From Singulisphaera sp. GP187 (GTDB taxonomy: Bacteria; Planctomycetota; Phycisphaerae; Phycisphaerales; SM1A02), in NCBI GenBank assembly GCA_945868805.1, contig CAMBMO010000008.1:1-64000 (forward strand): a stretch of DNA of 64,000 bases, read 5' to 3'. Below, in pieces: positions 1 to 64,000 of this stretch. Positions within the stretch are counted from its first letter, which is position 1. Every line of letters starts with the position of its first letter. The position numbers were made by a program, and so were the translations under genes. Under the pieces are notes generated by a model that was given only the letters and a program-made list of their open reading frames with translations, searched no databases and had not been told where the DNA came from.

Positions 1-423
1 GGCTCCATTATCATCGGGTTTTATAGAGCTTTCGGATCACCTGCTTTTTTTGGACGCGGATTCGTCTGGACCGCTGCAACTGGAATGGTCGATCTCAACA
101 CGTATGCGCAAACACAGGGCGTTGTCGTTCCAACAGACACTATTCTTGCTCTACCGCTTGCGATTTCGCGCGATGGACGAACGATTGTCGGCAATTCGCG
201 TCAGGGCAATTTGCAGAACGCATTCATCTTGACCATCACACCTCCGCCGTGTGCTGGCGACATCAATCAAGACGGCGCCGTCGGTGGCGCCGACCTTGCC
301 ACACTCTTAAGTGCGTGGGGGCGTGTCTCTGGAACATCTCCCGCAGACATAAATCAAGATGGTCAAGTCGATGGGACGGATCTGACGACTTTGTTAAGCA
401 GCTGGGGCGATTGTCCAAGTTGA
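1..423 (+). CDS. C-terminal part of a secreted HAF-repeat/dockerin-like protein (5' truncated by window edge)
   Basis: The reading frame is open from base 1, so only the last 140 residues are present. The first part (FVWTAATGMVDLN... and LAISRDGRTIVGNS) resembles HAF-type repeats of secreted, often surface-bound bacterial proteins. The last 55 residues hold two similar segments, DINQDGAVGGADLATLL and DINQDGQVDGTDLTTLL, each followed by S-[AS]-W-G. These are dockerin-type, EF-hand-like calcium loops and end the protein. This tail is common on exported proteins of Phycisphaerae, where it is thought to serve sorting or anchoring; that role is inference. The catalytic or binding part, if any, lies outside the window. 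Confidence 0.8.
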   Translation, partial: GSIIIGFYRAFGSPAFFGRGFVWTAATGMVDLNTYAQTQGVVVPTDTILALPLAISRDGRTIVGNSRQGNLQNAFILTITPPPCAGDINQDGAVGGADLATLLSAWGRVSGTSPADINQDGQVDGTDLTTLLSSWGDCPS

Positions 424-493
424 AGTGCGGGCGGGGATATGGCTTTGCACAATTGACTCACTGGACCTGCACACCAATCATGGACACTCATGA

Positions 494-528
494 CGACCCT
501 ATCCGACCCTATCCGACCCTCTCGGTCG
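494..528. repeat. Short tandem repeat (about 10 bp: CGACCCTATC)
   Basis: Three imperfect copies of a CGACCCTATC/CGACCCTCTC unit lie just inside the left end of the insertion-sequence remnant, at the end of the OrfB fragment. Replication slippage in non-coding DNA explains it. Confidence 0.5.
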
Positions 529-720
529 CCTCGAACGCTTCGGGGCTGACGTAGCCGAGTGAGCCGTGGATTCTGATTCGCTAGTACCACACCTCGATCC
601 ATTCAAAGATTGCGGTACGCGCCTCGTCGTAACGCAATCGAGGACAGGAATAACTCCCGCGAACGCACCTCGAAAGCCCGTGCAGCTTGGCAATGGCTTG
701 CCTGTCCTCAATCTGCGCTG
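505..720 (-). pseudogene. IS3-type transposase OrfB, C-terminal remnant with in-frame stop
   Basis: The minus strand reads YDEARTAIFEWIEVWY, a TAG stop, then RIRIHGSLGYVSPEAFEA. This is the usual end of the IS3/IS150-type integrase (F-x-[YW]-I-E-x-[WF]-Y-N-x-x-R-x-H-x-x-L-G-Y-x-[ST]-P). The TAG replaces the conserved Asn codon after WY. The DDE catalytic core is missing, so the gene is dead through both deletion and nonsense mutation. The coordinates are approximate. Confidence 0.7.
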
Positions 721-727
721 AGTTCAA

Positions 728-976
728 TCAAAATGATCCACGCGCGTGATCTTCGGCAACCGTACATTCGACGCAAATCCGTATGGATGCGCACCACGGC
801 TCTCTCGATGGCGAGCCTTCGTTGTTTGCACGCCGCTGGTCGCGGACCCAACTATGCAGCGTGTGGTAGGGCATGCCGAGGTCCTCGGCCGCTGCGCGGA
901 TCGAGAGACCCCGGGACAGCACTAGGCCGACAGCAGACTCTCGAAACTCACGGGTATAAACTCGCATCGTGGACAT
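728..976 (-). pseudogene. IS3-type transposase OrfA remnant
   Basis: The frame starts at ATG 976 (MSTMRVYTREF) and gives 82 residues. The first 45 residues are a normal OrfA helix-turn-helix: REFRESAVGLVL, then AAEDLGMPYHTLHSWVRD. After RDQRRANN the sequence no longer resembles the usual leucine-zipper and charged tail, and the frame stops at 728. It is therefore probably truncated by the deletion that removed most of OrfB. An ORF start further upstream (1126) would run through the inverted repeat and is unlikely. Confidence 0.7.
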
Positions 977-1104
977 GAAACACGCTCCTTCTGGAAAGGT
1001 GCAATCCTGCCGCTTTGGGGTGTCCATGATTCGAGTGGAAGTCCAAGTCCACCCCCGCAACTTCCTATCCTTGCGCGCCAGAACATCGTTCACGGAGACC
1101 CCAT

Positions 1105-2439
1105 ATGCAACTTCCCCCCTGCTCATTCACCCCCAAGCCATACACGGGTCCATCACCGGAAGAGGTACTCGCTCTGCGCAAGGCGCACTTGTCGCCTGCG
1201 ATCTTTCACTACTACAAGAATCCGATCATGATCGTCCAGGGCAAGGGGCAGTACCTCTTCGATCACACCGGTCGGCGCTACTTGGATGGCATCGGCGGGA
1301 TCGTTACGGTGAGCGTCGGTCACTGCCATCCTGAAGTGACGGCCGCTGCGAATACGCAGAACGAAACGATTGTTCATACGACGACGCTCTATCTGAATCC
1401 ACAGGTGGCGCTGTTTGCGAAGGAACTCGCCGCCAAAATGCCAGGCGATTTGAAGGTCTGCTATTTCGTGAACTCTGGTTCCGAAGCGAACGACTTGGCG
1501 GTCACGATGGCGCGTGCTGCGACCGGCAGTTACGACGTGATTGCATTGCGCAATGGCTATCACGGTGGAAGCCCTGGCGCGATGGCACTGACATCGCATC
1601 ACACGTGGAAGTTCAATGTGCCGCATTCGTATGGAGTTCAGCACGCGATCATGCCCGATCTTTATCGCGGCGCCCATGGCGCGAGCGATGCTGATGCGGG
1701 TCGCAAGTACGCCTCTGACGTGAAGAGTCTCATACAGTTCGGGACATCTGGACAACCTGCGGGGTTTATCGCGGAAACGATTCAAGGAGTCGGCGGCGCA
1801 GTAGTGATGCCCGATGGTTACCTCCGCCACGCGTATGAGCATGTACGCGCCGCGGGCGGACTCTGCATCGCGGACGAAGTGCAATCTGGTTTCGGTCGCA
1901 CTGGCACACACTTCTGGGGATTCGAAACGCAGGGTGTGATCCCAGACATCGTGACGATGGCGAAGGGGATCGGCAACGGTTGTCCACTCGCGGCGGTCGT
2001 CACGACACCAGCGATTGCAAAGTCGATCGCGAATCGAATTCACTTCAACACATTCGGTGGAAATCCAGTCTCGTGTGCACAGGGGCGAGCGGTCCTGCGA
2101 GTGATCGAAAGCGAGGGCTTGCAGGCAAACTGCTTGAAGATCGGCGCGCAGTTGAAGGATGGCTTCGTGGCACTTGCGAAGAAGCACACGCTGATCGGCG
2201 ACATCCGGGGACTCGGGCTCATGCTCGGCGTCGAACTCGTGAAGGATCGCGTCGCCAAGGAACCCGCAAGCGCAGAGTGCGCCGCAGTCTTCGAGAAATG
2301 CAAGGACCTGGGGTTGCTCATCGGCAAGGGCGGGCTCGCTGGCAACACACTACGGATCAAACCACCGATGTGCATCACGAGTGCGGATGCGGATTTCCTG
2401 ATCGCTGTGCTTGACCAAGCGCTCGAGTCAGTCAAGTGA
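1105..2439 (+). CDS. Class III aminotransferase, alanine-glyoxylate aminotransferase 2 (AGXT2)-like
   Basis: A 444-residue PLP enzyme of fold type I, class III. The landmarks are all present: NSGSEAND (123-130) for cofactor binding, [11 protein letters not shown] (257-267) with the pyridine-contacting Asp, and the Schiff-base lysine K287 in TMAKGIGNG. The opening [16 protein letters not shown] is typical of AGXT2-like enzymes, which transfer an amino group from alanine or similar donors to glyoxylate; related members act on beta-alanine or GABA. The exact substrate cannot be read from sequence. ATG at 1105 is preceded by GGAGA. The stop overlaps the start of the next gene, so the two are likely co-transcribed. 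Confidence 0.88.
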
Positions 2440-3224
2440 TCGTGAAGCCAACTCTTGAAGTTCCGCTTGATTCGCTTGATGGAGCGATATTGGCCGCGCC
2501 TTTCGCGGATCGACTGGAACTTTGCGACGACCTAGCCAGCGAGGGGTGGACGCCGAGGGCCGAGTTGGTCCGGGCAGTCCGCGCCGCAGTGACGACTTCG
2601 CTCGTCGCGATGATCCGACCGAGATTGGCGGATTCGAATCCGGCGATGACGATTGCTGGATTTACCGCGACGCCACGGATTGTTGAGGCGTCGATTCGCG
2701 AAATTGAGGGCGCGGCCGAGGCTGGCGCAAACTCGGTTGCGATCGGATTGGTTCGTGCCGACGGATTTGTCGATATGGACGCATGCGGGCGACTCGCAGA
2801 TGTCGCGCGCGCGGCGAAGTTGGAAGTCGCGTTCCTGCGAACTTTCGACTTGCTCGTCGACCGAGAGCGCGGGATGCGCGACATCACGGCGCTAGGCATG
2901 AAGCGTGTCGTGACCGCTGGTGTGCTTGGATGGGACGCGTCGGTGGCAACGCTCGCGCAGAGGATTGAGGTGTTGCAACACGATGGCCGAAATGCGGTGG
3001 CATTCGCGGGGTCGCGCAGGCCAGTTGAGATCGTCCCTGGCGGTGGCGTGCGCGCCTCCAACGCCCGCGAATTCATGCGCGTCTCGCCGCACTTGCACGC
3101 ATCGTGTCGGCGAGCAAGTGTGATCAGCCGCGAAGAACTTGGCGAACTGCACGCTGCGATGCACGCTCCCCCTACTTCGACCAACTCGTCATGCAGTATT
3201 CGACCCCAGCGGGCACACAATTGA
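2436..3224 (+). CDS. cutC: CutC family protein
   Basis: 262 residues with the CutC TIM-barrel signature: DRLELCDDLASEGWTP near the start, MIRPR, VAIGLVRADGFVDMD, then LRTFDLL, LGMKRVVTAGVLG, IVPGGGVRASN and a final HASCRR. CutC was described as a copper-homeostasis protein; its biochemical activity is poorly defined. The GTG start at 2436 overlaps the TGA stop of the aminotransferase (GTGA), which indicates translational coupling. The 3' end overlaps the convergent gene at 3172 by about 50 bases. Confidence 0.85.
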   Translation: MIVKPTLEVPLDSLDGAILAAPFADRLELCDDLASEGWTPRAELVRAVRAAVTTSLVAMIRPRLADSNPAMTIAGFTATPRIVEASIREIEGAAEAGANSVAIGLVRADGFVDMDACGRLADVARAAKLEVAFLRTFDLLVDRERGMRDITALGMKRVVTAGVLGWDASVATLAQRIEVLQHDGRNAVAFAGSRRPVEIVPGGGVRASNAREFMRVSPHLHASCRRASVISREELGELHAAMHAPPTSTNSSCSIRPQRAHN

Positions 3225-3729
3225 GCGCCGTAGGATTGCTCTCGCCGAGCAGGCACAACGACATTTCGAGTGCCTGTTGATCGGATGTCGGCATGGATGC
3301 GGCAGGTCCCGAAAGCCCCACGATAACCACGCGCTTGGGATCCACAACGCACGAGCGTGCAATTGAATCATCAACCAGTTCGCGATCTTCGATTTCGTTG
3401 ATCGATCGACCGTCGCCCCAATCGGCGCTCCAACGTGCAACGCACCAGCATTCCGGGCAACGCTCGGTCGTCGCGGAGTCTCTTCGGTAGAGCGCGACGA
3501 CGACGTGAGAGTCAGCTCCTGCAATCGAGGCCCGCACATACGCCAGTTTCGGTTCGACAACAATTTCGCCGGGTCTCAACACCGCGACAAGTCCCGCCAC
3601 CACGAGGCATGCCGCGATCGCGGGCTGCAGCCAGCGGATTTTTCGAGGTGCTGGTGCCAACAACTCGCGCTCGAAGCGATCAGCTTCGCGGGCCATTCTG
3701 AGAAGTTGTTCGATGTCTCGTTCGCTCAT
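3172..3729 (-). CDS. Putative membrane-anchored partner (anti-sigma-like) of the adjacent ECF sigma factor
   Basis: 185 residues if translation starts at ATG 3729, which has GAGAAA just upstream. A GTG at 3753, right after the sigma gene's stop, is the alternative. The layout is a short cytosolic N-terminus (MSERDIEQLLRMAREADRFE), one membrane helix (about residues 38-55, IAACLVVAGLVAVL) and a C-terminal domain predicted outside the membrane, with several cysteines (CPECWC). No zinc-binding anti-sigma HxxxCxxC motif is seen. The anti-sigma role is inferred only from position and topology. Confidence 0.6.
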   Translation of the reverse strand: MSERDIEQLLRMAREADRFERELLAPAPRKIRWLQPAIAACLVVAGLVAVLRPGEIVVEPKLAYVRASIAGADSHVVVALYRRDSATTERCPECWCVARWSADWGDGRSINEIEDRELVDDSIARSCVVDPKRVVIVGLSGPAASMPTSDQQALEMSLCLLGESNPTALNCVPAGVEYCMTSWSK

Positions 3730-3753
3730 AGGTTTCTCTCGAACGCCTTTCAC

Positions 3754-4398
3754 TTACGGGTGCCTCGCTAGTGGTTCTTCGCCCTTGGTAGTACCCGTTG
3801 CTCGGGAATTCCCGGACCAATCGATCCCCCGTGCGCGCAGGAAATCGGCGACTCGTCCAAGAAGTGCGCGTTTTCGCTCGTGAGCGGTGCTTGGTGAAAC
3901 TCCGAGCTGATCGGCAATTTCTCGTTCGGTTCGCTCGGCCGAGACGGCTCGGAGGATCTCGCGGTCTGCGTCAGAGAAAGGTGCGGAGAGGTCGGTGCCG
4001 TTCACCAGTCTGCGAATGGCATCGATTGCGCCAGCAAGGTCAGCGGCGTGCGCGGGGTCATCTGCATCGCTCGCGGGCAGCCACTCATCGCCATCGGGAA
4101 GTTCGCCAACACGCTGGTCGCGTCCGCGTTCGCGCAAGCTTCGGAGCCAGATGATCGACGCCACTCCGTAAAGAAAGGTCGAGGGCTTCGAACGGGCTGG
4201 GTCGTAGGTGCCGGCCTCGAGTGCCTTCCAAAACTCGATCCAAGTGCGCTGTGCGAGTTCGTCGGCGAGGTCGCCGTGGATCCGACGCGCGCCCCCCACC
4301 CCGCTGGCTTTGCGCTGAAAATGTCGCAGTAAACCAGGCGCAAATCGATCGTGGAGTTCGTTCAATTCGCTCTCGCTCATCAGGGGTCGCTCGCTCAT
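3754..4398 (-). CDS. ECF-type RNA polymerase sigma factor
   Basis: 214 residues from ATG 4398; 4380 is a possible shorter start (MSESELNEL). Region 2 is visible around DELAQRTWIEFWKALEAGT and STFLYGVASIIWLRSLRE, and recognises the -10 element and core polymerase. Region 4 lies near the end, ADREILRAVSAERTEREIAD followed by the helix-turn-helix LGVSPSTAHERKRALL. A variable acidic linker separates the two, as in ECF factors. The next gene on the strand encodes a single-pass membrane protein, suggesting a sigma/anti-sigma pair. The divergent lipoprotein gene starts 65 bases away and could be a target. Confidence 0.85.
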   Translation of the reverse strand: MSERPLMSESELNELHDRFAPGLLRHFQRKASGVGGARRIHGDLADELAQRTWIEFWKALEAGTYDPARSKPSTFLYGVASIIWLRSLRERGRDQRVGELPDGDEWLPASDADDPAHAADLAGAIDAIRRLVNGTDLSAPFSDADREILRAVSAERTEREIADQLGVSPSTAHERKRALLGRVADFLRARGIDWSGNSRATGTTKGEEPLARHP

Positions 4399-4463
4399 AG
4401 CCCTCCGACCAAGCGTACGCACCAATTGGCACTATCCGCACTCGCCGCGGTACGATTCGACCT

Positions 4464-4904
4464 GTGAATAGTCGTGTCATCGCAATGGGGATCGCGCTCG
4501 TCGCAGTTGTAATGAACGTGGGATGCTCCACCGTCGTACTCGCACGCGGGAGCGGATCTGAGATTGCAGCGCGCGTCAACAAGGCACTCCTCGAAGGCGA
4601 TTGGATTGAGGCTTCGCCCTGCAAACCCGTCGATGAGAACGAGGGGATGGTTCATGCGAAGCGTCGGTGGGATCCCGCTGCGGGGCAACTCGCGTTCACC
4701 GTCCATCCGTACGGATGGCTTGCGAGAAGTCGTGTCATCGAAGTCGCGATCATTCCATGGGACGAACGACCGGATGTCCAACGCAAAATCTGGATCGAAG
4801 TCTGGCTCTGGAATTGGCTACCACCATGGTGGAAGGGACCCGACACGGAGATCCAAGCGCAAGCGACGAGGCGAATCCAACTTGAGTTCGCGCCGAACGA
4901 GTGA
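4464..4904 (+). CDS. Small lipoprotein of unknown function
   Basis: 146 residues from GTG 4464; ATG 4485 would remove seven residues. The signal peptide ends in a lipobox (VMNVGC, Cys21), so the mature protein is lipid-anchored. The rest is rich in Trp (WLWNWLPPWWKGP) and contains no domain I recognise. It is divergent from the ECF sigma gene. Confidence 0.6.
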   Translation: MNSRVIAMGIALVAVVMNVGCSTVVLARGSGSEIAARVNKALLEGDWIEASPCKPVDENEGMVHAKRRWDPAAGQLAFTVHPYGWLARSRVIEVAIIPWDERPDVQRKIWIEVWLWNWLPPWWKGPDTEIQAQATRRIQLEFAPNE

Positions 4905-4926
4905 GTGATTCGCGACCAAGCGGGGA

Positions 4927-4966
4927 ACAAAAAAGCCACCACGACGCGTGGGCCGTGGCGGGCTTT
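4927..4966 (-). terminator. Rho-independent terminator of tRNA-Asn
   Basis: Read on the minus strand, AAGCCCGCCACG pairs with CGTGGTGGCTT and is followed by a run of T (4929..4934). It lies just downstream of the tRNA on its strand. Confidence 0.7.
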
Positions 4967-4973
4967 GACTGAG

Positions 4974-5045
4974 CTCCCCCGACTGGACTCGAACCAGTAA
5001 CCTGGCGGTTAACAGCCGCCCGCTCTACCATTGAGCTACGAGGGA
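4974..5045 (-). tRNA. tRNA-Asn (anticodon GTT)
   Basis: The minus strand folds as a complete cloverleaf of 72 nt. The acceptor stem is TCCCTCG with CGGGGGA (one G-T pair), the anticodon stem is GGCGG/CCGCC with loop CTGTTAA, and the T arm is ACTGG-TTCGAGT-CCAGT. The discriminator is G and no CCA is encoded. Confidence 0.95.
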
Positions 5046-5056
5046 ATGAGGCTTGA

Positions 5057-5084
5057 AAGATAGCATTGCAGTGGAATCCGTCAA
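5057..5084 (-). promoter_or_regulatory. Promoter of tRNA-Asn
   Basis: Minus strand: -35 TTGACG (5079..5084), 16-base spacer, -10 TATCTT (5057..5062). Transcription would begin near 5050, a few bases before the tRNA. Confidence 0.65.
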
Positions 5085-5130
5085 CTTTCGACGAAGTTAT
5101 GTCCATTTGACCCCCCCTCGGACCTTCCCC

Positions 5131-5158
5131 TTGCGTGTGAGAGAATTCGGCGTATATT
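5131..5158 (+). promoter_or_regulatory. Promoter of rpmE
   Basis: -35 TTGCGT (5131..5136), 16-base spacer, -10 TATATT (5153..5158). This places the start of transcription about 28 bases before the rpmE ATG. Confidence 0.6.
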
Positions 5159-5192
5159 GCTCCGCTCGATTCTGCCCGATCAGGAAACCACC

Positions 5193-5450
5193 ATGAAGCC
5201 AGAAATTCATCCCAAGTACTACCCCGAGTGCAAAGTCAATTTTCGCGGACAAGTTGTGATGACCGTCGGCGCGACCGTCCCCGAGCTGAATGTCGAAGTC
5301 TGGTCAGGATCTCACCCCTTCTACACCGGTCAGAAGACATTCGTCGACACAGCCGGACGGGTTGAACGGTTTCAGCGCAAGTTCGCTGGCGGGTACTTCG
5401 CAAAGGGCAAGGACGCGGCAGACGCGAAGAGCCCTGAATCGAAGAAGTAG
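5193..5450 (+). CDS. rpmE: 50S ribosomal protein L31, zinc-free type
   Basis: 85 residues. The family pattern is clear: MKPEIHPKYYPE at the start, HPFYTGQKTFVDTAGRVERFQRKF in the middle. Zinc-binding L31 has two CxxC-like pairs; here one cysteine remains (Cys13) and the second pair reads WSGSH, so the protein cannot bind zinc in the usual way. Zinc-free paralogs often permit growth under zinc limitation; here it may be the only copy. ATG 5193 is preferred over an upstream ATG at 5157 because it matches the family start. The C-terminus has a Lys-rich tail. prfA follows after a terminator. Confidence 0.92.
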   Translation: MKPEIHPKYYPECKVNFRGQVVMTVGATVPELNVEVWSGSHPFYTGQKTFVDTAGRVERFQRKFAGGYFAKGKDAADAKSPESKK

Positions 5451-5474
5451 CAAAGCTCATTCTGAAGTTTCTCG

Positions 5475-5503
5475 ACACCGTGCTTGTTGGCACGGTGTTT
5501 TTC
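5475..5503 (+). terminator. Rho-independent terminator between rpmE and prfA
   Basis: A perfect 9-bp stem, ACACCGTGC and GCACGGTGT with a 6-base loop, is followed by TTTTTC. It ends rpmE transcripts and may let only part of them read into prfA. Confidence 0.85.
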
Positions 5504-5540
5504 TTCTGTTGCCACGGGTCACCTTGCACGGACGTCTCGC

Positions 5541-6620
5541 ATGACGAATCCTCCAGACAATCTCGTCCGAAAGCTCGTCGAGATCGACAACGAGTTTGAA
5601 TCGCTTACTGCCGCGATGGAGGATCCGGCGGTCATGGCGGACCATCGAAAGTTGCGGACAGTCGTGATTCGCCGTGCCGCGATCACCGAAATGACAATGC
5701 GATGGCGACGCTGGAATGTGGCGGGATCGGAACTCGCATCGACGATCGAACTCGCATCGGATTCGGACGAATCCATCGCATCCCTCGCTCGAACGGAGCG
5801 GAGTGACCTCGAGGGAGAGCGAGCGTCGATCATCGACTCGCTGATCCGTGATTTGGTCACTGCGGACGACCGTGCGGTAGGCGAAATCATCCTCGAAATT
5901 CGATCTGGTGTCGGTGGCGACGAGGCGAGTCTGTGGGCGGGCGACTTGGTCCAGATGTACCAGCGTTACTGTCAGGGGCGAGGATGGAAATGGGATGAAC
6001 TCGAACTCAAACTTGGTGATTCTGGCGGGATCACCCATGGGGTCTTTGAAATCTCGGGCATTGGCGTTTGGAGTTCGCTCGGATACGAAGGTGGAACGCA
6101 CCAAGTCAAGCGCGTGCCCGCAACCGAAGCACAAGGTCGAGTGCATACCTCGACCGCGACGGTCGCCGTTCTCGCCGAACCTGAAGAGGTCGCCAATGCG
6201 GTCGACAACGCCGAGGTGAAAGAGATTATGACGACCGCTCAAGGTCCGGGCGGACAGAACGTGAATAAGGTCGCCACTGCCGTGCATTTGATCCATCTTC
6301 CAACTGGCATCGAAGTGCGCATGCAAGAAACGCGCAGTCAACTGCAGAATCGCGAGAAGGCGTGGCGGCTCCTCCGGGCTCGGGTCTATGAGCGACGACA
6401 GGCTGAAGCGAACGCGCGACGTGCGGATCAGCGGAGTGCGATGATTGGCTCAGGCGATCGCGCGGAGAAGATCCGCACCTATCGGTACAAGGAAAATGTC
6501 GCTGTCGATCACCGCATTGACGAGAGTTTCAACTTGACCGAGTTGCTCGCAGGTCGATTACAGACTCTTCTTGATGCGCTTGCGCTGAAGGACATCGCCG
6601 ATCGCATCCTGCGACTCTAA
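5541..6620 (+). CDS. prfA: Peptide chain release factor 1
   Basis: 359 residues, normal for RF1. The codon-recognition tripeptide PAT (193-195, in RVPATEAQGRVHTS) marks it as RF1, reading UAA and UAG, rather than RF2. The peptidyl-tRNA hydrolysis motif GGQ is at 237-239 in GPGGQNVNK. The conserved tail RTYRYKENVAVDHRI is present. The start is ATG 5541 (MTNPPDNLVRKL); an upstream ATG at 5484 lies inside the rpmE terminator. The GGQ methylase gene prmC, often next to prfA, is not here. Confidence 0.96.
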   Translation: MTNPPDNLVRKLVEIDNEFESLTAAMEDPAVMADHRKLRTVVIRRAAITEMTMRWRRWNVAGSELASTIELASDSDESIASLARTERSDLEGERASIIDSLIRDLVTADDRAVGEIILEIRSGVGGDEASLWAGDLVQMYQRYCQGRGWKWDELELKLGDSGGITHGVFEISGIGVWSSLGYEGGTHQVKRVPATEAQGRVHTSTATVAVLAEPEEVANAVDNAEVKEIMTTAQGPGGQNVNKVATAVHLIHLPTGIEVRMQETRSQLQNREKAWRLLRARVYERRQAEANARRADQRSAMIGSGDRAEKIRTYRYKENVAVDHRIDESFNLTELLAGRLQTLLDALALKDIADRILRL

Positions 6621-6674
6621 TTTTTATGGGGGCTTCGCCTGGGTTTCGCCTGAATCTAAGCTCAACGGACTCAC

Positions 6675-7124
6675 TCAGAACTGCGCCGCGCTCGCCGCCT
6701 CTTCGATCCAGTGGGCCATGAATCTCTGAATGAAGGCGTCGACTGCGAGAGCGGTCGAGGGCCCATCGACTCCGCGCAGGCAGACTCGGTGATCGCCCGA
6801 GGCACGATCGAGGAGGATTTCGAATTTGCCATCGACGACGAGTGCTTGAGGAAGTCGCGATGAAAAGTGCGCGACGGCCGCATTTGTCCCTGCGGTTCCC
6901 AGTGCGATCGCCGGCGACGCCACGAGAACCGGGTCATTCATGAACCATAAGTCCGTCAGTATCTGCGACTTCAATTCTCCAGCACCATCGGCGCGCATCA
7001 ATGCGACTGCCTGATCGATGCGCTCGAGCAATCGATACGCAGTCGGGCGATCTTCTCGCTCAGCCGTCGGATGAGACCCGACCACGACATAGAAAGTTTT
7101 CGATCTCTGATCCTGATCATTCAT
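6675..7124 (-). CDS. Conserved-looking hypothetical protein
   Basis: 149 residues from ATG 7124, overlapping the stop of the DUF1573 gene by four bases (ATGA), so the two are almost certainly one transcript. The start KTFYVVVGSHPTAERED and the predicted alternation of strands and helices suggest a small soluble alpha/beta protein. It has no signal peptide and no motif I recognise. An upstream ATG (7409) would overlap the neighbour by nearly 300 bases and is rejected. Confidence 0.6.
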   Translation of the reverse strand: MNDQDQRSKTFYVVVGSHPTAEREDRPTAYRLLERIDQAVALMRADGAGELKSQILTDLWFMNDPVLVASPAIALGTAGTNAAVAHFSSRLPQALVVDGKFEILLDRASGDHRVCLRGVDGPSTALAVDAFIQRFMAHWIEEAASAAQF

Positions 7125-8281
7125 GGGGTTGTTGACTCCTCTGGACGGACGCTTCCAATGACTTCGAATTCGGCAGTCTGCGTTGCGGATTTGACGGTGA
7201 TCGGCACGATGAGAATGCCAATGAAACCGTCGCGTGGCGTGACTGTGATGAAGACATTTTTCCCAGCGCCCTTCGCCACTTCCGTTCGCGCGACGGCGAC
7301 GGTCGCATCTGGACTCGTCGTCGAGATTGAGTCGAGCGTGATCGATGGGTTGGAAAGCGTAAACATCGCTTCCTTCGAGGTCTTCGACGGAATCAGTCCG
7401 ACATTGCAACGACTATCGACGACGGCGATCATCGGTTTCTTCGGAGCACGCTCGTGGCGTACGCGAACGTCGACGACGCCCGCACCCGGTGCATCCGTTT
7501 CGAAATAGATAAACCCAGGCATCTTGTCGAGCACAGCTTGGAGGTCGTATCCAACGACATAAGAGTTTCTCGGCTCGTCCGCAATCGAATCGAATCCTTG
7601 AATCGATATCGGCGCCCCGTGCGAGGAGAGGATTCGAAAAGGCTTGCGGTCAATCGATTCGAGGATGATCCTTCCCGCCAGATTCTTTTGTTCGATCGCA
7701 TTGATGTACGGCGGGACGATTCGCACAGGAAGGCTGACCTCTGCCTTGATGGGCACATCAAGCGCACGCCCGAATCCATCCACCATAACTTTGATTGACG
7801 AGTGGCGAATCCCCATTGCCGGAGCTCCGTCGAGTTTCACATTCAGTTCAACCGTCCCGCCCGGAAGGATCTGCTTCCCGACGAGATCCGAAGTTGTGGT
7901 GCACTTGCACGAAGGTTGAACGAGGTTGATCGTGAGTGGCTTGTCCCCGGTGTTGCGGAGCACGACCGTGCCTTCCCCCGCGGTATTGGGTGGAAGAAAG
8001 CCGAAGTCCATGCTGGCGGGTTCCGCCACGAGCGGAGAGGCCTCCGCAACGGAACCCCTCCCCGTGGGAGGTGCGGGCTTTGATGGACGAGTTGTCCGAC
8101 CAGTACCTGGAGTCGTCGGGGCAATCGTCGGCGGGTTGGCCTCTTGTGGAGGGACGCTCTGGTTTGTTGCCAAAGCACTGGTTTCCCAGTGGAGAATGAG
8201 TGAAAGCACCGAGATCCACCCTAGAAAATGAAGTCTGGTGTCGTTCCGATAACTGACGATTTTTGGCATTCTGGTTCGCAT
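7121..8281 (-). CDS. Exported DUF1573 domain protein
   Basis: 386 residues from ATG 8281; ATG 8269 is also possible. A hydrophobic segment near residues 20-40 (LGWISVLSLILHW) acts as signal peptide or anchor and is followed by a Pro/Thr-rich linker. Then comes a typical DUF1573 domain: DFGFLPPNTAGEGTVVLRN, NTGDKPLTI, PSCKCTTT, ILPGGTVELNVKLD. These immunoglobulin-like domains are widespread in planctomycetes and Bacteroidota; their function is unknown. A second beta-sandwich probably fills the C-terminal half. The gene is divergent from the efp leader. Confidence 0.8.
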   Translation of the reverse strand: MRTRMPKIVSYRNDTRLHFLGWISVLSLILHWETSALATNQSVPPQEANPPTIAPTTPGTGRTTRPSKPAPPTGRGSVAEASPLVAEPASMDFGFLPPNTAGEGTVVLRNTGDKPLTINLVQPSCKCTTTSDLVGKQILPGGTVELNVKLDGAPAMGIRHSSIKVMVDGFGRALDVPIKAEVSLPVRIVPPYINAIEQKNLAGRIILESIDRKPFRILSSHGAPISIQGFDSIADEPRNSYVVGYDLQAVLDKMPGFIYFETDAPGAGVVDVRVRHERAPKKPMIAVVDSRCNVGLIPSKTSKEAMFTLSNPSITLDSISTTSPDATVAVARTEVAKGAGKNVFITVTPRDGFIGILIVPITVKSATQTAEFEVIGSVRPEESTTP

Positions 8282-8373
8282 GATTGGCTCGCCAGTAGTG
8301 AACAACGACTATCCAATCGGCGCAAGCGGAATCTGAGCCCGCACAAAAAACTTTTGTTTCTTTCGCACACGAT

Positions 8374-8401
8374 TTTACAACTCTCAAAGACGCGCTATGG
8401 T
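8374..8401 (+). promoter_or_regulatory. Promoter upstream of the efp leader
   Basis: -35 TTTACA (8374..8379), 16-base spacer, -10 TATGGT (8396..8401). Transcription would start near 8408. Confidence 0.55.
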
Positions 8402-8407
8402 GTCTGT

Positions 8408-8531
8408 GCGGATGTAAGTCCGCATCAGCCAGACGTCGGTCGCAGAGAATTCTGTCGATTGGTGTCGGACTGATCAACAACGCCCTTTTCCCTCCCTCCG
8501 CCCCCGAGCCTTGTGCTCGGGGGTTTTTTTT
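8408..8531 (+). ncRNA. Candidate terminated leader RNA or small RNA upstream of efp
   Basis: About 124 nt between a plausible promoter and a strong intrinsic terminator, with no credible ORF. Near its 5' end a hairpin (TGCGGA, loop TGTAAG, TCCGCA) sits inside a closing helix GTCTG/CAGAC (from 8402). A second short hairpin CAGA-GAAT-TCTG lies near 8446. No separate promoter is evident between the terminator and efp, so this could be an attenuator controlling efp or an independent small RNA. I do not recognise a known riboswitch class. Confidence 0.45.
8501..8531 (+). terminator. Intrinsic terminator 49 bases before efp
   Basis: A perfect 9-bp G+C-rich stem (CCCCCGAGC / GCTCGGGGG) with a 5-base loop is followed by eight T (8524..8531). 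The T run exists only on the plus strand, so it acts on transcripts heading towards efp. Confidence 0.9.
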
Positions 8532-8580
8532 CTCCATTGGCTATCATCCCCCTCCCCAACCAAGGAAGCAGGTCAAAACT

Positions 8581-9135
8581 ATGAATTCGAACGATCTCAG
8601 ACCAGGCGTCGCAATCAAACTCGACGGTCGCCACTATGTGGTCACGCAATTCACTCATGTGACACCTGGCAATCTGCGCGCGTTCATTCAGATCAAGATC
8701 AAGGACATCGACAAGGGGACACTGCTTGAGAAGCGCCTTCGCTCCGGCGAAAATGTCGAGCAGGTCGAACTGGACCGTCGCCCGATGGAATACCTCTGGG
8801 CAAACGGTGCCAAGTTCGTCTTTCAAGATTCGGCGGACTTCGAGCAACATGAAATGGAAGAGTCGGTTGTTGGAGAGATGCCGCTTTACTGCAAGCCAAA
8901 CACCGAACTCGTCGTGCTCTGGTGCGACGGAAAACCGGTCTCGGTGGAACTACCGAATGTGGTCGAGCTTCAAGTGACTGACACAACTCCTGGCATCAAG
9001 GGTGCGACCGCGACGAATCAGCTGAAGGAAGCGACCTGCGAAACCGGATTGAAGACTCGGGTCCCGCCATTCATCACGATTGGCGAGGTCATCCGCATCA
9101 ACACGGTGGACGGTTCATACGCCAGCCGCGCGTAG
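8581..9135 (+). CDS. efp: Translation elongation factor P
   Basis: 184 residues, the usual EF-P length, with three beta-barrel domains. It opens with NDLRPGVAIKLDGRHYVV and has the conserved VELQVTDTTPGIKGATAT. EF-P relieves ribosome stalling at polyproline. The loop that reaches the peptidyl-transferase centre reads TPGNLRAF: Asn31 stands where E. coli has the modified lysine (K34 in PGKGQAF). ATG 8581 follows AAGGAAGCAGG. Its 3' end overlaps the convergent membrane-protein gene by 21 bases. Expression may depend on read-through of the terminator upstream. Confidence 0.95.
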   Translation: MNSNDLRPGVAIKLDGRHYVVTQFTHVTPGNLRAFIQIKIKDIDKGTLLEKRLRSGENVEQVELDRRPMEYLWANGAKFVFQDSADFEQHEMEESVVGEMPLYCKPNTELVVLWCDGKPVSVELPNVVELQVTDTTPGIKGATATNQLKEATCETGLKTRVPPFITIGEVIRINTVDGSYASRA

Positions 9136-10224
9136 TGCACGCGAAGGGCGTCGCTCGCCCGCAAGGTCTACCCGTGGCTCTGGAGTCGTCCATCGTTGCC
9201 AGAGATCGATGACTTCCGGTCCATCGCCGCGGCCAATTGGAAGCGCGACCGCGCCTTGTGGTCCAAGCATGATCGCCTGGTAGTTGGGCTTCTTCGCTGG
9301 AGAGAGTGCTTGAACAATCATCACTGAATCTTCGACAGTCCAGCGACGACCCGTGCGGTCATCGACCCAACCTGGACCCGCGCTCACAAGCCCGCGCGTT
9401 GTCTTGAACGCGACGAAGCGCTTGCCCAGCATCGACTTGAGCCAAGTGAGCGCGAACAATGTCCAAATCAGGAATCCAGAAATCAGCATCACATCCTCGA
9501 ATCCAATTGGTCTGGTCGAGCGAAGGACCGAGAAGGCATACGGTGTGAGAATGAGGAACGGGCTAAGTATGCCCAGTGCTTGGCGCTTGTTGCAGGACCA
9601 ACCGATCTCTTCGGGCTCGAGCAGCCCCGGCGCTGCGGAGAGGAGCGCGAGCGTTTGTGCAATCGATGGATCAACGAACGCCACCCGACCAACGTGTGTC
9701 GCGCGAAGGGTTGCGGTTGCTGCGACAATATGGGAGAGCTGAGTCTTCCGACGCGCAAAAAACCAAGAGCCCCCCAAGAGCCCCCCAAGAGCCCCAAGAG
9801 TGCCAAGAGTGCCAAGACACTGGCAAGCCCTGAGCTGCACTGCAGCGGCGGAGTCCCTTTGGCGCTCGATGAAACTGCGCCATTGCTTGCGATTCTCGCG
9901 CCCATCACGAACGAACCAGATGATCGTACTACTGAGTACCAAGACGACAAATCCCAATATCTGGTCAAAGCGCGGAATCAACGAAACCGGCACGACTCCT
10001 GGATTTCGCCGGGCCGCGAGCGCGAACAATGTGTCGAGCACCACCATTCCCATCGCGCTGAGAAATACCAATCCCATCATCGGCCACATCGCCTGCCACA
10101 TTGTGAGCGCGCTGGCCGGTGGCAGATCGAGGTGCGCCACATTGGATGAAAGTTCCGCCGGGATTAATGGGTTCGCCACCGTCACTGGGGAAATGTTAGC
10201 GGGGAATGTGATCGCCTCACCCAC
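9115..10224 (-). CDS. Membrane protein of unknown function, paralog of the next gene
   Basis: About 369 residues; the start is uncertain. GTG 10224 overlaps the stop of the upstream paralog, and GTG codons at 10185 and 10179 are alternatives. Four or so membrane helices are visible: MWQAMWPMMGLVFLSAMG, ILGFVVLVLSSTIIWF, LSPFLILTPYAF and LISGFLIWTLFAL. The C-terminal third is a soluble domain, [29 protein letters not shown] and [11 protein letters not shown], shared closely with the paralog. A Gly/Leu-rich stretch in the middle is encoded by a slippage-type repeat. No known domain is recognised. Confidence 0.7.
   Translation of the reverse strand: MGEAITFPANISPVTVANPLIPAELSSNVAHLDLPPASALTMWQAMWPMMGLVFLSAMGMVVLDTLFALAARRNPGVVPVSLIPRFDQILGFVVLVLSSTIIWFVRDGRENRKQWRSFIERQRDSAAAVQLRACQCLGTLGTLGALGGLLGGSWFFARRKTQLSHIVAATATLRATHVGRVAFVDPSIAQTLALLSAAPGLLEPEEIGWSCNKRQALGILSPFLILTPYAFSVLRSTRPIGFEDVMLISGFLIWTLFALTWLKSMLGKRFVAFKTTRGLVSAGPGWVDDRTGRRWTVEDSVMIVQALSPAKKPNYQAIMLGPQGAVALPIGRGDGPEVIDLWQRWTTPEPRVDLAGERRPSRALRAAGV
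9763..9820. repeat. Tandem repeat of CCAAGAG-based units inside a coding region
   Basis: Six units in a row: two of 11 bp (CCAAGAGCCCC), then four of 9 bp (CCAAGAGCC, CCAAGAGTG twice, CCAAGACAC). On the coding minus strand they specify a low-complexity Gly/Leu/Thr stretch (LGTLGTLGALGGLLGG). Copy-number change in the 11-bp units would shift the frame. Confidence 0.85.
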
Positions 10225-11290
10225 GCTTCCTGAGCCGATTCCACTTGAGCGTCCGCCGGAGACCGCGGCCAATGATGCCGCGCGGCTGGTTGTCGTCGCG
10301 TGGAGTGAACAAGTCGATTCGTGGAACTGGAGTCGTCCACCTCTGCCAGAGATTGATGAATGCACGGCTTTTCCCCTTGCCAATCTGAATCGTGATCGCG
10401 CTTGTGGGTCCGAGGAGTGTCGCCGAATATCCAGGCTTTTTCCCTGGCCACTCTTCACGAATCACAAGCACGGAATCTTCGACGGTCCAGCGGCGACCAT
10501 CGGGATGGTCGACCCACCCGGGACCGGCGCGAACAATTCCGCGCGTCGTCTTGAGCAGTTCGAATCGCTCGCCGAGCACCGAGACGATCCAGAAGAACGC
10601 CAAGAGGGCGAACGGAGTCCAGATCACAAGGCAGATGATGTGGAGGACTCCCATCCACCCAAGCGGCGCACCTGTGCCAAGCGCGGTGACACCCTTGAAG
10701 GCATTCCCGCTCAGAAAGTAGAGAGGCCAGCAGATCCAAAATAATTCCAACCAGTTGAAGGTGCCGCCGATTTCTTCCATCTCGAGCAGACCAGGCGGCG
10801 ATGCGTTGGCGATGAGTTTCGTAGTGATCGACAAAGGAACGAATGCGATGCGACCAGGAAAACTCGCGCGCAGATTCGACGCCGCCTCTTTCGGATAGGT
10901 CTCCATCGGTTTCAGGAGCCACCTGCTTGCTGGCTCGAAGTTCTGCCACAGAATCGCGAGTTGCGGCGACTCGCTGCCGAGTTTCGCATCGGCTTCGCAC
11001 TTTTTGATCGCCGCACGCTTGCACAGGAAGCCAGTCGCGCATATTGCGCCGGCGAGCGCGACCACTGTGAACCCCGCGAAGAGGGAGAGCGTGAGTCCAA
11101 GGTCACCGCCAGTGCGCGGATTCCCATCCCAGAGCAGAAGGACAACCAAGCCAATCGGCGAACCCAGCACCACGAGCGCGATCGGCCAGACAGTTCCGAG
11201 CCCCCATCCTCGCGGATTCCGTGGGGGAACATCGATCACCGCAATGTTCTTCGGCAGCTTGCCCGAAAGATTTCCCGAAAGGTCGTTCAA
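10217..11290 (-). CDS. Membrane protein of unknown function, paralog of the preceding entry
   Basis: About 357 residues, assuming the TTG at 11290 that overlaps the glyA stop (TTGA). It shares its C-terminal third with the neighbour: [30 protein letters not shown], and [16 protein letters not shown]. Membrane segments include [51 protein letters not shown] and [18 protein letters not shown]. Tandem duplication is the simple explanation for the pair. Both follow glyA on the minus strand with overlapping ends, so they probably share its transcript. The function is not recognised. Confidence 0.65.
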
Positions 11291-12603
11291 TGCGGCAGTG
11301 GGAAGGGCTTGCAGAATTCGCGGATCTCTTCGCGCACGTTCGTGCAGGTTTCGGCATCGCCCTTTGATCCCATCACACGGTCGAGCCATTCACCGACACG
11401 TTTCATGTCCGCTTCACCAAGTCCGCGCGTGGTGAGAGCAGGCGTTCCGAGTCGCAGACCACTTGTCACCACGGGCGAACGAGGATCATTGGGTATGCCG
11501 TTCTTGTTGCAAATGATGCCTGCTTTCTCAAGCCACTTCTCGGCATCGGCGCCGGTGAGATCTGCATCGCGAGGTCGCAGGTCGACGAGCATCAGGTGAT
11601 TGTCCGTCCCGCCAGAACAAAGTCGATATCCGCGAGCCTGCAGTTCTGCAGCAAGTGCCTGCGCATTCTTCACCACCTGCTGACAGTATGTCTTGAACGA
11701 TGGCTGGAGCGCCTCGCCGAACGCAAGCGCCTTCGCCGCGATGATGTGCATAAGCGGTCCGCCTTGAACACCTGGAAAGACCTTTCGATCGATCTTCGTC
11801 GCGAGTTCTTCGTCGTTGGTCATGATCATTCCGCCGCGAGGACCACGCAAAGTCTTGTGCGTCGTCGTCGTGACGAGTTGCGCGTGCGGGAATGGACTAG
11901 GGTGAACTCCCGTGGCACAGAGTCCGGCGATGTGCGCGATGTCCGCCATCAGCAGCGCACCGACCATGTCCGCAATCGCACGGAAGCGCGCGAAGTCGAT
12001 GACCCGCGAGTAGGCGGAGTATCCACAGATGATGAGTTTGGGCTTGTGCTCGATTGCGAGACGCTCGATCTCGTCGAAGTCGAGTCGTTCCGTCGTCGGA
12101 TCCAATCCGTAGTCGACGATCTTGTAGAAGGTCCCGCTGAAATTCACTTTCAAACCGTGGCTGAGGTGACCACCCGACTTGATGGGAAGACTGAGCACCG
12201 TGTCGCCAGGATTCAGGACCGCCATGAACGCCGCGATGTTGGCATTCGCACCGCAATGAGGTTGCACATTCGCAAACTTGCACCCAAAGAGTTGCTTGGC
12301 TCGGTCGCGCGCGAGATTTTCGGCGAGATCGTGAAACTCGCAGCCACCGTAGTAGCGCTTGCCGGGGTAACCCTCTGCGTACTTGTTGGTCATCCACGAA
12401 CCAGCCGCGTGCGTGACCGCCGCACTGACATGATTCTCGCTGGCGATGAGTTCGAGCGTGGTTTCCTGGCGGGTGCGCTCCCCCGCCAGAATTTTCGCAA
12501 GTTCGCTGTCGCACCCACCCAAGAGTGCGAGAAGCTGGTCGGACATGTTGGGCATCGTCGTGTTCGTGGAGTTCGATGGCGTTCGTGCAGAAGCGGTGGT
12601 CAT
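11287..12603 (-). CDS. glyA: Serine hydroxymethyltransferase
   Basis: 438 residues from ATG 12603; ATG 12555 and 12546 are alternatives. It interconverts serine plus tetrahydrofolate with glycine plus 5,10-methylene-THF, the main source of one-carbon units. Family motifs are [41 protein letters not shown] and the PLP-lysine motif [14 protein letters not shown] (Lys250). The reading frame is intact. It is divergent from the alkyltransferase gene by 44 bases. folD and purC, further right in the window, belong to the same one-carbon and purine network. Confidence 0.96.
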
Positions 12604-12647
12604 GCCACCAATGCTACTGCGCCAATGCTTTGTATCGTGCCACCCGA

Positions 12648-13190
12648 ATGACCGTCCATCAACAATCATTCTTTGGAGCGACAATCGAAATCGAGATGCA
12701 CGACGGCATGCCATTCACTCGCTATCGAGCTGGTTCTCCAAAGCGAAAGTCTCGCCCACCGACCGACTGCGATGTCGTTTCTGTGATGACGTTGATCGAT
12801 GGATGGACCTCTGGCCGCAAGATCAAATGCGCCGAGATCCTGAAGTTTCTGCCGAAGGATCCACCATTCCTCGCGGCATGTTGGCGCGCATCGCTTTCGA
12901 TCCCTGCAGGAGAAACCCGAACATATGGATGGCTCGCGGCCGCCGCTGGACGCCCCACTGCTCACCGTGCCGCGGCGCAGTCGATGGCGAGGAACCCGCT
13001 CGCACCACTCGTTCCGTGCCACCGTGTCTTGGGTGCGAACTGCCTCGGTGGATTCTGCGGAGCGAATGCGTCCACGATGGGCGACTCGCCATCCCACTGG
13101 GCGCTCGCGCTGAAACGAAGACTGATTGAAATCGAATCGAAGCCAGCACCGCGAACTCGCTTCAGTAAATCAAAGAGGAAATCGAAATGA
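12648..13190 (+). CDS. Methylated-DNA--protein-cysteine methyltransferase (Ogt/MGMT family)
   Basis: 180 residues from ATG 12648. The active-site motif PCHRVLG is present, preceded by the DNA-binding part [21 protein letters not shown] and RNPLAPLV. The enzyme removes alkyl groups from O6-alkylguanine by transfer to its own cysteine. The C-terminal segment after GGFCGAN is less conserved than usual: the common K-x-x-L-L-x-x-E is replaced by [12 protein letters not shown]. The end is Lys/Arg-rich. It overlaps the next gene by four bases (ATGA), an odd partner for a sugar-nucleotide enzyme. Confidence 0.85.
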
Positions 13191-15997
13191 ACATCACGAT
13201 GGTTGGAACTGGCTATGTCGGACTCGTCACTGGAGCGTGCTTCGCAGACATGGGAAACCATGTGACATGTCTCGACATCGACGAGACCAAGATCGCGACG
13301 CTCAAACGCGGCGAGAGCCCGATCTACGAGCCAGGACTCTCGGAGATGATTCAGCGCAACGCACACGCGGGTCGACTGGAGTTCACGACCGATCGGTCCG
13401 TCGCCTACCGCGATGCCACGATCATCTTCATTTGCGTTGGAACGCCAAGCCGCGACGATGGAAGCGCGGACTTGCAGTATGTGCTCAAGGTCGCTGATGA
13501 CATCGCAGTCGAACTGGAACGCGGTGGTGCGGCAGCGCCGATCAAGACCGTGGTGGTCAAGAGCACCGTCCCCGTGGGCACGAGTCACACCGTCCGAGAT
13601 GCCATCCGAGCTCGGACAAAGGTCCCATTTCGAATCGCAGACAATCCTGAATTTTTGAAGGAAGGTGATGCGATCATGGACTTCATGAAGCCCGACCGGG
13701 TGGTCTGTGGCGTCGATGATTCCGAGACTGGCGATGTGATGCGGACGCTTTACGACCCATTTGTTCGCCAGGGTAATCCGATTTTTATCCTTGATGTCCG
13801 GAGTGCCGAAATGGTGAAGTACGCCAGCAATGCGATGCTCGCCTGCAAGATTTCGTTCATCAACGAGATTGCGAATCTTTGCGAGCGGTATGGCGCGGAT
13901 ATCGGAGCGGTCCGCGAAGGTATGTGTGCGGACAAGCGAATCGGCAAGCAGTTTCTTTATCCAGGGCTTGGCTACGGCGGAAGTTGCTTGACCGGAAAGC
14001 ACACGGTTCTGGCACGACGCGCAGGGCGAACTTCGCTTGTTCGGCTCGATGAGCTCTTCACGAATTCACTCGACGGTATTCAGGAAACGCCCGATCTTGA
14101 AGTGCTCTCGTGGGCACCCGGAGATTCGGCTCCGCAATTCCGACCCGCCACCGGAATCAGTCGGCGTTGGTACGAGGGTGACGGCGTCGAGATCCGCACG
14201 AAGATGGGTCGGCGTGTCGTCGCGACTTCCGATCACCCGATGGTGCTGCTTGATGTGGCAGGACAACATCGGGTTTTCCCGGCCGGAATGGTCTGCGAAG
14301 GCGATTGGTTGCCCGTCGCTGTGGGATGCGAAAAGCAGGATGAACGCTCGACGGACTCGGCGCCAGCTCCGGCTCTGGTCATGGACATACTCGCCTGCGC
14401 AGTAGCGGCCGAAATCGCCGACGAGCAGATCATCGTCCGACTCGCAGACGCGGGACTTCGTGCGCTCGGGCGACTCGATGCGACCACCGTCGAGCAAGCG
14501 CTCGGGCGACTCGATGCGACCACCGTCGAGCAAGCGATCGCACAACTCGCGCATCCGCGCGGTCGCAATCGTGCATCCGACATTCTGCGAGGCGGAGTCC
14601 TCCGACTCGACGAGGCACGATTGCTGGGCTTGCCGATCGAGGACGCAACGTTCGGAACTGCGCGAAATGGGACGTACCTGCCGCGAGTACTCGAAATGAA
14701 CGAACGCTTCTGGCGAGTCCTCGGGCTGTACCTCGCAGAGGGCCATGTCAGTGCGGATGGACGCCGTCGCAGAATCGCCTGGAGTTTCCACCCAACCGAT
14801 GAACCAGAACTCGTCGAAGAGGTCGCGTCGTTCTGGCAATCGATCGGCGTTCGCTGCGATGTTCGTCGCATGTCAACCACGATGCAGGTCTCGGTCTCGT
14901 CGCGAATCCTTGCGTCGATCATCGAAAGTCTCAAAGCCGGCGGAAACTGTTACACACATCGGATTCCCGATCTCGCGTGGACCGCGACAGAGTCGTGCAA
15001 ACGGGCACTGTTGAGCGGGATGTGGCACGGCGACGGATCGTGGTCGAAAGTCCGCGGAGGACCGAGCATCGTGCTCGAGTACGGCACGGTGAGCGCACTT
15101 CTCGCCGACGGAATCGTTCGGTTGCTCGGAGACATCGGAGTCATCGCTCGTGTCAGGGCTAGGCGCGTCGCAAAGAGCGAGCGGACGACGTATCGGCTGA
15201 CGGTTTCAAGCGCATCCAATATCGAGCGGGTGCCCGAACTGACTTGCGCGAGCGAGAGGGACGAGGCACTCCTCTCGATCGCGAAGCGGTCCAAGCGCAC
15301 TGCTCCAACAGGTTCCCGACAGGTTGGGGAGAGTGCGGCGACAGCGGTGCGGGTGGTGTCGGTCCGCAAGCGACAGATCGTCGGCCCCGTTTTTTCGCTT
15401 GAGGTTCCCGGTGCTCACACATTCGTCACGAACCACGGCCTCGTCGTCCACAACTGTTTTCCGAAAGATACCCAAGCCGTTGTCGCAATGGGAAAGTCCA
15501 TCGGTTTTGACTGTAAGCTCAATGCTGCGGTCCACAACGTGAACCAAGATCAGCGTGCGCACTTTTGGGCGAAAATCCAAAAGGAACTTGGGGACGATTT
15601 GCGTGGTAAATGCCTGGCTTTTTGGGGGGTTGCGTTCAAACCCAAGACCGACGACATCCGAGAAGCACCCAGTCTGGCATTGATGGAGCGGGCCTTGAGC
15701 GCCGGTGCGAAAGTACGCGCTTACGACCCCGTTGCCATGGAGCACCTGGCAACTGAAATGCCGTCGGTCGGGTGCGCGAAAGATCTCTACTCGGTCCTCG
15801 ATGGGGCCGATGCGCTCATTATCTGCACAGAATGGGCTGAATTTCGGGCTCCGGACTTCCAGGAAGTTCGACGACGACTTGCCACGCCAACCATTTTCGA
15901 TGGCCGAAACCTGTATCGATTGAACCAGATGAGCGATGCCGGATTCACCTACGCGTCGGTCGGGCGCCAGACGGTCCGACCGCGACAGTCCAGTTGA
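13187..15997 (+). CDS. ugd: UDP-glucose 6-dehydrogenase precursor containing an intein
   Basis: A 936-residue precursor. The exteins (residues 1-266 and 757-936, 446 in total) make a normal UDP-glucose/GDP-mannose dehydrogenase. The N-terminal NAD fold is MVGTGYVGLVTGACFADMG, with FICVGTPS, KSTVPVGT, and NPEFLKEGDAI. The centre has the SAEMVKYASNAMLA helix, and the C-terminal fold has FWGVAFKPKTDDIREAPS. The enzyme oxidises UDP-glucose to UDP-glucuronate for polysaccharides. The catalytic motif GGSCFPKD is split: GGS is followed by the intein, and CFPKD resumes after it. Splicing would rebuild the active site exactly. No frameshift or internal stop is seen. Confidence 0.95.
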   Translation: MNITMVGTGYVGLVTGACFADMGNHVTCLDIDETKIATLKRGESPIYEPGLSEMIQRNAHAGRLEFTTDRSVAYRDATIIFICVGTPSRDDGSADLQYVLKVADDIAVELERGGAAAPIKTVVVKSTVPVGTSHTVRDAIRARTKVPFRIADNPEFLKEGDAIMDFMKPDRVVCGVDDSETGDVMRTLYDPFVRQGNPIFILDVRSAEMVKYASNAMLACKISFINEIANLCERYGADIGAVREGMCADKRIGKQFLYPGLGYGGSCLTGKHTVLARRAGRTSLVRLDELFTNSLDGIQETPDLEVLSWAPGDSAPQFRPATGISRRWYEGDGVEIRTKMGRRVVATSDHPMVLLDVAGQHRVFPAGMVCEGDWLPVAVGCEKQDERSTDSAPAPALVMDILACAVAAEIADEQIIVRLADAGLRALGRLDATTVEQALGRLDATTVEQAIAQLAHPRGRNRASDILRGGVLRLDEARLLGLPIEDATFGTARNGTYLPRVLEMNERFWRVLGLYLAEGHVSADGRRRRIAWSFHPTDEPELVEEVASFWQSIGVRCDVRRMSTTMQVSVSSRILASIIESLKAGGNCYTHRIPDLAWTATESCKRALLSGMWHGDGSWSKVRGGPSIVLEYGTVSALLADGIVRLLGDIGVIARVRARRVAKSERTTYRLTVSSASNIERVPELTCASERDEALLSIAKRSKRTAPTGSRQVGESAATAVRVVSVRKRQIVGPVFSLEVPGAHTFVTNHGLVVHNCFPKDTQAVVAMGKSIGFDCKLNAAVHNVNQDQRAHFWAKIQKELGDDLRGKCLAFWGVAFKPKTDDIREAPSLALMERALSAGAKVRAYDPVAMEHLATEMPSVGCAKDLYSVLDGADALIICTEWAEFRAPDFQEVRRRLATPTIFDGRNLYRLNQMSDAGFTYASVGRQTVRPRQSS
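13985..15454 (+). mobile_element. Intein with LAGLIDADG homing endonuclease inside ugd
   Basis: 490 residues, precursor positions 267-756. It begins with Cys (CLTGKHTVLARR, block A) and ends with GLVVHN, followed by extein Cys757. Block B is VVATSDHPMVLLD with the T-x-x-H motif at 347-350. Block F is GPVFSLEVPGAHTFVTNHG. Two LAGLIDADG-type helices are visible, LGLYLAEGHV (512-521) and LLSGMWHGDG (608-617), each with an acidic residue near its end, so a two-motif monomeric endonuclease is probably encoded and perhaps active. All residues for class 1 splicing (Cys1, TxxH, penultimate His, terminal Asn, Cys+1) are present. Confidence 0.95.
14462..14533 (+). repeat. Perfect 36-bp tandem duplication inside the intein
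   Basis: Two identical 36-base units (14462..14497 and 14498..14533) encode ALGRLDATTVEQ twice in frame, followed by a partial third AIAQL. It lies between the splicing block B and the first endonuclease motif, where length changes are tolerated. Perfect identity indicates recent origin. Confidence 0.95.
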
Positions 15998-16044
15998 TGC
16001 CACCAAAAAACTCGTTAAAACTAGCAATTTTTAGAGATATTCAC

Positions 16045-16074
16045 TTGCGGACGATCCCTCGGATCCCGTACATT
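16045..16074 (+). promoter_or_regulatory. Promoter of the HU-like gene
   Basis: -35 TTGCGG (16045..16050), 18-base spacer, -10 TACATT (16069..16074). The leader would be about 70 nt long. Confidence 0.45.
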
Positions 16075-16152
16075 TCGGGCGCCGCATGACGAGTGCGGAT
16101 GGGAGCGAGACCATTTTCTCGACAAGGACAGTCCATAGAAAGGCATCTCAAG

Positions 16153-16557
16153 ATGGCAACAATGACCAAGAAGTCGGCTGCAAAGAAGTCGACAAAGACC
16201 GCAAAGGCTCCAAAGGCATCAGCCAAGAAGGCGTTCAAGCCAACGAGCTCGAGCAAGGTTCGCACACGCAGTCAGATCATTGCGGAACTCGCCTTCGCGT
16301 CTGACATCAAGAAGTCAGTCGTGAAGGAAGTCTTCGAAAACCTCGGCACGATGATCGGTTGCGATCTCGGCGGTCGTGGTCCAGGCGTGTTCAGCTTCAT
16401 GGGTCTCATGAAGATGAAGACTGTCAAGAAGCCAGCGACCAAGGAACGAACCGGAGTGAATCCATTCACGAAGGAAACCCAGGTCTTCAAGGCGAAGCCA
16501 GCGAGCAAGAAGGTTCGCGTTCGTCCGACCAAGGCTCTCAACGAGATGGTCAGCTGA
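16153..16557 (+). CDS. HU-family nucleoid protein with Lys/Ala-rich N-terminal tail
   Basis: 134 residues from ATG 16153. Residues 1-40 are a basic tail of K, A, T and S (KKSAAKKSTKTAKAPKAS), like eukaryotic histone H1 tails. The rest matches the HU/IHF fold: RTRSQIIAELAFASDIKKSVV, VFENLGTMIGCDL, GPGVFSFMGLMKMKTVKKPAT, then NPFTKETQVFKAKPASKKVRVRP with the DNA-binding arm. It likely compacts DNA. It has its own promoter and terminator. An upstream ATG at 16093 is possible but adds no conserved sequence. Confidence 0.85.
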   Translation: MATMTKKSAAKKSTKTAKAPKASAKKAFKPTSSSKVRTRSQIIAELAFASDIKKSVVKEVFENLGTMIGCDLGGRGPGVFSFMGLMKMKTVKKPATKERTGVNPFTKETQVFKAKPASKKVRVRPTKALNEMVS

Positions 16558-16601
16558 TTCGATCGACTTTGTTCGTCGATAAGTGTTGAGAAACACTTCA
16601 T

Positions 16602-16632
16602 GCGGCTTCGCTTCGGCGAGGCCGCTTTTTTT
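16602..16632 (+). terminator. Terminator of the HU-like gene
   Basis: Stem GCGGCTTCGC / GCGAGGCCGC with a TTCG tetraloop and seven T (16626..16632). One internal mismatch is tolerated. Confidence 0.9.
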
Positions 16633-16660
16633 ATGTCAACTCTTGGATTGTCGAGTTCGA

Positions 16661-17578
16661 TCAACTCGCGTCGAGCGAACGCCGAAGATTCCAGTCGTTT
16701 TTCGCGAGATGCAACTCGGCGTCGGCGCGAGAGAGTTCGCACACTCTCATCACGATCGCGGTCTTCACTCGCCCTCCGCTGGAATGCAAGAGTTTCGATG
16801 CGCAGTCGCGGTCGAGTGATGGATCAAACATACGAAGCGTTCGAATCGCGCGATCGACGAGCTTGTCGTTCGTCGCCGCGAGATCGACCATCAGATTTCC
16901 GTGCACTTTGCCGAGTTTTGTGAAGAGGATCGTCGTGACACAATTGAGTACAAGCTTTGTCGCCGATCCAGCCTTGAGCCGAGTCGATCCTGTCAGCATT
17001 TCCGGTCCGGTCTCGAGCACGATGAGATGATCGCAACCAGATGGCTTCTCTCGAGGCGAACAGACGAGAAAACCAGTAAGCGCGCCGAGATTCTTCGCGA
17101 GTGAGATCGCGCCGATCGCGTACGGGGTAGTCCCCCCCGCCGCAATCGCGAGCAATGCGTCGTTGGCGCCAAGTTTGTGCGCATCGAATTCCGCGGCGAT
17201 CCCATCGAATTCGTCCTCGCGACGCTCGCTACTTTTTCGAAGCGCCAAATCCCCGCCAGCGATGAGGCCGATCACTTGCCCGGGATCACTACAGAATGTC
17301 GGCGGACACTCGCTCGCGTCAAGGACGCCCAATCTGCCCGAGGTTCCCGCACCGCAATAGAAGAGTCGGCCACCAGCTCGGATGCGTGGCACGAGTGCGT
17401 CGACGAACGCGGCAATCGCTGGAGATGCTTTCGCCACCGCTTCGTGGACCACTGAGTGATCCTTTGCCATCGCTTGGACTTGTTCGAGAGTTGCAAGCAA
17501 GTCGAAGTCGCCCGAGTGCGGATGTCGCTGCTCGGTCGCCACATGTCCGCGGTCGGGAGGCATCGCCGCGTTCGTCAC
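16661..17578 (-). CDS. murQ: N-acetylmuramic acid 6-phosphate etherase
   Basis: 305 residues, the normal MurQ length. It cleaves the lactyl ether of MurNAc-6-phosphate to give GlcNAc-6-phosphate and D-lactate in cell-wall recycling. The SIS domain carries the family signature YCGAGTSGRLGVLDASECPP, then GLIAGGDLALRKSSE and GSTRLKAGSATKLVLN. A three-helix bundle ends the protein. Its presence implies that this organism handles peptidoglycan sugars, its own or from prey. Confidence 0.95.
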   Translation of the reverse strand: MTNAAMPPDRGHVATEQRHPHSGDFDLLATLEQVQAMAKDHSVVHEAVAKASPAIAAFVDALVPRIRAGGRLFYCGAGTSGRLGVLDASECPPTFCSDPGQVIGLIAGGDLALRKSSERREDEFDGIAAEFDAHKLGANDALLAIAAGGTTPYAIGAISLAKNLGALTGFLVCSPREKPSGCDHLIVLETGPEMLTGSTRLKAGSATKLVLNCVTTILFTKLGKVHGNLMVDLAATNDKLVDRAIRTLRMFDPSLDRDCASKLLHSSGGRVKTAIVMRVCELSRADAELHLAKNDWNLRRSLDAS

Positions 17579-17615
17579 GGAGTCGGCCTCATGCTGTACG
17601 AGCTATACAAACTGT

Positions 17616-19778
17616 TCATGGCATCCCAGTACTGCCATCGGGAGACGCCTTCAACTCTCGGGTAAAGAAGGTCCACATCGCGTCTTCCTCTGTCGCGCCG
17701 AATCCACCGTGACCGGCCTTCGGGAAGAAGAGCATGTCGAAAGAGAATCCTCGGTCGTAGAGCTTCTGCGCAAGCGCCCAGCCATTCGATGGATGCACAT
17801 TGTCATCTTGCATCCCGTGAATCAGGAGCAGTTTTCCTTCCAGCTTGTCCGCGTGAAGGAGCACGCTCCCCGCGTCGTATCCAGCTTGGTTCTCCTGCGG
17901 TGTGCGCATGAAGCGCTCTGTGTAGATCGTGTCGTATTGACGCCAATCCATCGGGCCCGATCGCGCAACCGCGACTTGAAAGACATCGGGATATCGCACG
18001 AGCGCGAGCGCAGACATGTATCCGCCGTATGACATTCCGGTGATTCCGATGCGCGTGCCGTCGATTCCAGCACGAGTAGCGACTTGTCGCGCGGCGGCGG
18101 CCTGGTCGTCCAAATCTGGACCGCCAAGCTTTAGGTAGGTCGCTCCTTCGAACGCCTTTCCTCGGCCTGGCGTTCCACGATTGTCGACTTTCAAGATGAC
18201 GAATCCAAGATCGCATTCGCGCCGAGGAGACGAAAATCGATTGAAGACTCCCGCAAAGTACGGACCTCCGTATGCGTCGACGATCAGTGGCCAAGACTTC
18301 GTTGGATCGAATCCACTGGGAAAGTGCAAGGTTCCATAGATGTCCGTCACGCCATCAGCAGCCTTCAGCTTGACGAGCTCCGGCTCTGGCAGTTTGCGCG
18401 ACGACCATGTGTCGGTTGGCGCGGTCGCGAGCGTCGCGACAAGTTTTCCATTGGACTCGCCTTCGAGGCGATACAACCTCGTCGATGGAGGGCGGGAGAT
18501 CGTCTCGTCGCTGGCGACGAAGAACTGACCATCGGGAGAAATCTTGAAACGCGAGTAATACGCGTCGTCAGGCGTCGCTCTGCGCTGATTCGTTCCATCG
18601 AGCTTGGTACGCATCAACTGTGGATTGATCTGCGTTGGAGCGGACATCGCGGAATAGAACAATTCCCCAGTTTTCTCGTTCACTTCGACAATTCGCCCGG
18701 CGGGAAACGCGCCCGTCGTGAGAGCGATCACCGACGCGTCATCGAGCGATCTCAACTCGTACTGCTTGAAACCAGAACGCTCGGTCGACCAGATGAATCG
18801 ACGGCCGTCCGCGAGAAAAACCATTTCTGGATTGTGGTGATTCCACTCCGGCTGGACTTCACGCACGAGCACCCGAACAGCGAGAGTCTTCGCGTCTGCA
18901 GAACAGAGCTCGAGAACATCGTGGCGACGATTGAGTCGGTGAAAGAGCAGTTGATCGCCGTTGGCAGAGAACTCGACACCGTAGATGTATTGATCGGCAG
19001 AGCCAACATCGATCGTGCCGATGAACCTTCCGAGATCGGAGGCAGGATCGGCCGTCGGGTCTGAACAGAGCGCTTTGACATCGAGCAGGCAAAGTCCCGC
19101 GATCGGGTTGGGGTCGCCCGGCTTTGGGTAGCGCTCTGTCTCCACCTCTGTGCGCAAATTCGTCAGACCCGAGAGAAGCGTGTACATCGGCACCTGCGCG
19201 TCATCGAATCGATAGAACGCCAAGCGCGCGCCATCGGGACTCCACCACATTGCAGTCGATTGGTCGAGCTCCTCGCCGTAGACCCAACTCGCGGTTCCGT
19301 ATCGAAGTGTTGCGTTGCCATCGGTGGTGACCGCTCGCTCCGCGACTCCATCGCATTTGATCCAGAGATTGCCGCCACGACTCTGTGCGATCATCGTTCC
19401 ATCTGCGGATGTCGCTGTCGATTGCTGGCGACCTCGCGCGGGGCCCATTGCTCCACGACGACCACTCCGCTGTGGCGCTTCAGCGTCCGGTGCATTCTCG
19501 TCGTTCGCTGGGGATATCGCACCAGTTTTCAGATCGACAACCTTCCACGGCACGGTAGGAGAGTCTCGAATCCACGCAACATTGCCCGTCATGTCCCAGC
19601 GAACATCACGAAGAACCCCTTCCCGCGGAGCACTGAACCCGCTCGCGATCGACTCGCCACGCGAAGCGCCGGGAAGCAAGTCAAATGAAATCCAATCGGA
19701 ACGTGCACTCATCGTCGACGCGAGTGTCGAAGCAAGCGCGAGGAGCGAAGGCAGAATGATTTTCGGAGCGCGCAACAT
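17616..19778 (-). CDS. Exported S9 family (dipeptidyl-peptidase IV-like) serine peptidase
   Basis: 720 residues with an N-terminal signal peptide (PSLLALASTLASTMSA). The N-terminal beta-propeller contains STAMWWSPDGARLAFYRFDD, typical of DPP-IV. The C-terminal alpha/beta-hydrolase domain holds the triad: Ser583 in TGMSYGGYMS, Asp in HGMQDDNVHP and His in KAGHGGFG. It would release dipeptides from the N-terminus of peptides outside the cytoplasm, with a preference for X-Pro or X-Ala known in the family but not tested here. Its ATG lies directly against the stop of the upstream kinase gene. Confidence 0.92.
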   Translation of the reverse strand: MLRAPKIILPSLLALASTLASTMSARSDWISFDLLPGASRGESIASGFSAPREGVLRDVRWDMTGNVAWIRDSPTVPWKVVDLKTGAISPANDENAPDAEAPQRSGRRGAMGPARGRQQSTATSADGTMIAQSRGGNLWIKCDGVAERAVTTDGNATLRYGTASWVYGEELDQSTAMWWSPDGARLAFYRFDDAQVPMYTLLSGLTNLRTEVETERYPKPGDPNPIAGLCLLDVKALCSDPTADPASDLGRFIGTIDVGSADQYIYGVEFSANGDQLLFHRLNRRHDVLELCSADAKTLAVRVLVREVQPEWNHHNPEMVFLADGRRFIWSTERSGFKQYELRSLDDASVIALTTGAFPAGRIVEVNEKTGELFYSAMSAPTQINPQLMRTKLDGTNQRRATPDDAYYSRFKISPDGQFFVASDETISRPPSTRLYRLEGESNGKLVATLATAPTDTWSSRKLPEPELVKLKAADGVTDIYGTLHFPSGFDPTKSWPLIVDAYGGPYFAGVFNRFSSPRRECDLGFVILKVDNRGTPGRGKAFEGATYLKLGGPDLDDQAAAARQVATRAGIDGTRIGITGMSYGGYMSALALVRYPDVFQVAVARSGPMDWRQYDTIYTERFMRTPQENQAGYDAGSVLLHADKLEGKLLLIHGMQDDNVHPSNGWALAQKLYDRGFSFDMLFFPKAGHGGFGATEEDAMWTFFTRELKASPDGSTGMP

Positions 19779-20693
19779 CTAGCCAACCCTCGTCATTTGT
19801 TGAAACTGAACGAGACGATTCTTGATTTCCTCATAGGTGAGGCTTTGCATTCGTTCGAGGCCGAAGGATTCGAGCGCGAAACTGGCGACGACGGTTCCAG
19901 ACGCCATCGCCCTTTGCAATGTCTCGAAATCAGTTCGACCCTCACTTGCGAGATAGCCCATGAATCCTCCTGCAAAGCTGTCACCCGCGCCGGTTGGATC
20001 GACGACCTGTGCTTCCTCGACTGGGAATGCCGGGATCACGGCGACTCCCTCGCGATGAACGAGAATTGCGCCGTGCTCTCCCTTCTTGACGACCACAAAC
20101 TTTGGTCCCATCTCGAGGATCTTGCGCCCCGCACTGATCGCGTTGCGATATCCCGTCAATTCGCCCGCTTCGCTGTCATTAAGAATGATGCCATCGACTC
20201 TCTTCAAGAGCGCGCACAATTCGGCGTGCGCGGTGCGAATCCACAAATCCATCGTGTCCGCCACGACGAGGGCTCGTTTGGGAAACTGCTCGATGAATCC
20301 CACCTGGACAGCTGGATGGGTATTGCCCAAGAAAACGAGCTCACTGCTCTGGTACTCAGATGGAACGAGAGGCGGCGCCTCTTGAAGCACACCGACCTCG
20401 GTGAAGAGTGTCTCGCGACGATTAACGTCGTCGAAGTACCGCCCACCCCAAGCGAAGGTGCGCGAATTCGGGCGCGATTCGAGCCCCGCGAGACAGACTC
20501 CCGAAAATCCCTGCAAGATTGAACGGTGGGACTTCGGCCAATCGCCGCCAACGACTGCGACGACCCGCACGGGACAGAGTTTGCTTGCGGCGGCAGCGAA
20601 GTAAGCGGCACTTCCGCCGGAGATGCCTTCGCGCTTGTCGCGGGGCGTGTAGACGGTGTCGATTCCGACAGTTCCTGTTACGACGAGTTTCAC
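19779..20693 (-). CDS. PfkB family carbohydrate/nucleoside kinase
   Basis: 304 residues from GTG 20693, whose last two bases overlap the stop of the upstream gene (GTGA). The ribokinase-like fold is clear: GTVGIDTVYTP at the start, GGSAAYFAAAASKL, and the catalytic signature DPTGAGDSFAGGFMGYL near the end, with the anion hole and catalytic Asp. Features such as DTMDLWI and ILNDSEAGELTG resemble a branch often annotated as sugar kinase or adenosine-kinase-like. The substrate cannot be assigned. Confidence 0.88.
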   Translation of the reverse strand: MKLVVTGTVGIDTVYTPRDKREGISGGSAAYFAAAASKLCPVRVVAVVGGDWPKSHRSILQGFSGVCLAGLESRPNSRTFAWGGRYFDDVNRRETLFTEVGVLQEAPPLVPSEYQSSELVFLGNTHPAVQVGFIEQFPKRALVVADTMDLWIRTAHAELCALLKRVDGIILNDSEAGELTGYRNAISAGRKILEMGPKFVVVKKGEHGAILVHREGVAVIPAFPVEEAQVVDPTGAGDSFAGGFMGYLASEGRTDFETLQRAMASGTVVASFALESFGLERMQSLTYEEIKNRLVQFQQMTRVG

Positions 20694-21598
20694 GATGTCA
20701 TCGTATCGCTGCGTCGAAAACTCCGTGCCCACCCGATGCCGATTGCGACTCCGGTGAGTGATCCGGCGACGACGTCGAGTGGCATCATTCGAAGTTCGGG
20801 CGAGATCTCGTTGGATGCGAAGAGCACTGCAGTATCTCCATTCATTCGGCTCGATGCGAAGTACTGATACGCGCCAGTGAGCAGGATCGGTGAGATGAAC
20901 GCAATGACGGGCTGAACTCGTGGTGCCATCAATCGCACCCCGATTCCGACTGCGACTGCGCCGAGGCATGCGCCACCAAATGCCTGCCCCTTCAGCATGT
21001 TTCGGATGACGATCCAGGCGATCAATGGAACCAATACTCCAACGATTCCTGCGCGGAGTGCGTCGAGATCGAAATATTCGCGCCATAAAGACTCGCCCGG
21101 GTATCTGAGAGCGATATCGGGAGGCGACCCGGAAAACCAGAAGATCAAGATCACGGCGAGCCCGGTTGGAATTGTCCAAATCGCAGTTTCCAACGCGAGC
21201 GAGGGAAGGGACGCACCGACAAAGATCGCTCCACTTATCGAAGCGCTCGTAAGCGATATCGCGGCCAGTCCAGCACCGAGGACGAAGACTCCTACGATTG
21301 CATTGACGAGTCTTCCTGCGCCCATCGCGAGGCCAGTCAGCAGAGCCATCGCGACAAAGAATGTGGCGAGCGCGCTGAACTTCGACGTCGCCAGAGTCAT
21401 GCATCCCGCGGGTTCTCCGCCTGCATCCATCATTCGACGAGAGGTTGCCATTCCCACGCAAACGGCAATGACAATTGTGATCGTCAGCACAAGACCACGA
21501 ATCCACGGTTTCTCGATCGAAGCCTGCCCCATCGAAGGCTTCCCGATGGAACCAGAGTTTCGAGTGGGCGCTGGGTGCGCGGACGAAGGGGTGTTCAT
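20690..21598 (-). CDS. Polytopic membrane protein of unknown function
   Basis: 302 residues from ATG 21598. After a soluble N-terminus of about 35 residues it holds roughly eight hydrophobic segments, among them GLVLTITIVIAVCVGMA, ALATFFVAMALLTGLAMGAG, AIVGVFVLGAGLAAISL, ETAIWTIPTGLAVILIFWF and LDVVAGSLTGVAIGIGWA. There are no charged-pore or transporter motifs I recognise. It is upstream of and overlaps the PfkB kinase gene, and is divergent from hutH. Confidence 0.6.
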   Translation of the reverse strand: MNTPSSAHPAPTRNSGSIGKPSMGQASIEKPWIRGLVLTITIVIAVCVGMATSRRMMDAGGEPAGCMTLATSKFSALATFFVAMALLTGLAMGAGRLVNAIVGVFVLGAGLAAISLTSASISGAIFVGASLPSLALETAIWTIPTGLAVILIFWFSGSPPDIALRYPGESLWREYFDLDALRAGIVGVLVPLIAWIVIRNMLKGQAFGGACLGAVAVGIGVRLMAPRVQPVIAFISPILLTGAYQYFASSRMNGDTAVLFASNEISPELRMMPLDVVAGSLTGVAIGIGWARSFRRSDTMTS

Positions 21599-21654
21599 GA
21601 TGTGTGGTGTATCCGCAGGATCGGCGACGCGCAACGAGCAAGTATCCTCGTCGC

Positions 21655-23208
21655 GTGACAATCAACCCAGTGCGAATCATCCTCGACGGCACTCCCCTCT
21701 CGATCGCGACGGTTGCCACGGTCGCCCGCGGAAGAGTCGAAGTCGAATTGAGCCCCGATTGCCGGGCTCGAATGAACGTCGCTCGCGCGGGAATGCTCGA
21801 CTGCGCGTCGGTCGGCGAACCGCTCTATGGAATCAATACGGGATTCGGCAGTTTTGCGCATGTCCGCCTCCCGAGCGATCAACTCGCCACGCTTCAGTCC
21901 AATCTGATCCGTTCCCATGCGTGCGGTGTCGGCGCGTCTCTCCCTCCAACCGAAGTTCGCGCAATGATGGTGGTGCTCGCGGCGAGTCTCGCTCGATCAC
22001 ACTCGGGAGTTCGCGCGGAACTCGTCGATGCGATCGCAGCCCATCTGAATCGCGGAATCACTCCAGTCGTTCCATCGCGTGGGTCGGTTGGAGCATCCGG
22101 CGATCTCGCGCCGCTGGCCCATCTTGCGCAGTGTTTGATCGGCGAGGGAATGGTCGAGTTCAACGGGAGAGTGAGGAGTGCCAAGGACGCGCAGGGCGAA
22201 GCGGGGATCGCACCCATCCAACTCGCTGAGAAGGAAGGGCTCGCGCTGATCAACGGAACGCATCTCATGACCGCGCTGGGTGCACTGACTTTGTACGACA
22301 CAAACAACTTGTTGCACGCGGCTGTCTGCGCGACCGCGATGGCGATAGACGGTTGCAGAGGTGCCTCGAGCGTCTTCGACGCGCGAATTCATCAAGTGCG
22401 AAATCAGCCTGGACAGATCTCGATTGCGCACGCGCTGAGATCGCTCTTGCAGAATTCGCAAATTGGTCCCGACCATGCGCAAGACGATCCGCGCGTGCAG
22501 GATCCTTACTCGCTACGTGCTTCGCCACAAGTGCTCGGTGCAGTCATGGACGCAATTCAATTTGCTCACGGCACGATCGACAACGAACTCGGCGCAGTCA
22601 CCGATAATCCGCTGGTCTTCGGTGTCAACGACCCAGAGGGAAAATGGGATGTTCTTTCGGGAGCGAACTTCCACGGCATGCCACTTGCGATCGCGCTCGA
22701 CGTACTGCGCATAGCGCTCTGCCACATGGCCGGAATCTCGGAGAGGCGAATCTATTGGGCGCTCGCGAGCCACGACAAAGAGAACAGATTGCCAGCGCAT
22801 TTGTCATCCGAACCCGGCGTTCGAAGTGGCTACATGATCGTCCAGTACGCCGCCGCCGCATGCTGCAATGAGCTGCGAACGCTCGCGTATCCGTCGAGTG
22901 TCGGCAACATTTCGACCTGCGCCGGGATCGAGGATTACAACAGCATGGGAGCGACGAGCGCGCTCCATACGCGGGACGCTCTCCGTCTGGCACGAGATGT
23001 CGTTGCGTGTGAGCTGCTGGTGATGGCAGAGGCAATCGAGCACCAAAGACCCCTCACCAGTGGCGTGGGCGTCGAACATGCGCACCGCGCGATTCGCGCG
23101 GTCGTACCGCGTCTCACCGAGGACCGTTCGCCATCCCCCGACATCGCCACGATCGCTGATGTGATCGAGCGAGGCTCGCTGGCGATTGCGACATTGAGCC
23201 TCGTCTAA
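21655..23208 (+). CDS. hutH: Histidine ammonia-lyase
   Basis: 517 residues from GTG 21655. The Ala-Ser-Gly triad (147-149, in GSVGASGDLAPLAHLAQ) cyclises to the MIO electrophile. Other conserved parts are YGINTGFGSFA, QSNLIRSHACGVG, NGTHLMTALGA, QDPYSLRASPQVLGA and GNFH-like SGANFHGMPLA. The enzyme converts histidine to urocanate plus ammonia. hutU follows after 9 bases, so they form an operon. An in-frame ATG at 21604 would lengthen the N-terminus but lies over the divergent gene's start. Confidence 0.96.
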   Translation: MTINPVRIILDGTPLSIATVATVARGRVEVELSPDCRARMNVARAGMLDCASVGEPLYGINTGFGSFAHVRLPSDQLATLQSNLIRSHACGVGASLPPTEVRAMMVVLAASLARSHSGVRAELVDAIAAHLNRGITPVVPSRGSVGASGDLAPLAHLAQCLIGEGMVEFNGRVRSAKDAQGEAGIAPIQLAEKEGLALINGTHLMTALGALTLYDTNNLLHAAVCATAMAIDGCRGASSVFDARIHQVRNQPGQISIAHALRSLLQNSQIGPDHAQDDPRVQDPYSLRASPQVLGAVMDAIQFAHGTIDNELGAVTDNPLVFGVNDPEGKWDVLSGANFHGMPLAIALDVLRIALCHMAGISERRIYWALASHDKENRLPAHLSSEPGVRSGYMIVQYAAAACCNELRTLAYPSSVGNISTCAGIEDYNSMGATSALHTRDALRLARDVVACELLVMAEAIEHQRPLTSGVGVEHAHRAIRAVVPRLTEDRSPSPDIATIADVIERGSLAIATLSLV

Positions 23209-23217
23209 GCTAGACCG

Positions 23218-24918
23218 ATGACCCCATCTTCCGCAAATCCATCCAGCGCCACTTCGGTTCGCTCACGAAGCATTCGAGCCCCGCGCGGAAATTTAATGAC
23301 ATGCAAGTCATGGGGTGCCGAAGCAGCGATGCGCATGCTCATGAACAATTTGGATCCAGAAGTCGCGGAACGACCGCAGGACCTCGTGGTTTACGGAGGG
23401 CGCGGTCAAGCTGCTCGTTCTTGGGAAGCGTTTGACGCGATCATCGCAAGTTTGCGTTCGCTCGGAACGGACGAAACGCTTTTGGTACAGAGCGGGAAGC
23501 CGGTTGGAGTCGTGCGAACGCATATCGACGCGCCACGCGTGCTGATCGCGAATTCGAATCTCGTCCCAGCCTGGGCGACGCAATCCCACTTCGACGATCT
23601 CGCCGCGCGCGGGTTGATCATGTTCGGACAGATGACCGCGGGAAGCTGGATTTACATCGGCACGCAGGGGATTTTGCAGGGAACCTATGAAACATACGCC
23701 GAATGCGCACGACAGCATTTCGGCGGAAGCTTGAAGGGCACGCTCAATGTGACAGCCGGATGCGGTGGAATGGGCGGTGCTCAACCTCTTGCAATCACCA
23801 TGAACGACGGGACATGCCTGATCGCGGATGTCTGCCGCGAACGACTCCACAAGCGATTGCACGACCGCTACATCGACGAGTTCCACGACGAACTCGATGT
23901 TGCAATCTCCAGAGCTGTTGAACTCGCTCGCGAACGAAAAGCGATCAGCGTCGGAGTCGTCGCCAACGCCGTCGACCTGTTGCGGCGACTTGAAGAACGA
24001 GGAGTCGTACCGCAGACATTGACAGATCAGACGAGCGCTCACGATCCGCTTGAGGGGTACTACCCGGTTGGAATGACACGCGAGCGAGCGGACGAGCTTC
24101 GGTCCGCCGACCCGCACGCATACACCAAGCAATCGATGGCAACCATGGACGCGCATGTTCGACTGATGGTCGAGTTTCAACGCAAGGGCTCGAAGGTCTT
24201 CGACTATGGCAACAACATTCGTCAGCGTGCATTCGACAATGGCTTCGCCGATGCGTTCACGATTCCGGGATTTGTTCCTGCCTATATCCGTCCGCAATTT
24301 TGCGTCGGGCGCGGACCGTTCCGGTGGGTCGCGCTTTCGGGCGATCCCGCGGACATTCGCGCCACGGACGACGCAATACTGAAGCTCTTTCCACACGACG
24401 AACCGCTCCACAGATGGATCCGTGCAGCGCAACAACGCGTCGCCTTCCAAGGACTCCCCGCACGCATCTGCTGGCTCGGATTAGGCGAGCGACATCGCGC
24501 GGGTCTGCGATTCAACGAAATGGTCGCGAGTGGCGAAGTGAAAGCACCAATCGTGATTGGTCGCGATCATCTTGACTGTGGATCTGTCGCGAGTCCCAAT
24601 CGTGAGACCGAGGGGATGCTCGATGGCAGTGACGCCATCAGCGATTGGGCTCTGCTGAACTTCGCCGTCAATATCGCCAGCGGCGCGTCGTGGGCAAGTT
24701 TCCACCACGGCGGAGGCGTCGGCATTGGATTCAGTCAGCACGCGGGGCAAGTCACGGTCGCGGACGGAACGCCAGAAGCCGCGAGGCGACTTGAGCGGGT
24801 GCTCACAAACGATCCGATGATGGGTGTCTTTCGCCATGTCGACGCGGGGTACGAACTTGCGAAAGAGTGCGCAGACAAACTGCAAGTACCGATCCCGATG
24901 CGCCCAATGGTTGGGTGA
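23218..24918 (+). CDS. hutU: Urocanate hydratase
   Basis: 566 residues. Near-universal family sequence is present: [20 protein letters not shown], then [41 protein letters not shown], the NAD-binding [16 protein letters not shown], and the C-terminal [15 protein letters not shown]. It adds water to urocanate to make imidazolone propionate, with tightly bound NAD. It is co-transcribed with hutH. The next enzyme, imidazolonepropionase (HutI), is not in the window; a HutG-like hydrolase lies at 45.6 kb. Confidence 0.97.
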
Positions 24919-24998
24919 TCGAGGAGCGGGCTTTCTTTTCGCCACCCCCTTGTTTCGGGCAGGATCCGCCCGTTTCGGGTCAAAGTTTTGCCCGTAAC

Positions 24999-25182
24999 GT
25001 GGGGGTCACGCATTCAATAAACGCTCACCGTGTGGGACGTTGAAAATTCCTCCCAGGCGAGTTTGCAAGCCGAGCAAGTCTGCGCAGCTCGGCGCAGCAT
25101 GTTTGAGCCCTGGGAGGATCTTTTCACGTCCCTCGCGATCTGACTTTTCGCGGCCATCGCGATCTCACATGTGGGGGTCACG
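24999..25182. repeat. 12-bp direct repeats flanking the hutU-tsaC intergenic region
   Basis: GTGGGGGTCACG occurs at 24999..25010 and again at 25171..25182, the second copy covering the end of tsaC. A shorter pair, CGCGATCTGA (25134..25143) and CGCGATCTCA (25157..25166), lies inside. The enclosed DNA holds the large hairpin described in the next entry. It might be the scar of a small mobile element. Confidence 0.6.
25049..25117. terminator. Long two-stem hairpin between convergent hutU and tsaC, possible bidirectional terminator
   Basis: The outer arms CCTCCCAGG (25049..25057) and CCTGGGAGG (25109..25117) pair perfectly. Inner arms GCCGAGC (25069..25075) and GCTCGGC (25087..25093) pair inside them. 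A TTTT run follows within a few bases on either strand. The structure could end transcription from both sides, or be a folded RNA of its own. Confidence 0.5.
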
Positions 25183-26155
25183 GCGTCGTCGCGCGGCGCA
25201 AGCGATCGTGAATCGCAGACCACAATCCGTACTGGTGCGGGGGGCGTTCGATCACGATTCGATCGCAACCAGACTCATCGGCTCGTCGGAGCGCGTCGTA
25301 GATCGTCGCCGCGTATCCATCCGCGTCCGAAGGCATGTCGAATCGGATGTGGGGCGGAGCGACTTCGGATGTTGCGAAGCAAACCACTGCAGCGACGCTT
25401 CCGCGAGCGGTTGACTGGTCGAGAATCTCGCCGAGCTGTCCATGGTCGACGATGATGGCCTCGCGTGTCGGCGCGTAGTGCCGAATGGAACTACCTGGGC
25501 TCGCCCCCTGCTCAACCGGCATGTCGACTTCGATCGGTCCGAGCAACTCTGAGAGGCGCTCGATCGTGACCGCACCGAGTCGACGCACCACGGGCTTTGA
25601 CTCGCAGAGATCGATCACCGTCGATTCGATTCCGAGGATGCACGGTCCGCCGTCGAGCACCATGAGATCGGATTGATCTGCGTAGTCGCGCGCGACATGC
25701 TTTGCGGTCGTAGGCGAGACTCCTCCACTTCGATTCGCACTCGGCGCGCTGATGGCGCCACCGCATGCGTAGAGCAGGCTCCTTGCGAGTGGGTGACGCG
25801 GACTCCGCACTGCGATTGTTTCCAATCCGCCCGCTGCGATTGCGGGAACTTCGGGGCGTCTGGGAAGGATGATCGTCAAAGGACCTGGCCAGCATGCGCT
25901 GATGAGCTTCATCGATCGCCGAGACCAACCCGATGAAACGCGCTTTGCCGCCGAAAGGTCGACAACATGTGCGATGAGCGGATTCCCCTGCGGCCTCCGC
26001 TTCAGCGCGTAAATCTTTGCGATCGCTTCTGGATTGAATGTGTCCGCGCCGAGTCCGTAAACGGTCTCGGTCGCGAAGGCCACGACCGATCCGAGTCTCA
26101 GCTGTGCCGCGGCGAGATCAATGCTGGCGTCGGAATATGGAAGGATCGCAGGCAT
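25178..26155 (-). CDS. tsaC: L-threonylcarbamoyladenylate synthase (Sua5 type)
   Basis: 325 residues. The N-terminal YrdC domain has VVAFATETVYGLGADTFN, IYALKRRPQGNPL, CWPGPLTIIL, SPRHPLARSLL and APSANRSGGVSPT. The extra C-terminal Sua5 domain follows a linker with GASPGSSIRHYAPT. The protein uses threonine, bicarbonate and ATP to make the intermediate for N6-threonylcarbamoyladenosine (t6A37) on ANN-decoding tRNAs. The length fits the long Sua5 form rather than the short TsaC form. It is convergent with hutU. Confidence 0.93.
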   Translation of the reverse strand: MPAILPYSDASIDLAAAQLRLGSVVAFATETVYGLGADTFNPEAIAKIYALKRRPQGNPLIAHVVDLSAAKRVSSGWSRRSMKLISACWPGPLTIILPRRPEVPAIAAGGLETIAVRSPRHPLARSLLYACGGAISAPSANRSGGVSPTTAKHVARDYADQSDLMVLDGGPCILGIESTVIDLCESKPVVRRLGAVTIERLSELLGPIEVDMPVEQGASPGSSIRHYAPTREAIIVDHGQLGEILDQSTARGSVAAVVCFATSEVAPPHIRFDMPSDADGYAATIYDALRRADESGCDRIVIERPPHQYGLWSAIHDRLRRATTP

Positions 26156-26179
26156 CTGGTCGGTATTCGTCCGTCGAAG

Positions 26180-27964
26180 CTATTGCACCGCGTCGGCGAC
26201 TTCGATCTCGATTCTATTCATCGTCAACCCGGTGCCCATCGCGTGATAGAGCCGAGCCATTGCATTGTTGTAATTGACCATCGAGTCAACCTCCGCGAGA
26301 TACGAAGTCGCAAGTCGATCTTGCGCTTGAAACTTGGTCTGAAGAAATTCTGGTGTGAGCGCTGCGAGTGTCTGCTCGAGGACGGTGAGCGATCTCAGGC
26401 TCTCGGCCGCCGCCAACCTGCTTGCGCGCGATTGTTCGATCAATTCGTAACTCGTCGTCACGCCACGCAAAGACCGCTTGACTTCGAAGACCGCATTTTC
26501 GATCGCGCTCTGGTAACCGATGACTGCCGCAGACCGTTGGAGTCGTGCGCGACGATATTGCGCCTCGGCGGCACGGTTCCCGATCGGCTGGCTGAACGCG
26601 AACTGTGCCAACCACGAGACGAAGTTCGCGTCCGCAACCTCGCTGAATGCCCCGCCAAATGAGCCGTCCGACTGATTGATCGTGTCCTGCCCAGTCAGCG
26701 TGACCCCTGCCTGCAATCCCAGTTGTGGCAACCGACCGTTGTCTGCGACGACCAGCACGATCGCGGCATCGTCGATCCTGAGCACGGCGGTCGCGATCGA
26801 CGGATTCTGCTCGACAGCCGTGACGACCGCAGCGCGAAGGTTGTATCGAATCGGTTCTTGAACGAGATGATCGACGGGCACCATGACTGAATCCGATCCG
26901 ACCGAAATCGCTGGATCATTCATGAGCAGTTTCAGCCGGTCACTCTCGTCGCGCGACTTCAGCCACGCGCGAATGAGATTCGCCTTGCGCTGCTCGACGA
27001 TCGCGACGGCGAGCGAATAATCCGCCACGGTCGCGTCGAAATTCAAACGCTTCTTGAGGACATCGCGAACATCCGATCCGACTTTCAGGAGCCACGCACT
27101 GGCGACGACCTGTTGCCGTGCGGCGAGAACAGACCAGTACTGAATCTCGGTCTGCTCGACCACATTCAAGAGGGTCTGCCGAAGGTTGACGACAGATGCT
27201 CGATCTCGATTGCGCGCAAGCCGGATCTGTGCCTCATTGACATCGCTTCCGAACCCCTGCAAGAGCGGTTGGTTGAGATTGAAGTTGACCGAGTTGGTCC
27301 AGTAGTTGGCGGGGTCGTAGATGCTCCCGGTCGCCTGCTGCATGTAGTCCATCTCGACGCTCGCAGCGACCGTACCGCCGGATGTCAGTCGCTTCTGAAT
27401 GCCTGTCGACAGAGTCGTCTGGGTGTTTTCCTGTGCGAAAGCGTTGTTCAGTCCACCCGGAATGTCGATCGGCGGTGGAGGGACACTGTTGGTCTGGTAC
27501 CCCGTACTAGCGAGCAAGACCGCGTCGAACGCGGCCTCAGCCTTGACCACGTCGGTCTGAGCCACAGATTGCTCGATCCGGGCTCCTTGGACTGATAGGT
27601 TGTTGCGAACCGCGGCGGCCAGAGCCGATTTGAGACTCAATTGGACCTCGGAATCGGCGGCGCCCGAGATGCCCGGGCCTAACGGGAGGCCGATCCCCCC
27701 ATTGACCCCCTGGGGTCCAAGAGAATCTAATTCTGGGATCCGACTCTCCAGCGCTGCGAAGATCTCATTAGGAGACTTCGGCGGACTCTGCATTGGGAGC
27801 ACTTCGTCGCCGCGGATGGGCGACGCCCCCTGTCGTGCGATGACCGCGTCGATGGCCTCCTGCAATTGATCTTGACCGTCCTCGCCTCCCATCGGCGATT
27901 GACAGGCGACGAGCGCCCAAGGTGTGAGCACCAAGAGTGTGAGCACCAACGCGCGAGTCGGCAT
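26180..27964 (-). CDS. TolC-family outer membrane channel lipoprotein
   Basis: 594 residues from ATG 27964, which has a strong G-rich ribosome binding site. A lipobox ends the signal peptide (PWALVAC, Cys21). A Gly/Pro-rich linker leads to two outer-membrane-efflux-protein repeats, visible as long amphipathic helices: LSLKSALAAAVRNNLSVQGARIE style, and LLNVVEQTEIQYWSVLAARQQ. The tail has SYLAEVDSMVNYNNAMARLY. It would form the outer-membrane exit duct of an efflux or type I secretion system; no inner-membrane pump genes are adjacent. Confidence 0.82.
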   Translation of the reverse strand: MPTRALVLTLLVLTPWALVACQSPMGGEDGQDQLQEAIDAVIARQGASPIRGDEVLPMQSPPKSPNEIFAALESRIPELDSLGPQGVNGGIGLPLGPGISGAADSEVQLSLKSALAAAVRNNLSVQGARIEQSVAQTDVVKAEAAFDAVLLASTGYQTNSVPPPPIDIPGGLNNAFAQENTQTTLSTGIQKRLTSGGTVAASVEMDYMQQATGSIYDPANYWTNSVNFNLNQPLLQGFGSDVNEAQIRLARNRDRASVVNLRQTLLNVVEQTEIQYWSVLAARQQVVASAWLLKVGSDVRDVLKKRLNFDATVADYSLAVAIVEQRKANLIRAWLKSRDESDRLKLLMNDPAISVGSDSVMVPVDHLVQEPIRYNLRAAVVTAVEQNPSIATAVLRIDDAAIVLVVADNGRLPQLGLQAGVTLTGQDTINQSDGSFGGAFSEVADANFVSWLAQFAFSQPIGNRAAEAQYRRARLQRSAAVIGYQSAIENAVFEVKRSLRGVTTSYELIEQSRASRLAAAESLRSLTVLEQTLAALTPEFLQTKFQAQDRLATSYLAEVDSMVNYNNAMARLYHAMGTGLTMNRIEIEVADAVQ

Positions 27965-28060
27965 GACTTGCCCCCCCGATCCGACTCGGAAAGAAATTTT
28001 CGAAATCTGCTCTCGCACCGAGGCGAATCTACTCGATAACAGAACATCATGGAGAGAGCA

Positions 28061-29344
28061 ATGACTACCGGTTCACTGGTCGCGTTCGCCTTTTTTGCCG
28101 CACTTGCGGTGCCACTCGGTGGCCAGCATTTGTCGTATGCCCAGGATGCTCCTGGGAAGCCCAACGCAACCGCTTCGCCATACTTCGCGACAGTCACTGC
28201 GGAGAATGTGTACGTGCGTTCTGGACCGAGCGTCCAGAGTTCCTATCCCTTCGGGAAAGTGGATCGTGGCGAGATCGTCCGTGTGATGGAAGAGAACTTC
28301 GGATGGGCTCGCGTCCAGACCGCTGGTCAAGCCTTCGCGGACATGACTGGTTATGTCGCGGCGGACGAGCGCGTCCAACTCGCGGCCGATGCTGGTTCGA
28401 TCACCGCGAATGCTGGAACGGAACTCCGCGCCCCGAACATCGGCGCAGAGTCGACAATGGAGAGTTCCTGGAAGCAAATCGGGCGAATTGACGCGGGGGC
28501 AACCCTCGCTGTCGTCAATCGAATCGATGGCGAACGAGGCTCCGTCTGGTGCGTTCGACTGCCAGAGGTCGGCGAGGGATGGATCAACTCCAATTTTCTC
28601 CGTCGATCGACCGCCACCGAAGCCCTCGCATTCGACGCGGCAGTCGCGACCGAGGCAGTGGCCTCACTCGCCGCCGAAGTTCTGGTAGATGGCGCATCGA
28701 ATGGCGGCGAAGTTTTCTTCCCAGCGGAACCAGGAGCAGTTGCGACCGAGATTGAGGTCGTCGAGGTCAAGCCCACGAAGAGTCCAGCGGTCATCGCCGC
28801 CGAACTTCGCCGCGCGACATTCGCCGATCTGGAGGCAAGCTGGTTGAAGATGAAGGGTCAGCCAGTGGCTGAAGCAGAATTGGGAGCGATCTATGCGAGA
28901 TATGTTTTCCTCGCGGCAGAACCTGCAATCGAAACGACCCTCAAGGCTCGCACGATGGCTCGGATCGAACAGATCGAAGTCCAGCAGGATGTTCAGGACA
29001 AGATCCTTGAATTGCAGGCCACGAGAGCCCGCTTACTGGGCGAATGCGAACAGATCAACGGCGTCGCCGTCGCGATCGAGGCGCGTAGCGAATACACATC
29101 AGTCGGAGTTCTCAACGCATCGCTCGTCTACGACGGAACAACATTACCCCTGCTCTTCAGACTCCAGGATCCCTCTTGCGGACAAACCGTGGCATATGTC
29201 ACCCCAGGCGACGGATTTCAGCTTTCGACGATGCTCGGCACACTCATCGGGATCAAGGGCGAAAAGTGTTACGACGACGCATTGAAATTGGACATAATTA
29301 CTCCGAAGTCGATTGACTTCTTGACGCCACGTACAGGCGACTGA
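28061..29344 (+). CDS. Secreted protein with bacterial SH3-like domain
   Basis: 427 residues from ATG 28061, preceded by GGAGAG (ATG 28049 is also in frame). A signal peptide (LVAFAFFAALAVPLGG) precedes an SH3b domain: VTAENVYVRSGPSVQSSYPFG, with GEIVRVMEENFGWARVQT. A second, weaker SH3-like segment follows (IGRIDAGATLAVVNRI to GEGWINSNFLRR). The C-terminal half is helical and then ends in another small beta domain. SH3b domains often bind cell-wall peptides; that role is inferred. It is divergent from the TolC-like gene and ends with a terminator. Confidence 0.72.
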   Translation: MTTGSLVAFAFFAALAVPLGGQHLSYAQDAPGKPNATASPYFATVTAENVYVRSGPSVQSSYPFGKVDRGEIVRVMEENFGWARVQTAGQAFADMTGYVAADERVQLAADAGSITANAGTELRAPNIGAESTMESSWKQIGRIDAGATLAVVNRIDGERGSVWCVRLPEVGEGWINSNFLRRSTATEALAFDAAVATEAVASLAAEVLVDGASNGGEVFFPAEPGAVATEIEVVEVKPTKSPAVIAAELRRATFADLEASWLKMKGQPVAEAELGAIYARYVFLAAEPAIETTLKARTMARIEQIEVQQDVQDKILELQATRARLLGECEQINGVAVAIEARSEYTSVGVLNASLVYDGTTLPLLFRLQDPSCGQTVAYVTPGDGFQLSTMLGTLIGIKGEKCYDDALKLDIITPKSIDFLTPRTGD

Positions 29345-29366
29345 CACCACCGCATTCCGTTCACTT

Positions 29367-29401
29367 GCGGTCCTTCGCTTCGCGCGGGGGACCGCTTTTT
29401 T
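29367..29401 (+). terminator. Terminator of the SH3b gene
   Basis: Stem GCGGTCC (29367..29373) with GGACCGC (29389..29395), then six T. Confidence 0.85.
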
Positions 29402-29426
29402 CATTCTTGCGACTGAGTTGCTCGAG

Positions 29427-29456
29427 ATGACACGAACGCGCGTTCTTCGTTACTAT
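29427..29456 (+). promoter_or_regulatory. Promoter of tRNA-Ala
   Basis: -35 ATGACA (29427..29432), 18-base spacer, -10 TACTAT (29451..29456). It lies 28 bases before the tRNA. Confidence 0.45.
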
Positions 29457-29483
29457 CCGAATGCCTAGTGATTTGTTTCCACT

Positions 29484-29556
29484 GGGGCGTTAGCTCAATT
29501 GGGAGAGCGCCGCCTTTGCAAGGCGGAGGTTATCGGTTCGACCCCGATACGCTCCA
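29484..29556 (+). tRNA. tRNA-Ala (anticodon TGC)
   Basis: A complete 73-nt cloverleaf. The acceptor is GGGGCGT with ACGCTCC (one G-T pair), the anticodon stem is CCGCC/GGCGG with loop TTTGCAA, and the T arm is ATCGG-TTCGACC-CCGAT. The discriminator is A; no CCA is encoded. Confidence 0.96.
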
Positions 29557-29596
29557 TTTTGACTTCTGGCATATGAGGGGATGCCAGTTCTGGCTC

Positions 29597-29629
29597 GCTG
29601 ATCATGCGCTGATCATGCGCTGATCATGC
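29597..29629. repeat. Three tandem copies of an 11-bp unit
   Basis: GCTGATCATGC is repeated three times exactly, each copy containing the palindrome TGATCA. It lies between tRNA-Ala and the 3' end of rsmE. Confidence 0.9.
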
Positions 29630-29634
29630 CTAGC

Positions 29635-30372
29635 TCACGGAAGGCGAAATTTCGCGAGCGCACTGGCGACAGCAAGTTCAATTCGCAAGATTGAGTCCCC
29701 AAGCGAAATCTTTTTTGCGCCGAGCGCTTGGGCCGCCTCAAGTTCGGCGTGAGTCAATCCACCTTCTGGGCCGATGATGATCGAGATCGGGGAAGTCAAT
29801 GAGGACGGCACGGCTGGTGTTGCGTCGCCACAGCTTGTCGCGAAGGAGTCACCGCTCGGGTGAGCGACAAGGACTTGGAGTCCGCGTCCAACCGCGTCGC
29901 GCACCGCCGATTCGACGCTCGCTTCGGCGACAACGAGAGGAATCCAGGGTTGCTGCGATTGTTTGCAACATGCGACGAGGACTCGGTGCGACCGAGTGGC
30001 AAGCGAACTCGTCCACCGAACGACCGAGTGATCGCACGCAAGAGGAGTCCAGCGAGCGGCGCCGAGCGGACCGAGCGATTCGAGAAGCGTCGCGAGTCGA
30101 TCTCCCTTCGCAACGGCACTGGCAATCTCAATGATCGGTGAGGGTGGTGGAAGTTTGCGTATTCCATCGATCTCTGCGTCGAAGGACCCATCTCGATTGA
30201 GCGATCCCATCGCCGCGTCTGCGACGACTCCGCGACCATCGAAGATGCAAAGTCGATCGCCGGGGCGCAGTCGACGACTTCCAGAAAGGTGGCGTGCTTC
30301 GTCCACATCGATTCGGCATGTGGATGGAAAGCTCGGCGCGAGTTGGGGCGAATACGCCCAAGGGACGCTCAT
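29635..30372 (-). CDS. rsmE: 16S rRNA (uracil-1498-N3)-methyltransferase
   Basis: 245 residues of the RsmE/SPOUT type. The C-terminal knot is diagnostic: SIIIGPEGGLTHAELEAAQ and KKISLGDSILRIELAVASAL. The N-terminal PUA-like domain has EARHLSGSRRLRPGDRLCIFDGRG. It methylates U1498 of 16S rRNA in the 30S subunit. Its ATG overlaps the stop of rsmJ (ATGA), so two 16S rRNA methyltransferases are translated together. Confidence 0.93.
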   Translation of the reverse strand: MSVPWAYSPQLAPSFPSTCRIDVDEARHLSGSRRLRPGDRLCIFDGRGVVADAAMGSLNRDGSFDAEIDGIRKLPPPSPIIEIASAVAKGDRLATLLESLGPLGAARWTPLACDHSVVRWTSSLATRSHRVLVACCKQSQQPWIPLVVAEASVESAVRDAVGRGLQVLVAHPSGDSFATSCGDATPAVPSSLTSPISIIIGPEGGLTHAELEAAQALGAKKISLGDSILRIELAVASALAKFRLP

Positions 30373-31046
30373 GTGTGTGGCACGCTACGCCCTTGGCGAA
30401 GGCTCGCACCGCCCCGGACATACACGTCGTAACGCACGAGTTTGCTCTTGATGACAAAGTCGGGATCGGGATGAAGCGATTCGGCGTGATGTGGACGCTT
30501 CACGATGATTCTTGCGCAGTTCGCACGAGCCGCGCTCTGAAAGAGAGACTTGGAATCGTGGTCGTCACCGACCGCATCTCGAACGAGACGAATTGGCTTC
30601 GGCGCCAGCGCAGAACCAGGTTTCGGCGGATACATCGGATCAAGATAGATCGCAAGCCACTCTTCGTTCGTCGCCAGAAGGAGGTCAATCGCGCTCGCTT
30701 CGCGCAGTTCGATCCGGCCGGCAATCTGGACGAGTCGAGGATCGGACATCGCTCGGTCGAGTCCATCGCGCAGGACACGGCAAACGAGTGGCGACCGTTC
30801 CGTCGCCGTCACCGAAAAACCCGCCGCCGCGAGAATCCACGCATCACCACCAAGACCAGCAGTGGCGTCGAGGATGCGTCCGCGCTCGCCACATGCGCGA
30901 ACGAGCGCCTGAGATGAGATCCCGCGAAGCGAGAGTCGTCGAAAGTCGACCGCCGCACCGTGGCCAGGGCGCCCGCCGGCCATGACCAACTCGCACCGTC
31001 CATTTGGATCGACTTGGTTGGTGATCTTTTGCCTCGGTCCACTCAC
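30369..31046 (-). CDS. rsmJ: Class I SAM methyltransferase, RsmJ-like (16S rRNA guanine-1516-N2)
   Basis: 225 residues. The SAM site ILDATAGLGGDAWILAAAG and TATERSP is typical of RsmJ (YhiQ), and the catalytic motif is YLDPMYPPK; RIIVKRP follows near the end. In E. coli RsmJ makes m2G1516 in 16S rRNA. Position in an operon with rsmE supports an rRNA target. The start sits 24 bases from the divergent cystathionine beta-synthase gene. Confidence 0.85.
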   Translation of the reverse strand: MSGPRQKITNQVDPNGRCELVMAGGRPGHGAAVDFRRLSLRGISSQALVRACGERGRILDATAGLGGDAWILAAAGFSVTATERSPLVCRVLRDGLDRAMSDPRLVQIAGRIELREASAIDLLLATNEEWLAIYLDPMYPPKPGSALAPKPIRLVRDAVGDDHDSKSLFQSAARANCARIIVKRPHHAESLHPDPDFVIKSKLVRYDVYVRGGASLRQGRSVPHT

Positions 31047-31069
31047 GCAGAGAGTATTACACTCGACGC

Positions 31070-32461
31070 ATGCCTAACGCCACGATTGCTCCAGTCTTTT
31101 CGAGCGTGCTCGACATGATCGGCAACACTCCGATGCTCGAGATTCGCAAGCTCGACACTGGCCTCTGCAGGCTTTTCGTAAAGCTTGAGAACCTCAATCC
31201 TGGACAGTCGATCAAGGATCGCATCGCCATCTCGATGATCGAAGGAGCGGAACAATCTGGGAAACTGAAGCCTGGTGGACGAATCATCGAGGCGACGGCA
31301 GGAAACACGGGGATCGCACTCGCCCTCGTGGGAACAGTCAAGGGTTACAAGTTGACGGTGGTGATGCCGGACAAGATGAGCGACGAGAAGATGGCGCACC
31401 TTCGTGCGATGGGTGCCGAAGTCGTTCTGACGCGATCGGATGTTGCCAAGGGCCACCCCGAGTACTACCAAGACATGGCAGAGCGGATGGCCAGGGATGA
31501 TCCCACGGCTTTCTATGTGAATCAGTTTTCCAATGCCGACAACACACGGGCTCACTATGAGGCGACCGGACCAGAGATTTGGGAGCAGATGGATGGTCAA
31601 ATCGACGCGTTTGTCGCCGGAGTTGGATCTGGTGGCACGATCGCGGGCATCGGTGCATTCTTGAAGTCGCGAAATCCGAAATGCGAAATCGTGCTTGCGG
31701 ATCCCAAGGGTTCGATCCTCGCGCCACTCGTCAACGAGGGAAAGACCGTCGAGCCAGGGTCGTGGCTGGTCGAAGGCATCGGCGAGGATTTCGTTCCATC
31801 CATCCTCGATCTGAAAGTGATCGACCGCGCGTTCAGCGTCACTGATGCAGAGGCCTTCCACGCTGTCCGCGACCTTTTGCGCAAGGAGGGAATCCTCGCC
31901 GGTTCAAGTGTCGGCGTGCTCCTTCATGCGGCGCTCCAGTACTGCAAGGAGCAAACCTCGCCAAAGCGAGTCGCCACTCTCATCTGCGATAGCGGCGCGA
32001 AGTATCTCTCAAAAATGTACAACGACTTCTGGATGCGCGACCAAGGATTCATCCATCGCGACAAGACCGGTGATCTGCGCGATCTCATTACACGACGTCA
32101 CGATAAGGGCGAGGATTTCGTCCTGAATCCGACGATGCCACTCTCGTTGGCGATTCGGCGCAAAGGGATGTTTGGCGTGAGCCAGATGGCGGTGCTCGAT
32201 TCGAATGATCAACTCGTCGGGATCCTTGACGAGAGCGATGTCCTGCTTGCCCTTGCCCGAGATCCGCGGGCGAGTTCCGACCCAGTGAGCGCCCACATGA
32301 CCAGTCGAGTCGAGACGATTCACCCGTCTAAGTCGATCGATGATCTCCTCCCGATTTTTAGAGCCGATCGAGTCGCGGTCGTTCACGACGGAAGCGTCTT
32401 CTGCGGATTGATCACCAAGATCGATCTCATAAATCACCTGAAGGGTCTCGGAGTGGCCTGA
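31070..32461 (+). CDS. Cystathionine beta-synthase
   Basis: 463 residues. The catalytic fold-type-II core has MIGNTPMLEI, PLP-lysine Lys49 in NPGQSIKDRIA, EATAGNTGIALA and the phosphate loop GVGSGGTIAGIG. The second half (about 335-463) carries two CBS domains (FGVSQMAVLDSNDQLVGILDES and VAVVHDGSVFCGLITKID), the arrangement of eukaryotic-type cystathionine beta-synthase and rare in plain cysteine synthases. It would condense serine with homocysteine in transsulfuration; a cysteine synthase role cannot be excluded. Confidence 0.88.
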   Translation: MPNATIAPVFSSVLDMIGNTPMLEIRKLDTGLCRLFVKLENLNPGQSIKDRIAISMIEGAEQSGKLKPGGRIIEATAGNTGIALALVGTVKGYKLTVVMPDKMSDEKMAHLRAMGAEVVLTRSDVAKGHPEYYQDMAERMARDDPTAFYVNQFSNADNTRAHYEATGPEIWEQMDGQIDAFVAGVGSGGTIAGIGAFLKSRNPKCEIVLADPKGSILAPLVNEGKTVEPGSWLVEGIGEDFVPSILDLKVIDRAFSVTDAEAFHAVRDLLRKEGILAGSSVGVLLHAALQYCKEQTSPKRVATLICDSGAKYLSKMYNDFWMRDQGFIHRDKTGDLRDLITRRHDKGEDFVLNPTMPLSLAIRRKGMFGVSQMAVLDSNDQLVGILDESDVLLALARDPRASSDPVSAHMTSRVETIHPSKSIDDLLPIFRADRVAVVHDGSVFCGLITKIDLINHLKGLGVA

Positions 32462-32508
32462 GTTGAGCCAGTGCGGATCCTGACCGCAAACTCGCTTGTC
32501 GCATGGGC

Positions 32509-32537
32509 TTGCAATCATTGCGAGAATCTGCCATACT
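32509..32537 (+). promoter_or_regulatory. Putative promoter of rplI
   Basis: -35 TTGCAA (32509..32514), 17-base spacer, -10 CATACT (32532..32537). It would give a leader of about 150 nt in which I see no known ribosomal-protein autoregulatory structure. Confidence 0.4.
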
Positions 32538-32693
32538 TCGCCCCCCGCTCGGCGGAGTTCCACTCCCCAACGGTTACAACTAGGTCGCGTTCTCCCGCAT
32601 GTGCGACGAGAAACTCGCTGAGGTCACGCGGCGCCTCTAACTCTCTCCCTGAGGGCTTTCCACCGAAGGCACTCCTCGAAAGGACACCGACTC

Positions 32694-33335
32694 ATGGCAC
32701 GCAATTACGAACTTCTGCTCCTCGAAACGATCGAAAACCTTGGTCTCATTGGCGATGTCGTCAAGGTCCGACCAGGCTTCGCCCGCAACTACCTCCTCCC
32801 CAATGCGATGGCGGAAGCCCCGACTCCCGAGAAGATCGAGTCGCTCAAGGCGGCACGTGCCCTCGCCGAGGCACACGTCTCCAAGCAACGTGCGGAGCGC
32901 GAAGCGGTTATCGCTCGCATGGAAGGATTGACGATCAACCTCATTCGCGCCTGCAACGACCAGGGCGTCCTCTACGGCGCAGTCACCCAGCGCGACATCA
33001 GCGACCAACTGATCTTGGAGGGATACGGAATCGATATGCGGGCGGTTCGACTTGCCAATCCGATTCGTCGCATCGGCACCGAGATGGTCACGATTCAGTT
33101 CGGTCGCGACCTCGTCTGTGAGATCACCGTCGCCGTCAAGCCTGATCGAATCATCGAGATGGAATCCCCTGCGACGACGAGCGCACCGAGCCGAGCTTCG
33201 CGGGACGAATCCGATTCATCCGAGGAGTCTGATGATGCGTCCGACGAGAAGTCGGATGGAAAGTCGGACGATGCGAAGTTGGACCGAAAGACCAAGAGCG
33301 CCCGCAAGGGTCGCGACAAGCAATCGAAAGAGTGA
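32694..33335 (+). CDS. rplI: 50S ribosomal protein L9 with low-complexity C-terminal extension
   Basis: 213 residues; L9 is normally about 150. The N-terminal rRNA-binding domain (LLLLETIENLGLIGDVVKVRPGFARN-like, read in pieces: LGLIGDVVKVRPGFARNYL) and central helix are standard, and the C-terminal domain ends near residue 152. The remaining 60 residues are mixed-charge and Ser-rich (DESDSSEESDDASDEKSDG, then KTKSARKGRDKQSKE). The usual neighbours rpsF and rpsR are absent. Confidence 0.92.
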   Translation: MARNYELLLLETIENLGLIGDVVKVRPGFARNYLLPNAMAEAPTPEKIESLKAARALAEAHVSKQRAEREAVIARMEGLTINLIRACNDQGVLYGAVTQRDISDQLILEGYGIDMRAVRLANPIRRIGTEMVTIQFGRDLVCEITVAVKPDRIIEMESPATTSAPSRASRDESDSSEESDDASDEKSDGKSDDAKLDRKTKSARKGRDKQSKE

Positions 33336-33349
33336 TTCGTCGCGACGGT

Positions 33350-33386
33350 TTGAACCAAGCGTTGAACCAAGCTTTGAACCAAGCTT
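33350..33386. repeat. Three tandem copies of a TTGAACCAAGC unit after rplI
   Basis: TTGAACCAAGC appears three times, spaced by 11-13 bases, just downstream of the L9 stop codon. No gene overlaps it. Confidence 0.75.
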
Positions 33387-33530
33387 TGCTGGAAGGAAAT
33401 GAGCAGGATCGAGTGCGACTTTGACGATTGATTACTCCGGTGGCGTGATCGTCGTCTGACGAGCAATGTCTCCCCGCTAGCACCGGCACGGACGAGTTGG
33501 TGCAGAATTGCTCGATGGAGGTTTGTCAGC

Positions 33531-33917
33531 ATGAACGCAACGATGCCCGAGGCCCGGCGAGAAATCCTGCCCGAGACGCGACGATCCCTGACCCACAAGT
33601 TTTCGATTGCGAACTATGAGGGGTATCTGACCGTGGGACTTTTTCCAGACGGCCGCCCTGGCGAGATCTTCATCAAGATGAGCAAGGAGGGCTCGACGCT
33701 TTCTGGGCTCATCCAGGGATTCTGCCGTGCATTCAGTCTCTCACTTCAGCATGGGCTCTCGCTTCGCGATGCGGCGGAGCGGTTTCGCGGGATGCGATTT
33801 GAACCGCTCGGGGCGACAAGCAACCCAGACATTCCCGAATGTTCGAGCATCCTCGACTATGTTGCGCGCTATCTCGACCATCACTACGGGTCGGGGATGG
33901 CTGCGATCAAGTCCTGA
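33531..33917 (+). CDS. Free-standing TSCPD domain (C-terminal domain of B12-dependent ribonucleotide reductase)
   Basis: 128 residues. KFSIANYEGYLTVGLFPDG, GEIFIKMSKEGSTLSGLIQGF and RFRGMRFEPLG match the segment near the end of class II ribonucleotide reductase NrdJ. The catalytic barrel is absent, and the terminal cysteine pair of NrdJ is not seen. It begins with its own ATG, so it is a separate gene. Similar short proteins are known in other bacteria, with unclear function; possible roles are reductase assembly or regulation. Confidence 0.8.
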   Translation: MNATMPEARREILPETRRSLTHKFSIANYEGYLTVGLFPDGRPGEIFIKMSKEGSTLSGLIQGFCRAFSLSLQHGLSLRDAAERFRGMRFEPLGATSNPDIPECSSILDYVARYLDHHYGSGMAAIKS

Positions 33918-33959
33918 TGTCGTTTCTTCGGTGCCGTCGGTTCAGCCACCGTCGATTCA

Positions 33960-36900
33960 TCAGCCATTCGATTTCGTTTGCACTCGGCTCATACGTTTGA
34001 GGAGTTCACTCGTCACTTTGGCGATCCCCTGAGCGTCTTGGATAGGTCTCCAGAAGACTTCGACCAATCCGTGGGCATCTGGTTCCCCCACCGTTCGCAC
34101 GGTTCCCGACGCTCCGCGCAGAAACTTGTGGACGACCTCTGGCGAACTGCTGCGAAAAATGATGTCGCTTTCGCGTCGAAGCAATGCGCGGATTCCGAGC
34201 ATTGTGCACCTGAGTCGAACTTCGGTCAGGAGAAAGAGTTCTGTGACAGTCGCGGGCGCCTCTCCGTACGCGCTCGCGATCTCCTTGATCGCATTTGTGA
34301 GGTCGTCCGGTGTGATCGCGTCTGCCAGACGGCGATATGTCTCGAGCCGCCGACGATCGCTCGGAACATAGTGCTTGGGGATCGAACCTCCCAGCCCAAT
34401 GTCGACAATCGTGTCGATGGGAACGATTTGCGGTTCGGCCCGTAGCTCATGAACTGATTGATCAAGGAGCTTGCAATAGAGTTCGTAACCCACCGCGGCA
34501 ATGTGGCCCGACTGCTCGCTTCCCAGCAGATTCCCCGCGCCACGAAGTTCGAGATCGCGTACGGCGATACGAAATCCCGCGCCGAGCATCGAATAATCCT
34601 CAAGCGCGCGGAGGCGTTTCATCGCCTCTGGTGGGACCGGACGATCTTCGGGAAGAAGCAAGTAGCAATAGGCACGGTGATTGGAGCGACCCACCCGACC
34701 GCGAAGCTGATGGAGTTCGGAGAGTCCGAAGCGATGCGCATCGTCGATGATCATCGTGTTGGCCGTCGCGATGTCGATCCCGCTCTCGATGATCGTGGTC
34801 GAAACGAGGATGTCAGCCTCGCGCCTCATGAAGGTGCGCATGATCCGTTCCAATTCGCCATCGTTCATTTGCCCATGCCCGACGACAATCCTTGCGCCCG
34901 GAGCGAGTTTCCGCACTTCGTCCGCGGCTGATTGGATGTCATGAACGCGATTGTGGACCCAGAAAACCTGCCCTTCCCGCGCTAACTCACGGGCGATCGC
35001 ACCAGCGAGGCGTTCTCGATTCCACGGAGTGACTTCGGTCACGATCGCTCGTCGATCAGGTGGCGGAGTCGTGAGACTGGAAATGTCGCGCAGTCCGAGC
35101 ATCGCCATGTGGAGCGTTCGCGGGATCGGCGTCGCGCTCAATGTCAGAACATCTGCTGTCAGGCGAAACTCAAAGAACCGCTGCTTGTGTTCGACTCCGA
35201 AGCGCTGTTCTTCGTCGATGATGACCAACCCGAGATCGTGGAAGGCAACATCGGCCGAGAGAAGTCGGTGCGTTCCAATGACGATGTCCACGGTTCCAGC
35301 GGCGAGACGGTCGAGAACATCCCGCACCTCGCGATCGGTCTTGAATCGACTCACGCCTTCCACGACGAATGGGTACGCGCGCAATCGCGCACGAAAGGTT
35401 CTCTCGTGCTGCTCGGCGAGAACTGTTGTCGGTACGAGGAGCGCGATCTGCCTCCCTGAGTCGGCGCACTTAAACGCCGCCCGAAGTGCGATTTCAGTTT
35501 TGCCGAATCCGACATCTCCACAGATGAGTCGGTCCATCGGGCGAGGGCGCTCCATGTCTTTCTTGGTCGCCGCGATGGAAGTCACCTGATCGTCCGTTTC
35601 GATAAATGGAAATTCCGCCTCGAATTCACGTTGCCATTCTGTGTCCAGGGGATGCGCGATCCCTGCCGTCGATTCACGAACGGCCTGAACTCGAATGAGC
35701 TCACCCGCGAGATCGCGCACCGCCTCCGCAACATCGTCTTTCTGCTTTTTCCAGCGCTTGCCACCGAGAACCGAGAGCATCGGCCGCGCCGCCCCCGCGC
35801 CGACATATCGCTGAACAAGAGAGACTTTGCTCGACGGAACATGAAGGAGCGATCCACCGTGATATTCGAGCGTGAGATACTCCTCGTCGCTCACCGATGA
35901 TCCAGACTTCCCGGGAAGTTGTTTCAAGCCGTGGTACTTGGCGATGCCGTGATCCCGGTGGACGACATAGTCGCCAGGCTCGAAGAAGAGGAATGCATCC
36001 CGCGATCGACCACTCCCCGACGAGGGCATTGCGACTGATCGTCGACGAACGCCAAACCGATTGAGCACTTCATGCCAAGGAATGAGTGCGAGCGGTCGCC
36101 CCGCGTCGTCCGACCACGCGAATCCTCGGTGCAAGTGCCGTTCTTCGATGGCAATGGCTGACGCATGGACATGTGGCGCGAGGACTTCACGCGCTCGCGA
36201 AAGATCTCCCGCAGTTTCGCAGAGGACGACACTCTCGTGGCTCAGACCAAGCTCGATCAACTTCTCGATCGCCACGGGCATCGCATCAGGAAACGGATTC
36301 AAAGGCACGACCGGAACTGCGACACGATCTCGCGGATCCGCCGATTGAACAAGCACGCCGGCTTCGATCGTCCTTGCGCACGCGTTGTGCAATTCGCGCA
36401 GTGTGTCCGGCCAAGGCACGACACCGCGCCCGTCGCTCAACCGATCCTGATAGCCACGCGACTGCTCGGCGATCTCTGCGGTTTCGCAGAGCACCAAGAT
36501 CGTTCTGGGATCTAGCCGCGTCGCGATCGGTTGAACACGATCGCAGTCAAAGAGTCCTCCCGCTCGGACAAGGTCGACTGACTCGATTTGACGATCGGTC
36601 GCCTGAGTCGAAAGATCAATCTCAAAGATGCGCTCCACTTCGTCGCCGAACTGATCAATTCGTACGGGCACTGTCGATCCGACGGGAAAGATGTCAAGGA
36701 TTCCACCGCGGACTGCGAAACTGCCGGGAGTTTCGATCATCGCCATGCGCTCATATCCCGCCGCAACGAGCCATGCGAGAAGCGATTCCCGCGCGAGCCG
36801 GTCGCCTCGGCGGATCGTTGAGATCGCCGCGTGCATATCCGCCACCGCGGGAACCCCCTGCATCAATGCCGTCACTGGAGCGACGATCACCATCGGCGGA

Positions 36901-37247
36901 TCACGACCATCGATCCGTCGCAGGACCGATACGCGCTCGCTGAACTGCTCGGCGACTTCCTGACCAGCGAACGAGGATTCGAGCGCGGGAAAGAGTGCGC
37001 AAGAAATGTTCGTCCCGTTCACAGCGATGCCAGCAATCTCTGCAACCGTTTCGTCCGCATCGTCACGGTGAGCTGTCACGAGCAGGATCGGCGCACGCGA
37101 CCTGCTGGCGATCGCTGCGACAACGATCGAGGTGCTCGATCCCGCAGCGCCGACGAGCGCGATCGGCGTTTTCTTCGGCGCACCATCCAAATTCGACACC
37201 ACAGCATCGAGGCATTTCGAGGTGCGGATGCGTTCGAACCAATCCAT
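33960..37247 (-). CDS. mfd: Transcription-repair coupling factor
   Basis: 1095 residues from ATG 37247 (TTG 37253 is possible). The order of domains is a UvrB-like N-terminus (YERMAMIETPGSFAVRGGILD), an RNA-polymerase interaction domain near residue 435 (DYVVHRDHGIAKYHGL), then the RecG-type motor with Walker A GDVGFGKTEIA (about 577) and DEEQRFGVEHKQR (about 677), motif VI QLRGRVGRSNHRAYCYLL, and the C-terminal TRCF domain. It removes stalled RNA polymerase and recruits UvrA for repair. It is last in a three-gene operon. Confidence 0.97.
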   Translation of the reverse strand: MDWFERIRTSKCLDAVVSNLDGAPKKTPIALVGAAGSSTSIVVAAIASRSRAPILLVTAHRDDADETVAEIAGIAVNGTNISCALFPALESSFAGQEVAEQFSERVSVLRRIDGRDPPMVIVAPVTALMQGVPAVADMHAAISTIRRGDRLARESLLAWLVAAGYERMAMIETPGSFAVRGGILDIFPVGSTVPVRIDQFGDEVERIFEIDLSTQATDRQIESVDLVRAGGLFDCDRVQPIATRLDPRTILVLCETAEIAEQSRGYQDRLSDGRGVVPWPDTLRELHNACARTIEAGVLVQSADPRDRVAVPVVPLNPFPDAMPVAIEKLIELGLSHESVVLCETAGDLSRAREVLAPHVHASAIAIEERHLHRGFAWSDDAGRPLALIPWHEVLNRFGVRRRSVAMPSSGSGRSRDAFLFFEPGDYVVHRDHGIAKYHGLKQLPGKSGSSVSDEEYLTLEYHGGSLLHVPSSKVSLVQRYVGAGAARPMLSVLGGKRWKKQKDDVAEAVRDLAGELIRVQAVRESTAGIAHPLDTEWQREFEAEFPFIETDDQVTSIAATKKDMERPRPMDRLICGDVGFGKTEIALRAAFKCADSGRQIALLVPTTVLAEQHERTFRARLRAYPFVVEGVSRFKTDREVRDVLDRLAAGTVDIVIGTHRLLSADVAFHDLGLVIIDEEQRFGVEHKQRFFEFRLTADVLTLSATPIPRTLHMAMLGLRDISSLTTPPPDRRAIVTEVTPWNRERLAGAIARELAREGQVFWVHNRVHDIQSAADEVRKLAPGARIVVGHGQMNDGELERIMRTFMRREADILVSTTIIESGIDIATANTMIIDDAHRFGLSELHQLRGRVGRSNHRAYCYLLLPEDRPVPPEAMKRLRALEDYSMLGAGFRIAVRDLELRGAGNLLGSEQSGHIAAVGYELYCKLLDQSVHELRAEPQIVPIDTIVDIGLGGSIPKHYVPSDRRRLETYRRLADAITPDDLTNAIKEIASAYGEAPATVTELFLLTEVRLRCTMLGIRALLRRESDIIFRSSSPEVVHKFLRGASGTVRTVGEPDAHGLVEVFWRPIQDAQGIAKVTSELLKRMSRVQTKSNG

Positions 37248-37257
37248 GATCAAAGTG

Positions 37258-37650
37258 TCACCGATCGTCGGCGTGGGTCAAGACGAACGGTGCGACTTCC
37301 GCGCTGATCGCCGGACCGATTCCCCGAACACGTTGCAATCCGGATAATCCATGAAACCGACCGAGTCGCGAGCGATCCTCGACGATGCGCGCGGCGAGCG
37401 CAGGACCGATACCGGGCAGGAGTGCGATGGTGTCCGCATCCGCGCTCTCCAGATCAACTTGAAATGAAGGCGCGCACTCGCACGGGATTCCTGCGAATCG
37501 TTCGATCGCCAAGCGCACCACGGACTCGAGCGAGATGGCGACTCCGGCGAACCCGATGATCGCGACCGAACTGCGGGAGAGAATGCGTCGTCGCAAGAAT
37601 CGATTCGATCCTTGGGAAGGCTTTTTGCTCCGTGCCAGTTGGTCATTCAT
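37258..37650 (-). CDS. ComEA-like helix-hairpin-helix protein
   Basis: 130 residues from ATG 37650. A hydrophobic segment (about 28-45, VAIIGFAGVAISLESVV) may anchor it in the membrane. The C-terminal half has two helix-hairpin-helix motifs: ADTIALLPGIGPALAARIVE and LQRVRGIGPAISAEV, as in ComEA and related DNA-binding proteins. It could bind DNA during uptake; no other competence genes are near. It overlaps the upstream gene by 8 bases and mfd begins about 10 bases after its stop. Confidence 0.75.
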   Translation of the reverse strand: MNDQLARSKKPSQGSNRFLRRRILSRSSVAIIGFAGVAISLESVVRLAIERFAGIPCECAPSFQVDLESADADTIALLPGIGPALAARIVEDRSRLGRFHGLSGLQRVRGIGPAISAEVAPFVLTHADDR

Positions 37651-39181
37651 CGGATGGGGCGTCCAGTGCATCGACAACGCTGACGCTCGGACGAGCAACT
37701 CGCTTGCCCTCCGCCATTTTCCATTCACCGATCGGCGCCGCGAGCGCTCGTCGAGCGGATATCAATTGTTCAAGGATCGGCTTCGCGGTGCGACTGGCGT
37801 CGAGAACTCCGTGTGGCGGACGAGGTCCGTCGTCGTCGATGAGCGACTCCCACACAACCATGCCGACATGAGGCTTCGACATCGCGATCGAAAACATCCG
37901 ACTCGCCCAAACCGCTTGCGACTTCGCGGTCCATGGCGTCCTCCAATACCCAGCCTTGTCATCCGCAGAATTGCTCGGCGCCCCGAGTGCGACAAAGAGC
38001 GACTTCCTGAGAGGTCGATAGGAATCGAGGAGCGACGATATCTCGAGGAGGTCGCGCGTCAATCGACCAGATCCATTCTCTCCCATCACAAACTGAAGCA
38101 TCAAGCAATCCAGATGGATGCCCTCATTCACGAGTGCCTCGACGAGGGCTCGGGGTGTGACCGCGCCAGCGCGTCTGGCGACATCGTGACCGAACGGGCG
38201 AGGGATTTCGAGGAGCGTCGGAACATTCTTGCGCGATTGACGCAGTCCAACAACAATTCGTCGCGAGAGTTCCACCATCTGCTCTAAATCGAGCGACCAC
38301 CAATCATTGTCGTTCATCCCGCATGAGATATTCCACATTCCTGTTCGGCCAGCAAGCTCTCTTCCAACGGCATCTGCGAACTTCCAAACGCCATCGCGCA
38401 ACGCAGCGAAATCGCCACGCTGTTTCGCGATCCACTCGGGGACATTGCTCGGGCTGAGATCGATGACCGGTCCAACGAGAATCGTTCGACCTGCCTTTGT
38501 GGCCCAGTCGACCCACGGAGCGATGGAACCAAAGTCGTACCGCCCCGGTGTCCGTTCAATCTTCGCCCACGAAATCGGCAGTCCGATCATGTCGAACGAA
38601 CTGGCTGCGGAGGCAACGGATGTTGGCGCGACCCGAGGATCGACGCGAACACCCAGCACCATCTTCGACGCCGCCTTCGCTCCGTATCGACGGTGAAGCC
38701 AGATGTTGGAGTGTGCGACCGCAAGTCGTTCGCTCGCCTGGAGCCCCTGAATCAACGCGCGACTGCTGAGTTCGTCAGCCTTGGTCGTGTCCTGCGTCGT
38801 CATTGCAGTTGTGAAAAACAAGCGAGCCTGATTCCACTGCGCGATCGCTTCGCCCGCGCCGGGGTGATCCCAAATCTGCCAGTCTTCGCATTTCGCGATG
38901 AAGTGCTTGATACGGTGCCGCGCCAATTCGAGCAGGAGTGAATAGGGCTCTCGGCGTTGCTCAAGGAGGCATGTCGAGAGCGAGAGACGCCCCATGCCTT
39001 GCACTTCACATTGAAGGTTGAGCGCTGCAGCGTTCCTGATCGCAGGGCGGCACTCCAATGTTCCGTCTTCAAATCGGATTTCACCAGCAAGCGACTGATC
39101 GTTGGCTCCGACGAGATATCCAAGAGCCACATCGATCGCCACGGGTGCGCCTTCGACTTTCCTGAATGCAAATCGCAACAT
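37643..39181 (-). CDS. GH10-like (endo-xylanase fold) hypothetical protein
   Basis: 512 residues from ATG 39181. The N-terminal 150 residues are beta-rich and probably a carbohydrate-binding module. The rest reads like a family 10 glycoside-hydrolase barrel: FDMIGLPISWAKIERTPGRYDFG is the characteristic stretch before strand 3, followed by NVPEWIAKQRGDF. The general-acid region WNISCGMNDNDWWS lacks the standard N-E dipeptide, so activity is doubtful. There is no signal peptide. It heads the operon with the ComEA-like protein and mfd, an unexplained combination. Confidence 0.6.
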   Translation of the reverse strand: MLRFAFRKVEGAPVAIDVALGYLVGANDQSLAGEIRFEDGTLECRPAIRNAAALNLQCEVQGMGRLSLSTCLLEQRREPYSLLLELARHRIKHFIAKCEDWQIWDHPGAGEAIAQWNQARLFFTTAMTTQDTTKADELSSRALIQGLQASERLAVAHSNIWLHRRYGAKAASKMVLGVRVDPRVAPTSVASAASSFDMIGLPISWAKIERTPGRYDFGSIAPWVDWATKAGRTILVGPVIDLSPSNVPEWIAKQRGDFAALRDGVWKFADAVGRELAGRTGMWNISCGMNDNDWWSLDLEQMVELSRRIVVGLRQSRKNVPTLLEIPRPFGHDVARRAGAVTPRALVEALVNEGIHLDCLMLQFVMGENGSGRLTRDLLEISSLLDSYRPLRKSLFVALGAPSNSADDKAGYWRTPWTAKSQAVWASRMFSIAMSKPHVGMVVWESLIDDDGPRPPHGVLDASRTAKPILEQLISARRALAAPIGEWKMAEGKRVARPSVSVVDALDAPSDE

Positions 39182-39278
39182 GAGAGGAAATCGAGTGTAG
39201 CGGTCTGCAGACCGACACTGCGAGTCGCCACCATTTCGCTTCTCCCGCGCACACGGTCTGGTTCTTACACTTCGCATA

Positions 39279-40223
39279 ATGCGGACAACGACTGACGATT
39301 CGGTATTCGAAACTCACCTGCCTTTGGCTGGCCGCCGCGCAGGCAAAGTTCGTGATATTTACGACCTCCCGCCCGACGATGCGGGACCGAGGATCTTGCT
39401 TGTTGCGTCCGATCGGATCTCCGCATTCGATGTCGTCATGCCGACCCCAATTCCTGGCAAGGGACGAGTGCTCACAGCGATCGCTGCGGGCTGGTTCGAA
39501 CTTCTTCGCAGTCACATGGTCGTGAAGGATCACCTCCTTTCAACCGACCTTCCTTCGATTCCTCGGATCGACGAAACACTTCGCACCGCCTTGGGCGGTC
39601 GAACGATGACATGTCGCGCTGCACGAGTCATCCCAATCGAATGCGTCGCACGCGGATATCTCGCGGGCAGCGGTTGGACCGAATATCAGTCGAGTGGCAG
39701 AGTCTGCGGGGTAGAGATTCCACCAGGACTCGCGCAGTGCGCTCGACTGCCTTCACCGATTTTCTCGCCCGCAACGAAGGCGGTCGAGGGACATGATGAA
39801 AACATCTCGTTCGAACATGCAAGCAAATTGGTGGGAGTCGAATTGATGCGGCGCTTGCGAGACTTGACCATGCGCATCTATGCGATTGCTGCGAGCTACG
39901 CGCTCGACCGAGGAGTGATTCTCGCCGACACCAAGTTCGAATTCGGGTTCGCGCTCGACCGAGACGGATCGCCGACCGATGACTTGATGATTGTCGACGA
40001 GGTCCTGACACCAGACTCGAGTCGATATTGGCCGCACGCTGGCTACTTGCCTGGACGAGATCAACCGAGTTTCGATAAGCAGTTTCTCCGAAACTGGCTT
40101 CTGAAGATGGTCGATTGTCGATCTTGGGACAAGACTCCCCCAGGTCCGGAGATTCCATCCGACATCGTCGCAGGCACGCTCGCTCGATACGAAGATGCAC
40201 TTCGCATGTTGTTCCCGCGTTGA
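39279..40223 (+). CDS. purC: Phosphoribosylaminoimidazole-succinocarboxamide synthase
   Basis: 314 residues. SAICAR synthetase motifs are GKVRDIYDLP, LLVASDRISAFDVVMPTPIPGKG, ECVARGYLAGSGWTEYQ, ATKAVEGHDENISFE, VILADTKFEFGFALD and DEVLTPDSSRYWP. It joins aspartate to CAIR with ATP in purine synthesis. The size and the long linker fit the yeast-Ade1-like form. It is divergent from the GH10-like gene and convergent with folD. Confidence 0.96.
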   Translation: MRTTTDDSVFETHLPLAGRRAGKVRDIYDLPPDDAGPRILLVASDRISAFDVVMPTPIPGKGRVLTAIAAGWFELLRSHMVVKDHLLSTDLPSIPRIDETLRTALGGRTMTCRAARVIPIECVARGYLAGSGWTEYQSSGRVCGVEIPPGLAQCARLPSPIFSPATKAVEGHDENISFEHASKLVGVELMRRLRDLTMRIYAIAASYALDRGVILADTKFEFGFALDRDGSPTDDLMIVDEVLTPDSSRYWPHAGYLPGRDQPSFDKQFLRNWLLKMVDCRSWDKTPPGPEIPSDIVAGTLARYEDALRMLFPR

Positions 40224-40255
40224 TCGCTTTCGGTGTGCGGCTGGACTGAATCGCT

Positions 40256-41098
40256 TCAGCGAAGCGCAGCGTCGACGACATTGCGCAAGAGCATTGCCAC
40301 CGTCATCGGACCAACTCCACCAGGAACGGGACTCATCGCTCCCGCGACCTGAGCGACCATCGGATCGACATCGCCAACCGTGGTCGATTTTCCGTCCGCA
40401 CCGACTCGACGATTGATCCCGACATCGATCACCACCGCGCCGGGCTTGATCCAATCCGGTTTCACGAGCGCTGGTACTCCCGCTGCCGCGATCACAACGT
40501 CTGCATCTCGAGTGAGCGTGGCGAGATCCCTCGTGAATTTGTTCGCGCTGATCACAGTCGCCTCTGCCCTCATGAGCAAGACTGCAATTGGCTTTCCGAC
40601 GATGTTGCTCGCGCCCACGATGACGCACTTTGCTCCACGAAGCGAGATGCCCGTCGTCTCGATCATTTCGATCACCGCGAGCGCCGTGCATGGCACCAAG
40701 CTTCGCCTGCCATAGACGACGTTCCCAATATTGGCCGGATTTACTCCTTCGACATCCTTCTCGGGATCGATCAGAGATTGCACGCGCTCGGTATCGACTC
40801 CAGAGGGAAGCGGAAGATGAAGCATCATCGCGCGAATGGACTCGTCCGTGTTCATGAGAAGGATTCGGCCCGCGATCTCTTCGAATCCGGCGGAGGCAGG
40901 AAGCCTGTTCAAGTGGTACTCGATACCCGCTTCCGCGCAAGTTCTCGCCTGATTCTCGGCATAAATCGTGGCGGCCCGGTCTTCGCCAACCAGAACTGCA
41001 TCTAATCGAACGCTTCGTTGACTGCGCTCGATGCGTGTTCGGATATCTGCGCGGACCTTCGCGCCAAGCGCCTTACCGTCGATCATCATTGCTGGCAT
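40256..41098 (-). CDS. folD: Methylenetetrahydrofolate dehydrogenase/cyclohydrolase
   Basis: 280 residues. The family landmarks are VGEDRAATIYAENQARTCAE with the catalytic YAENQ (canonical Y-x-x-x-K has Q here), MLHLPLPSGVDTE, the signature DVEGVNPANIG and the NADP loop VIVGASNIVGKPIAVLL. It oxidises 5,10-methylene-THF to formyl-THF for purine and fMet synthesis, supplied by GlyA. The catalytic lysine of the YxxxK motif appears replaced by Gln in YAENQ, which deserves a check. The start could be any of three nearby ATGs. Confidence 0.92.
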   Translation of the reverse strand: MPAMMIDGKALGAKVRADIRTRIERSQRSVRLDAVLVGEDRAATIYAENQARTCAEAGIEYHLNRLPASAGFEEIAGRILLMNTDESIRAMMLHLPLPSGVDTERVQSLIDPEKDVEGVNPANIGNVVYGRRSLVPCTALAVIEMIETTGISLRGAKCVIVGASNIVGKPIAVLLMRAEATVISANKFTRDLATLTRDADVVIAAAGVPALVKPDWIKPGAVVIDVGINRRVGADGKSTTVGDVDPMVAQVAGAMSPVPGGVGPMTVAMLLRNVVDAALR

Positions 41099-41166
41099 TG
41101 GGGGAAAGGTATCTCGTCCGCTATCCTTTGGTTGGTCTCAGTCCAAATCACCCTCAGGAGCTTCCC

Positions 41167-42321
41167 ATGTTCACTCTCGTCATCGCAGCAACCTTGGCAT
41201 TCCCTCAGACAGTTCCAGCGGCCAAGATTGCACCCGTGGCGAAAAACGTCGGAACGAGTCCGGGATCAAACGAACCAGTAACGCCGACAATGTTTCCTGG
41301 GCATCCAGCTCCCTTCCCCGAAATCTCGAATTTTCTCAAAGGAGATTCGATCTCTGGATTCGATCCGGGCAAGGTCTACGTCTTGGAGTTTTGGGCGACT
41401 TGGTGTGGTCCTTGTCGTATGGGTATGCCCCACCTAAGTGAAGTGCAGAACGCGTACGCCGCAAAGGGCGTTCGCATCATCGGCATCAGCGACGAACCAG
41501 TCAAGACGGTCACGGATTTCCTTGCGACACCAGAGTGGACCAGCAAGACCCAGTACACGATTTGCACCGATCCCGACAAGTCGGTCAAGCGCCAATACAT
41601 GGAACCAGCCCTTCAGCGTGGAATCCCATGCGCATTCATCGTGAAGGACTCAGTCGTGCAGTGGATCGGTCACCCCATGGAGATGGATGCTCCGATGGCA
41701 TCGATTGTCGCTGGAAGTTGGAATGTCGAGACCGCGAAGAATTCGTTCTTGAAGGAATCGCTCGATGAGCAGACCCTCGCCATGGAGGAGTCGCGAATTC
41801 AGCGCCGAACTTCCGCACTCCTCAAAGAGGCACGCACGACGGGTGACTATTCAGCCATTCTCGCGCTGATTGACGAGCAGATTCAGAAGGCAAAGGCGAA
41901 CCCGCAGCAAGTTTGGGGATTGGAATTGCAGAAATTCAAGATGCTGCTCGGAACCGCGAATAAGCCCGAGGCCGCATACACGCTCGGCAAATCACTTCTC
42001 GCTACGTTTGTGCAAGAAAAGAGCGCCAGGGGACTGAACGAGCTCGCTTGGTTCGTACTTGATTCTGCGACGGTCAAGACACGCGACATTCCGTTCGCGC
42101 TCGAGGCCGCCCGAGCTGCGGTCACCATCAGCGGGGGCAACGATGGCGCGATCCTCGACACTCTTGCGCGTGCATACTGGGAATCTTCCGATGTGAAGCA
42201 AGCCGTGGCGACTGAGAAGATTGCGATCGAAAAGACTCCGTCGGGTCAAATGCTCGACGAGATGAAGGAAACTCTGAAGAAGTACGAGAGTGGATCCCCC
42301 TTGGATGGCAAGCCGATCTGA
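41167..42321 (+). CDS. Exported TlpA/thioredoxin-like protein with helical repeat tail
   Basis: 384 residues from ATG 41167, with AGGAG 8 bases upstream. A signal peptide leads. The thioredoxin-like domain (about 45-190) holds the redox pair Cys80-Cys83 in FWATWCGPCRMGMPHL, and the cis-proline loop IPCAFIVKD. From residue 200 on the chain is helical with a TPR-like part (LDTLARAYWESSDVKQAVATEKIA). It is likely a periplasmic disulfide reductase; its partner is unknown. Confidence 0.82.
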   Translation: MFTLVIAATLAFPQTVPAAKIAPVAKNVGTSPGSNEPVTPTMFPGHPAPFPEISNFLKGDSISGFDPGKVYVLEFWATWCGPCRMGMPHLSEVQNAYAAKGVRIIGISDEPVKTVTDFLATPEWTSKTQYTICTDPDKSVKRQYMEPALQRGIPCAFIVKDSVVQWIGHPMEMDAPMASIVAGSWNVETAKNSFLKESLDEQTLAMEESRIQRRTSALLKEARTTGDYSAILALIDEQIQKAKANPQQVWGLELQKFKMLLGTANKPEAAYTLGKSLLATFVQEKSARGLNELAWFVLDSATVKTRDIPFALEAARAAVTISGGNDGAILDTLARAYWESSDVKQAVATEKIAIEKTPSGQMLDEMKETLKKYESGSPLDGKPI

Positions 42322-42327
42322 GAGTCT

Positions 42328-43413
42328 CTAGACGATCTCAACTTCGCGGTTGAGTCGGGAACTCTCGTAGATCGCATCGATCACCGTTTGCAGCAAGCGT
42401 CCCTGCTCCCCCGTCGCCATTGGTGCCGTCCCATTTGTCACCAGTTGTCGGAAATGACGGTACTGCTCGTCCCACGCCTGATCCATCGGATTCGTGGCCT
42501 CGAACTGTGGCTTGACATCGATGAGCATTCCTTCCTCTTCGGTCGCGATCGAAACTTCCTTGCCAAAGATGTCGAAGAATGTCCCAGCGCGACGACCCCA
42601 GATCGAGATGCCATCCCTTGTCGACCCTTCTGGGATATTCGCGGCCCAGGTGACATTGACCTCAATCGTCAATCCTCCAGCGCATCGAATGAGCGCCGTC
42701 GCTCCATCTTCAACATCGAAGACTCCGTCGAATTTGGGTGGACCAGCCCACATCGAAGTAAAGCGGTAGTCGCTGATGGGATGGCCGAAATTCGACCATG
42801 TCGCTCCACTGGCTCGCTCGACTTTTGGATGACCTGCGAGATGCAAGGCGAGGTCGATCACATGGACACCAAGATCGATCAATGGACCGCCACCTGAACG
42901 ACTCTTTGTCGTGAACCAGCCCCCGAGTCCTGGAACGCCGCGTCGGCGATAGAGGCTTGCCTTGATGTGATAGATCTCGCCAAATCGCCCCGAATCGATC
43001 CACTTTTTGACGGTCAACGCTGCCGGAGTTCCACGACAAACGAATCCCATCTGCAGTCGCCCCGCGCTCGTCGACGCAACCGCGAGAATCTCGTCGCACT
43101 GGGCGCGCGTGAGTGCCATCGGCTTTTCAAGAAGCACATGCTTCCCGGCCTTGAGCGCTGCGCATGCACACTCGCAGTGGCGATCATTGGGAACGGCGAC
43201 GACCACCGCGTCAACACCACTCATTGAAAGGAGGGCATCGATACTCGGTGCGGCGATTCCACCGTGTTGCTTGACGAGTTCTGCGGCGCGATCACCCTCG
43301 ATGTCCCACGCGCCAACGATGGTGACCCCCGCACGTCGCGCGCTTTGTGCGTGCACATTCCCGATGCCGCCGCAACCGATCACTCCAAGACCAATTCTCG
43401 CGCCGAATGCCAT
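42328..43413 (-). CDS. Gfo/Idh/MocA family oxidoreductase
   Basis: 361 residues from ATG 43413. The dinucleotide fold starts with GLGVIGCGGIGNVHAQSA. It continues with VAVPNDRHCECACAALKAGKHVLLEKPMALT, which contains the family EKP motif, and GGGPLIDLGVHVIDLALHL with the catalytic-type Asp and His. These enzymes oxidise or reduce sugars and inositols with NAD(P). The substrate cannot be assigned. Planctomycetes carry many paralogs. The gene is divergent by 20 bases from the D-amino-acid dehydrogenase-like gene. Confidence 0.88.
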   Translation of the reverse strand: MAFGARIGLGVIGCGGIGNVHAQSARRAGVTIVGAWDIEGDRAAELVKQHGGIAAPSIDALLSMSGVDAVVVAVPNDRHCECACAALKAGKHVLLEKPMALTRAQCDEILAVASTSAGRLQMGFVCRGTPAALTVKKWIDSGRFGEIYHIKASLYRRRGVPGLGGWFTTKSRSGGGPLIDLGVHVIDLALHLAGHPKVERASGATWSNFGHPISDYRFTSMWAGPPKFDGVFDVEDGATALIRCAGGLTIEVNVTWAANIPEGSTRDGISIWGRRAGTFFDIFGKEVSIATEEEGMLIDVKPQFEATNPMDQAWDEQYRHFRQLVTNGTAPMATGEQGRLLQTVIDAIYESSRLNREVEIV

Positions 43414-43433
43414 AACACCTAGCATACGAAACC

Positions 43434-44687
43434 ATGGAATCGCCACGGACGGTCGTTGTTGGAGCCGGCATCGTCGGATTATGCGGCGCGTACGAACTCG
43501 CTCGGCGTGGCGTTGAGGTCGTCGTGCTTGATCGAGACACGACTTTCGACAACGCGTCGTGCGGAAACGCCGGACTTTTTTCGATTGGTCACTACCCGCT
43601 CACGAGGCCGGGGGCATCGCTCCGTGGACTTCGATGGATGTTCAATCGATCGAGCCCGCTTTGGATTCGTCCCAGCTTGTCGCCGGATCTCTTGCGTTGG
43701 CTCTGGACCTTTCACAGACACTGCAACGATGCGCATCTGCAGCGGTGCTTGCAGACGCTCGGCGCGATGGGATGGCGCACGATCCAGGCGCTTGAAGAGA
43801 TCCTTGACACAGAATCCATCGACTGCCTCTACCGGCGCTCTGGATGGCTTGATCTCGTTCTTGACCACGCCAATCTCGATCTGGCGACCCGAGAGGCCAA
43901 AGTGTTAGCACCGCTGGGATATCGAACGGACCGAATCTCGGGGGCGGAACTGCGTCGAATGGACGGCGCGTACCGCGACGAGGTTGCAGGAGCAGTTCAC
44001 TATGTTGACAGCGCGATCATTCATCCAGGACGACTCGTGCGCGGACTCGCTGCGGCATCGGAGCGGCTCGGCGTGACAATTCGAAGGGGTGTCACCGTCG
44101 AGGGGCTCGCGACTGATCGCACGGGGCGGTGCATCGGCGCGCGACTCTCGAGCGGTGAAGTCGTGCGTGGCGAGACAGTCGTCCTCGCGGCGGGAATCTG
44201 GTCCGATGCACTCGCTGCGTCTGCGGGGGTCCGCGTAAAGATGCAACCTGCGCGTGGCTATCACCTGCAGTTGGAGGGAGTCGCGCAGCTTCCAACGACA
44301 GGCGGAGTGATGCACGAAACATTTGTCGCATACAACCCGATGGGAACGCAACTGCGACTCGCGGGTACGCTTGAAATCGCGCCAGTGGGCCGACCGTGGA
44401 TGCGACGACGACTCGGCGCACTCATCACGGGCGCGCGGCGGTATCTGCATGGCATCGACTCTGGGCGCGCAACCGAGGAGTGGGCCGGCTATCGACCTTG
44501 CACCGCCGACGGAATGCCCGTCATCGGTTTCATCCGTGAAACTCCTGGTCTCTACGTCGCCACTGGGCATGCAATGATGGGGCTCATGCTCGGACCCATT
44601 ACCGGCAGAATGATTGCGGCTGACATCTGCGGAGAATCATCGACGATCGATCCAGAAATTCTTGCAAGCGTCCGCCCGGATCGATAG
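43434..44687 (+). CDS. FAD-dependent oxidoreductase, D-amino-acid dehydrogenase (DadA)-like
   Basis: 417 residues. The FAD-binding GxGxxG is at the start (VVVGAGIVGLCGAYELARRG), followed by VVVLDRD. The C-terminal FAD contact is GLYVATGHAMMGLMLGPITGRMIA. The middle (SCGNAGLFSIGHYPLTRPG and YRPCTADGMPVIGF) is typical of DadA and related glycine/D-amino-acid oxidases. It would deaminate D-amino acids to 2-oxo acids with electrons passed to the respiratory chain. No dadX racemase is adjacent; hydroxyproline-type substrates are possible. Confidence 0.85.
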   Translation: MESPRTVVVGAGIVGLCGAYELARRGVEVVVLDRDTTFDNASCGNAGLFSIGHYPLTRPGASLRGLRWMFNRSSPLWIRPSLSPDLLRWLWTFHRHCNDAHLQRCLQTLGAMGWRTIQALEEILDTESIDCLYRRSGWLDLVLDHANLDLATREAKVLAPLGYRTDRISGAELRRMDGAYRDEVAGAVHYVDSAIIHPGRLVRGLAAASERLGVTIRRGVTVEGLATDRTGRCIGARLSSGEVVRGETVVLAAGIWSDALAASAGVRVKMQPARGYHLQLEGVAQLPTTGGVMHETFVAYNPMGTQLRLAGTLEIAPVGRPWMRRRLGALITGARRYLHGIDSGRATEEWAGYRPCTADGMPVIGFIRETPGLYVATGHAMMGLMLGPITGRMIAADICGESSTIDPEILASVRPDR

Positions 44688-44713
44688 CAACCTGCAACCT
44701 TCGTCGCGAGCCG

Positions 44714-45622
44714 TCACTCCCTCGCGTCCCATAGGCGCGCCGCGCCACGCACGCCACTGGCATCGCCAAATTGCGCTGGAACGATCGGCGTATCGAACTG
44801 ATCCGAAAATACTCGCGACGCGACCCTGGTCGGTGTTCGCTCGAATATTGCCTTGATGTTGCTGACTCCGCCCCCCACAACGACGACATCGGGGTCGATC
44901 GTATTCACCACCACCGCGAGTGCGCTCGCAAATCGTTCGCAGAGCAATTCGATCACCGCATGGGCGCTTGGATCCAATCGCTCGCTACTTCGTGAATCGA
45001 TCTCGTCGAGCGATCGGCGCTCGTTCGTGTGGCGAAAGTATTCCGACTCCAAAGCGGGTCCAGAGAGAAACTGCTCGATGCAACCATCTTGACCGCAGTA
45101 ACACCGACGAGCGCGACGCTCCGCGCGATCCGTTTCGGGCATCGGACAATGCCCCCACTCGCCACCGATGGCGTTGCGACCAGTCACGATTCGCTGATCG
45201 ACGACAACACCGCCACCGATTCCCGTCCCCATGATGACCGCAAAGACGACACGCGCCCCGCGCCCCGCGCCATCGAACGCTTCGCTCAGCGCGAGACAAT
45301 TGGCATCGTTGGCTCCTCGCACCTCTCTGCCGATTCGGCGGGTCAGATCTCCAAGAAGATCGCGCCCGTTCAAGCAGGTCGAGTTGGCATTGCGATGCAT
45401 CGCGGTCCTTGGTGAGACACTTCCTGGATAACCGATTCCAATGGTGCACTCGCCACCGACTTCCGCCTCGATTGAGAGCGCCAGCGACGCGACCGCCTCG
45501 ATCGTCTCTTCGTAGTTTCCCTTCGGAGTCTCGACGCGTCTGCGAACGAGTTCGCGACCATCGTCGCGCAGGGCACATCCTGCGATCTTCGTTCCGCCGA
45601 GATCGATCCCGACTCGCATCAT
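44714..45622 (-). CDS. ROK family sugar kinase
   Basis: 302 residues from ATG 45622, overlapping the stop of the hutG-like gene. The ATP site is MRVGIDLGGTKIAG, the sugar site includes GANDANCLALSEA and IMGTGIGGGVV. The ROK zinc motif is complete (GHCPMP ... CYCGQDGCIEQFLSG). Likely substrates are glucose, fructose or N-acetylhexosamines; which one is unknown. Recycling of GlcNAc beside MurQ is possible but speculative. Confidence 0.88.
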   Translation of the reverse strand: MMRVGIDLGGTKIAGCALRDDGRELVRRRVETPKGNYEETIEAVASLALSIEAEVGGECTIGIGYPGSVSPRTAMHRNANSTCLNGRDLLGDLTRRIGREVRGANDANCLALSEAFDGAGRGARVVFAVIMGTGIGGGVVVDQRIVTGRNAIGGEWGHCPMPETDRAERRARRCYCGQDGCIEQFLSGPALESEYFRHTNERRSLDEIDSRSSERLDPSAHAVIELLCERFASALAVVVNTIDPDVVVVGGGVSNIKAIFERTPTRVASRVFSDQFDTPIVPAQFGDASGVRGAARLWDARE

Positions 45623-46572
45623 GACGCAACCGCGAATGACCGGACGATCGTGTCGATCACAGCGGCCCCAAGTCGTGCGGTGCGACCGCCGATATCCAAA
45701 CTCGGAGCGCACTCGGCGATTTCGATTCCCGCGATCTTGCCACTCGCTGCGATTCGTCGCACGACCGTTCGGAATGTCGCATCGGGCGCGATTCCCATCG
45801 GCGATGGAGCGCTCACGCCCGGCGAAGCTGCCGCGCTAAAGACATCGAGATCGATGCTGAGGCAGACGAGGTCGACTGAGGCGACGAATCGATCGATCAA
45901 CTGGAGGAGTGACGCCTCTTGTCCAGGATGGAACGCATCGGCATCAACCAACTGTGCGCCGGCGCCACACGCGACATGAATGAGTGCAGGAGTATTGTGC
46001 GGCGGTTGCATACCGAGGACGAGATACTTGAACGGTCTCCCATGAGCGACGCTCCACGCGTGAACCTGCGAATAGGGAGTTCCGGAGTTCGCACGTCCGC
46101 CCGGGAGCGATCGCATATCGATGTGCGCATCGAAGTTGATGCATCCCACGACTGCTCCATCCGACGCCGCTCGTACTGTGCCAAGCCAGTGCCCGAATGC
46201 CTGATCGTGGCCTCCACCAAGGACGAGGGGAGTGCCGCCACCTGCGCGCACGGCGGCCACCGCGGCCGCGAGCGATGACTGCCACGACTCGACATCGTCG
46301 CCCGTTCCTATGACATCGCCGGCATCGAAGAGTGCATGCGAAGTCGGCACTGGAAGATTGGCGCACGCTGTTCGAAGCGCAGCGGGGCCATCCGCCGATC
46401 CAGTTCGACCGAGATTCGCCCGAACCCCGGCATCAGTCGGATAGCCGATGACCACGATCGGTCGCTTGCGCCCGCGTGTCAGTGGCGACGCGTCCCAAGG
46501 ACGAATCACCTGATGCCATCGCTGTGCCGCTGGATCCGAACCATCATCGCGTCCTCGCCAAACCCATGTCAT
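45619..46572 (-). CDS. hutG: Ureohydrolase (arginase fold), formimidoylglutamase-like
   Basis: 317 residues from ATG 46572. The metal-binding motifs are GGGHDQAFGHW, NFDAHIDMR and, near the end, LSIDLDVFSAAASPG. The N-terminal GYPTDAGVRANLGRTGSADGP and SGTPYSQV fit HutG, which hydrolyses N-formimidoyl-glutamate to glutamate and formamide, the last step of histidine breakdown. hutH and hutU lie 23 kb away. An agmatinase or arginase activity cannot be excluded. It precedes and overlaps the ROK kinase gene. Confidence 0.75.
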   Translation of the reverse strand: MTWVWRGRDDGSDPAAQRWHQVIRPWDASPLTRGRKRPIVVIGYPTDAGVRANLGRTGSADGPAALRTACANLPVPTSHALFDAGDVIGTGDDVESWQSSLAAAVAAVRAGGGTPLVLGGGHDQAFGHWLGTVRAASDGAVVGCINFDAHIDMRSLPGGRANSGTPYSQVHAWSVAHGRPFKYLVLGMQPPHNTPALIHVACGAGAQLVDADAFHPGQEASLLQLIDRFVASVDLVCLSIDLDVFSAAASPGVSAPSPMGIAPDATFRTVVRRIAASGKIAGIEIAECAPSLDIGGRTARLGAAVIDTIVRSFAVAS

Positions 46573-46598
46573 AGAGGATGATCCTACGATGAACTCAC

Positions 46599-48683
46599 AT
46601 GACACGATCGACACCATCGAAACCCTCGACACGACGCACTCGAACTGCATCGCGCAAGATCACACCCGACGACCTGAGAAGAATCGTCATTCCATCAGAT
46701 CCGCAGATTGACCCGAGTGGAGAGCGGGTCGCGTTCGTCCGAAAAATCGCTGATGGTCCGGGCACATACAAAACGGAGATATGGATCGCGTTTGCGGACG
46801 GAGCGCATCGCCCGCGTCGCCTCTCCTCTGGTCCACGCGATCGTTCACCAAGATGGTCGCCGACTGGGAATGCGCTGGCGTTCGTGCGCGAAGAAGATCG
46901 TGGAATTCCGCAGATCATGATCGCCGGGCTGCGTGGCAACACGATCATGGCGGCAAAGCGGATGACGAAACTTTCGGCGAGTTCTATCGGAGAGCTTCGA
47001 TGGTCGCCCTCGGGAGATCGAATTGCCTTCGCCCTGCGCGAGACCGATCCTTGCAGAACACCTGCAGCCGCAAAGGCGCGCGAGAACGAGAAGCGCAGTA
47101 CACCGCCGCTGGTTGTGGATGACCCGTGGTATCGACTCGATGGGGATGGGATTTTCGGGTCGGCACGCTTTCGGCTGATGGTGCTGACAGTCGCGAATCG
47201 GCGTGTTCGCGAACTCGCGCTCGGTGACACACTTGGCATGTTCTCTTTCGATTGGTCGCCCGATGGCAAGTCAATCGCAGCCACAGTGAATCGTTCGAAG
47301 CGGGCGCTCTTTGAACCGTGGAAGTCCGAGCTTGTGATCTGCGACGCACAGGGCGGGAGCATCAAAGCGATTGCATCGATCCCCGATGGCCCCAAGGGAG
47401 CAGTTTCGTGGAGTCCCGATGGAACGAAGCTTGCCTTCGCGGGTCGCACTGGAAAGACCGAGATGTACGCGACTGAAAATCTCGGACTCTTCGTCCACGA
47501 TCTCGAAACGAAGACGACTCGCAATCTTCTCGCGGCGAGCGATTTCTGCCTGATGAGTGCCACGCTTTCGGACACGGTTGATGCGGCATTCGCAGCATGG
47601 TTCCGCTGGATGCCCGGTGGCGAATCGCTTCTCATGCGAATTGGCTGGCATGGATCGGGGCACATCGCGAGCGCAAACCTTCGGGGCAAGATGATCGCCC
47701 TGCACACTCCACCGGGGTGCGAGCACCTCCCGTCGACATTGTCGCGCGATGGAACGCGAGTCGCCCTCGTCCGAACGGCGCCCACTGAAATGCCCGAAGT
47801 CTGTATCGCCGAAGTTGCGGGGCGCGAGTTTCCAATCCGGCAGCTGACGAATCTCAACACCGCGCTCTGCGACGAGCTGAATCTCGCGCATCCAGAGGAG
47901 GCGTGGACAACCGCAAAGGACGGAGCTTCGGTCCACTACTGGGTGATGCGACCGCCTGCCGGAGGGCGCGCAAAAAGTCGAACACCTGCGGTTCTCGAAG
48001 TGCACGGTGGTCCTCATGCGCAGTATGGGTGGCCATTCTTTCTTGAGTTTCAGTTGCTAGCTGCAGCAGGCATCACGGTGTACTACGGCAATCCGCGCGG
48101 ATCGAAGGGGTATGGTCGGGCATCCTGTTCCACGATTCATGGGAAGTGGGGAACGAAGGATTGGGTCGACATCCAAGCGATCACACAAGCTATGAGTCGC
48201 GACCGCGCCATCGACAAGAACCGCATCGGGATCATGGGTGGGTCGTACGGTGGGTACATGACACTTTGGGCAGTCGGTCATTCGAATTCCTATTGCGGCG
48301 CCATCAGCGACCGATGCGTTTCAAACATCGTCAGCCACAACGGAAATTCTGACTTCCCCGAAATCCCGGGCATGTATTGGAAGGGATCTGCGTACGCCAA
48401 GCCCGCCGCAATGTGGAAGTCCAGCCCAATCGCGAGCTTTTCACGCGTTCGAACACCGATGATGCTGATCCATAGCGAGGGGGATCTGCGTTGCAACATC
48501 GAGCAGTCCGAACAAGTCCACACCGCGCTCGCGGCGCAAGACGTTCCAGTTCGATTTATTCGATATCCACGCGAGACGAGTCACGGAATGAGTCGAATGG
48601 GTCCACCCGATCTGCGAATTCACCGGCTACGAGAGATCCTCGCATGGTGGAAGAACATTTTTGGCGGCGGCGTTACCAAGTGA
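46599..48683 (+). CDS. S9 family acylaminoacyl-peptidase-like serine peptidase
   Basis: 694 residues. The N-terminal beta-propeller contains repeated WSPDGxxxAF blades (FDWSPDGKSIAATV, VSWSPDGTKLAFAG, LRWSPSGDRIAFAL). The C-terminal hydrolase has the oxyanion region EVHGGPHAQYGW and NPRGSKGYGRA, nucleophile motif GIMGGSYGGYMT, and the acid and base near SEGDLRCNIEQ and ETSHGMSR. There is no signal peptide, so it is probably cytoplasmic and removes blocked or short peptides. It is a second S9 enzyme, distinct from the exported one at 17.6 kb. Confidence 0.9.
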   Translation: MTRSTPSKPSTRRTRTASRKITPDDLRRIVIPSDPQIDPSGERVAFVRKIADGPGTYKTEIWIAFADGAHRPRRLSSGPRDRSPRWSPTGNALAFVREEDRGIPQIMIAGLRGNTIMAAKRMTKLSASSIGELRWSPSGDRIAFALRETDPCRTPAAAKARENEKRSTPPLVVDDPWYRLDGDGIFGSARFRLMVLTVANRRVRELALGDTLGMFSFDWSPDGKSIAATVNRSKRALFEPWKSELVICDAQGGSIKAIASIPDGPKGAVSWSPDGTKLAFAGRTGKTEMYATENLGLFVHDLETKTTRNLLAASDFCLMSATLSDTVDAAFAAWFRWMPGGESLLMRIGWHGSGHIASANLRGKMIALHTPPGCEHLPSTLSRDGTRVALVRTAPTEMPEVCIAEVAGREFPIRQLTNLNTALCDELNLAHPEEAWTTAKDGASVHYWVMRPPAGGRAKSRTPAVLEVHGGPHAQYGWPFFLEFQLLAAAGITVYYGNPRGSKGYGRASCSTIHGKWGTKDWVDIQAITQAMSRDRAIDKNRIGIMGGSYGGYMTLWAVGHSNSYCGAISDRCVSNIVSHNGNSDFPEIPGMYWKGSAYAKPAAMWKSSPIASFSRVRTPMMLIHSEGDLRCNIEQSEQVHTALAAQDVPVRFIRYPRETSHGMSRMGPPDLRIHRLREILAWWKNIFGGGVTK

Positions 48684-48707
48684 TTATGAACTGATCATGA
48701 TCACTTG
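48677..48707. terminator. Inverted repeat between convergent genes
   Basis: CAAGTGAT (48677..48684) pairs with ATCACTTG (48700..48707) across a 15-base loop. It covers the stop codons of both the S9 peptidase and the AsmA-like gene. It lacks a T run, so terminator function is weakly supported. Confidence 0.3.
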
Positions 48708-49567
48708 TCCCCGAAAATTCCTTTGATCGCGTTGCTCGCCCCGTCGATGGTCTTCCGGATGACTTCGCCTCCCTCGCCGATCACCGAGCTCGCGGCACCT
48801 GACAATGTCGACGAGGCAGAAGTCAGTCCGCTCATCATGTCATTTGGAAGTCCCTTGATGTGCGCCTGAACGATTGCGAGTAGTAAGCGATCCATCAATT
48901 CCGTCGTCACTTCAGACGCGACTTCGTTGATCGTCGTTTTCGTTCCTACATCGCTCACCACGATGTCCGGAATCGTGAACTCGATCGGCTTGCCCCCGGG
49001 AAGCTGCGTCTCTGCTTGAATGACAACCTTGATGTCACTCACTTTGAGTTGCCGAATCGCCACCGAAGCACTGGCCGATTTCGCCGGAGCCACCGTCTCT
49101 GTCGCAGGAGCTGGATTCGCATCCGACCCGACAACCGTCGCGGCGACGACTTGCAGATTCACTTGTTGACCGACTTCGACGATGTACACCGTCACGCCCC
49201 GAATCTCGATCGAGTCGATGACGATCTCGCTGGACAACAATTCGAACAAGCCTGCGGTGGCAGTCGCCGACGCAACTGTGATCATCGCGCCATCGCCAAA
49301 CCCTTTCGGTTGCGCGATCGACAGACCATCGAGCGACGAGCTTCCACCGATGAGACCGATGTGGATCGAACGAACGGTCGTTGCCGTGCCGAGGACACGC
49401 GTTCCAGCAGTCGAAACGACTCGTGCGGCGACGGCATCGAAAAAGAATGCGGCGGCGATGGCACAGGCGAAGACCAGCGCGACCACGCCGATGGCAACCT
49501 TGCGAATCATCCGACCGATCGACGGGCGATCATGCGATCCATGAACGATTGGTTTCGTACGCGACAT
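48701..49567 (-). CDS. AsmA-like membrane-anchored protein
   Basis: 288 residues from ATG 49567. One N-terminal membrane helix (about 20-45, VAIGVVALVFACAIAAAFFF) is followed by a periplasmic domain: VRSIHIGLIGGSSSLDGLSIAQPKGF-type text, read as VRSIHIGLIGGSS and LDGLSIAQPKGFG, then SSEIVIDSIEIRGVTVYI. This is typical of the short AsmA/DUF748 relatives linked with lipid traffic between membranes. The C-terminus is Ser/Ala/Gly-rich. It is divergent from folE by 27 bases. Confidence 0.62.
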   Translation of the reverse strand: MSRTKPIVHGSHDRPSIGRMIRKVAIGVVALVFACAIAAAFFFDAVAARVVSTAGTRVLGTATTVRSIHIGLIGGSSSLDGLSIAQPKGFGDGAMITVASATATAGLFELLSSEIVIDSIEIRGVTVYIVEVGQQVNLQVVAATVVGSDANPAPATETVAPAKSASASVAIRQLKVSDIKVVIQAETQLPGGKPIEFTIPDIVVSDVGTKTTINEVASEVTTELMDRLLLAIVQAHIKGLPNDMMSGLTSASSTLSGAASSVIGEGGEVIRKTIDGASNAIKGIFGDK

Positions 49568-49594
49568 TCGCTGCGAGCCTATCATTGCCGATCC

Positions 49595-50221
49595 ATGACT
49601 TCTTCGTCGCACACCAAACGGATCGATCCGACGGACACGAAGGGCATCGAAGCGATGGCTCACGTGCGTGCGATGCTCACCTTTATCGGCGAGGATCCCG
49701 ACCGCGAAGGACTCGTCGACACGCCGATGCGGGTCGTGCACGCGATGCGCGAACACTTCAGTGGGTACGGGATGGACCCCGCGGACGAACTCAGTAGGAC
49801 ATTTTCAGAGATCGATGGGTACGACCAGATGGTTCTCTTAACTGGAATCGACATCCACAGTCACTGTGAACACCACATGGTGCCATTCGTCGGCAAAGCA
49901 CATGTTGCGTACATCCCGAATGGCAAGGTCGTCGGATTGTCGAAACTCGCAAAGGTCGTCGAAATCTTCTCGAAGCGACTACAGGTCCAAGAGAAATTGA
50001 CCGCTCAGATCGCGAACGCGATTCAGACCCATCTGCAACCGCTTGGCGCGGCGGTCGTGGTCCAAGCTCGCCACTACTGCATGTGCTACCGCGGCGTGCG
50101 ACAGCCTCACGCGTGGACAACCACCAGCAAATTGACTGGGATCTTCTTGGAGGACCCCGCGACACGATCAGAGTTTCTTCGCCTCATTTCGCTCGGTCAG
50201 GCACCAGCCGCCGGAATGTAA
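49595..50221 (+). CDS. folE: GTP cyclohydrolase I
   Basis: 208 residues. The zinc ligands are in SHCEHHMVPF (Cys91, His94) and YCMCYRGV (Cys162). Further motifs are DTPMRVVHAM, AYIPNGKVVGLSKLAKVVE and RLQVQEKLTAQIA. It converts GTP to dihydroneopterin triphosphate, the first step of tetrahydrofolate synthesis (or of queuosine precursors). ATG 49595 fits the family start; an upstream ATG at 49016 lies opposite the AsmA-like gene and is rejected. Confidence 0.96.
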   Translation: MTSSSHTKRIDPTDTKGIEAMAHVRAMLTFIGEDPDREGLVDTPMRVVHAMREHFSGYGMDPADELSRTFSEIDGYDQMVLLTGIDIHSHCEHHMVPFVGKAHVAYIPNGKVVGLSKLAKVVEIFSKRLQVQEKLTAQIANAIQTHLQPLGAAVVVQARHYCMCYRGVRQPHAWTTTSKLTGIFLEDPATRSEFLRLISLGQAPAAGM

Positions 50222-50290
50222 GAGTCCACCTCAGGAATTTCTACCAACTGGAGCGAGGTGTTTCCAGAGAGATCGCCGTGAGACTGATGT

Positions 50291-51811
50291 CTAGAAGGGT
50301 CGCATTCCCTGCGGAAGGGCGACCGCATCGGTCCGTTCTTCGAGATGTGCGATCGGCATCGCGCAGTAGTCCAAGCTGAATGATCCCGCAGGACGGTTGT
50401 TGCCGGATCGACCGAGTCCGCCGAAGGGCAATCGACTACTCGCCCCCGCTGTTCCAACATTCCAATTAATGCAACCCGCACGAAGATGGGGGACGATGCG
50501 TTTCCATCGATCCTCGCTCGCGGTGAAGACCGCGGCCGCCAATCCGAATTGCGTCGCATTCGCCTGCTCGATCGCGTCTTCGTCGTCGCGAGCGATGGCG
50601 ATCTGAACCAGCGGTCCAAAACACTCCTCGTCGGTGATCGAATCGAATCGCTGGACTTGCAATGCTCCAGGAGTGAGGAACCACCCGTCGCGATCGAGTT
50701 TCGTTACTGGAAGAATGGTGACCGCTCCCTCGCGAACCCGACGGGATTGGAACGCGATCACATTCTCCCGCGCGTCGCTCGAGATCATCGGTCCCATGAA
50801 ATTCGGTTCGTCAGACTCTCCGGGACCAATGAGAAGCGTGCTGGCGACTTTCGCGAAGAGTGGTATGAACTGATCTGCGATCTTTGCATTGACGACGATC
50901 CGTCGAGTGCAAGTACATCGTTGACCGGCCGTTGCGAAGGCGGATCGCACGCATTCGACGACCGCCTGCTTCAAGTGACAGTCCTCGCACACAATCGCGG
51001 CATTGCTCCCGCCCATCTCGAGCGCGACCATCCGTCCGGGACGATCGATGTTTGCGGCGAGAATGCGTCGGCCCGTGATCCACGATCCAGTGAAGAGGAT
51101 CCCGTCGATTCCCGCATGCTCGCTCAGTCGTGCGGCCACAGTTGGTCCTCCCGCAACCACATTGAAGACTCCTGGCGGAAATCCTGCGAGGTCGGACAGT
51201 TCCGCCAGAAGTTGACCGACCGCTGGCGCTCGTTCGCTCGGTTTAAACACCACGGTGTTTCCAGTCAGAAGTGCAGGAACGAAATGACCGTTTGGCAGAT
51301 GCGCAGGGAAATTGAAGGGACCGAAAACCGCCATGACTCCGTGTGGCCGAAACGCGCAGACACCGCGTCGCGTCGGGTTGACGACGAAGTCGAATCCCAA
51401 AACGCGACCCACGCTCGGTCCTTCAAGCGTGATCGATACCTTTTCAGCGAGCGCTTTCGCTTCCAGCCTGCTCTCCGCGAGAGTCTTTCCAGTCTCCAGC
51501 GTGATCAAGCGCGCGATCCGATCTTCATGTGCGATGAGGACATCGCGCCATGTCGCCAGAAGCTGACCTCGACTTTCCTGACTCGCGGATCGCCAATCAC
51601 GTGAGCTCGCTCGTGCTGCCTCGATGGCATTTTCAATATGCGATGGTTCCGCCGCTCCTCTCCAGACGCTGACGGCTGGTTGCGCAGGATCGTGGCTCTC
51701 GACAAGTTCAGCGGTCGGTCCGTTGGCAGTCGATCGGAGCGGGCGAAATCGGCCGCCAATAAAATCGCTGGGCTCGGATGTCAAGAACCCCCGCCGATAC
51801 GCTTCGTTCAT
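50291..51811 (-). CDS. astD: N-succinylglutamate 5-semialdehyde dehydrogenase
   Basis: 506 residues from ATG 51811, which overlaps the astA stop by four bases. The aldehyde-dehydrogenase core has FNFPAHLPNGHFVPALLTGNT (here split as FGPFNFPAHLPNG and LLTGNTVVFKPSE), the general base in ALEMGGSNAA and the nucleophile in ATAGQRCTCTRR. These match AstD, which oxidises succinylglutamate semialdehyde in arginine catabolism. Position after astA and astC supports the call strongly. Confidence 0.9.
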   Translation of the reverse strand: MNEAYRRGFLTSEPSDFIGGRFRPLRSTANGPTAELVESHDPAQPAVSVWRGAAEPSHIENAIEAARASSRDWRSASQESRGQLLATWRDVLIAHEDRIARLITLETGKTLAESRLEAKALAEKVSITLEGPSVGRVLGFDFVVNPTRRGVCAFRPHGVMAVFGPFNFPAHLPNGHFVPALLTGNTVVFKPSERAPAVGQLLAELSDLAGFPPGVFNVVAGGPTVAARLSEHAGIDGILFTGSWITGRRILAANIDRPGRMVALEMGGSNAAIVCEDCHLKQAVVECVRSAFATAGQRCTCTRRIVVNAKIADQFIPLFAKVASTLLIGPGESDEPNFMGPMISSDARENVIAFQSRRVREGAVTILPVTKLDRDGWFLTPGALQVQRFDSITDEECFGPLVQIAIARDDEDAIEQANATQFGLAAAVFTASEDRWKRIVPHLRAGCINWNVGTAGASSRLPFGGLGRSGNNRPAGSFSLDYCAMPIAHLEERTDAVALPQGMRPF

Positions 51812-52908
51812 CGTCGACTCCGCGATCCTTGCTTTCGCTTCGGTGTCGAAACCTTGTTGAGATCGACGGCGTTGCCGTGCGCGTCGAATGCGGTCACCCC
51901 GATCTTCAAGCCTGTCTCCGCACCGAGTGCAGAAATCGTCCGTGCGGGGAGCCGAACTTGGCTCATGGCGCTCGCGCTCCCTCCGATGGCGAACTCGCTC
52001 CGAACTGCGCGAAAGCCGAACTCGCCTTCGCATGAGACGACTCCCGTGTGTGAGCCTCGCGTCGAGACACCAGCAAGTTTGAGAGCGAGCGAGTGACGAA
52101 CGATCGGGATCTCGTCGCGCCTCGCCTGCAAGTACGGTCCACCATCGAATGGATCAACATGATCCTGCGCTCGAAATCCCAACTTTTCCAGCATGCGGAG
52201 CGCGGGCAATGTCTCGTCGCCGACTTTCCCAACAAGTTGGCGTGCTTCAGGGGGCAGGAGCGACGTGTAAATCTCAATCGACGGAAAGAGCTTCAATATG
52301 AACTCTTTGCTTCGCTGGTTGAATGTGTCCGCTTCGGTGTACGACAAGTTGATGAATCGCCGACCGAGATAGTCCCAAAGGGATGAGTGGCTGTCTGGCG
52401 TCAGCGCGCCCATCATCTCAGCGATGATCCGCTGCTGAAACCACTTCTTGTGCAATCCAATGAACTGGAAACGTGCGTACGAAAGGAGCGATCCAAGTTT
52501 TTGCGGATGACCTCGATATCCGGGTGCGAGAATCAATCCGCCAATCTCGCTCGGACCGGTTTCGTCCGTGTCGAGTTGGATCGTGACATGCACCTGACCC
52601 GTCCCAAGATCTCGGCTGTAATGCTCGCGCTTACGGACTTTGAAAAAGAGGTGTGGATGGCCCGCCCAAGAGATCTTGGAGTAGACGGCGCTCGTCCCGA
52701 TCACGGAACTGCTATCGAGGTCCTCGAGGACGAAGACATACTCGCGCCCCTTCGCCTCTTTCACGGAACCCGCGAACGCACGCTGGCTTCGTTCGATCTT
52801 TCCCGCGAGCGAGTCCTTGTCTTGCGGCAAGTTGAATGAATGCACCAATCGCGACAACTTCAGAAGTTGTGGCATATCTCCATTGACGGCCTGTCGAATG
52901 ATGAACAT
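51808..52908 (-). CDS. astA: Arginine N-succinyltransferase
   Basis: 366 residues. The family pattern is present: MFIIRQAVNGDMPQLLKLSR, the loop FVLEDLDSSSVIGTSAV, LQLDTDETGPSEIGGLILAP-like IQLDTDETGPSEIGGLIL, and GYRGHPQKLGSLLSYARF. The C-terminal part has ALRMLEKLGFRAQDHVDPFDGGPYLQ in the pieces LGFRAQDHVDPFDGGP. It transfers succinyl from succinyl-CoA to arginine, the first step of the AST pathway. It is three bases from astC and overlaps astD. Confidence 0.93.
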   Translation of the reverse strand: MFIIRQAVNGDMPQLLKLSRLVHSFNLPQDKDSLAGKIERSQRAFAGSVKEAKGREYVFVLEDLDSSSVIGTSAVYSKISWAGHPHLFFKVRKREHYSRDLGTGQVHVTIQLDTDETGPSEIGGLILAPGYRGHPQKLGSLLSYARFQFIGLHKKWFQQRIIAEMMGALTPDSHSSLWDYLGRRFINLSYTEADTFNQRSKEFILKLFPSIEIYTSLLPPEARQLVGKVGDETLPALRMLEKLGFRAQDHVDPFDGGPYLQARRDEIPIVRHSLALKLAGVSTRGSHTGVVSCEGEFGFRAVRSEFAIGGSASAMSQVRLPARTISALGAETGLKIGVTAFDAHGNAVDLNKVSTPKRKQGSRSRR

Positions 52909-52911
52909 GGG

Positions 52912-54366
52912 TTACCTCGTCCGCCCGAGCGCCCGTTCGATCACTTCGAAAACGGGTTTGAACTGTGCTGGTTCCATGACACCAATCGGGGGAAGCAATC
53001 GCAAGTGGTACGGTCCGTGTCCGCATGTCAGCGCGATCACGCCCTCTTCGAACAACAATTGAAGAAGTGCGTTGAGTTGGTCCTTCTTTCCTCCGAGCGG
53101 AGTGAGTCTCATCATGCCTCCGATTCCACCCATCGTTTCGCCAAAGGTCCGTCCTTGTCCATCGATCACGGGCGGAAAGAACTCGGGGCGTCGCGCGATC
53201 AGATCTGTTGCAGCTGTGCGGAATGCCTGGTGGAGCCGTGCGATGCGACCGTTCGGACCGTAATAATCTCCATCGCGAAGAATTTCCAGTGCACGTCGAC
53301 CAACATGGAATGCGCTCGTACTGGAACTGAAAGTTCCAGCGATCAATCCCGGACCCGGATTGAAATCTTCGGCGAAGAGACAGGCGCAGACTTGACTCAG
53401 TTTTCCGATCGTGACGACATCGACATATTCCCCGAGCCCGGACGCCTGAAACGCAAACATCTCCTCGGTACGGCCAAATGTCTGGACCTCGTCGACCCAC
53501 ACCGGGATCGATGCCTCTCGGCAAACTCGCATGAGCGACTCGAGAAACTCACGTGGAGCCAGATTGAATCCACCTTCTCCCTGAACGACTTCCATCACAA
53601 AGCATGAGTGCTGTTTCGGATACCGCTCGATTAACTCCCTCAACTTCGCAACCGCAAGCTCGGTCGAGCGGGCGCCGAGCATCGGATCGTAGAAGGGCAT
53701 GTAATCAACGAGGATGTTTTGGACAAGTCCTTGTCGATACGCTGGAGTGTCGCCAATCTGACTCATGGTGGTCGATCGACCCATGAAACAATCGCGAAGC
53801 GCGATCACGCGTGGAGCGCTCTTGGTCTTCTGCTGGCAAATCTTCAGGGCATTCTCGTTTGCCATACATCCCGAATTGGTCACGAAACAGTGGCGCAATC
53901 GACTCGTTCGTCCCGCCTCGGCGACAAGGATCTCAGAGACTGCGAGAACATCGGCATTGTGCTGCAAGTTGCCCTGCATGCAAACATCTGAGAGAGCGCT
54001 CTCGAGGGCCGCTTCAACCATGCGTGGATCGGAGTGGCCGAACATGTTGACGCCAATCGAACTGATCATGTCCCACTTGACGCTCTCATCTGCGAGCTGC
54101 ACGAGAGCCCCATTCCCAAATCCCGCGCCGATGTATGGGTACATCGTCGGACGACCTCGCAACTCGCCATTGCGCTTGAGCCACGCAACGTACGACTCGG
54201 ATTTCGAAGGATCGGCCCCACGAATCCCAGTCATCGATGCCTGCGTCCGTCGCAACTCCGAAAGAATTTCATCGATCGCCCGACGCACTGCGGGGAGACG
54301 TGCGAGCAACGGAAGGTGCTCAAGAGCCGGCACCGCACTCGCGAGATTGGGTGGCGCAACGGTCAT
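52912..54366 (-). CDS. astC: Class III aminotransferase, succinylornithine transaminase-like
   Basis: 484 residues, longer than the 400 or so of typical AstC/ArgD. Class III landmarks are TNSGCMANENALK, VMEVVQGEGGFNLAP, WVDEVQTFGRTEEMFAF and the PLP-lysine in VTIGKLSQVCACLF. In the AST pathway it would transaminate N-succinylornithine to the semialdehyde used by AstD. The N-terminal extension and the sequence FMGRSTTMSQIGDTP set it apart from E. coli AstC, so it is a divergent member; lysine aminotransferase-like enzymes are an alternative. Confidence 0.75.
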   Translation of the reverse strand: MTVAPPNLASAVPALEHLPLLARLPAVRRAIDEILSELRRTQASMTGIRGADPSKSESYVAWLKRNGELRGRPTMYPYIGAGFGNGALVQLADESVKWDMISSIGVNMFGHSDPRMVEAALESALSDVCMQGNLQHNADVLAVSEILVAEAGRTSRLRHCFVTNSGCMANENALKICQQKTKSAPRVIALRDCFMGRSTTMSQIGDTPAYRQGLVQNILVDYMPFYDPMLGARSTELAVAKLRELIERYPKQHSCFVMEVVQGEGGFNLAPREFLESLMRVCREASIPVWVDEVQTFGRTEEMFAFQASGLGEYVDVVTIGKLSQVCACLFAEDFNPGPGLIAGTFSSSTSAFHVGRRALEILRDGDYYGPNGRIARLHQAFRTAATDLIARRPEFFPPVIDGQGRTFGETMGGIGGMMRLTPLGGKKDQLNALLQLLFEEGVIALTCGHGPYHLRLLPPIGVMEPAQFKPVFEVIERALGRTR

Positions 54367-54371
54367 GATTG

Positions 54372-55589
54372 CTATGGTACGGAAGGACTCTCCGCGAGTC
54401 TGTGAATGATCAACGCCAACATGGTTGCCCGCTCTGCCAGGCTCGCGACAACCACGAATTCATCCGATCGATGCAGATTCCCACCCCGAACGCCAAGACC
54501 ATCGAGGCAAGGAAGTCCCGCGGCCTGCAAGACATTCGAATCGCTCACTCCGCCCGTCGACGTTGAGCCGACGGCAATCGACATGTCGCGCGCGACCTCG
54601 ATCGCAATCTTCGCCATCGCCAGCACCTCCGGTGTCGCATCTTTCTTGGGTCGATTGTGGAGCACTCGCATCGTTACCCGTGGCAAGTCTTTTGGCGATC
54701 CCAGTGGAATCTGCGCAAACGCACGTTCGATCAGATCCCGTTGTTCATCGTTGCTGTAGCGGGCATTGCCCCATGCCGCAGCGTAATCGGGAACGATGTT
54801 CGTCGCCTCGCCCCCTTCGATCGGACCGATGTTGACGGTACGCCCGACCGACGGATCTGAAATCGCGAGCGCTTGAGTCATCGCGTGACAGAGTGCGGCG
54901 ACCGCCGAGATTCCCTTTGCGGCATCCCGACCAGCGTGCGCCGAGCGACCGTACGCATCGATACGAAACTGCGCCGAACCAAACCGCGCCGTCACGATGT
55001 TTCCCTCCCCTGCCGCAGGTTCAACCACGAGACCGACATCGTGTTCACGTGCAATCGACTGGAGCGCCTCGGTGCTCCGGAAACTTCCGGACTCTTCGTC
55101 TGCATTTAGAATGAAGGACCATCGAGCCTTCACTCCACGGAGATGAAGAACCTCGAGCGCGGTGAGCGCCACGACGAGTCCACCTTTCATGTCAGCTGCG
55201 CCAGGTCCCGTGCGTATTCCATCCCTTCGTGGCGAGAGCAATTGGAATTCCCCCTTCGGATCATGAACGGTGTCGAGATGTCCGCTCAGCAGGATGCGAA
55301 TGCCACGGTCCGACCGATCCAACGCGCGCGCACAAAGGATCTCTCCAGAGTCTTCGGATTCGACGACCGGCTCGCGGAGCCAATCTGGTTTCTCACCCCC
55401 AGGAAGTCGCTCGACGATGGCACCGAGCGCCACAAGTCGATCGCTCATCCAACTGCGTGCCCTTTCAAGCCCCTCGTGATTTCCGTGCCCGGTGGGTATC
55501 GCCACGAGTTCTTCGAGATCGGTCTCCATTCGTGTCGCGCGACGTGAGACCTCATCGACGATCGTGCGTTCGAATTCATCGAGTGGCAT
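54372..55589 (-). CDS. M20 family zinc amidohydrolase/peptidase
   Basis: 405 residues from ATG 55589 (ATG 55634 also in frame). Metal ligands are in LLSGHLDTVHDP and TGPGAADMKGGLVVALTA, the catalytic Glu in LNADEESGS, and a further His near the end (GGNLHRSDEF). The dimerisation lid carries RFRIDAYGRSAHAGRDAAKG-type text (YGRSAHAGRDAAKG). M20 enzymes split N-acyl or peptide bonds. In this operon it could act as succinylglutamate desuccinylase, replacing AstE; this is inference from context. Its 5' end overlaps dapF. Confidence 0.78.
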   Translation of the reverse strand: MPLDEFERTIVDEVSRRATRMETDLEELVAIPTGHGNHEGLERARSWMSDRLVALGAIVERLPGGEKPDWLREPVVESEDSGEILCARALDRSDRGIRILLSGHLDTVHDPKGEFQLLSPRRDGIRTGPGAADMKGGLVVALTALEVLHLRGVKARWSFILNADEESGSFRSTEALQSIAREHDVGLVVEPAAGEGNIVTARFGSAQFRIDAYGRSAHAGRDAAKGISAVAALCHAMTQALAISDPSVGRTVNIGPIEGGEATNIVPDYAAAWGNARYSNDEQRDLIERAFAQIPLGSPKDLPRVTMRVLHNRPKKDATPEVLAMAKIAIEVARDMSIAVGSTSTGGVSDSNVLQAAGLPCLDGLGVRGGNLHRSDEFVVVASLAERATMLALIIHRLAESPSVP

Positions 55590-56571
55590 CGATTGCCCTC
55601 GTGGTGTGCAGATCCCACTCACCGTCGAAGACATGTGTCGCGCTCCCGCGCATTCTGACTCGGCCGTCGAATTCGTCCCATCTCAATGAGAGCTTTCCAC
55701 CGGGAAGGTTGACGGCGACCGCCCGGTCGCATCGATCTTCGAGGACTCCTGCAACGCATACTGCGCTCGCCCCAGTTCCGCACGCCAGCGTGACTCCAGA
55801 TCCACGCTCCCAAGTCCGCATCAGAAGTTCCCTTCGCGAGATCGCTTGAACAAAGTGAACATTGATTCTCTGCGGGAAATACGCATGTCGTTCGACTGCG
55901 ACACCGACTGAATCGATCGGCACCGCCGCGGCATCTCTGCACCAAAAGACGATGTGCGGATTACCCATCGACACAACTGTCGCAACCGACTCAACTCCAG
56001 CAGAAGTGACCCAATCGACTCCTCGCGTGATTCCTTGAGCCCCAAGAGCGTCGCTCCACATTGCGACTGTCCAAGGAGCGCCGATTATGCGCGCACCGCC
56101 CAAGACTCCTGGCCAACGAACACTCATCGATGCGATATCCAGGATTGGCGCTCCCATGTCGACTTCGACTTCGCTCACGAAACCATCCTCACCAAGCCAC
56201 CACTGCATCTCGAGAACGCCCCGCCCCGTTTCGACTCGAAGTGGATTCTCAGACGAGATTCCACGATCGACAACGAATTTCGTGACGCATCGGATCCCGT
56301 TCCCGCACATCTGCGCTTCGCTCCCGTCGGCGTTGAACATGCGCATGCGAGCATGCGCGTCGACTCCCCGCGACGGATGGTCGATCAGAATCAATCCATC
56401 CGAACCGATTCCGGTATGGCGATCGCTGACGGCACGTGCGACCTCGGCGGGGTTGTCGATCGGGCACTGCGAGAGATCGACATAGACATAGTCGTTTCCA
56501 ATTCCGTGCATCTTGCTGAATGGCATTTTGACGCATGGCATCTTGGTCAATGGCATCTTTGAAAGTCGCAT
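55576..56571 (-). CDS. dapF: Diaminopimelate epimerase with repeated N-terminal start region
   Basis: Up to 331 residues from ATG 56571. The catalytic cysteines are Cys89 (AQMCGNGIRC) and Cys264 (LACGTGASA); FSKMHGIGNDYVYVD marks the N-terminus. It converts LL- to meso-diaminopimelate for lysine and peptidoglycan. The first 20 residues read M-P-x-x-K-M three times, so ATGs at 56556, 56541 and 56526 are all possible starts. ATG 56526 (MPFSKMHG) matches the usual family start best. The gene stop overlaps the M20 gene. Confidence 0.93.
   Translation of the reverse strand: MRLSKMPLTKMPCVKMPFSKMHGIGNDYVYVDLSQCPIDNPAEVARAVSDRHTGIGSDGLILIDHPSRGVDAHARMRMFNADGSEAQMCGNGIRCVTKFVVDRGISSENPLRVETGRGVLEMQWWLGEDGFVSEVEVDMGAPILDIASMSVRWPGVLGGARIIGAPWTVAMWSDALGAQGITRGVDWVTSAGVESVATVVSMGNPHIVFWCRDAAAVPIDSVGVAVERHAYFPQRINVHFVQAISRRELLMRTWERGSGVTLACGTGASAVCVAGVLEDRCDRAVAVNLPGGKLSLRWDEFDGRVRMRGSATHVFDGEWDLHTTRAIDATR
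56512..56559 (-). repeat. 15-bp tandem repeat at the dapF start
   Basis: Three imperfect 15-base units on the minus strand, each reading AA[AG]ATGCCAT and then 6 variable bases, encode MPLTK, MPCVK and MPFSK. Each unit supplies a possible start codon. Confidence 0.8.
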
Positions 56572-56575
56572 GGGA

Positions 56576-58030
56576 TCAGTTCTGAGATCGACTCAGCGTG
56601 CCGAGGTCGATGACAACTTGACCTCGTCGGTAGTAGTCGGCATTCATCGTGTTGTGATTGACGAATGTGAAGACCAAAGCATTCACTCCTGTTGCATCGG
56701 CGTATCCAAAGTCGCCGAAGTGCGGACCTGCGTAGCGGTGATTCTCGTATTCCTGGGCGTGATTGTGAAAGTGGAAGAGCGCGTCGTATCCCCCATCGAA
56801 CATCGCATTCGACGCTTCGAAACGGACATCGCTCCCACGCGCCTGGGGCGGATACTCGACCAATTCAAATCGACCCTGATCGTCCATCCGCACGACTCCG
56901 CCATACTCGGTCTGTCGATCCGCAAGATCTCGATCGGCGATATCGAAAATGTGGGCCCGAATGGCAGGCTCGTCGAGCGCCTTCAACGCGACGAGAACCG
57001 CGGCACAGTCGCCCCAGTCCATCTCCTTCGCATGCGCCCGAGGGGTTTCTGCCAATTGCGAACCGTATCCCTCGAAGGACGCGCTGTACCTGCGAGTCGA
57101 TTCACTCGCGAGTCGAGTCGAGACTTCATCGAACAACTGATCACGAGTCGCGCCAAGCAAGTCCGGGCGAACTTTCGCGGCCGCGACCAGAATCGGAAGA
57201 TCGCGTGGTTCGAGTTGGACGCGAACTTCCGGAGTCAACTTTCCAGCTGCGTCGCGTGCGGCATCCCAGAATGCTCGCTTGCTTGGCACTCGGAGCGCGC
57301 GAATCCAGAGAATCTCCTCCCGATTTCGAGGGATGACATTCAGGTCGCTCGCGGATCGCCTCATGTCAAGAATGAACGAATCGGTCGTCGCCGTCTTTTC
57401 ATCCGCAAGAAGCGCGAGGATTCGCTCTCGTTCACCGGTCGCGAGCAAGAGTTCCCAACATCGCGCGCGAAGATTCGCCTCTTTGATCGGGTCGCTCTTG
57501 AGGAGCAACTCATAAAGCACTTCCGGGACGCGTTCTTTGCCCCAGAGCTTCACGAGCGCCAGATACTCCGGACGTTTCATCAGGTCTGTTCCAAAAATGG
57601 GAAGGACAACAACCCAGCCTCGGACCAGTGCCGGCGTCATGTCCTTCCATCCGAGTTCGCCGATTCGTTTGCAGAGCTCTCCCCGCCACTCGTAGATCTG
57701 CATCTTGGGCAGACTTAACTCGACTGATGTCTTCAATCCAGCCAGATCGTATTTCATGAGTCGATCCCAGGCCTCGTTACGAAGCTCGATGACGTAACCA
57801 GGCTGAACGATTATCTTCCGAAGCGCCTTCAAGTACTGAGGGTCTGTCGGATCTGCGTCAAGAATGTGGAGCGCGGCGATCTGTCGCGCCGGCACGAGGT
57901 CCGTTCGACTCAGTGACTGCAGGGGATCGCCTGCGGGGGTCGCGACACAACCCCATGCGAGCGAGAGCACGGCGGCCATCCGTGCGAGGACGAATGTCCC
58001 GCGGAATCCTCTCGAATCTTCAAGGCTCAT
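56576..58030 (-). CDS. Lipoprotein of unknown function with His-rich C-terminal domain
   Basis: 484 residues from ATG 58030. The lipobox is in LSLAWGC (Cys28). The central 300 residues are helical, perhaps HEAT-like (LVPARQIAALHILD, YLALVKLWGKERVPEVLYELL). The last 100 residues contain LFHFHNHAQEYENHRYAGP and then DATGVNALVFTFVNHNTMNADYYRRGQVVIDLG. The H-x-H-x-H cluster could bind metal as in JAB-type hydrolases, but no family is assigned. It heads the operon with dapF, four bases before it. Confidence 0.68.
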   Translation of the reverse strand: MSLEDSRGFRGTFVLARMAAVLSLAWGCVATPAGDPLQSLSRTDLVPARQIAALHILDADPTDPQYLKALRKIIVQPGYVIELRNEAWDRLMKYDLAGLKTSVELSLPKMQIYEWRGELCKRIGELGWKDMTPALVRGWVVVLPIFGTDLMKRPEYLALVKLWGKERVPEVLYELLLKSDPIKEANLRARCWELLLATGERERILALLADEKTATTDSFILDMRRSASDLNVIPRNREEILWIRALRVPSKRAFWDAARDAAGKLTPEVRVQLEPRDLPILVAAAKVRPDLLGATRDQLFDEVSTRLASESTRRYSASFEGYGSQLAETPRAHAKEMDWGDCAAVLVALKALDEPAIRAHIFDIADRDLADRQTEYGGVVRMDDQGRFELVEYPPQARGSDVRFEASNAMFDGGYDALFHFHNHAQEYENHRYAGPHFGDFGYADATGVNALVFTFVNHNTMNADYYRRGQVVIDLGTLSRSQN

Positions 58031-58065
58031 CGTGTCATTGTAGAAGTGTCGATTAGACTTCTGAA

Positions 58066-58329
58066 GTGCCCGATCAACCCCAGCCGGATCTTGGCTCATC
58101 GAAAGACCTGCTCGCACAAGTGCGCGCGGTCGTTGACATGATTCGCCCGGATATCCAAGCCGATGGCGGAGATGTCGAGGTCGTTCGTGTCCACGACGGA
58201 GTTGTTGACGTTCGCTTTCACGGTGCGTGCATCGGCTGTCCATCGAGCAACATGACTCTGCAATCTGGTATCGCTCGTCAATTACGGGAGCGAATTCCTG
58301 AAATCACCGAAGTTCGTGCGCTGAATTGA
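58066..58329 (+). CDS. NifU C-terminal domain iron-sulfur scaffold (Nfu-like)
   Basis: 87 residues from GTG 58066. The Nfu domain is complete: VVDMIRPDIQADGGDVEVV, then GACIGCPSSNMTLQSGI with the cluster-binding Cys55 and Cys58, and ERIPEI. Two such proteins share a 4Fe-4S cluster and pass it to targets. It stands alone, divergent from the lipoprotein gene, with no suf or isc genes nearby. Confidence 0.9.
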   Translation: MPDQPQPDLGSSKDLLAQVRAVVDMIRPDIQADGGDVEVVRVHDGVVDVRFHGACIGCPSSNMTLQSGIARQLRERIPEITEVRALN

Positions 58330-58367
58330 CTTCCCAGCGCAACGCCTCGCGATGGAGCGAGCGTCCG

Positions 58368-58601
58368 TTACGGGGCACCCTCAGCGGGGCGGATCTTTCC
58401 GATGACATTCTTGGTTGGATCGGCAGCTCCAGCGAGAATCTGCTCGGCCACTTCCTTCCGATGCACTGCGACCTCTCTGGGAAACTCGAACGCAATGCGC
58501 ACCCGGTCGCCCTTGATCGATGCGATCCGAACGATTCCAATCGGAGACGCTGGGTTTCCGATAACTACTTCTTCACCTTCGCGTCGTGTAATGACCAACA
58601 T
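58368..58601 (-). CDS. csrA: Carbon storage regulator CsrA
   Basis: 77 residues from ATG 58601, with AGGAGG ten bases upstream. The family start MLVITRREGEEVVIG is plain, followed by GIVRIASIKGDRVRIAFEFPREVAVHRKEV in which RVRI and REVAVHR contact RNA. It is a dimeric RNA-binding protein that represses translation by binding GGA motifs; the GGA in its own ribosome binding site suggests self-control. It is normally 60-75 residues; the tail is slightly longer. No flagellar genes are nearby. Confidence 0.93.
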   Translation of the reverse strand: MLVITRREGEEVVIGNPASPIGIVRIASIKGDRVRIAFEFPREVAVHRKEVAEQILAGAADPTKNVIGKIRPAEGAP

Positions 58602-59039
58602 AGTGCGCGGACCTCCTGCCCTTGACACAGTGGGGCTCAGCCCACCTTCTCGATCAGCTCGCCTCGAACGCACCGTGCGTCCTCCATGCGAATGCTTGGA
58701 TGACTTACATCGACCAAGCGTCTGACCTTCTTGAAGGGTATCGCTCGATCGGATGCTTTCGCACTGGGCAATGATAAATTGGTGAAAACCCAGTTATCGG
58801 ATCAAAAAAAAAGCCCCCGCGTCGGGCCAGTGACGCGGGGGGCGAAGAAAATGGTCGGCAGATACGACTCCGACCGACCACTCGTACGGCGCCGGCCTTC
58901 CCTAGCCGATCCGTACGATCCTTGCGGATCATCCGTGATCCGTTTGACTGCTCGGGGTCGCATCCATGCGGATCCCGAGATTGGTTTGTGCGCTACGCCG
59001 TCCGTGTCGTAGCGAGGTCCAGTTGGCGCTGGCGATCCA
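58602..59039. other. 438-base region between csrA and mraZ without a credible gene
   Basis: It contains the csrA leader, the mraZ terminator (58804..58843) and about 200 bases of mraZ 3' untranslated region. That region has near-repeats of GGATC (58909..58978) that could fold into hairpins. Short ORFs on both strands run through the terminator and show no conserved-looking sequence. Confidence 0.6.
58804..58843 (-). terminator. Strong intrinsic terminator of the mraZ transcript
   Basis: On the minus strand GCCCCCCGCGTC pairs with GACGCGGGGGC and is followed by nine T. It lies 197 bases past the mraZ stop and before csrA, so csrA must have its own promoter. Confidence 0.9.
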
Positions 59040-59510
59040 TCACCGTGCGCCACCCGACCTTGAATTCATGAGCTGATTCGCCTGCCTCCAAAGTTCTCCA
59101 GTCGAGGAAATCCTTTCCTGCTCCTGTGCTTTCCAGGTGGCTGAAGCAATCAACTCCAAGTGATCCCGAACGCCCAAAATGACGATTGATCCGGCGAGTC
59201 CGAATCTCGAGAGCAATCGTTCTGGAATACGAATCCGCCCGGCGGAGTCGACATCGCAGTGATGGGCTTGACTGTAAAAGGCTCGCTCGAAGCGCCGAAG
59301 AACTTCGTCGCCGATGAGCGATCCACCGTGGTCCATCGCCAACTTCTCGAAAGTCAGATTGGGCCAGAGTGTCAGAGAATCGTCCGCCCCTGGAACCGCT
59401 ACGAAGTGATCCCCATTGGTGCTTGGATCGAGCACTTCGCGCAACTCGCTTGGAATTGCGAGGCGTTGTTTCTTGTCGAGGTTGTGTTCGTATTCGCCGA
59501 GGAAGAGCAC
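59040..59510 (-). CDS. mraZ: Transcriptional regulator MraZ
   Basis: 156 residues from GTG 59510. Two SpoVT/AbrB-like halves are seen: LGEYEHNLDKKQRLAIPSELRE and HHCDVDSAGRIRIPERLLSRFGL. In most bacteria MraZ represses the division and cell-wall gene cluster and itself by binding repeated TGGGN boxes. Here two such boxes lie in its own promoter, but no rsmH, fts or mur genes follow; a terminator does. It is therefore an orphan regulator in this window. Confidence 0.93.
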   Translation of the reverse strand: MLFLGEYEHNLDKKQRLAIPSELREVLDPSTNGDHFVAVPGADDSLTLWPNLTFEKLAMDHGGSLIGDEVLRRFERAFYSQAHHCDVDSAGRIRIPERLLSRFGLAGSIVILGVRDHLELIASATWKAQEQERISSTGELWRQANQLMNSRSGGAR

Positions 59511-59539
59511 GTTCGTTGTCCATATTGGAATCGGAAGGA

Positions 59540-59567
59540 ACTATACCCACTACGCCCCACAATGCAA
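59540..59567 (-). promoter_or_regulatory. mraZ promoter overlapping MraZ operator boxes
   Basis: Minus strand: -35 TTGCAT (59562..59567), 16-base spacer, -10 TATAGT (59540..59545). Within the spacer is TGGGG-CGTAG-TGGGT (59545..59559), two MraZ boxes with the canonical 5-base spacing. A bound MraZ would cover the promoter, so negative autoregulation is expected. Confidence 0.75.
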
Positions 59568-59749
59568 CACTTTTCGACAAAATTCATGTTTTTAGCAACA
59601 CCTCAAACTCAAGATCTTGGTCCGAGAACTTTTGCGATTAAGTTTCGATAGCCATAAAGCATTGACAAACAAAGATTTGTGGACATTTCCGAAATCGGAC
59701 TTACACTCACTTCGGGCATTCATTTCTATTGGAGTTTGGATCGAAATTT

Positions 59750-60316
59750 ATGCAAACTGACAGACCCGCCGCAAATCGATTGAGCGTTGAGCACGTTCTC
59801 AATCTTCTCCCTTCAACCAACTTCCTCCTGACCTCCGCGTTCGGTGAGTTACGCAGTGGCGTGATCGTGCGCTGCGTGCAGCAAGTCGCCATGCATCCGC
59901 CGATGCTGCTTGTGGCGATGGAAAAAGGTCAGCCACTGTCGCCAATCATCCGGGACAGCCGCAATTTCGCAATTTGCATTCTTGCCAAAGGCGATCGCGT
60001 GACGCCAAAGACTTTTCGTGTTGCACCGGACCAGGGAGTCGATGCGTTCTTGACGATTCCGAATCTGGTTGTGCCTGGCGGAGCTCCCGTACCGCTTCGC
60101 GCACTCGGATACATCGCATGTGAACTCGTTCGGCATCTCGATATCGAAGCGGATTACGAGGTCTACATCGGCATGGTCCATCACGCCGGATTAGTCGATC
60201 AACCGAAGCTGAAACCAGCGCGACCGGGCATGGCACGAGCGCACTCGAGTGCGCGTAAGCGAATTCACAAGAGCGGTTCGCCGAATGCGCCTTCCAAGGT
60301 TCGACGACCTTCATAA
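59750..60316 (+). CDS. Flavin reductase-like FMN-binding protein
   Basis: 188 residues from ATG 59750. The FMN-binding split-barrel pattern is present: VEHVLNLLPSTNFLLTSAF, RSGVIVRCVQQVAMHPPMLLVAMEKGQ, LSPIIRDSRNFAICILAKGD and ALGYIACELVRHLDIEADYEVYIGMV in part. These proteins reduce flavin with NAD(P)H or bind FMN. The C-terminal 35 residues are basic (ARKRIHKSGSPNAPSKVRR). A near-consensus TTGACA at 59663..59668 may belong to its promoter. The next gene starts 10 bases after its stop. Confidence 0.8.
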   Translation: MQTDRPAANRLSVEHVLNLLPSTNFLLTSAFGELRSGVIVRCVQQVAMHPPMLLVAMEKGQPLSPIIRDSRNFAICILAKGDRVTPKTFRVAPDQGVDAFLTIPNLVVPGGAPVPLRALGYIACELVRHLDIEADYEVYIGMVHHAGLVDQPKLKPARPGMARAHSSARKRIHKSGSPNAPSKVRRPS

Positions 60317-60325
60317 CATCGAAGC

Positions 60326-61426
60326 GTGATCACTGACTCGAACCTACTCGATCTGGACTATCGATCCGAGGCGAAGCGGATCGGTTCGCCGGTGGTTCCG
60401 ATCATTGACGCACACGCGCATGTCGGAGGATTGCGTGCCGCAGTGATATTGCGGGACGTGATGGACCAGTACGGTGTCAGTGAGATTTGGTCGATGACAT
60501 CGGTGATCGAGCAAGTCGATGGACTTCGAGAGATCTTTGGTCCTCGCATTCGATTCATCGCCATTCCGAATTGGCGCGACAAGGACGCGCGCAATGCACA
60601 TGGTGCGGGTTACGCGAGGCGTATCGAAGAGTTCCACGCGCGTGGGGCGAGAATTGCAAAGTTCTGGACCGCGCCACGCGGAGTTGACATGGGAGCCGAG
60701 GTTGGCGACCCGACATTGATGCGCCTTGAGAACCCATCTCGAATCGCCGCAATGCAGACGGCGTACGACCTCGGTATGACATTTATGGTCCATGTTGCCG
60801 ATCCCGACACCTGGTTCGCAACGCGTTACGCAGACCACGAGAGGTACGGAACGAAAGCATCCCAGTACGAGCCACTCGAACGGATGCTTGATCGATTTCC
60901 GACGCGCTGGATCGCCGCTCACATGGGAGGATGGCCGGAGGATCTCGAATTCCTCTCGGGGTTGCTCGAACGACATCCCAACCTCTCGCTCGACACAAGC
61001 GCGTCGAAATGGATCGTGCGCGAGATTTCGCGACACCCCCCCGAAAGCGTGCGGACATTCTTTCGCAGATGGCGAGGACGAATCCTTTTCGGATCGGACA
61101 TCGTGACGAGCGATGAGCACCTCGTCGACGCTCCGACCACTTTCGAGATGGACGCAAAGGCGAATTCTGCGCACAGTGCGTTCGATTTGTACGCGAGCAG
61201 GTACTGGGCATTACGCACTCTTTGGGAGAGCAACTGGACTGGCCCGAGCCCGATCGCGGATCCCGATCTCGCGATGGTGTCGCCAAACGAATTCACTCCC
61301 AGAGACTCCCCGACCTTGCGAGGAGTCGCACTTCCCGCGGAAATACTCCGCGACTTTTACTCGCAGAATGCCTGCGATCTGATGCGAGAGACGACCGAGC
61401 GATCGACATCGAGCAATCGGCTCTAG
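60326..61426 (+). CDS. Amidohydrolase family (PF04909-like) metal-dependent hydrolase
   Basis: 366 residues from GTG 60326. The barrel's first metal site is IIDAHAHVGGL. Further sites are FMVHVADPDTWF, WIAAHMGGWPEDLEFL and the catalytic Asp in ILFGSDIVTS. This order fits the amidohydrolase-2 group of decarboxylases and hydrolases. The substrate is not predictable. It forms an apparent operon with the flavin reductase-like gene. Confidence 0.82.
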   Translation: MITDSNLLDLDYRSEAKRIGSPVVPIIDAHAHVGGLRAAVILRDVMDQYGVSEIWSMTSVIEQVDGLREIFGPRIRFIAIPNWRDKDARNAHGAGYARRIEEFHARGARIAKFWTAPRGVDMGAEVGDPTLMRLENPSRIAAMQTAYDLGMTFMVHVADPDTWFATRYADHERYGTKASQYEPLERMLDRFPTRWIAAHMGGWPEDLEFLSGLLERHPNLSLDTSASKWIVREISRHPPESVRTFFRRWRGRILFGSDIVTSDEHLVDAPTTFEMDAKANSAHSAFDLYASRYWALRTLWESNWTGPSPIADPDLAMVSPNEFTPRDSPTLRGVALPAEILRDFYSQNACDLMRETTERSTSSNRL

Positions 61427-61486
61427 TGACCCGTTTTTTGGGGAACTCGGTGGCAAATCCACGCTCATTGCGTACACTTTCGAGCG

Positions 61487-64000
61487 ATGATGCGATCCCA
61501 ATTGCTGCTCGTTGCGATCGTGGGATTCGTCATCGGCACAGCAGTATTCACACTTCCAGCCCCTCTCGGCGCGGCATCGACCGAACCTGTTCTCTACGGC
61601 CGGGATGTCCGACCGATCCTCTCGGATCGATGCTTCCTCTGCCATGGTCCGGACCGAGAGAAACGCCAGGCCGACCTTCGTCTCGACAGCGCCGAGGAAG
61701 CGACGAAGATCCGTCCCAAGGGTGCGGCAATCGTGCCAGGAAGTGCGGCATCGAGTCTCGTCTGGAGTCGAATCAGCTCGGACGATCCAAAGTTCATGAT
61801 GCCACCGCCCGACAGCACCAAGCATTCACTCGACGCGAATCAGCGCCAAATCATTCGTCGATGGATCGACGATGGTGCGCAGTACGAATCGCACTGGGCT
61901 TTCTCGGCGCCGACGCGATCGAACGTCCCTACACCGATCGATCCTCGTTGGACGACCAATGAGATCGACCGATTTCTCCTCGCTCGCATGGAGAAAGTCG
62001 GGATCACACCAAGCCCTCCCGCGAGTCGCGCCACGCTTGTCCGTAGGATTTTTCTCGATCTCACGGGTCTTCCTCCGACCCCTGCCGAAGTCGATGCGTT
62101 CGTTGATGATCCGAGTCCAGACGTGCGCGCGAAATTGATCGACCGCTTGATGTCCCAAGAACCGTATCGATCGCGCTACGCCGAGCGCATGACTATCCCA
62201 TGGCTCGACGTCGCTCGCTTTGCAGACACGAGTGGCATCCACATGGATGCAGGTCGATCGATCTGGCTCTGGCGCGATTGGGTCATCGATGCATTCCGAA
62301 CTAACAAACCATACGACCAGTTCATCGTCGAACAACTCGCGGGAGACTTGATTCCGAATGCGACTTCCGCGCAGTTGATCGCGAGCGGATTCAATCGAAA
62401 CCACGTGACGAGCGATGAGGGTGGGGCGATTAGCGAGGAGTACTTGCTCGAGTACGCAGTCGACCGAGTGGCGACGACCGGCGCAGCGTTTCTCGGACTC
62501 AGTGTGCAGTGTGCGCGCTGCCACGATCACAAGTTCGACCCGATCACGAGCGAAGACTTCTATTCGATGGTCGCGTTTTTCAATTCGAATGAGGAACCTG
62601 GCATCTACTCGCAAGTTCCCGATGCGATGCGCTCGCTCGAACCAGCGCTCGAGTTTCCGACCGACGAGCAGCGCGCCCGACTGGTCGAAATCGAAGGGGC
62701 GCTTGCATCGCTCACAACCGAACGAGATCAACCGAGCCAGACTGAGAACGCCGAGTTCGAACAGTTCTGCAGTTCCGCTACAGCCCAACTGAATCTGGAG
62801 TGGGTCGCCGCGCCGACGCGCTCGGCAGAGTCGAAGAATGGCGCGACGCTCACGGTTCAACCTGACGGATCGGTTCTCGCGAGCGGGGCCAATCCTGACG
62901 TCGACGAACACACACTCACACTCGAGACGGATGCGACCGAGATTCGATTGCTCGCGCTCGAAGTTCTGACCGATCCTTCGATGGTTGAAGGACGCGTCGG
63001 TCGAGCACCCAACGGCAATGCTGTCTTGGATTCGATCGTCGTCGAAGCGACATCGAAGGTGGATCCCACTCGAACCGAGTTGGTACCGCTTTCATGGGCT
63101 TGGGCCGATCTCGAACAATCGAATGGCGACTACCGCGTTGCGAACGCGCTGATCACAGCCGATCGTCGCGAGTGGGCAGTCGATGCGCACACGACACCAG
63201 GAAGCAGACTCGCGATTTTCACGACCGAGAAACCCTTCGGATTCGAAGGTGGAACGACCCTTCGTGTACGGCTTGGGTACGACTCTCCGTACAAGCAACA
63301 CACATTTGGCCATGTGCGAGTTTCGCTTGCTCGCGCAAGCGATTCGTTTCTTGCGAAACTTCCGGATGCCACGAATGGCTGGTATATCGCAGGACCATGG
63401 CTGACCGAAGTTGGAACCGATCCCTATGCGACGATCCGAGGACCAGAGTCCCAACCGCGATTCGATCGGATGGCACAGTGGGATGAATACAGCTGGAGGT
63501 ACGCACCTGGAGTCATCGAGGGGCAGCCTGCGGGACTCGCGCAAGGACCAGGGACTGAATTTGTCGCTCGACAAGTTTTCGCGACCCATCCGCACACGAT
63601 CGAACTCTCGCTTGGTAGCGACGACGGGATTGCCGTCTTCGTCAACGGCGTCAAGGTCCACGAAAACAAGTCGGATCGGCCAGTCGCTCCCGATCAAGAA
63701 CGCGTCACAATTTCGCTCGTTGCAGGAGAGAACTCGATTGTCTGCAAGATCGTCAACACGGGCGGTCCAGGCGGATTCTTTCATCGCGCGATCGCTCCCG
63801 AGGGGTCGATCTTGCACGGGGCGGTTCCGCTCTTTCTGCCGACGGCAATGTCGAGACCGGAATTCCGTGCCACCGCGCGGGACGCCTGGCGATTGACAGC
63901 GTCGCCTCGCTACCGCGAACTCAACGACAAGATCGCGAAGTCGAAGAGAGAGCAGGAAGTCGTCCGAATCCAAGTCCCGCACACGATGGTCATGAAGGAA
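61487..64000 (+). CDS. PSD1 cytochrome/DUF1549 protein (3' truncated by window edge)
   Basis: 838 residues are present and the frame continues past the edge. ATG 61487 or 61490 starts a signal peptide (LLLVAIVGFVIGTAVF). The planctomycete cytochrome c domain holds CFLCH (Cys49, Cys52, His53), in a stretch reading RPILSDRCFLCHGPD. DUF1549 follows: FLLARMEKVGITPSPPA, RRIFLDLTGLPPTPAEVDAF, DVARFADTSG, and a second haem-type CARCHDHKFDP. A PA14-like beta domain is inserted at about 690-790 (GSDDGIAVFVNGVKV). DUF1553 should follow outside the window. Such proteins are a hallmark of Planctomycetota; the function is unknown. Confidence 0.93.
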   Translation, partial: MMRSQLLLVAIVGFVIGTAVFTLPAPLGAASTEPVLYGRDVRPILSDRCFLCHGPDREKRQADLRLDSAEEATKIRPKGAAIVPGSAASSLVWSRISSDDPKFMMPPPDSTKHSLDANQRQIIRRWIDDGAQYESHWAFSAPTRSNVPTPIDPRWTTNEIDRFLLARMEKVGITPSPPASRATLVRRIFLDLTGLPPTPAEVDAFVDDPSPDVRAKLIDRLMSQEPYRSRYAERMTIPWLDVARFADTSGIHMDAGRSIWLWRDWVIDAFRTNKPYDQFIVEQLAGDLIPNATSAQLIASGFNRNHVTSDEGGAISEEYLLEYAVDRVATTGAAFLGLSVQCARCHDHKFDPITSEDFYSMVAFFNSNEEPGIYSQVPDAMRSLEPALEFPTDEQRARLVEIEGALASLTTERDQPSQTENAEFEQFCSSATAQLNLEWVAAPTRSAESKNGATLTVQPDGSVLASGANPDVDEHTLTLETDATEIRLLALEVLTDPSMVEGRVGRAPNGNAVLDSIVVEATSKVDPTRTELVPLSWAWADLEQSNGDYRVANALITADRREWAVDAHTTPGSRLAIFTTEKPFGFEGGTTLRVRLGYDSPYKQHTFGHVRVSLARASDSFLAKLPDATNGWYIAGPWLTEVGTDPYATIRGPESQPRFDRMAQWDEYSWRYAPGVIEGQPAGLAQGPGTEFVARQVFATHPHTIELSLGSDDGIAVFVNGVKVHENKSDRPVAPDQERVTISLVAGENSIVCKIVNTGGPGGFFHRAIAPEGSILHGAVPLFLPTAMSRPEFRATARDAWRLTASPRYRELNDKIAKSKREQEVVRIQVPHTMVMKE

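Follow-up and report, generated by a model that had tools for sequence, protein, structure and literature searches.

Inteins in UDP-glucose 6-dehydrogenase (UGDH) are represented in the literature by the 'udp' allele. The available part of PMC4071816 lists this allele in 7 Halobacteria, in 6 other Euryarchaeota, among them Methanocaldococcus jannaschii and a Thermococcus, and in 2 bacteria, Dictyoglomus and Fervidibacteria. It was the only report of an intein in UGDH within the literature searched, outside which most subscription journals lie. Phage inteins and a phage UGDH gene both occur in the accessible text of PMC3322345, which tells of no intein in that gene, and the accessible text of PMC7090010 names no dehydrogenase as an intein host. 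According to the available sections of PMC7765530, inteins insert at conserved functional sites of their hosts, active sites being one example. The active site of UGDH is well described for the S. pyogenes enzyme: Gly257, Gly258, Cys260 and Asp264 are among the residues invariant in 229 sequences, Cys260 being the nucleophile and Asp264 the general base (PMC4794789, in its available part).

Host gene and insertion site

The window analysed here is a stretch of 64,000 nucleotides from a planctomycete genome. An open reading frame on its forward strand (13187-15997) encodes 936 residues, which correspond to UGDH (gene ugd) interrupted by an intein (936 = 446 + 490). The original prediction had placed an intein of 490 residues at 13985-15454, leaving an enzyme of 446 residues, and its coordinates, lengths and junctions (GGS / CLTGKH...GLVVHN / CFPKD) were all exact. 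In a Pfam analysis of the whole protein, the NAD-binding, central and UDP-binding domains of UDPG/MGDP dehydrogenases flank the insert. The UGDH assignment is based on these three domains together with the GGxC...D active site, both present in the ugd product. An empty orthologue from the window's genus (L091) aligns through GGSCFPKD with the solved UGDHs 3gg2 and 2y0e, and the ugd N-extein shares 90-91% identity with its counterparts in the five nearest empty alleles.

Cys+1 of the C-extein is the equivalent of Cys260, the catalytic thiol, and the Asp at +5 is the equivalent of Asp264. The intein is therefore located exactly before the catalytic cysteine, as had been claimed, and parts the active-site Gly-Gly from Cys (+1) and Asp (+5). 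Few sites of the gene are as conserved as this one, which would explain why the catalytic codon is targeted. With Gly-Gly, Cys and Asp invariant across the enzyme family, the target DNA shows little variation, and an inexact removal of the element would destroy the enzyme. That such a placement is special to the window's organism is not supported, active-site insertion being usual for inteins as far as the available sections of PMC7765530 go.

No second GGSC-type UGDH was found in the assembly, which is 95.8% complete, and the sole other family member found there reads GGHCIPIDP. As GGHC is the form of UDP-N-acetylmannosamine dehydrogenases (PMC4794789, available part), this paralogue is probably no substitute for UGDH. 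From these two points it may fairly be inferred that UGDH activity depends on the predicted splicing of the ugd intein, as the original prediction had it. One could instead suppose that the intein is inactive, which would leave the precursor unspliced and the organism without this UGDH, or that the enzyme keeps the insert as a stable domain. Both are highly improbable: every splicing residue is intact, close relatives have a UGDH without the segment, the insert splits Gly-Gly from the active-site Cys and Asp, and the assembly yielded no other UGDH of the GGSC type.

Base composition gave no useful signal of foreign origin. The GC content of the intein is 0.620, compared with 0.565 and 0.563 for the exteins and 0.584 for the window, and its GC3 is 0.671, compared with 0.665 and 0.611 for the exteins. 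A search of the genome for other inteins with PF14890 matched the ugd intein alone, itself below the cut-off, so that the sensitivity of this search is low.

Architecture and predicted fold of the intein

Two alignments were used. A1 holds 35 intein rows from archaea and bacteria, the mini-inteins of the window's genus included, and A2 holds 46 rows of full-length inteins. The segments of the ugd intein that correspond to the splicing blocks are given in Table 1. C1, T81, H84, P85, H489 and N490 are invariant in both A1 and A2. The residues expected of a class 1 intein are all present: C1, the T-x-x-H of block B, the C-terminal His-Asn and a Cys at +1. Many inteins carry Asp at the block F position held here by Ser471.

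Table 1. Features of the interrupted ugd gene; positions are those of the window.
Feature	Position	Strand	Remarks
N-extein	13187..13984	+	UGDH residues 1-266, ending ...GLGYGGS; NAD-binding domain and most of central domain
Full-length intein	13985..15454	+	490 aa (ugd residues 267-756); HINT splicing domain and LAGLIDADG homing endonuclease
Splicing block A	13985..14023	+	Contains Cys1; C1 invariant in 35/35 rows of A1 and 46/46 rows of A2
Splicing block B	14210..14251	+	RRVVATSDHPMVLL (Thr81, His84); T81, H84, P85 invariant in 35/35 rows
36-bp in-frame tandem duplication	14462..14540	+	ALGRLDATTVEQ twice; TRF
First LAGLIDADG helix	14702..14752	+	Residues 240-256, acidic E252; helix predicted at 240-252; E252 at least 90% conserved
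Second LAGLIDADG helix	14990..15043	+	Residues 336-353, acidic D350; helix predicted at 336-350; D350 at least 90% conserved
Splicing block F	15383..15424	+	GPVFSLEVPGAHTF, Ser471; V469, S471 invariant in 46/46 rows
Splicing block G	15431..15454	+	NHGLVVHN (penultimate His489, Asn490); H489, N490 invariant; TIGR01443
C-extein	15455..15997	+	UGDH residues 757-936, starting with Cys+1, then FPKD; stop codon included

Family profiles were run on the insert alone. Pfam LAGLIDADG_3 (PF14528) matched it in two stretches with 59.6 bits (cut-off 22.5), and Intein_splicing (PF14890) gave 33.3 bits, below its cut-off of 35.8. Of the two NCBIfam models, intein_Cterm (TIGR01443) scored 23.4, above its cut-off of 15.6, and intein_Nterm (TIGR01445) 24.4, just below its cut-off of 24.5. 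The AlphaFold2 model of the intein has a pLDDT of 90.8 and a pTM of 0.91. The solved structures in the PDB that match it best are the TliVMA intein (7qsu; Z 38.5, 2.3 Å over 339 residues) and PI-PkoII (2cw7; Z 37.6, 4.5 Å over 414 residues), and both matches span residues 1-490 of the predicted model. The ugd intein is thus predicted to combine a HINT fold with an endonuclease fold. The invariant splicing residues, the family profiles and the predicted fold together uphold the description of a full-length intein with splicing blocks and two LAGLIDADG helices.

We consider it very probable (roughly 0.9), from the sequence and the structural model, that this is a bifunctional class 1 intein belonging to the 'udp' allele of earlier work, and that it would be a selfish homing intein with autocatalytic splicing rather than a dedicated switch. 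Class 1 inteins splice by formation of a thioester at Cys1, transfer to the +1 nucleophile and cyclisation of Asn. In the ugd precursor, Cys1 would form the thioester, the N-extein would pass to Cys+1, which is the enzyme's own catalytic thiol, and Asn490 would cyclise with the assistance of His489. Active UGDH of 446 residues and the free intein of 490 residues would be released. The LAGLIDADG domain of the free intein would then cut intein-free ugd near the GGS/CFPKD codons, and the intein would be copied into the cut gene by break repair. The precision of the site would follow from an endonuclease that needs a well conserved target and from a loss that must be exact. A homing cycle is described in the available part of PMC1654191.

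The low-confidence segment of the model (residues 160-173) overlaps the 36-bp duplication. None of the other inteins aligned in A1 has this duplication (L006 is masked at that place), which in the A1 alignment sits in a poorly conserved linker. This in-frame duplication could be a sign of early decay of the intein. The element might then still be competent for splicing and no longer for homing, with an inactive endonuclease and the mini form ahead of it. The duplication lies ahead of the endonuclease domain in a region of low predicted confidence, and four sister species already have mini-inteins. However, the frame is open, both acidic residues are present, the endonuclease fold is confidently predicted and the linker that holds the duplication is poorly conserved. 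We regard a loss of homing as unlikely, although a chance of some weight.

Allele states in the genus and spread of the intein

Three allele states of ugd occur among 19 genomes of the window's genus: full-length intein in 1, mini-intein in 4 and empty site in 14. The full-length form is found in one MAG only. Mini-inteins of 189-205 aa that have lost the endonuclease are present in the ugd genes of G003, G006, G009 and G011 (L084-L087). In the remaining 14 of these 18 congeners of the window, GGSCFPKD is uninterrupted. This alignment with intein-free relatives confirms the predicted insertion site, and the segment was not seen as a stable domain in close homologs, these 14 congeners being without it. 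A gene for HU is located downstream of ugd in 18/18 of the other loci of the genus, and a methyltransferase-like gene upstream in 16/18, both as in the window. Given these shared neighbours, the full, mini and empty alleles are orthologous.

In the six pairwise comparisons of mini-inteins, dN/dS is 0.09-0.14 for the N-terminal and 0.06-0.11 for the C-terminal splicing part; it is 0.37-1.30 in 4 of the 6 pairs for the residual linker and undefined in the other 2, all these values being rough since dS is often above 1. The splicing parts are thus under strong purifying selection, which indirectly supports autocatalytic excision and ligation. One mini-intein was modelled: it is predicted to have the HINT fold, and residues 119-165, at the former place of the endonuclease, are predicted to be disordered. 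The 25 codons after the intein, compared for a co-conversion tract, are 61-72% nucleotide-identical to those of 12 of the 18 congeners, against 73-87% for the 25 codons before the intein and the same 12 congeners; their best match among the compared loci is 76%, with an empty congener, and the tract is too short to interpret.

The three states illustrate the homing cycle within one genus, the element being presumably mobile. They are best read as an intein that would be intact in the window's species, while in sister species its relatives are either degenerated to mini-inteins or missing. In the splicing-domain tree, the window's intein and the mini-inteins of the genus form one clade (support 100/98), with the mini-inteins on a long branch. 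The window's intein falls within a bacterial clade together with Myxococcota and Actinomycetota, separate from the haloarchaeal inteins. Its placement among the bacterial inteins lacks resolution in the tree of full-length inteins. In the extein tree, which carries long-branch warnings for outgroup rows, the mini-intein alleles form one clade and the window is found among the empty alleles. This tree is compatible both with repeated loss of an old intein and with recent re-invasion. A single planctomycete origin was rejected when the 7 Planctomycetota rows of A1 were constrained to one clade (p-AU 1e-5), as expected of horizontal movement. One clade of the window, the 4 mini-inteins and L017 was not rejected (p 0.316).

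The genus also bears on the proposal that the placement makes splicing a redox-sensitive, post-translational switch, in which oxidation of Cys1 or Cys+1, perhaps to a disulfide with another cysteine, would pause UGDH maturation. Both nucleophiles are thiols. A precedent exists in the mycobacterial DnaBi1 intein, in which the catalytic Cys and a non-conserved Cys form a disulfide under H2O2 (PMC6195587, available part), so that missing conservation is in itself compatible with such a switch. Cys104, in the splicing domain, is found in 6/35 rows of A1: the window, 4/4 mini-inteins of the genus and, among the 30 other aligned inteins, one from Anaeromyxobacter. The purifying selection on the mini-inteins could also be read in this sense. 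However, the requirement for splicing accounts for their retention, no Cys is present at extein positions -1 to -3 (GGS), and the element is absent from 14/18 other genomes of the genus. A partner cysteine was sought across the intein family and none is conserved besides C1 (46/46). The switch was therefore not adopted, and we judge it very unlikely.

The distribution of the insert was determined by a single scan of publicly available genomes of bacteria and archaea, for which the complete ugd protein served as query. This gave 80 loci, of which 52 carry an insert at exactly the GGS/CFPKD codon, 18 are empty and 10 are without a resolved state (52/70 of the resolved loci), so that the placement is not a matter of chance; the peptide patterns of the scan included intein peptides, so that 52/80 is no frequency. 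The insert exceeds 300 aa in 47/80 loci (only 368 aa in L058) and is a mini-intein in 5/80. Judged by record titles, the carriers include Haloarchaea, Woesearchaeota, Nanoarchaeota, Heimdallarchaeota, Aquificota, Myxococcota, Actinomycetota, Chloroflexi and Planctomycetota. When 392 evenly sampled genomes of the phylum were searched, 5 had a match at E 1e-15 or better, a threshold that may miss mini-inteins. The matches are the window, a UGDH intein (G232) that is the same as that of L017, two GGHC paralogues (G062 and G204) and one further protein, which we take to be topoisomerase VI subunit B. A tblastn search (E 1e-5) of a phage and a plasmid collection found no carrier of the ugd intein.

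Related insertions and known systems

Two other planctomycetes have inteins of 478 and 482 aa at the homologous codon of their GGHC paralogues (GGH/CIPID and GGH/CIPLD). The two inteins share 52% identity, and their relationship to the UGDH inteins extends along their length.

A scan of viral contigs with the whole ugd protein returned four remote UGDH-like loci and nothing else. On four viral contigs, two of which are alike at the locus, a gene resembling that of UGDH, but short in its C-terminal part, is interrupted at the UGDH insertion codon and divided into an ORF of N-extein and IntN and an ORF of IntC and C-extein with its own ATG. An ORF of 233-235 aa with weak nuclease-like matches lies between the halves in L114 and L116 and is missing in L113. 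Given the Cys1 start, the HN/CFPKD end and the position of the break, we infer that the ORF pairs look like a split intein that would splice in trans. Two results speak against this: with the curated models, two viral halves showed no intein region, and for the IntN half the PDB gave a single weak match, a bacterial intein-like domain (E 0.053). The split-intein reading covers the four contigs, L130 and L131 of a second viral scan being left out. The broken viral genes resemble the 'fractured gene' split inteins that Dassa is said to have described in 2009.

Tentatively, and with more doubt than confidence, the catalytic-thiol codon of nucleotide-sugar dehydrogenases may be a landing site common to paralogues, cells and viruses. 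It would have received full-length and mini-inteins in UGDH (GGS/C and GGF/C), full-length inteins in GGH/CIPxD paralogues and trans-splicing split inteins in viruses, some with a free-standing nuclease between the halves. If this is true, one and the same active-site constraint would have been encountered several times by inteins that differ greatly in architecture. The insertions in the paralogues and the split viral genes are less expected than the element itself, which is of a recognised type in a host gene already known for it. Intact, endonuclease-less and intein-free alleles at one syntenic locus offer a natural series for tests of the homing cycle. As the nucleophile of the enzyme is also that of splicing, UGDH activity would directly read out splicing.

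The 'udp' allele shares its host enzyme with the window's intein and includes M. jannaschii, according to the available part of PMC4071816, in agreement with the archaeal precedent in Methanocaldococcus that the original prediction had named. The site is the same in Haloarchaea, all 17 resolved loci so labelled (17/17) having full-length inteins (467-475 aa) at the GGS/CFPKD codon; the comparison of codons with the archaeal side covers these loci. The window's intein is 31-36% identical to the haloarchaeal UGDH inteins, and its host is a planctomycete. It would extend an allele already described by a bacterial branch. Closer to it are the UGDH inteins of Anaeromyxobacter/Archangium and of the planctomycete MAG ACE_NR_PLAN1 (L003-L007, L010, L017), which have the same site and the same blocks, measure 475-480 aa and are 44-50% identical to it (BLAST). 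They belong to other phyla or families, and the 36-bp duplication is not seen in them (L006 masked there). PI-PkoII and the TliVMA intein share the two-domain HINT and LAGLIDADG fold across the whole window model, but are only about 20% identical to it and reside in other host proteins. The mini-inteins of the genus have the same locus and codon as the window's intein and a splicing domain that groups with its own; unlike it, they are 189-205 aa long, with no endonuclease and a linker predicted to be disordered. UGDH inteins were thus already known from archaea, and what is new is the occurrence of three allele states side by side in one genus.

UGDH-like genes split on viral contigs

On four viral contigs (L113, L114, L115 and L116), a UGDH-like gene is carried by two ORFs, N-extein plus IntN and IntC plus C-extein; the break falls at the codon of the catalytic Cys, where the window intein is also inserted. 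In L114, with which L115 agrees at this locus, and in L116, a free-standing nuclease-like ORF of 233-235 residues separates the two halves. Intein profiles run on some of the viral halves did not recognise those tested. This arrangement nevertheless looks like a natural split intein.

Coordinates of the features discussed
Feature	Location
Broken UGDH-like gene, viral contig	L113:3001-4611
Broken UGDH-like gene, viral contig	L114:2782-4875
Broken UGDH-like gene, viral contig	L116:2-1525
Tandem duplication, window intein	14462-14540
First 25 codons 3′ of window intein	15455-15529

Variation within and beside the intein

The window intein contains an in-frame 36-bp tandem duplication, the copies of which match at 97%. 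None was seen in the other aligned inteins (L006 is masked there). In the first 25 codons downstream of the intein, nucleotide identity to 12 congeners is unusually low (61-72%), a possible short converted tract. An Elusimicrobia UGDH intein (L058), preceded by GGF rather than GGS, has only 368 residues. Its endonuclease region is shortened, and it may represent an intermediate stage of decay.

Inteins in other planctomycete proteins

An intein-like insert was observed in a protein of another planctomycete genome (L122/L124, G209:C14) that resembles topoisomerase VI subunit B. Full-length inteins of 478 and 482 residues are present in the GGHC-type dehydrogenase paralogue of other Planctomycetota (L120 and L121; G062 and G204), inserted between GGH and CIPxD, a position homologous to the UGDH intein site.
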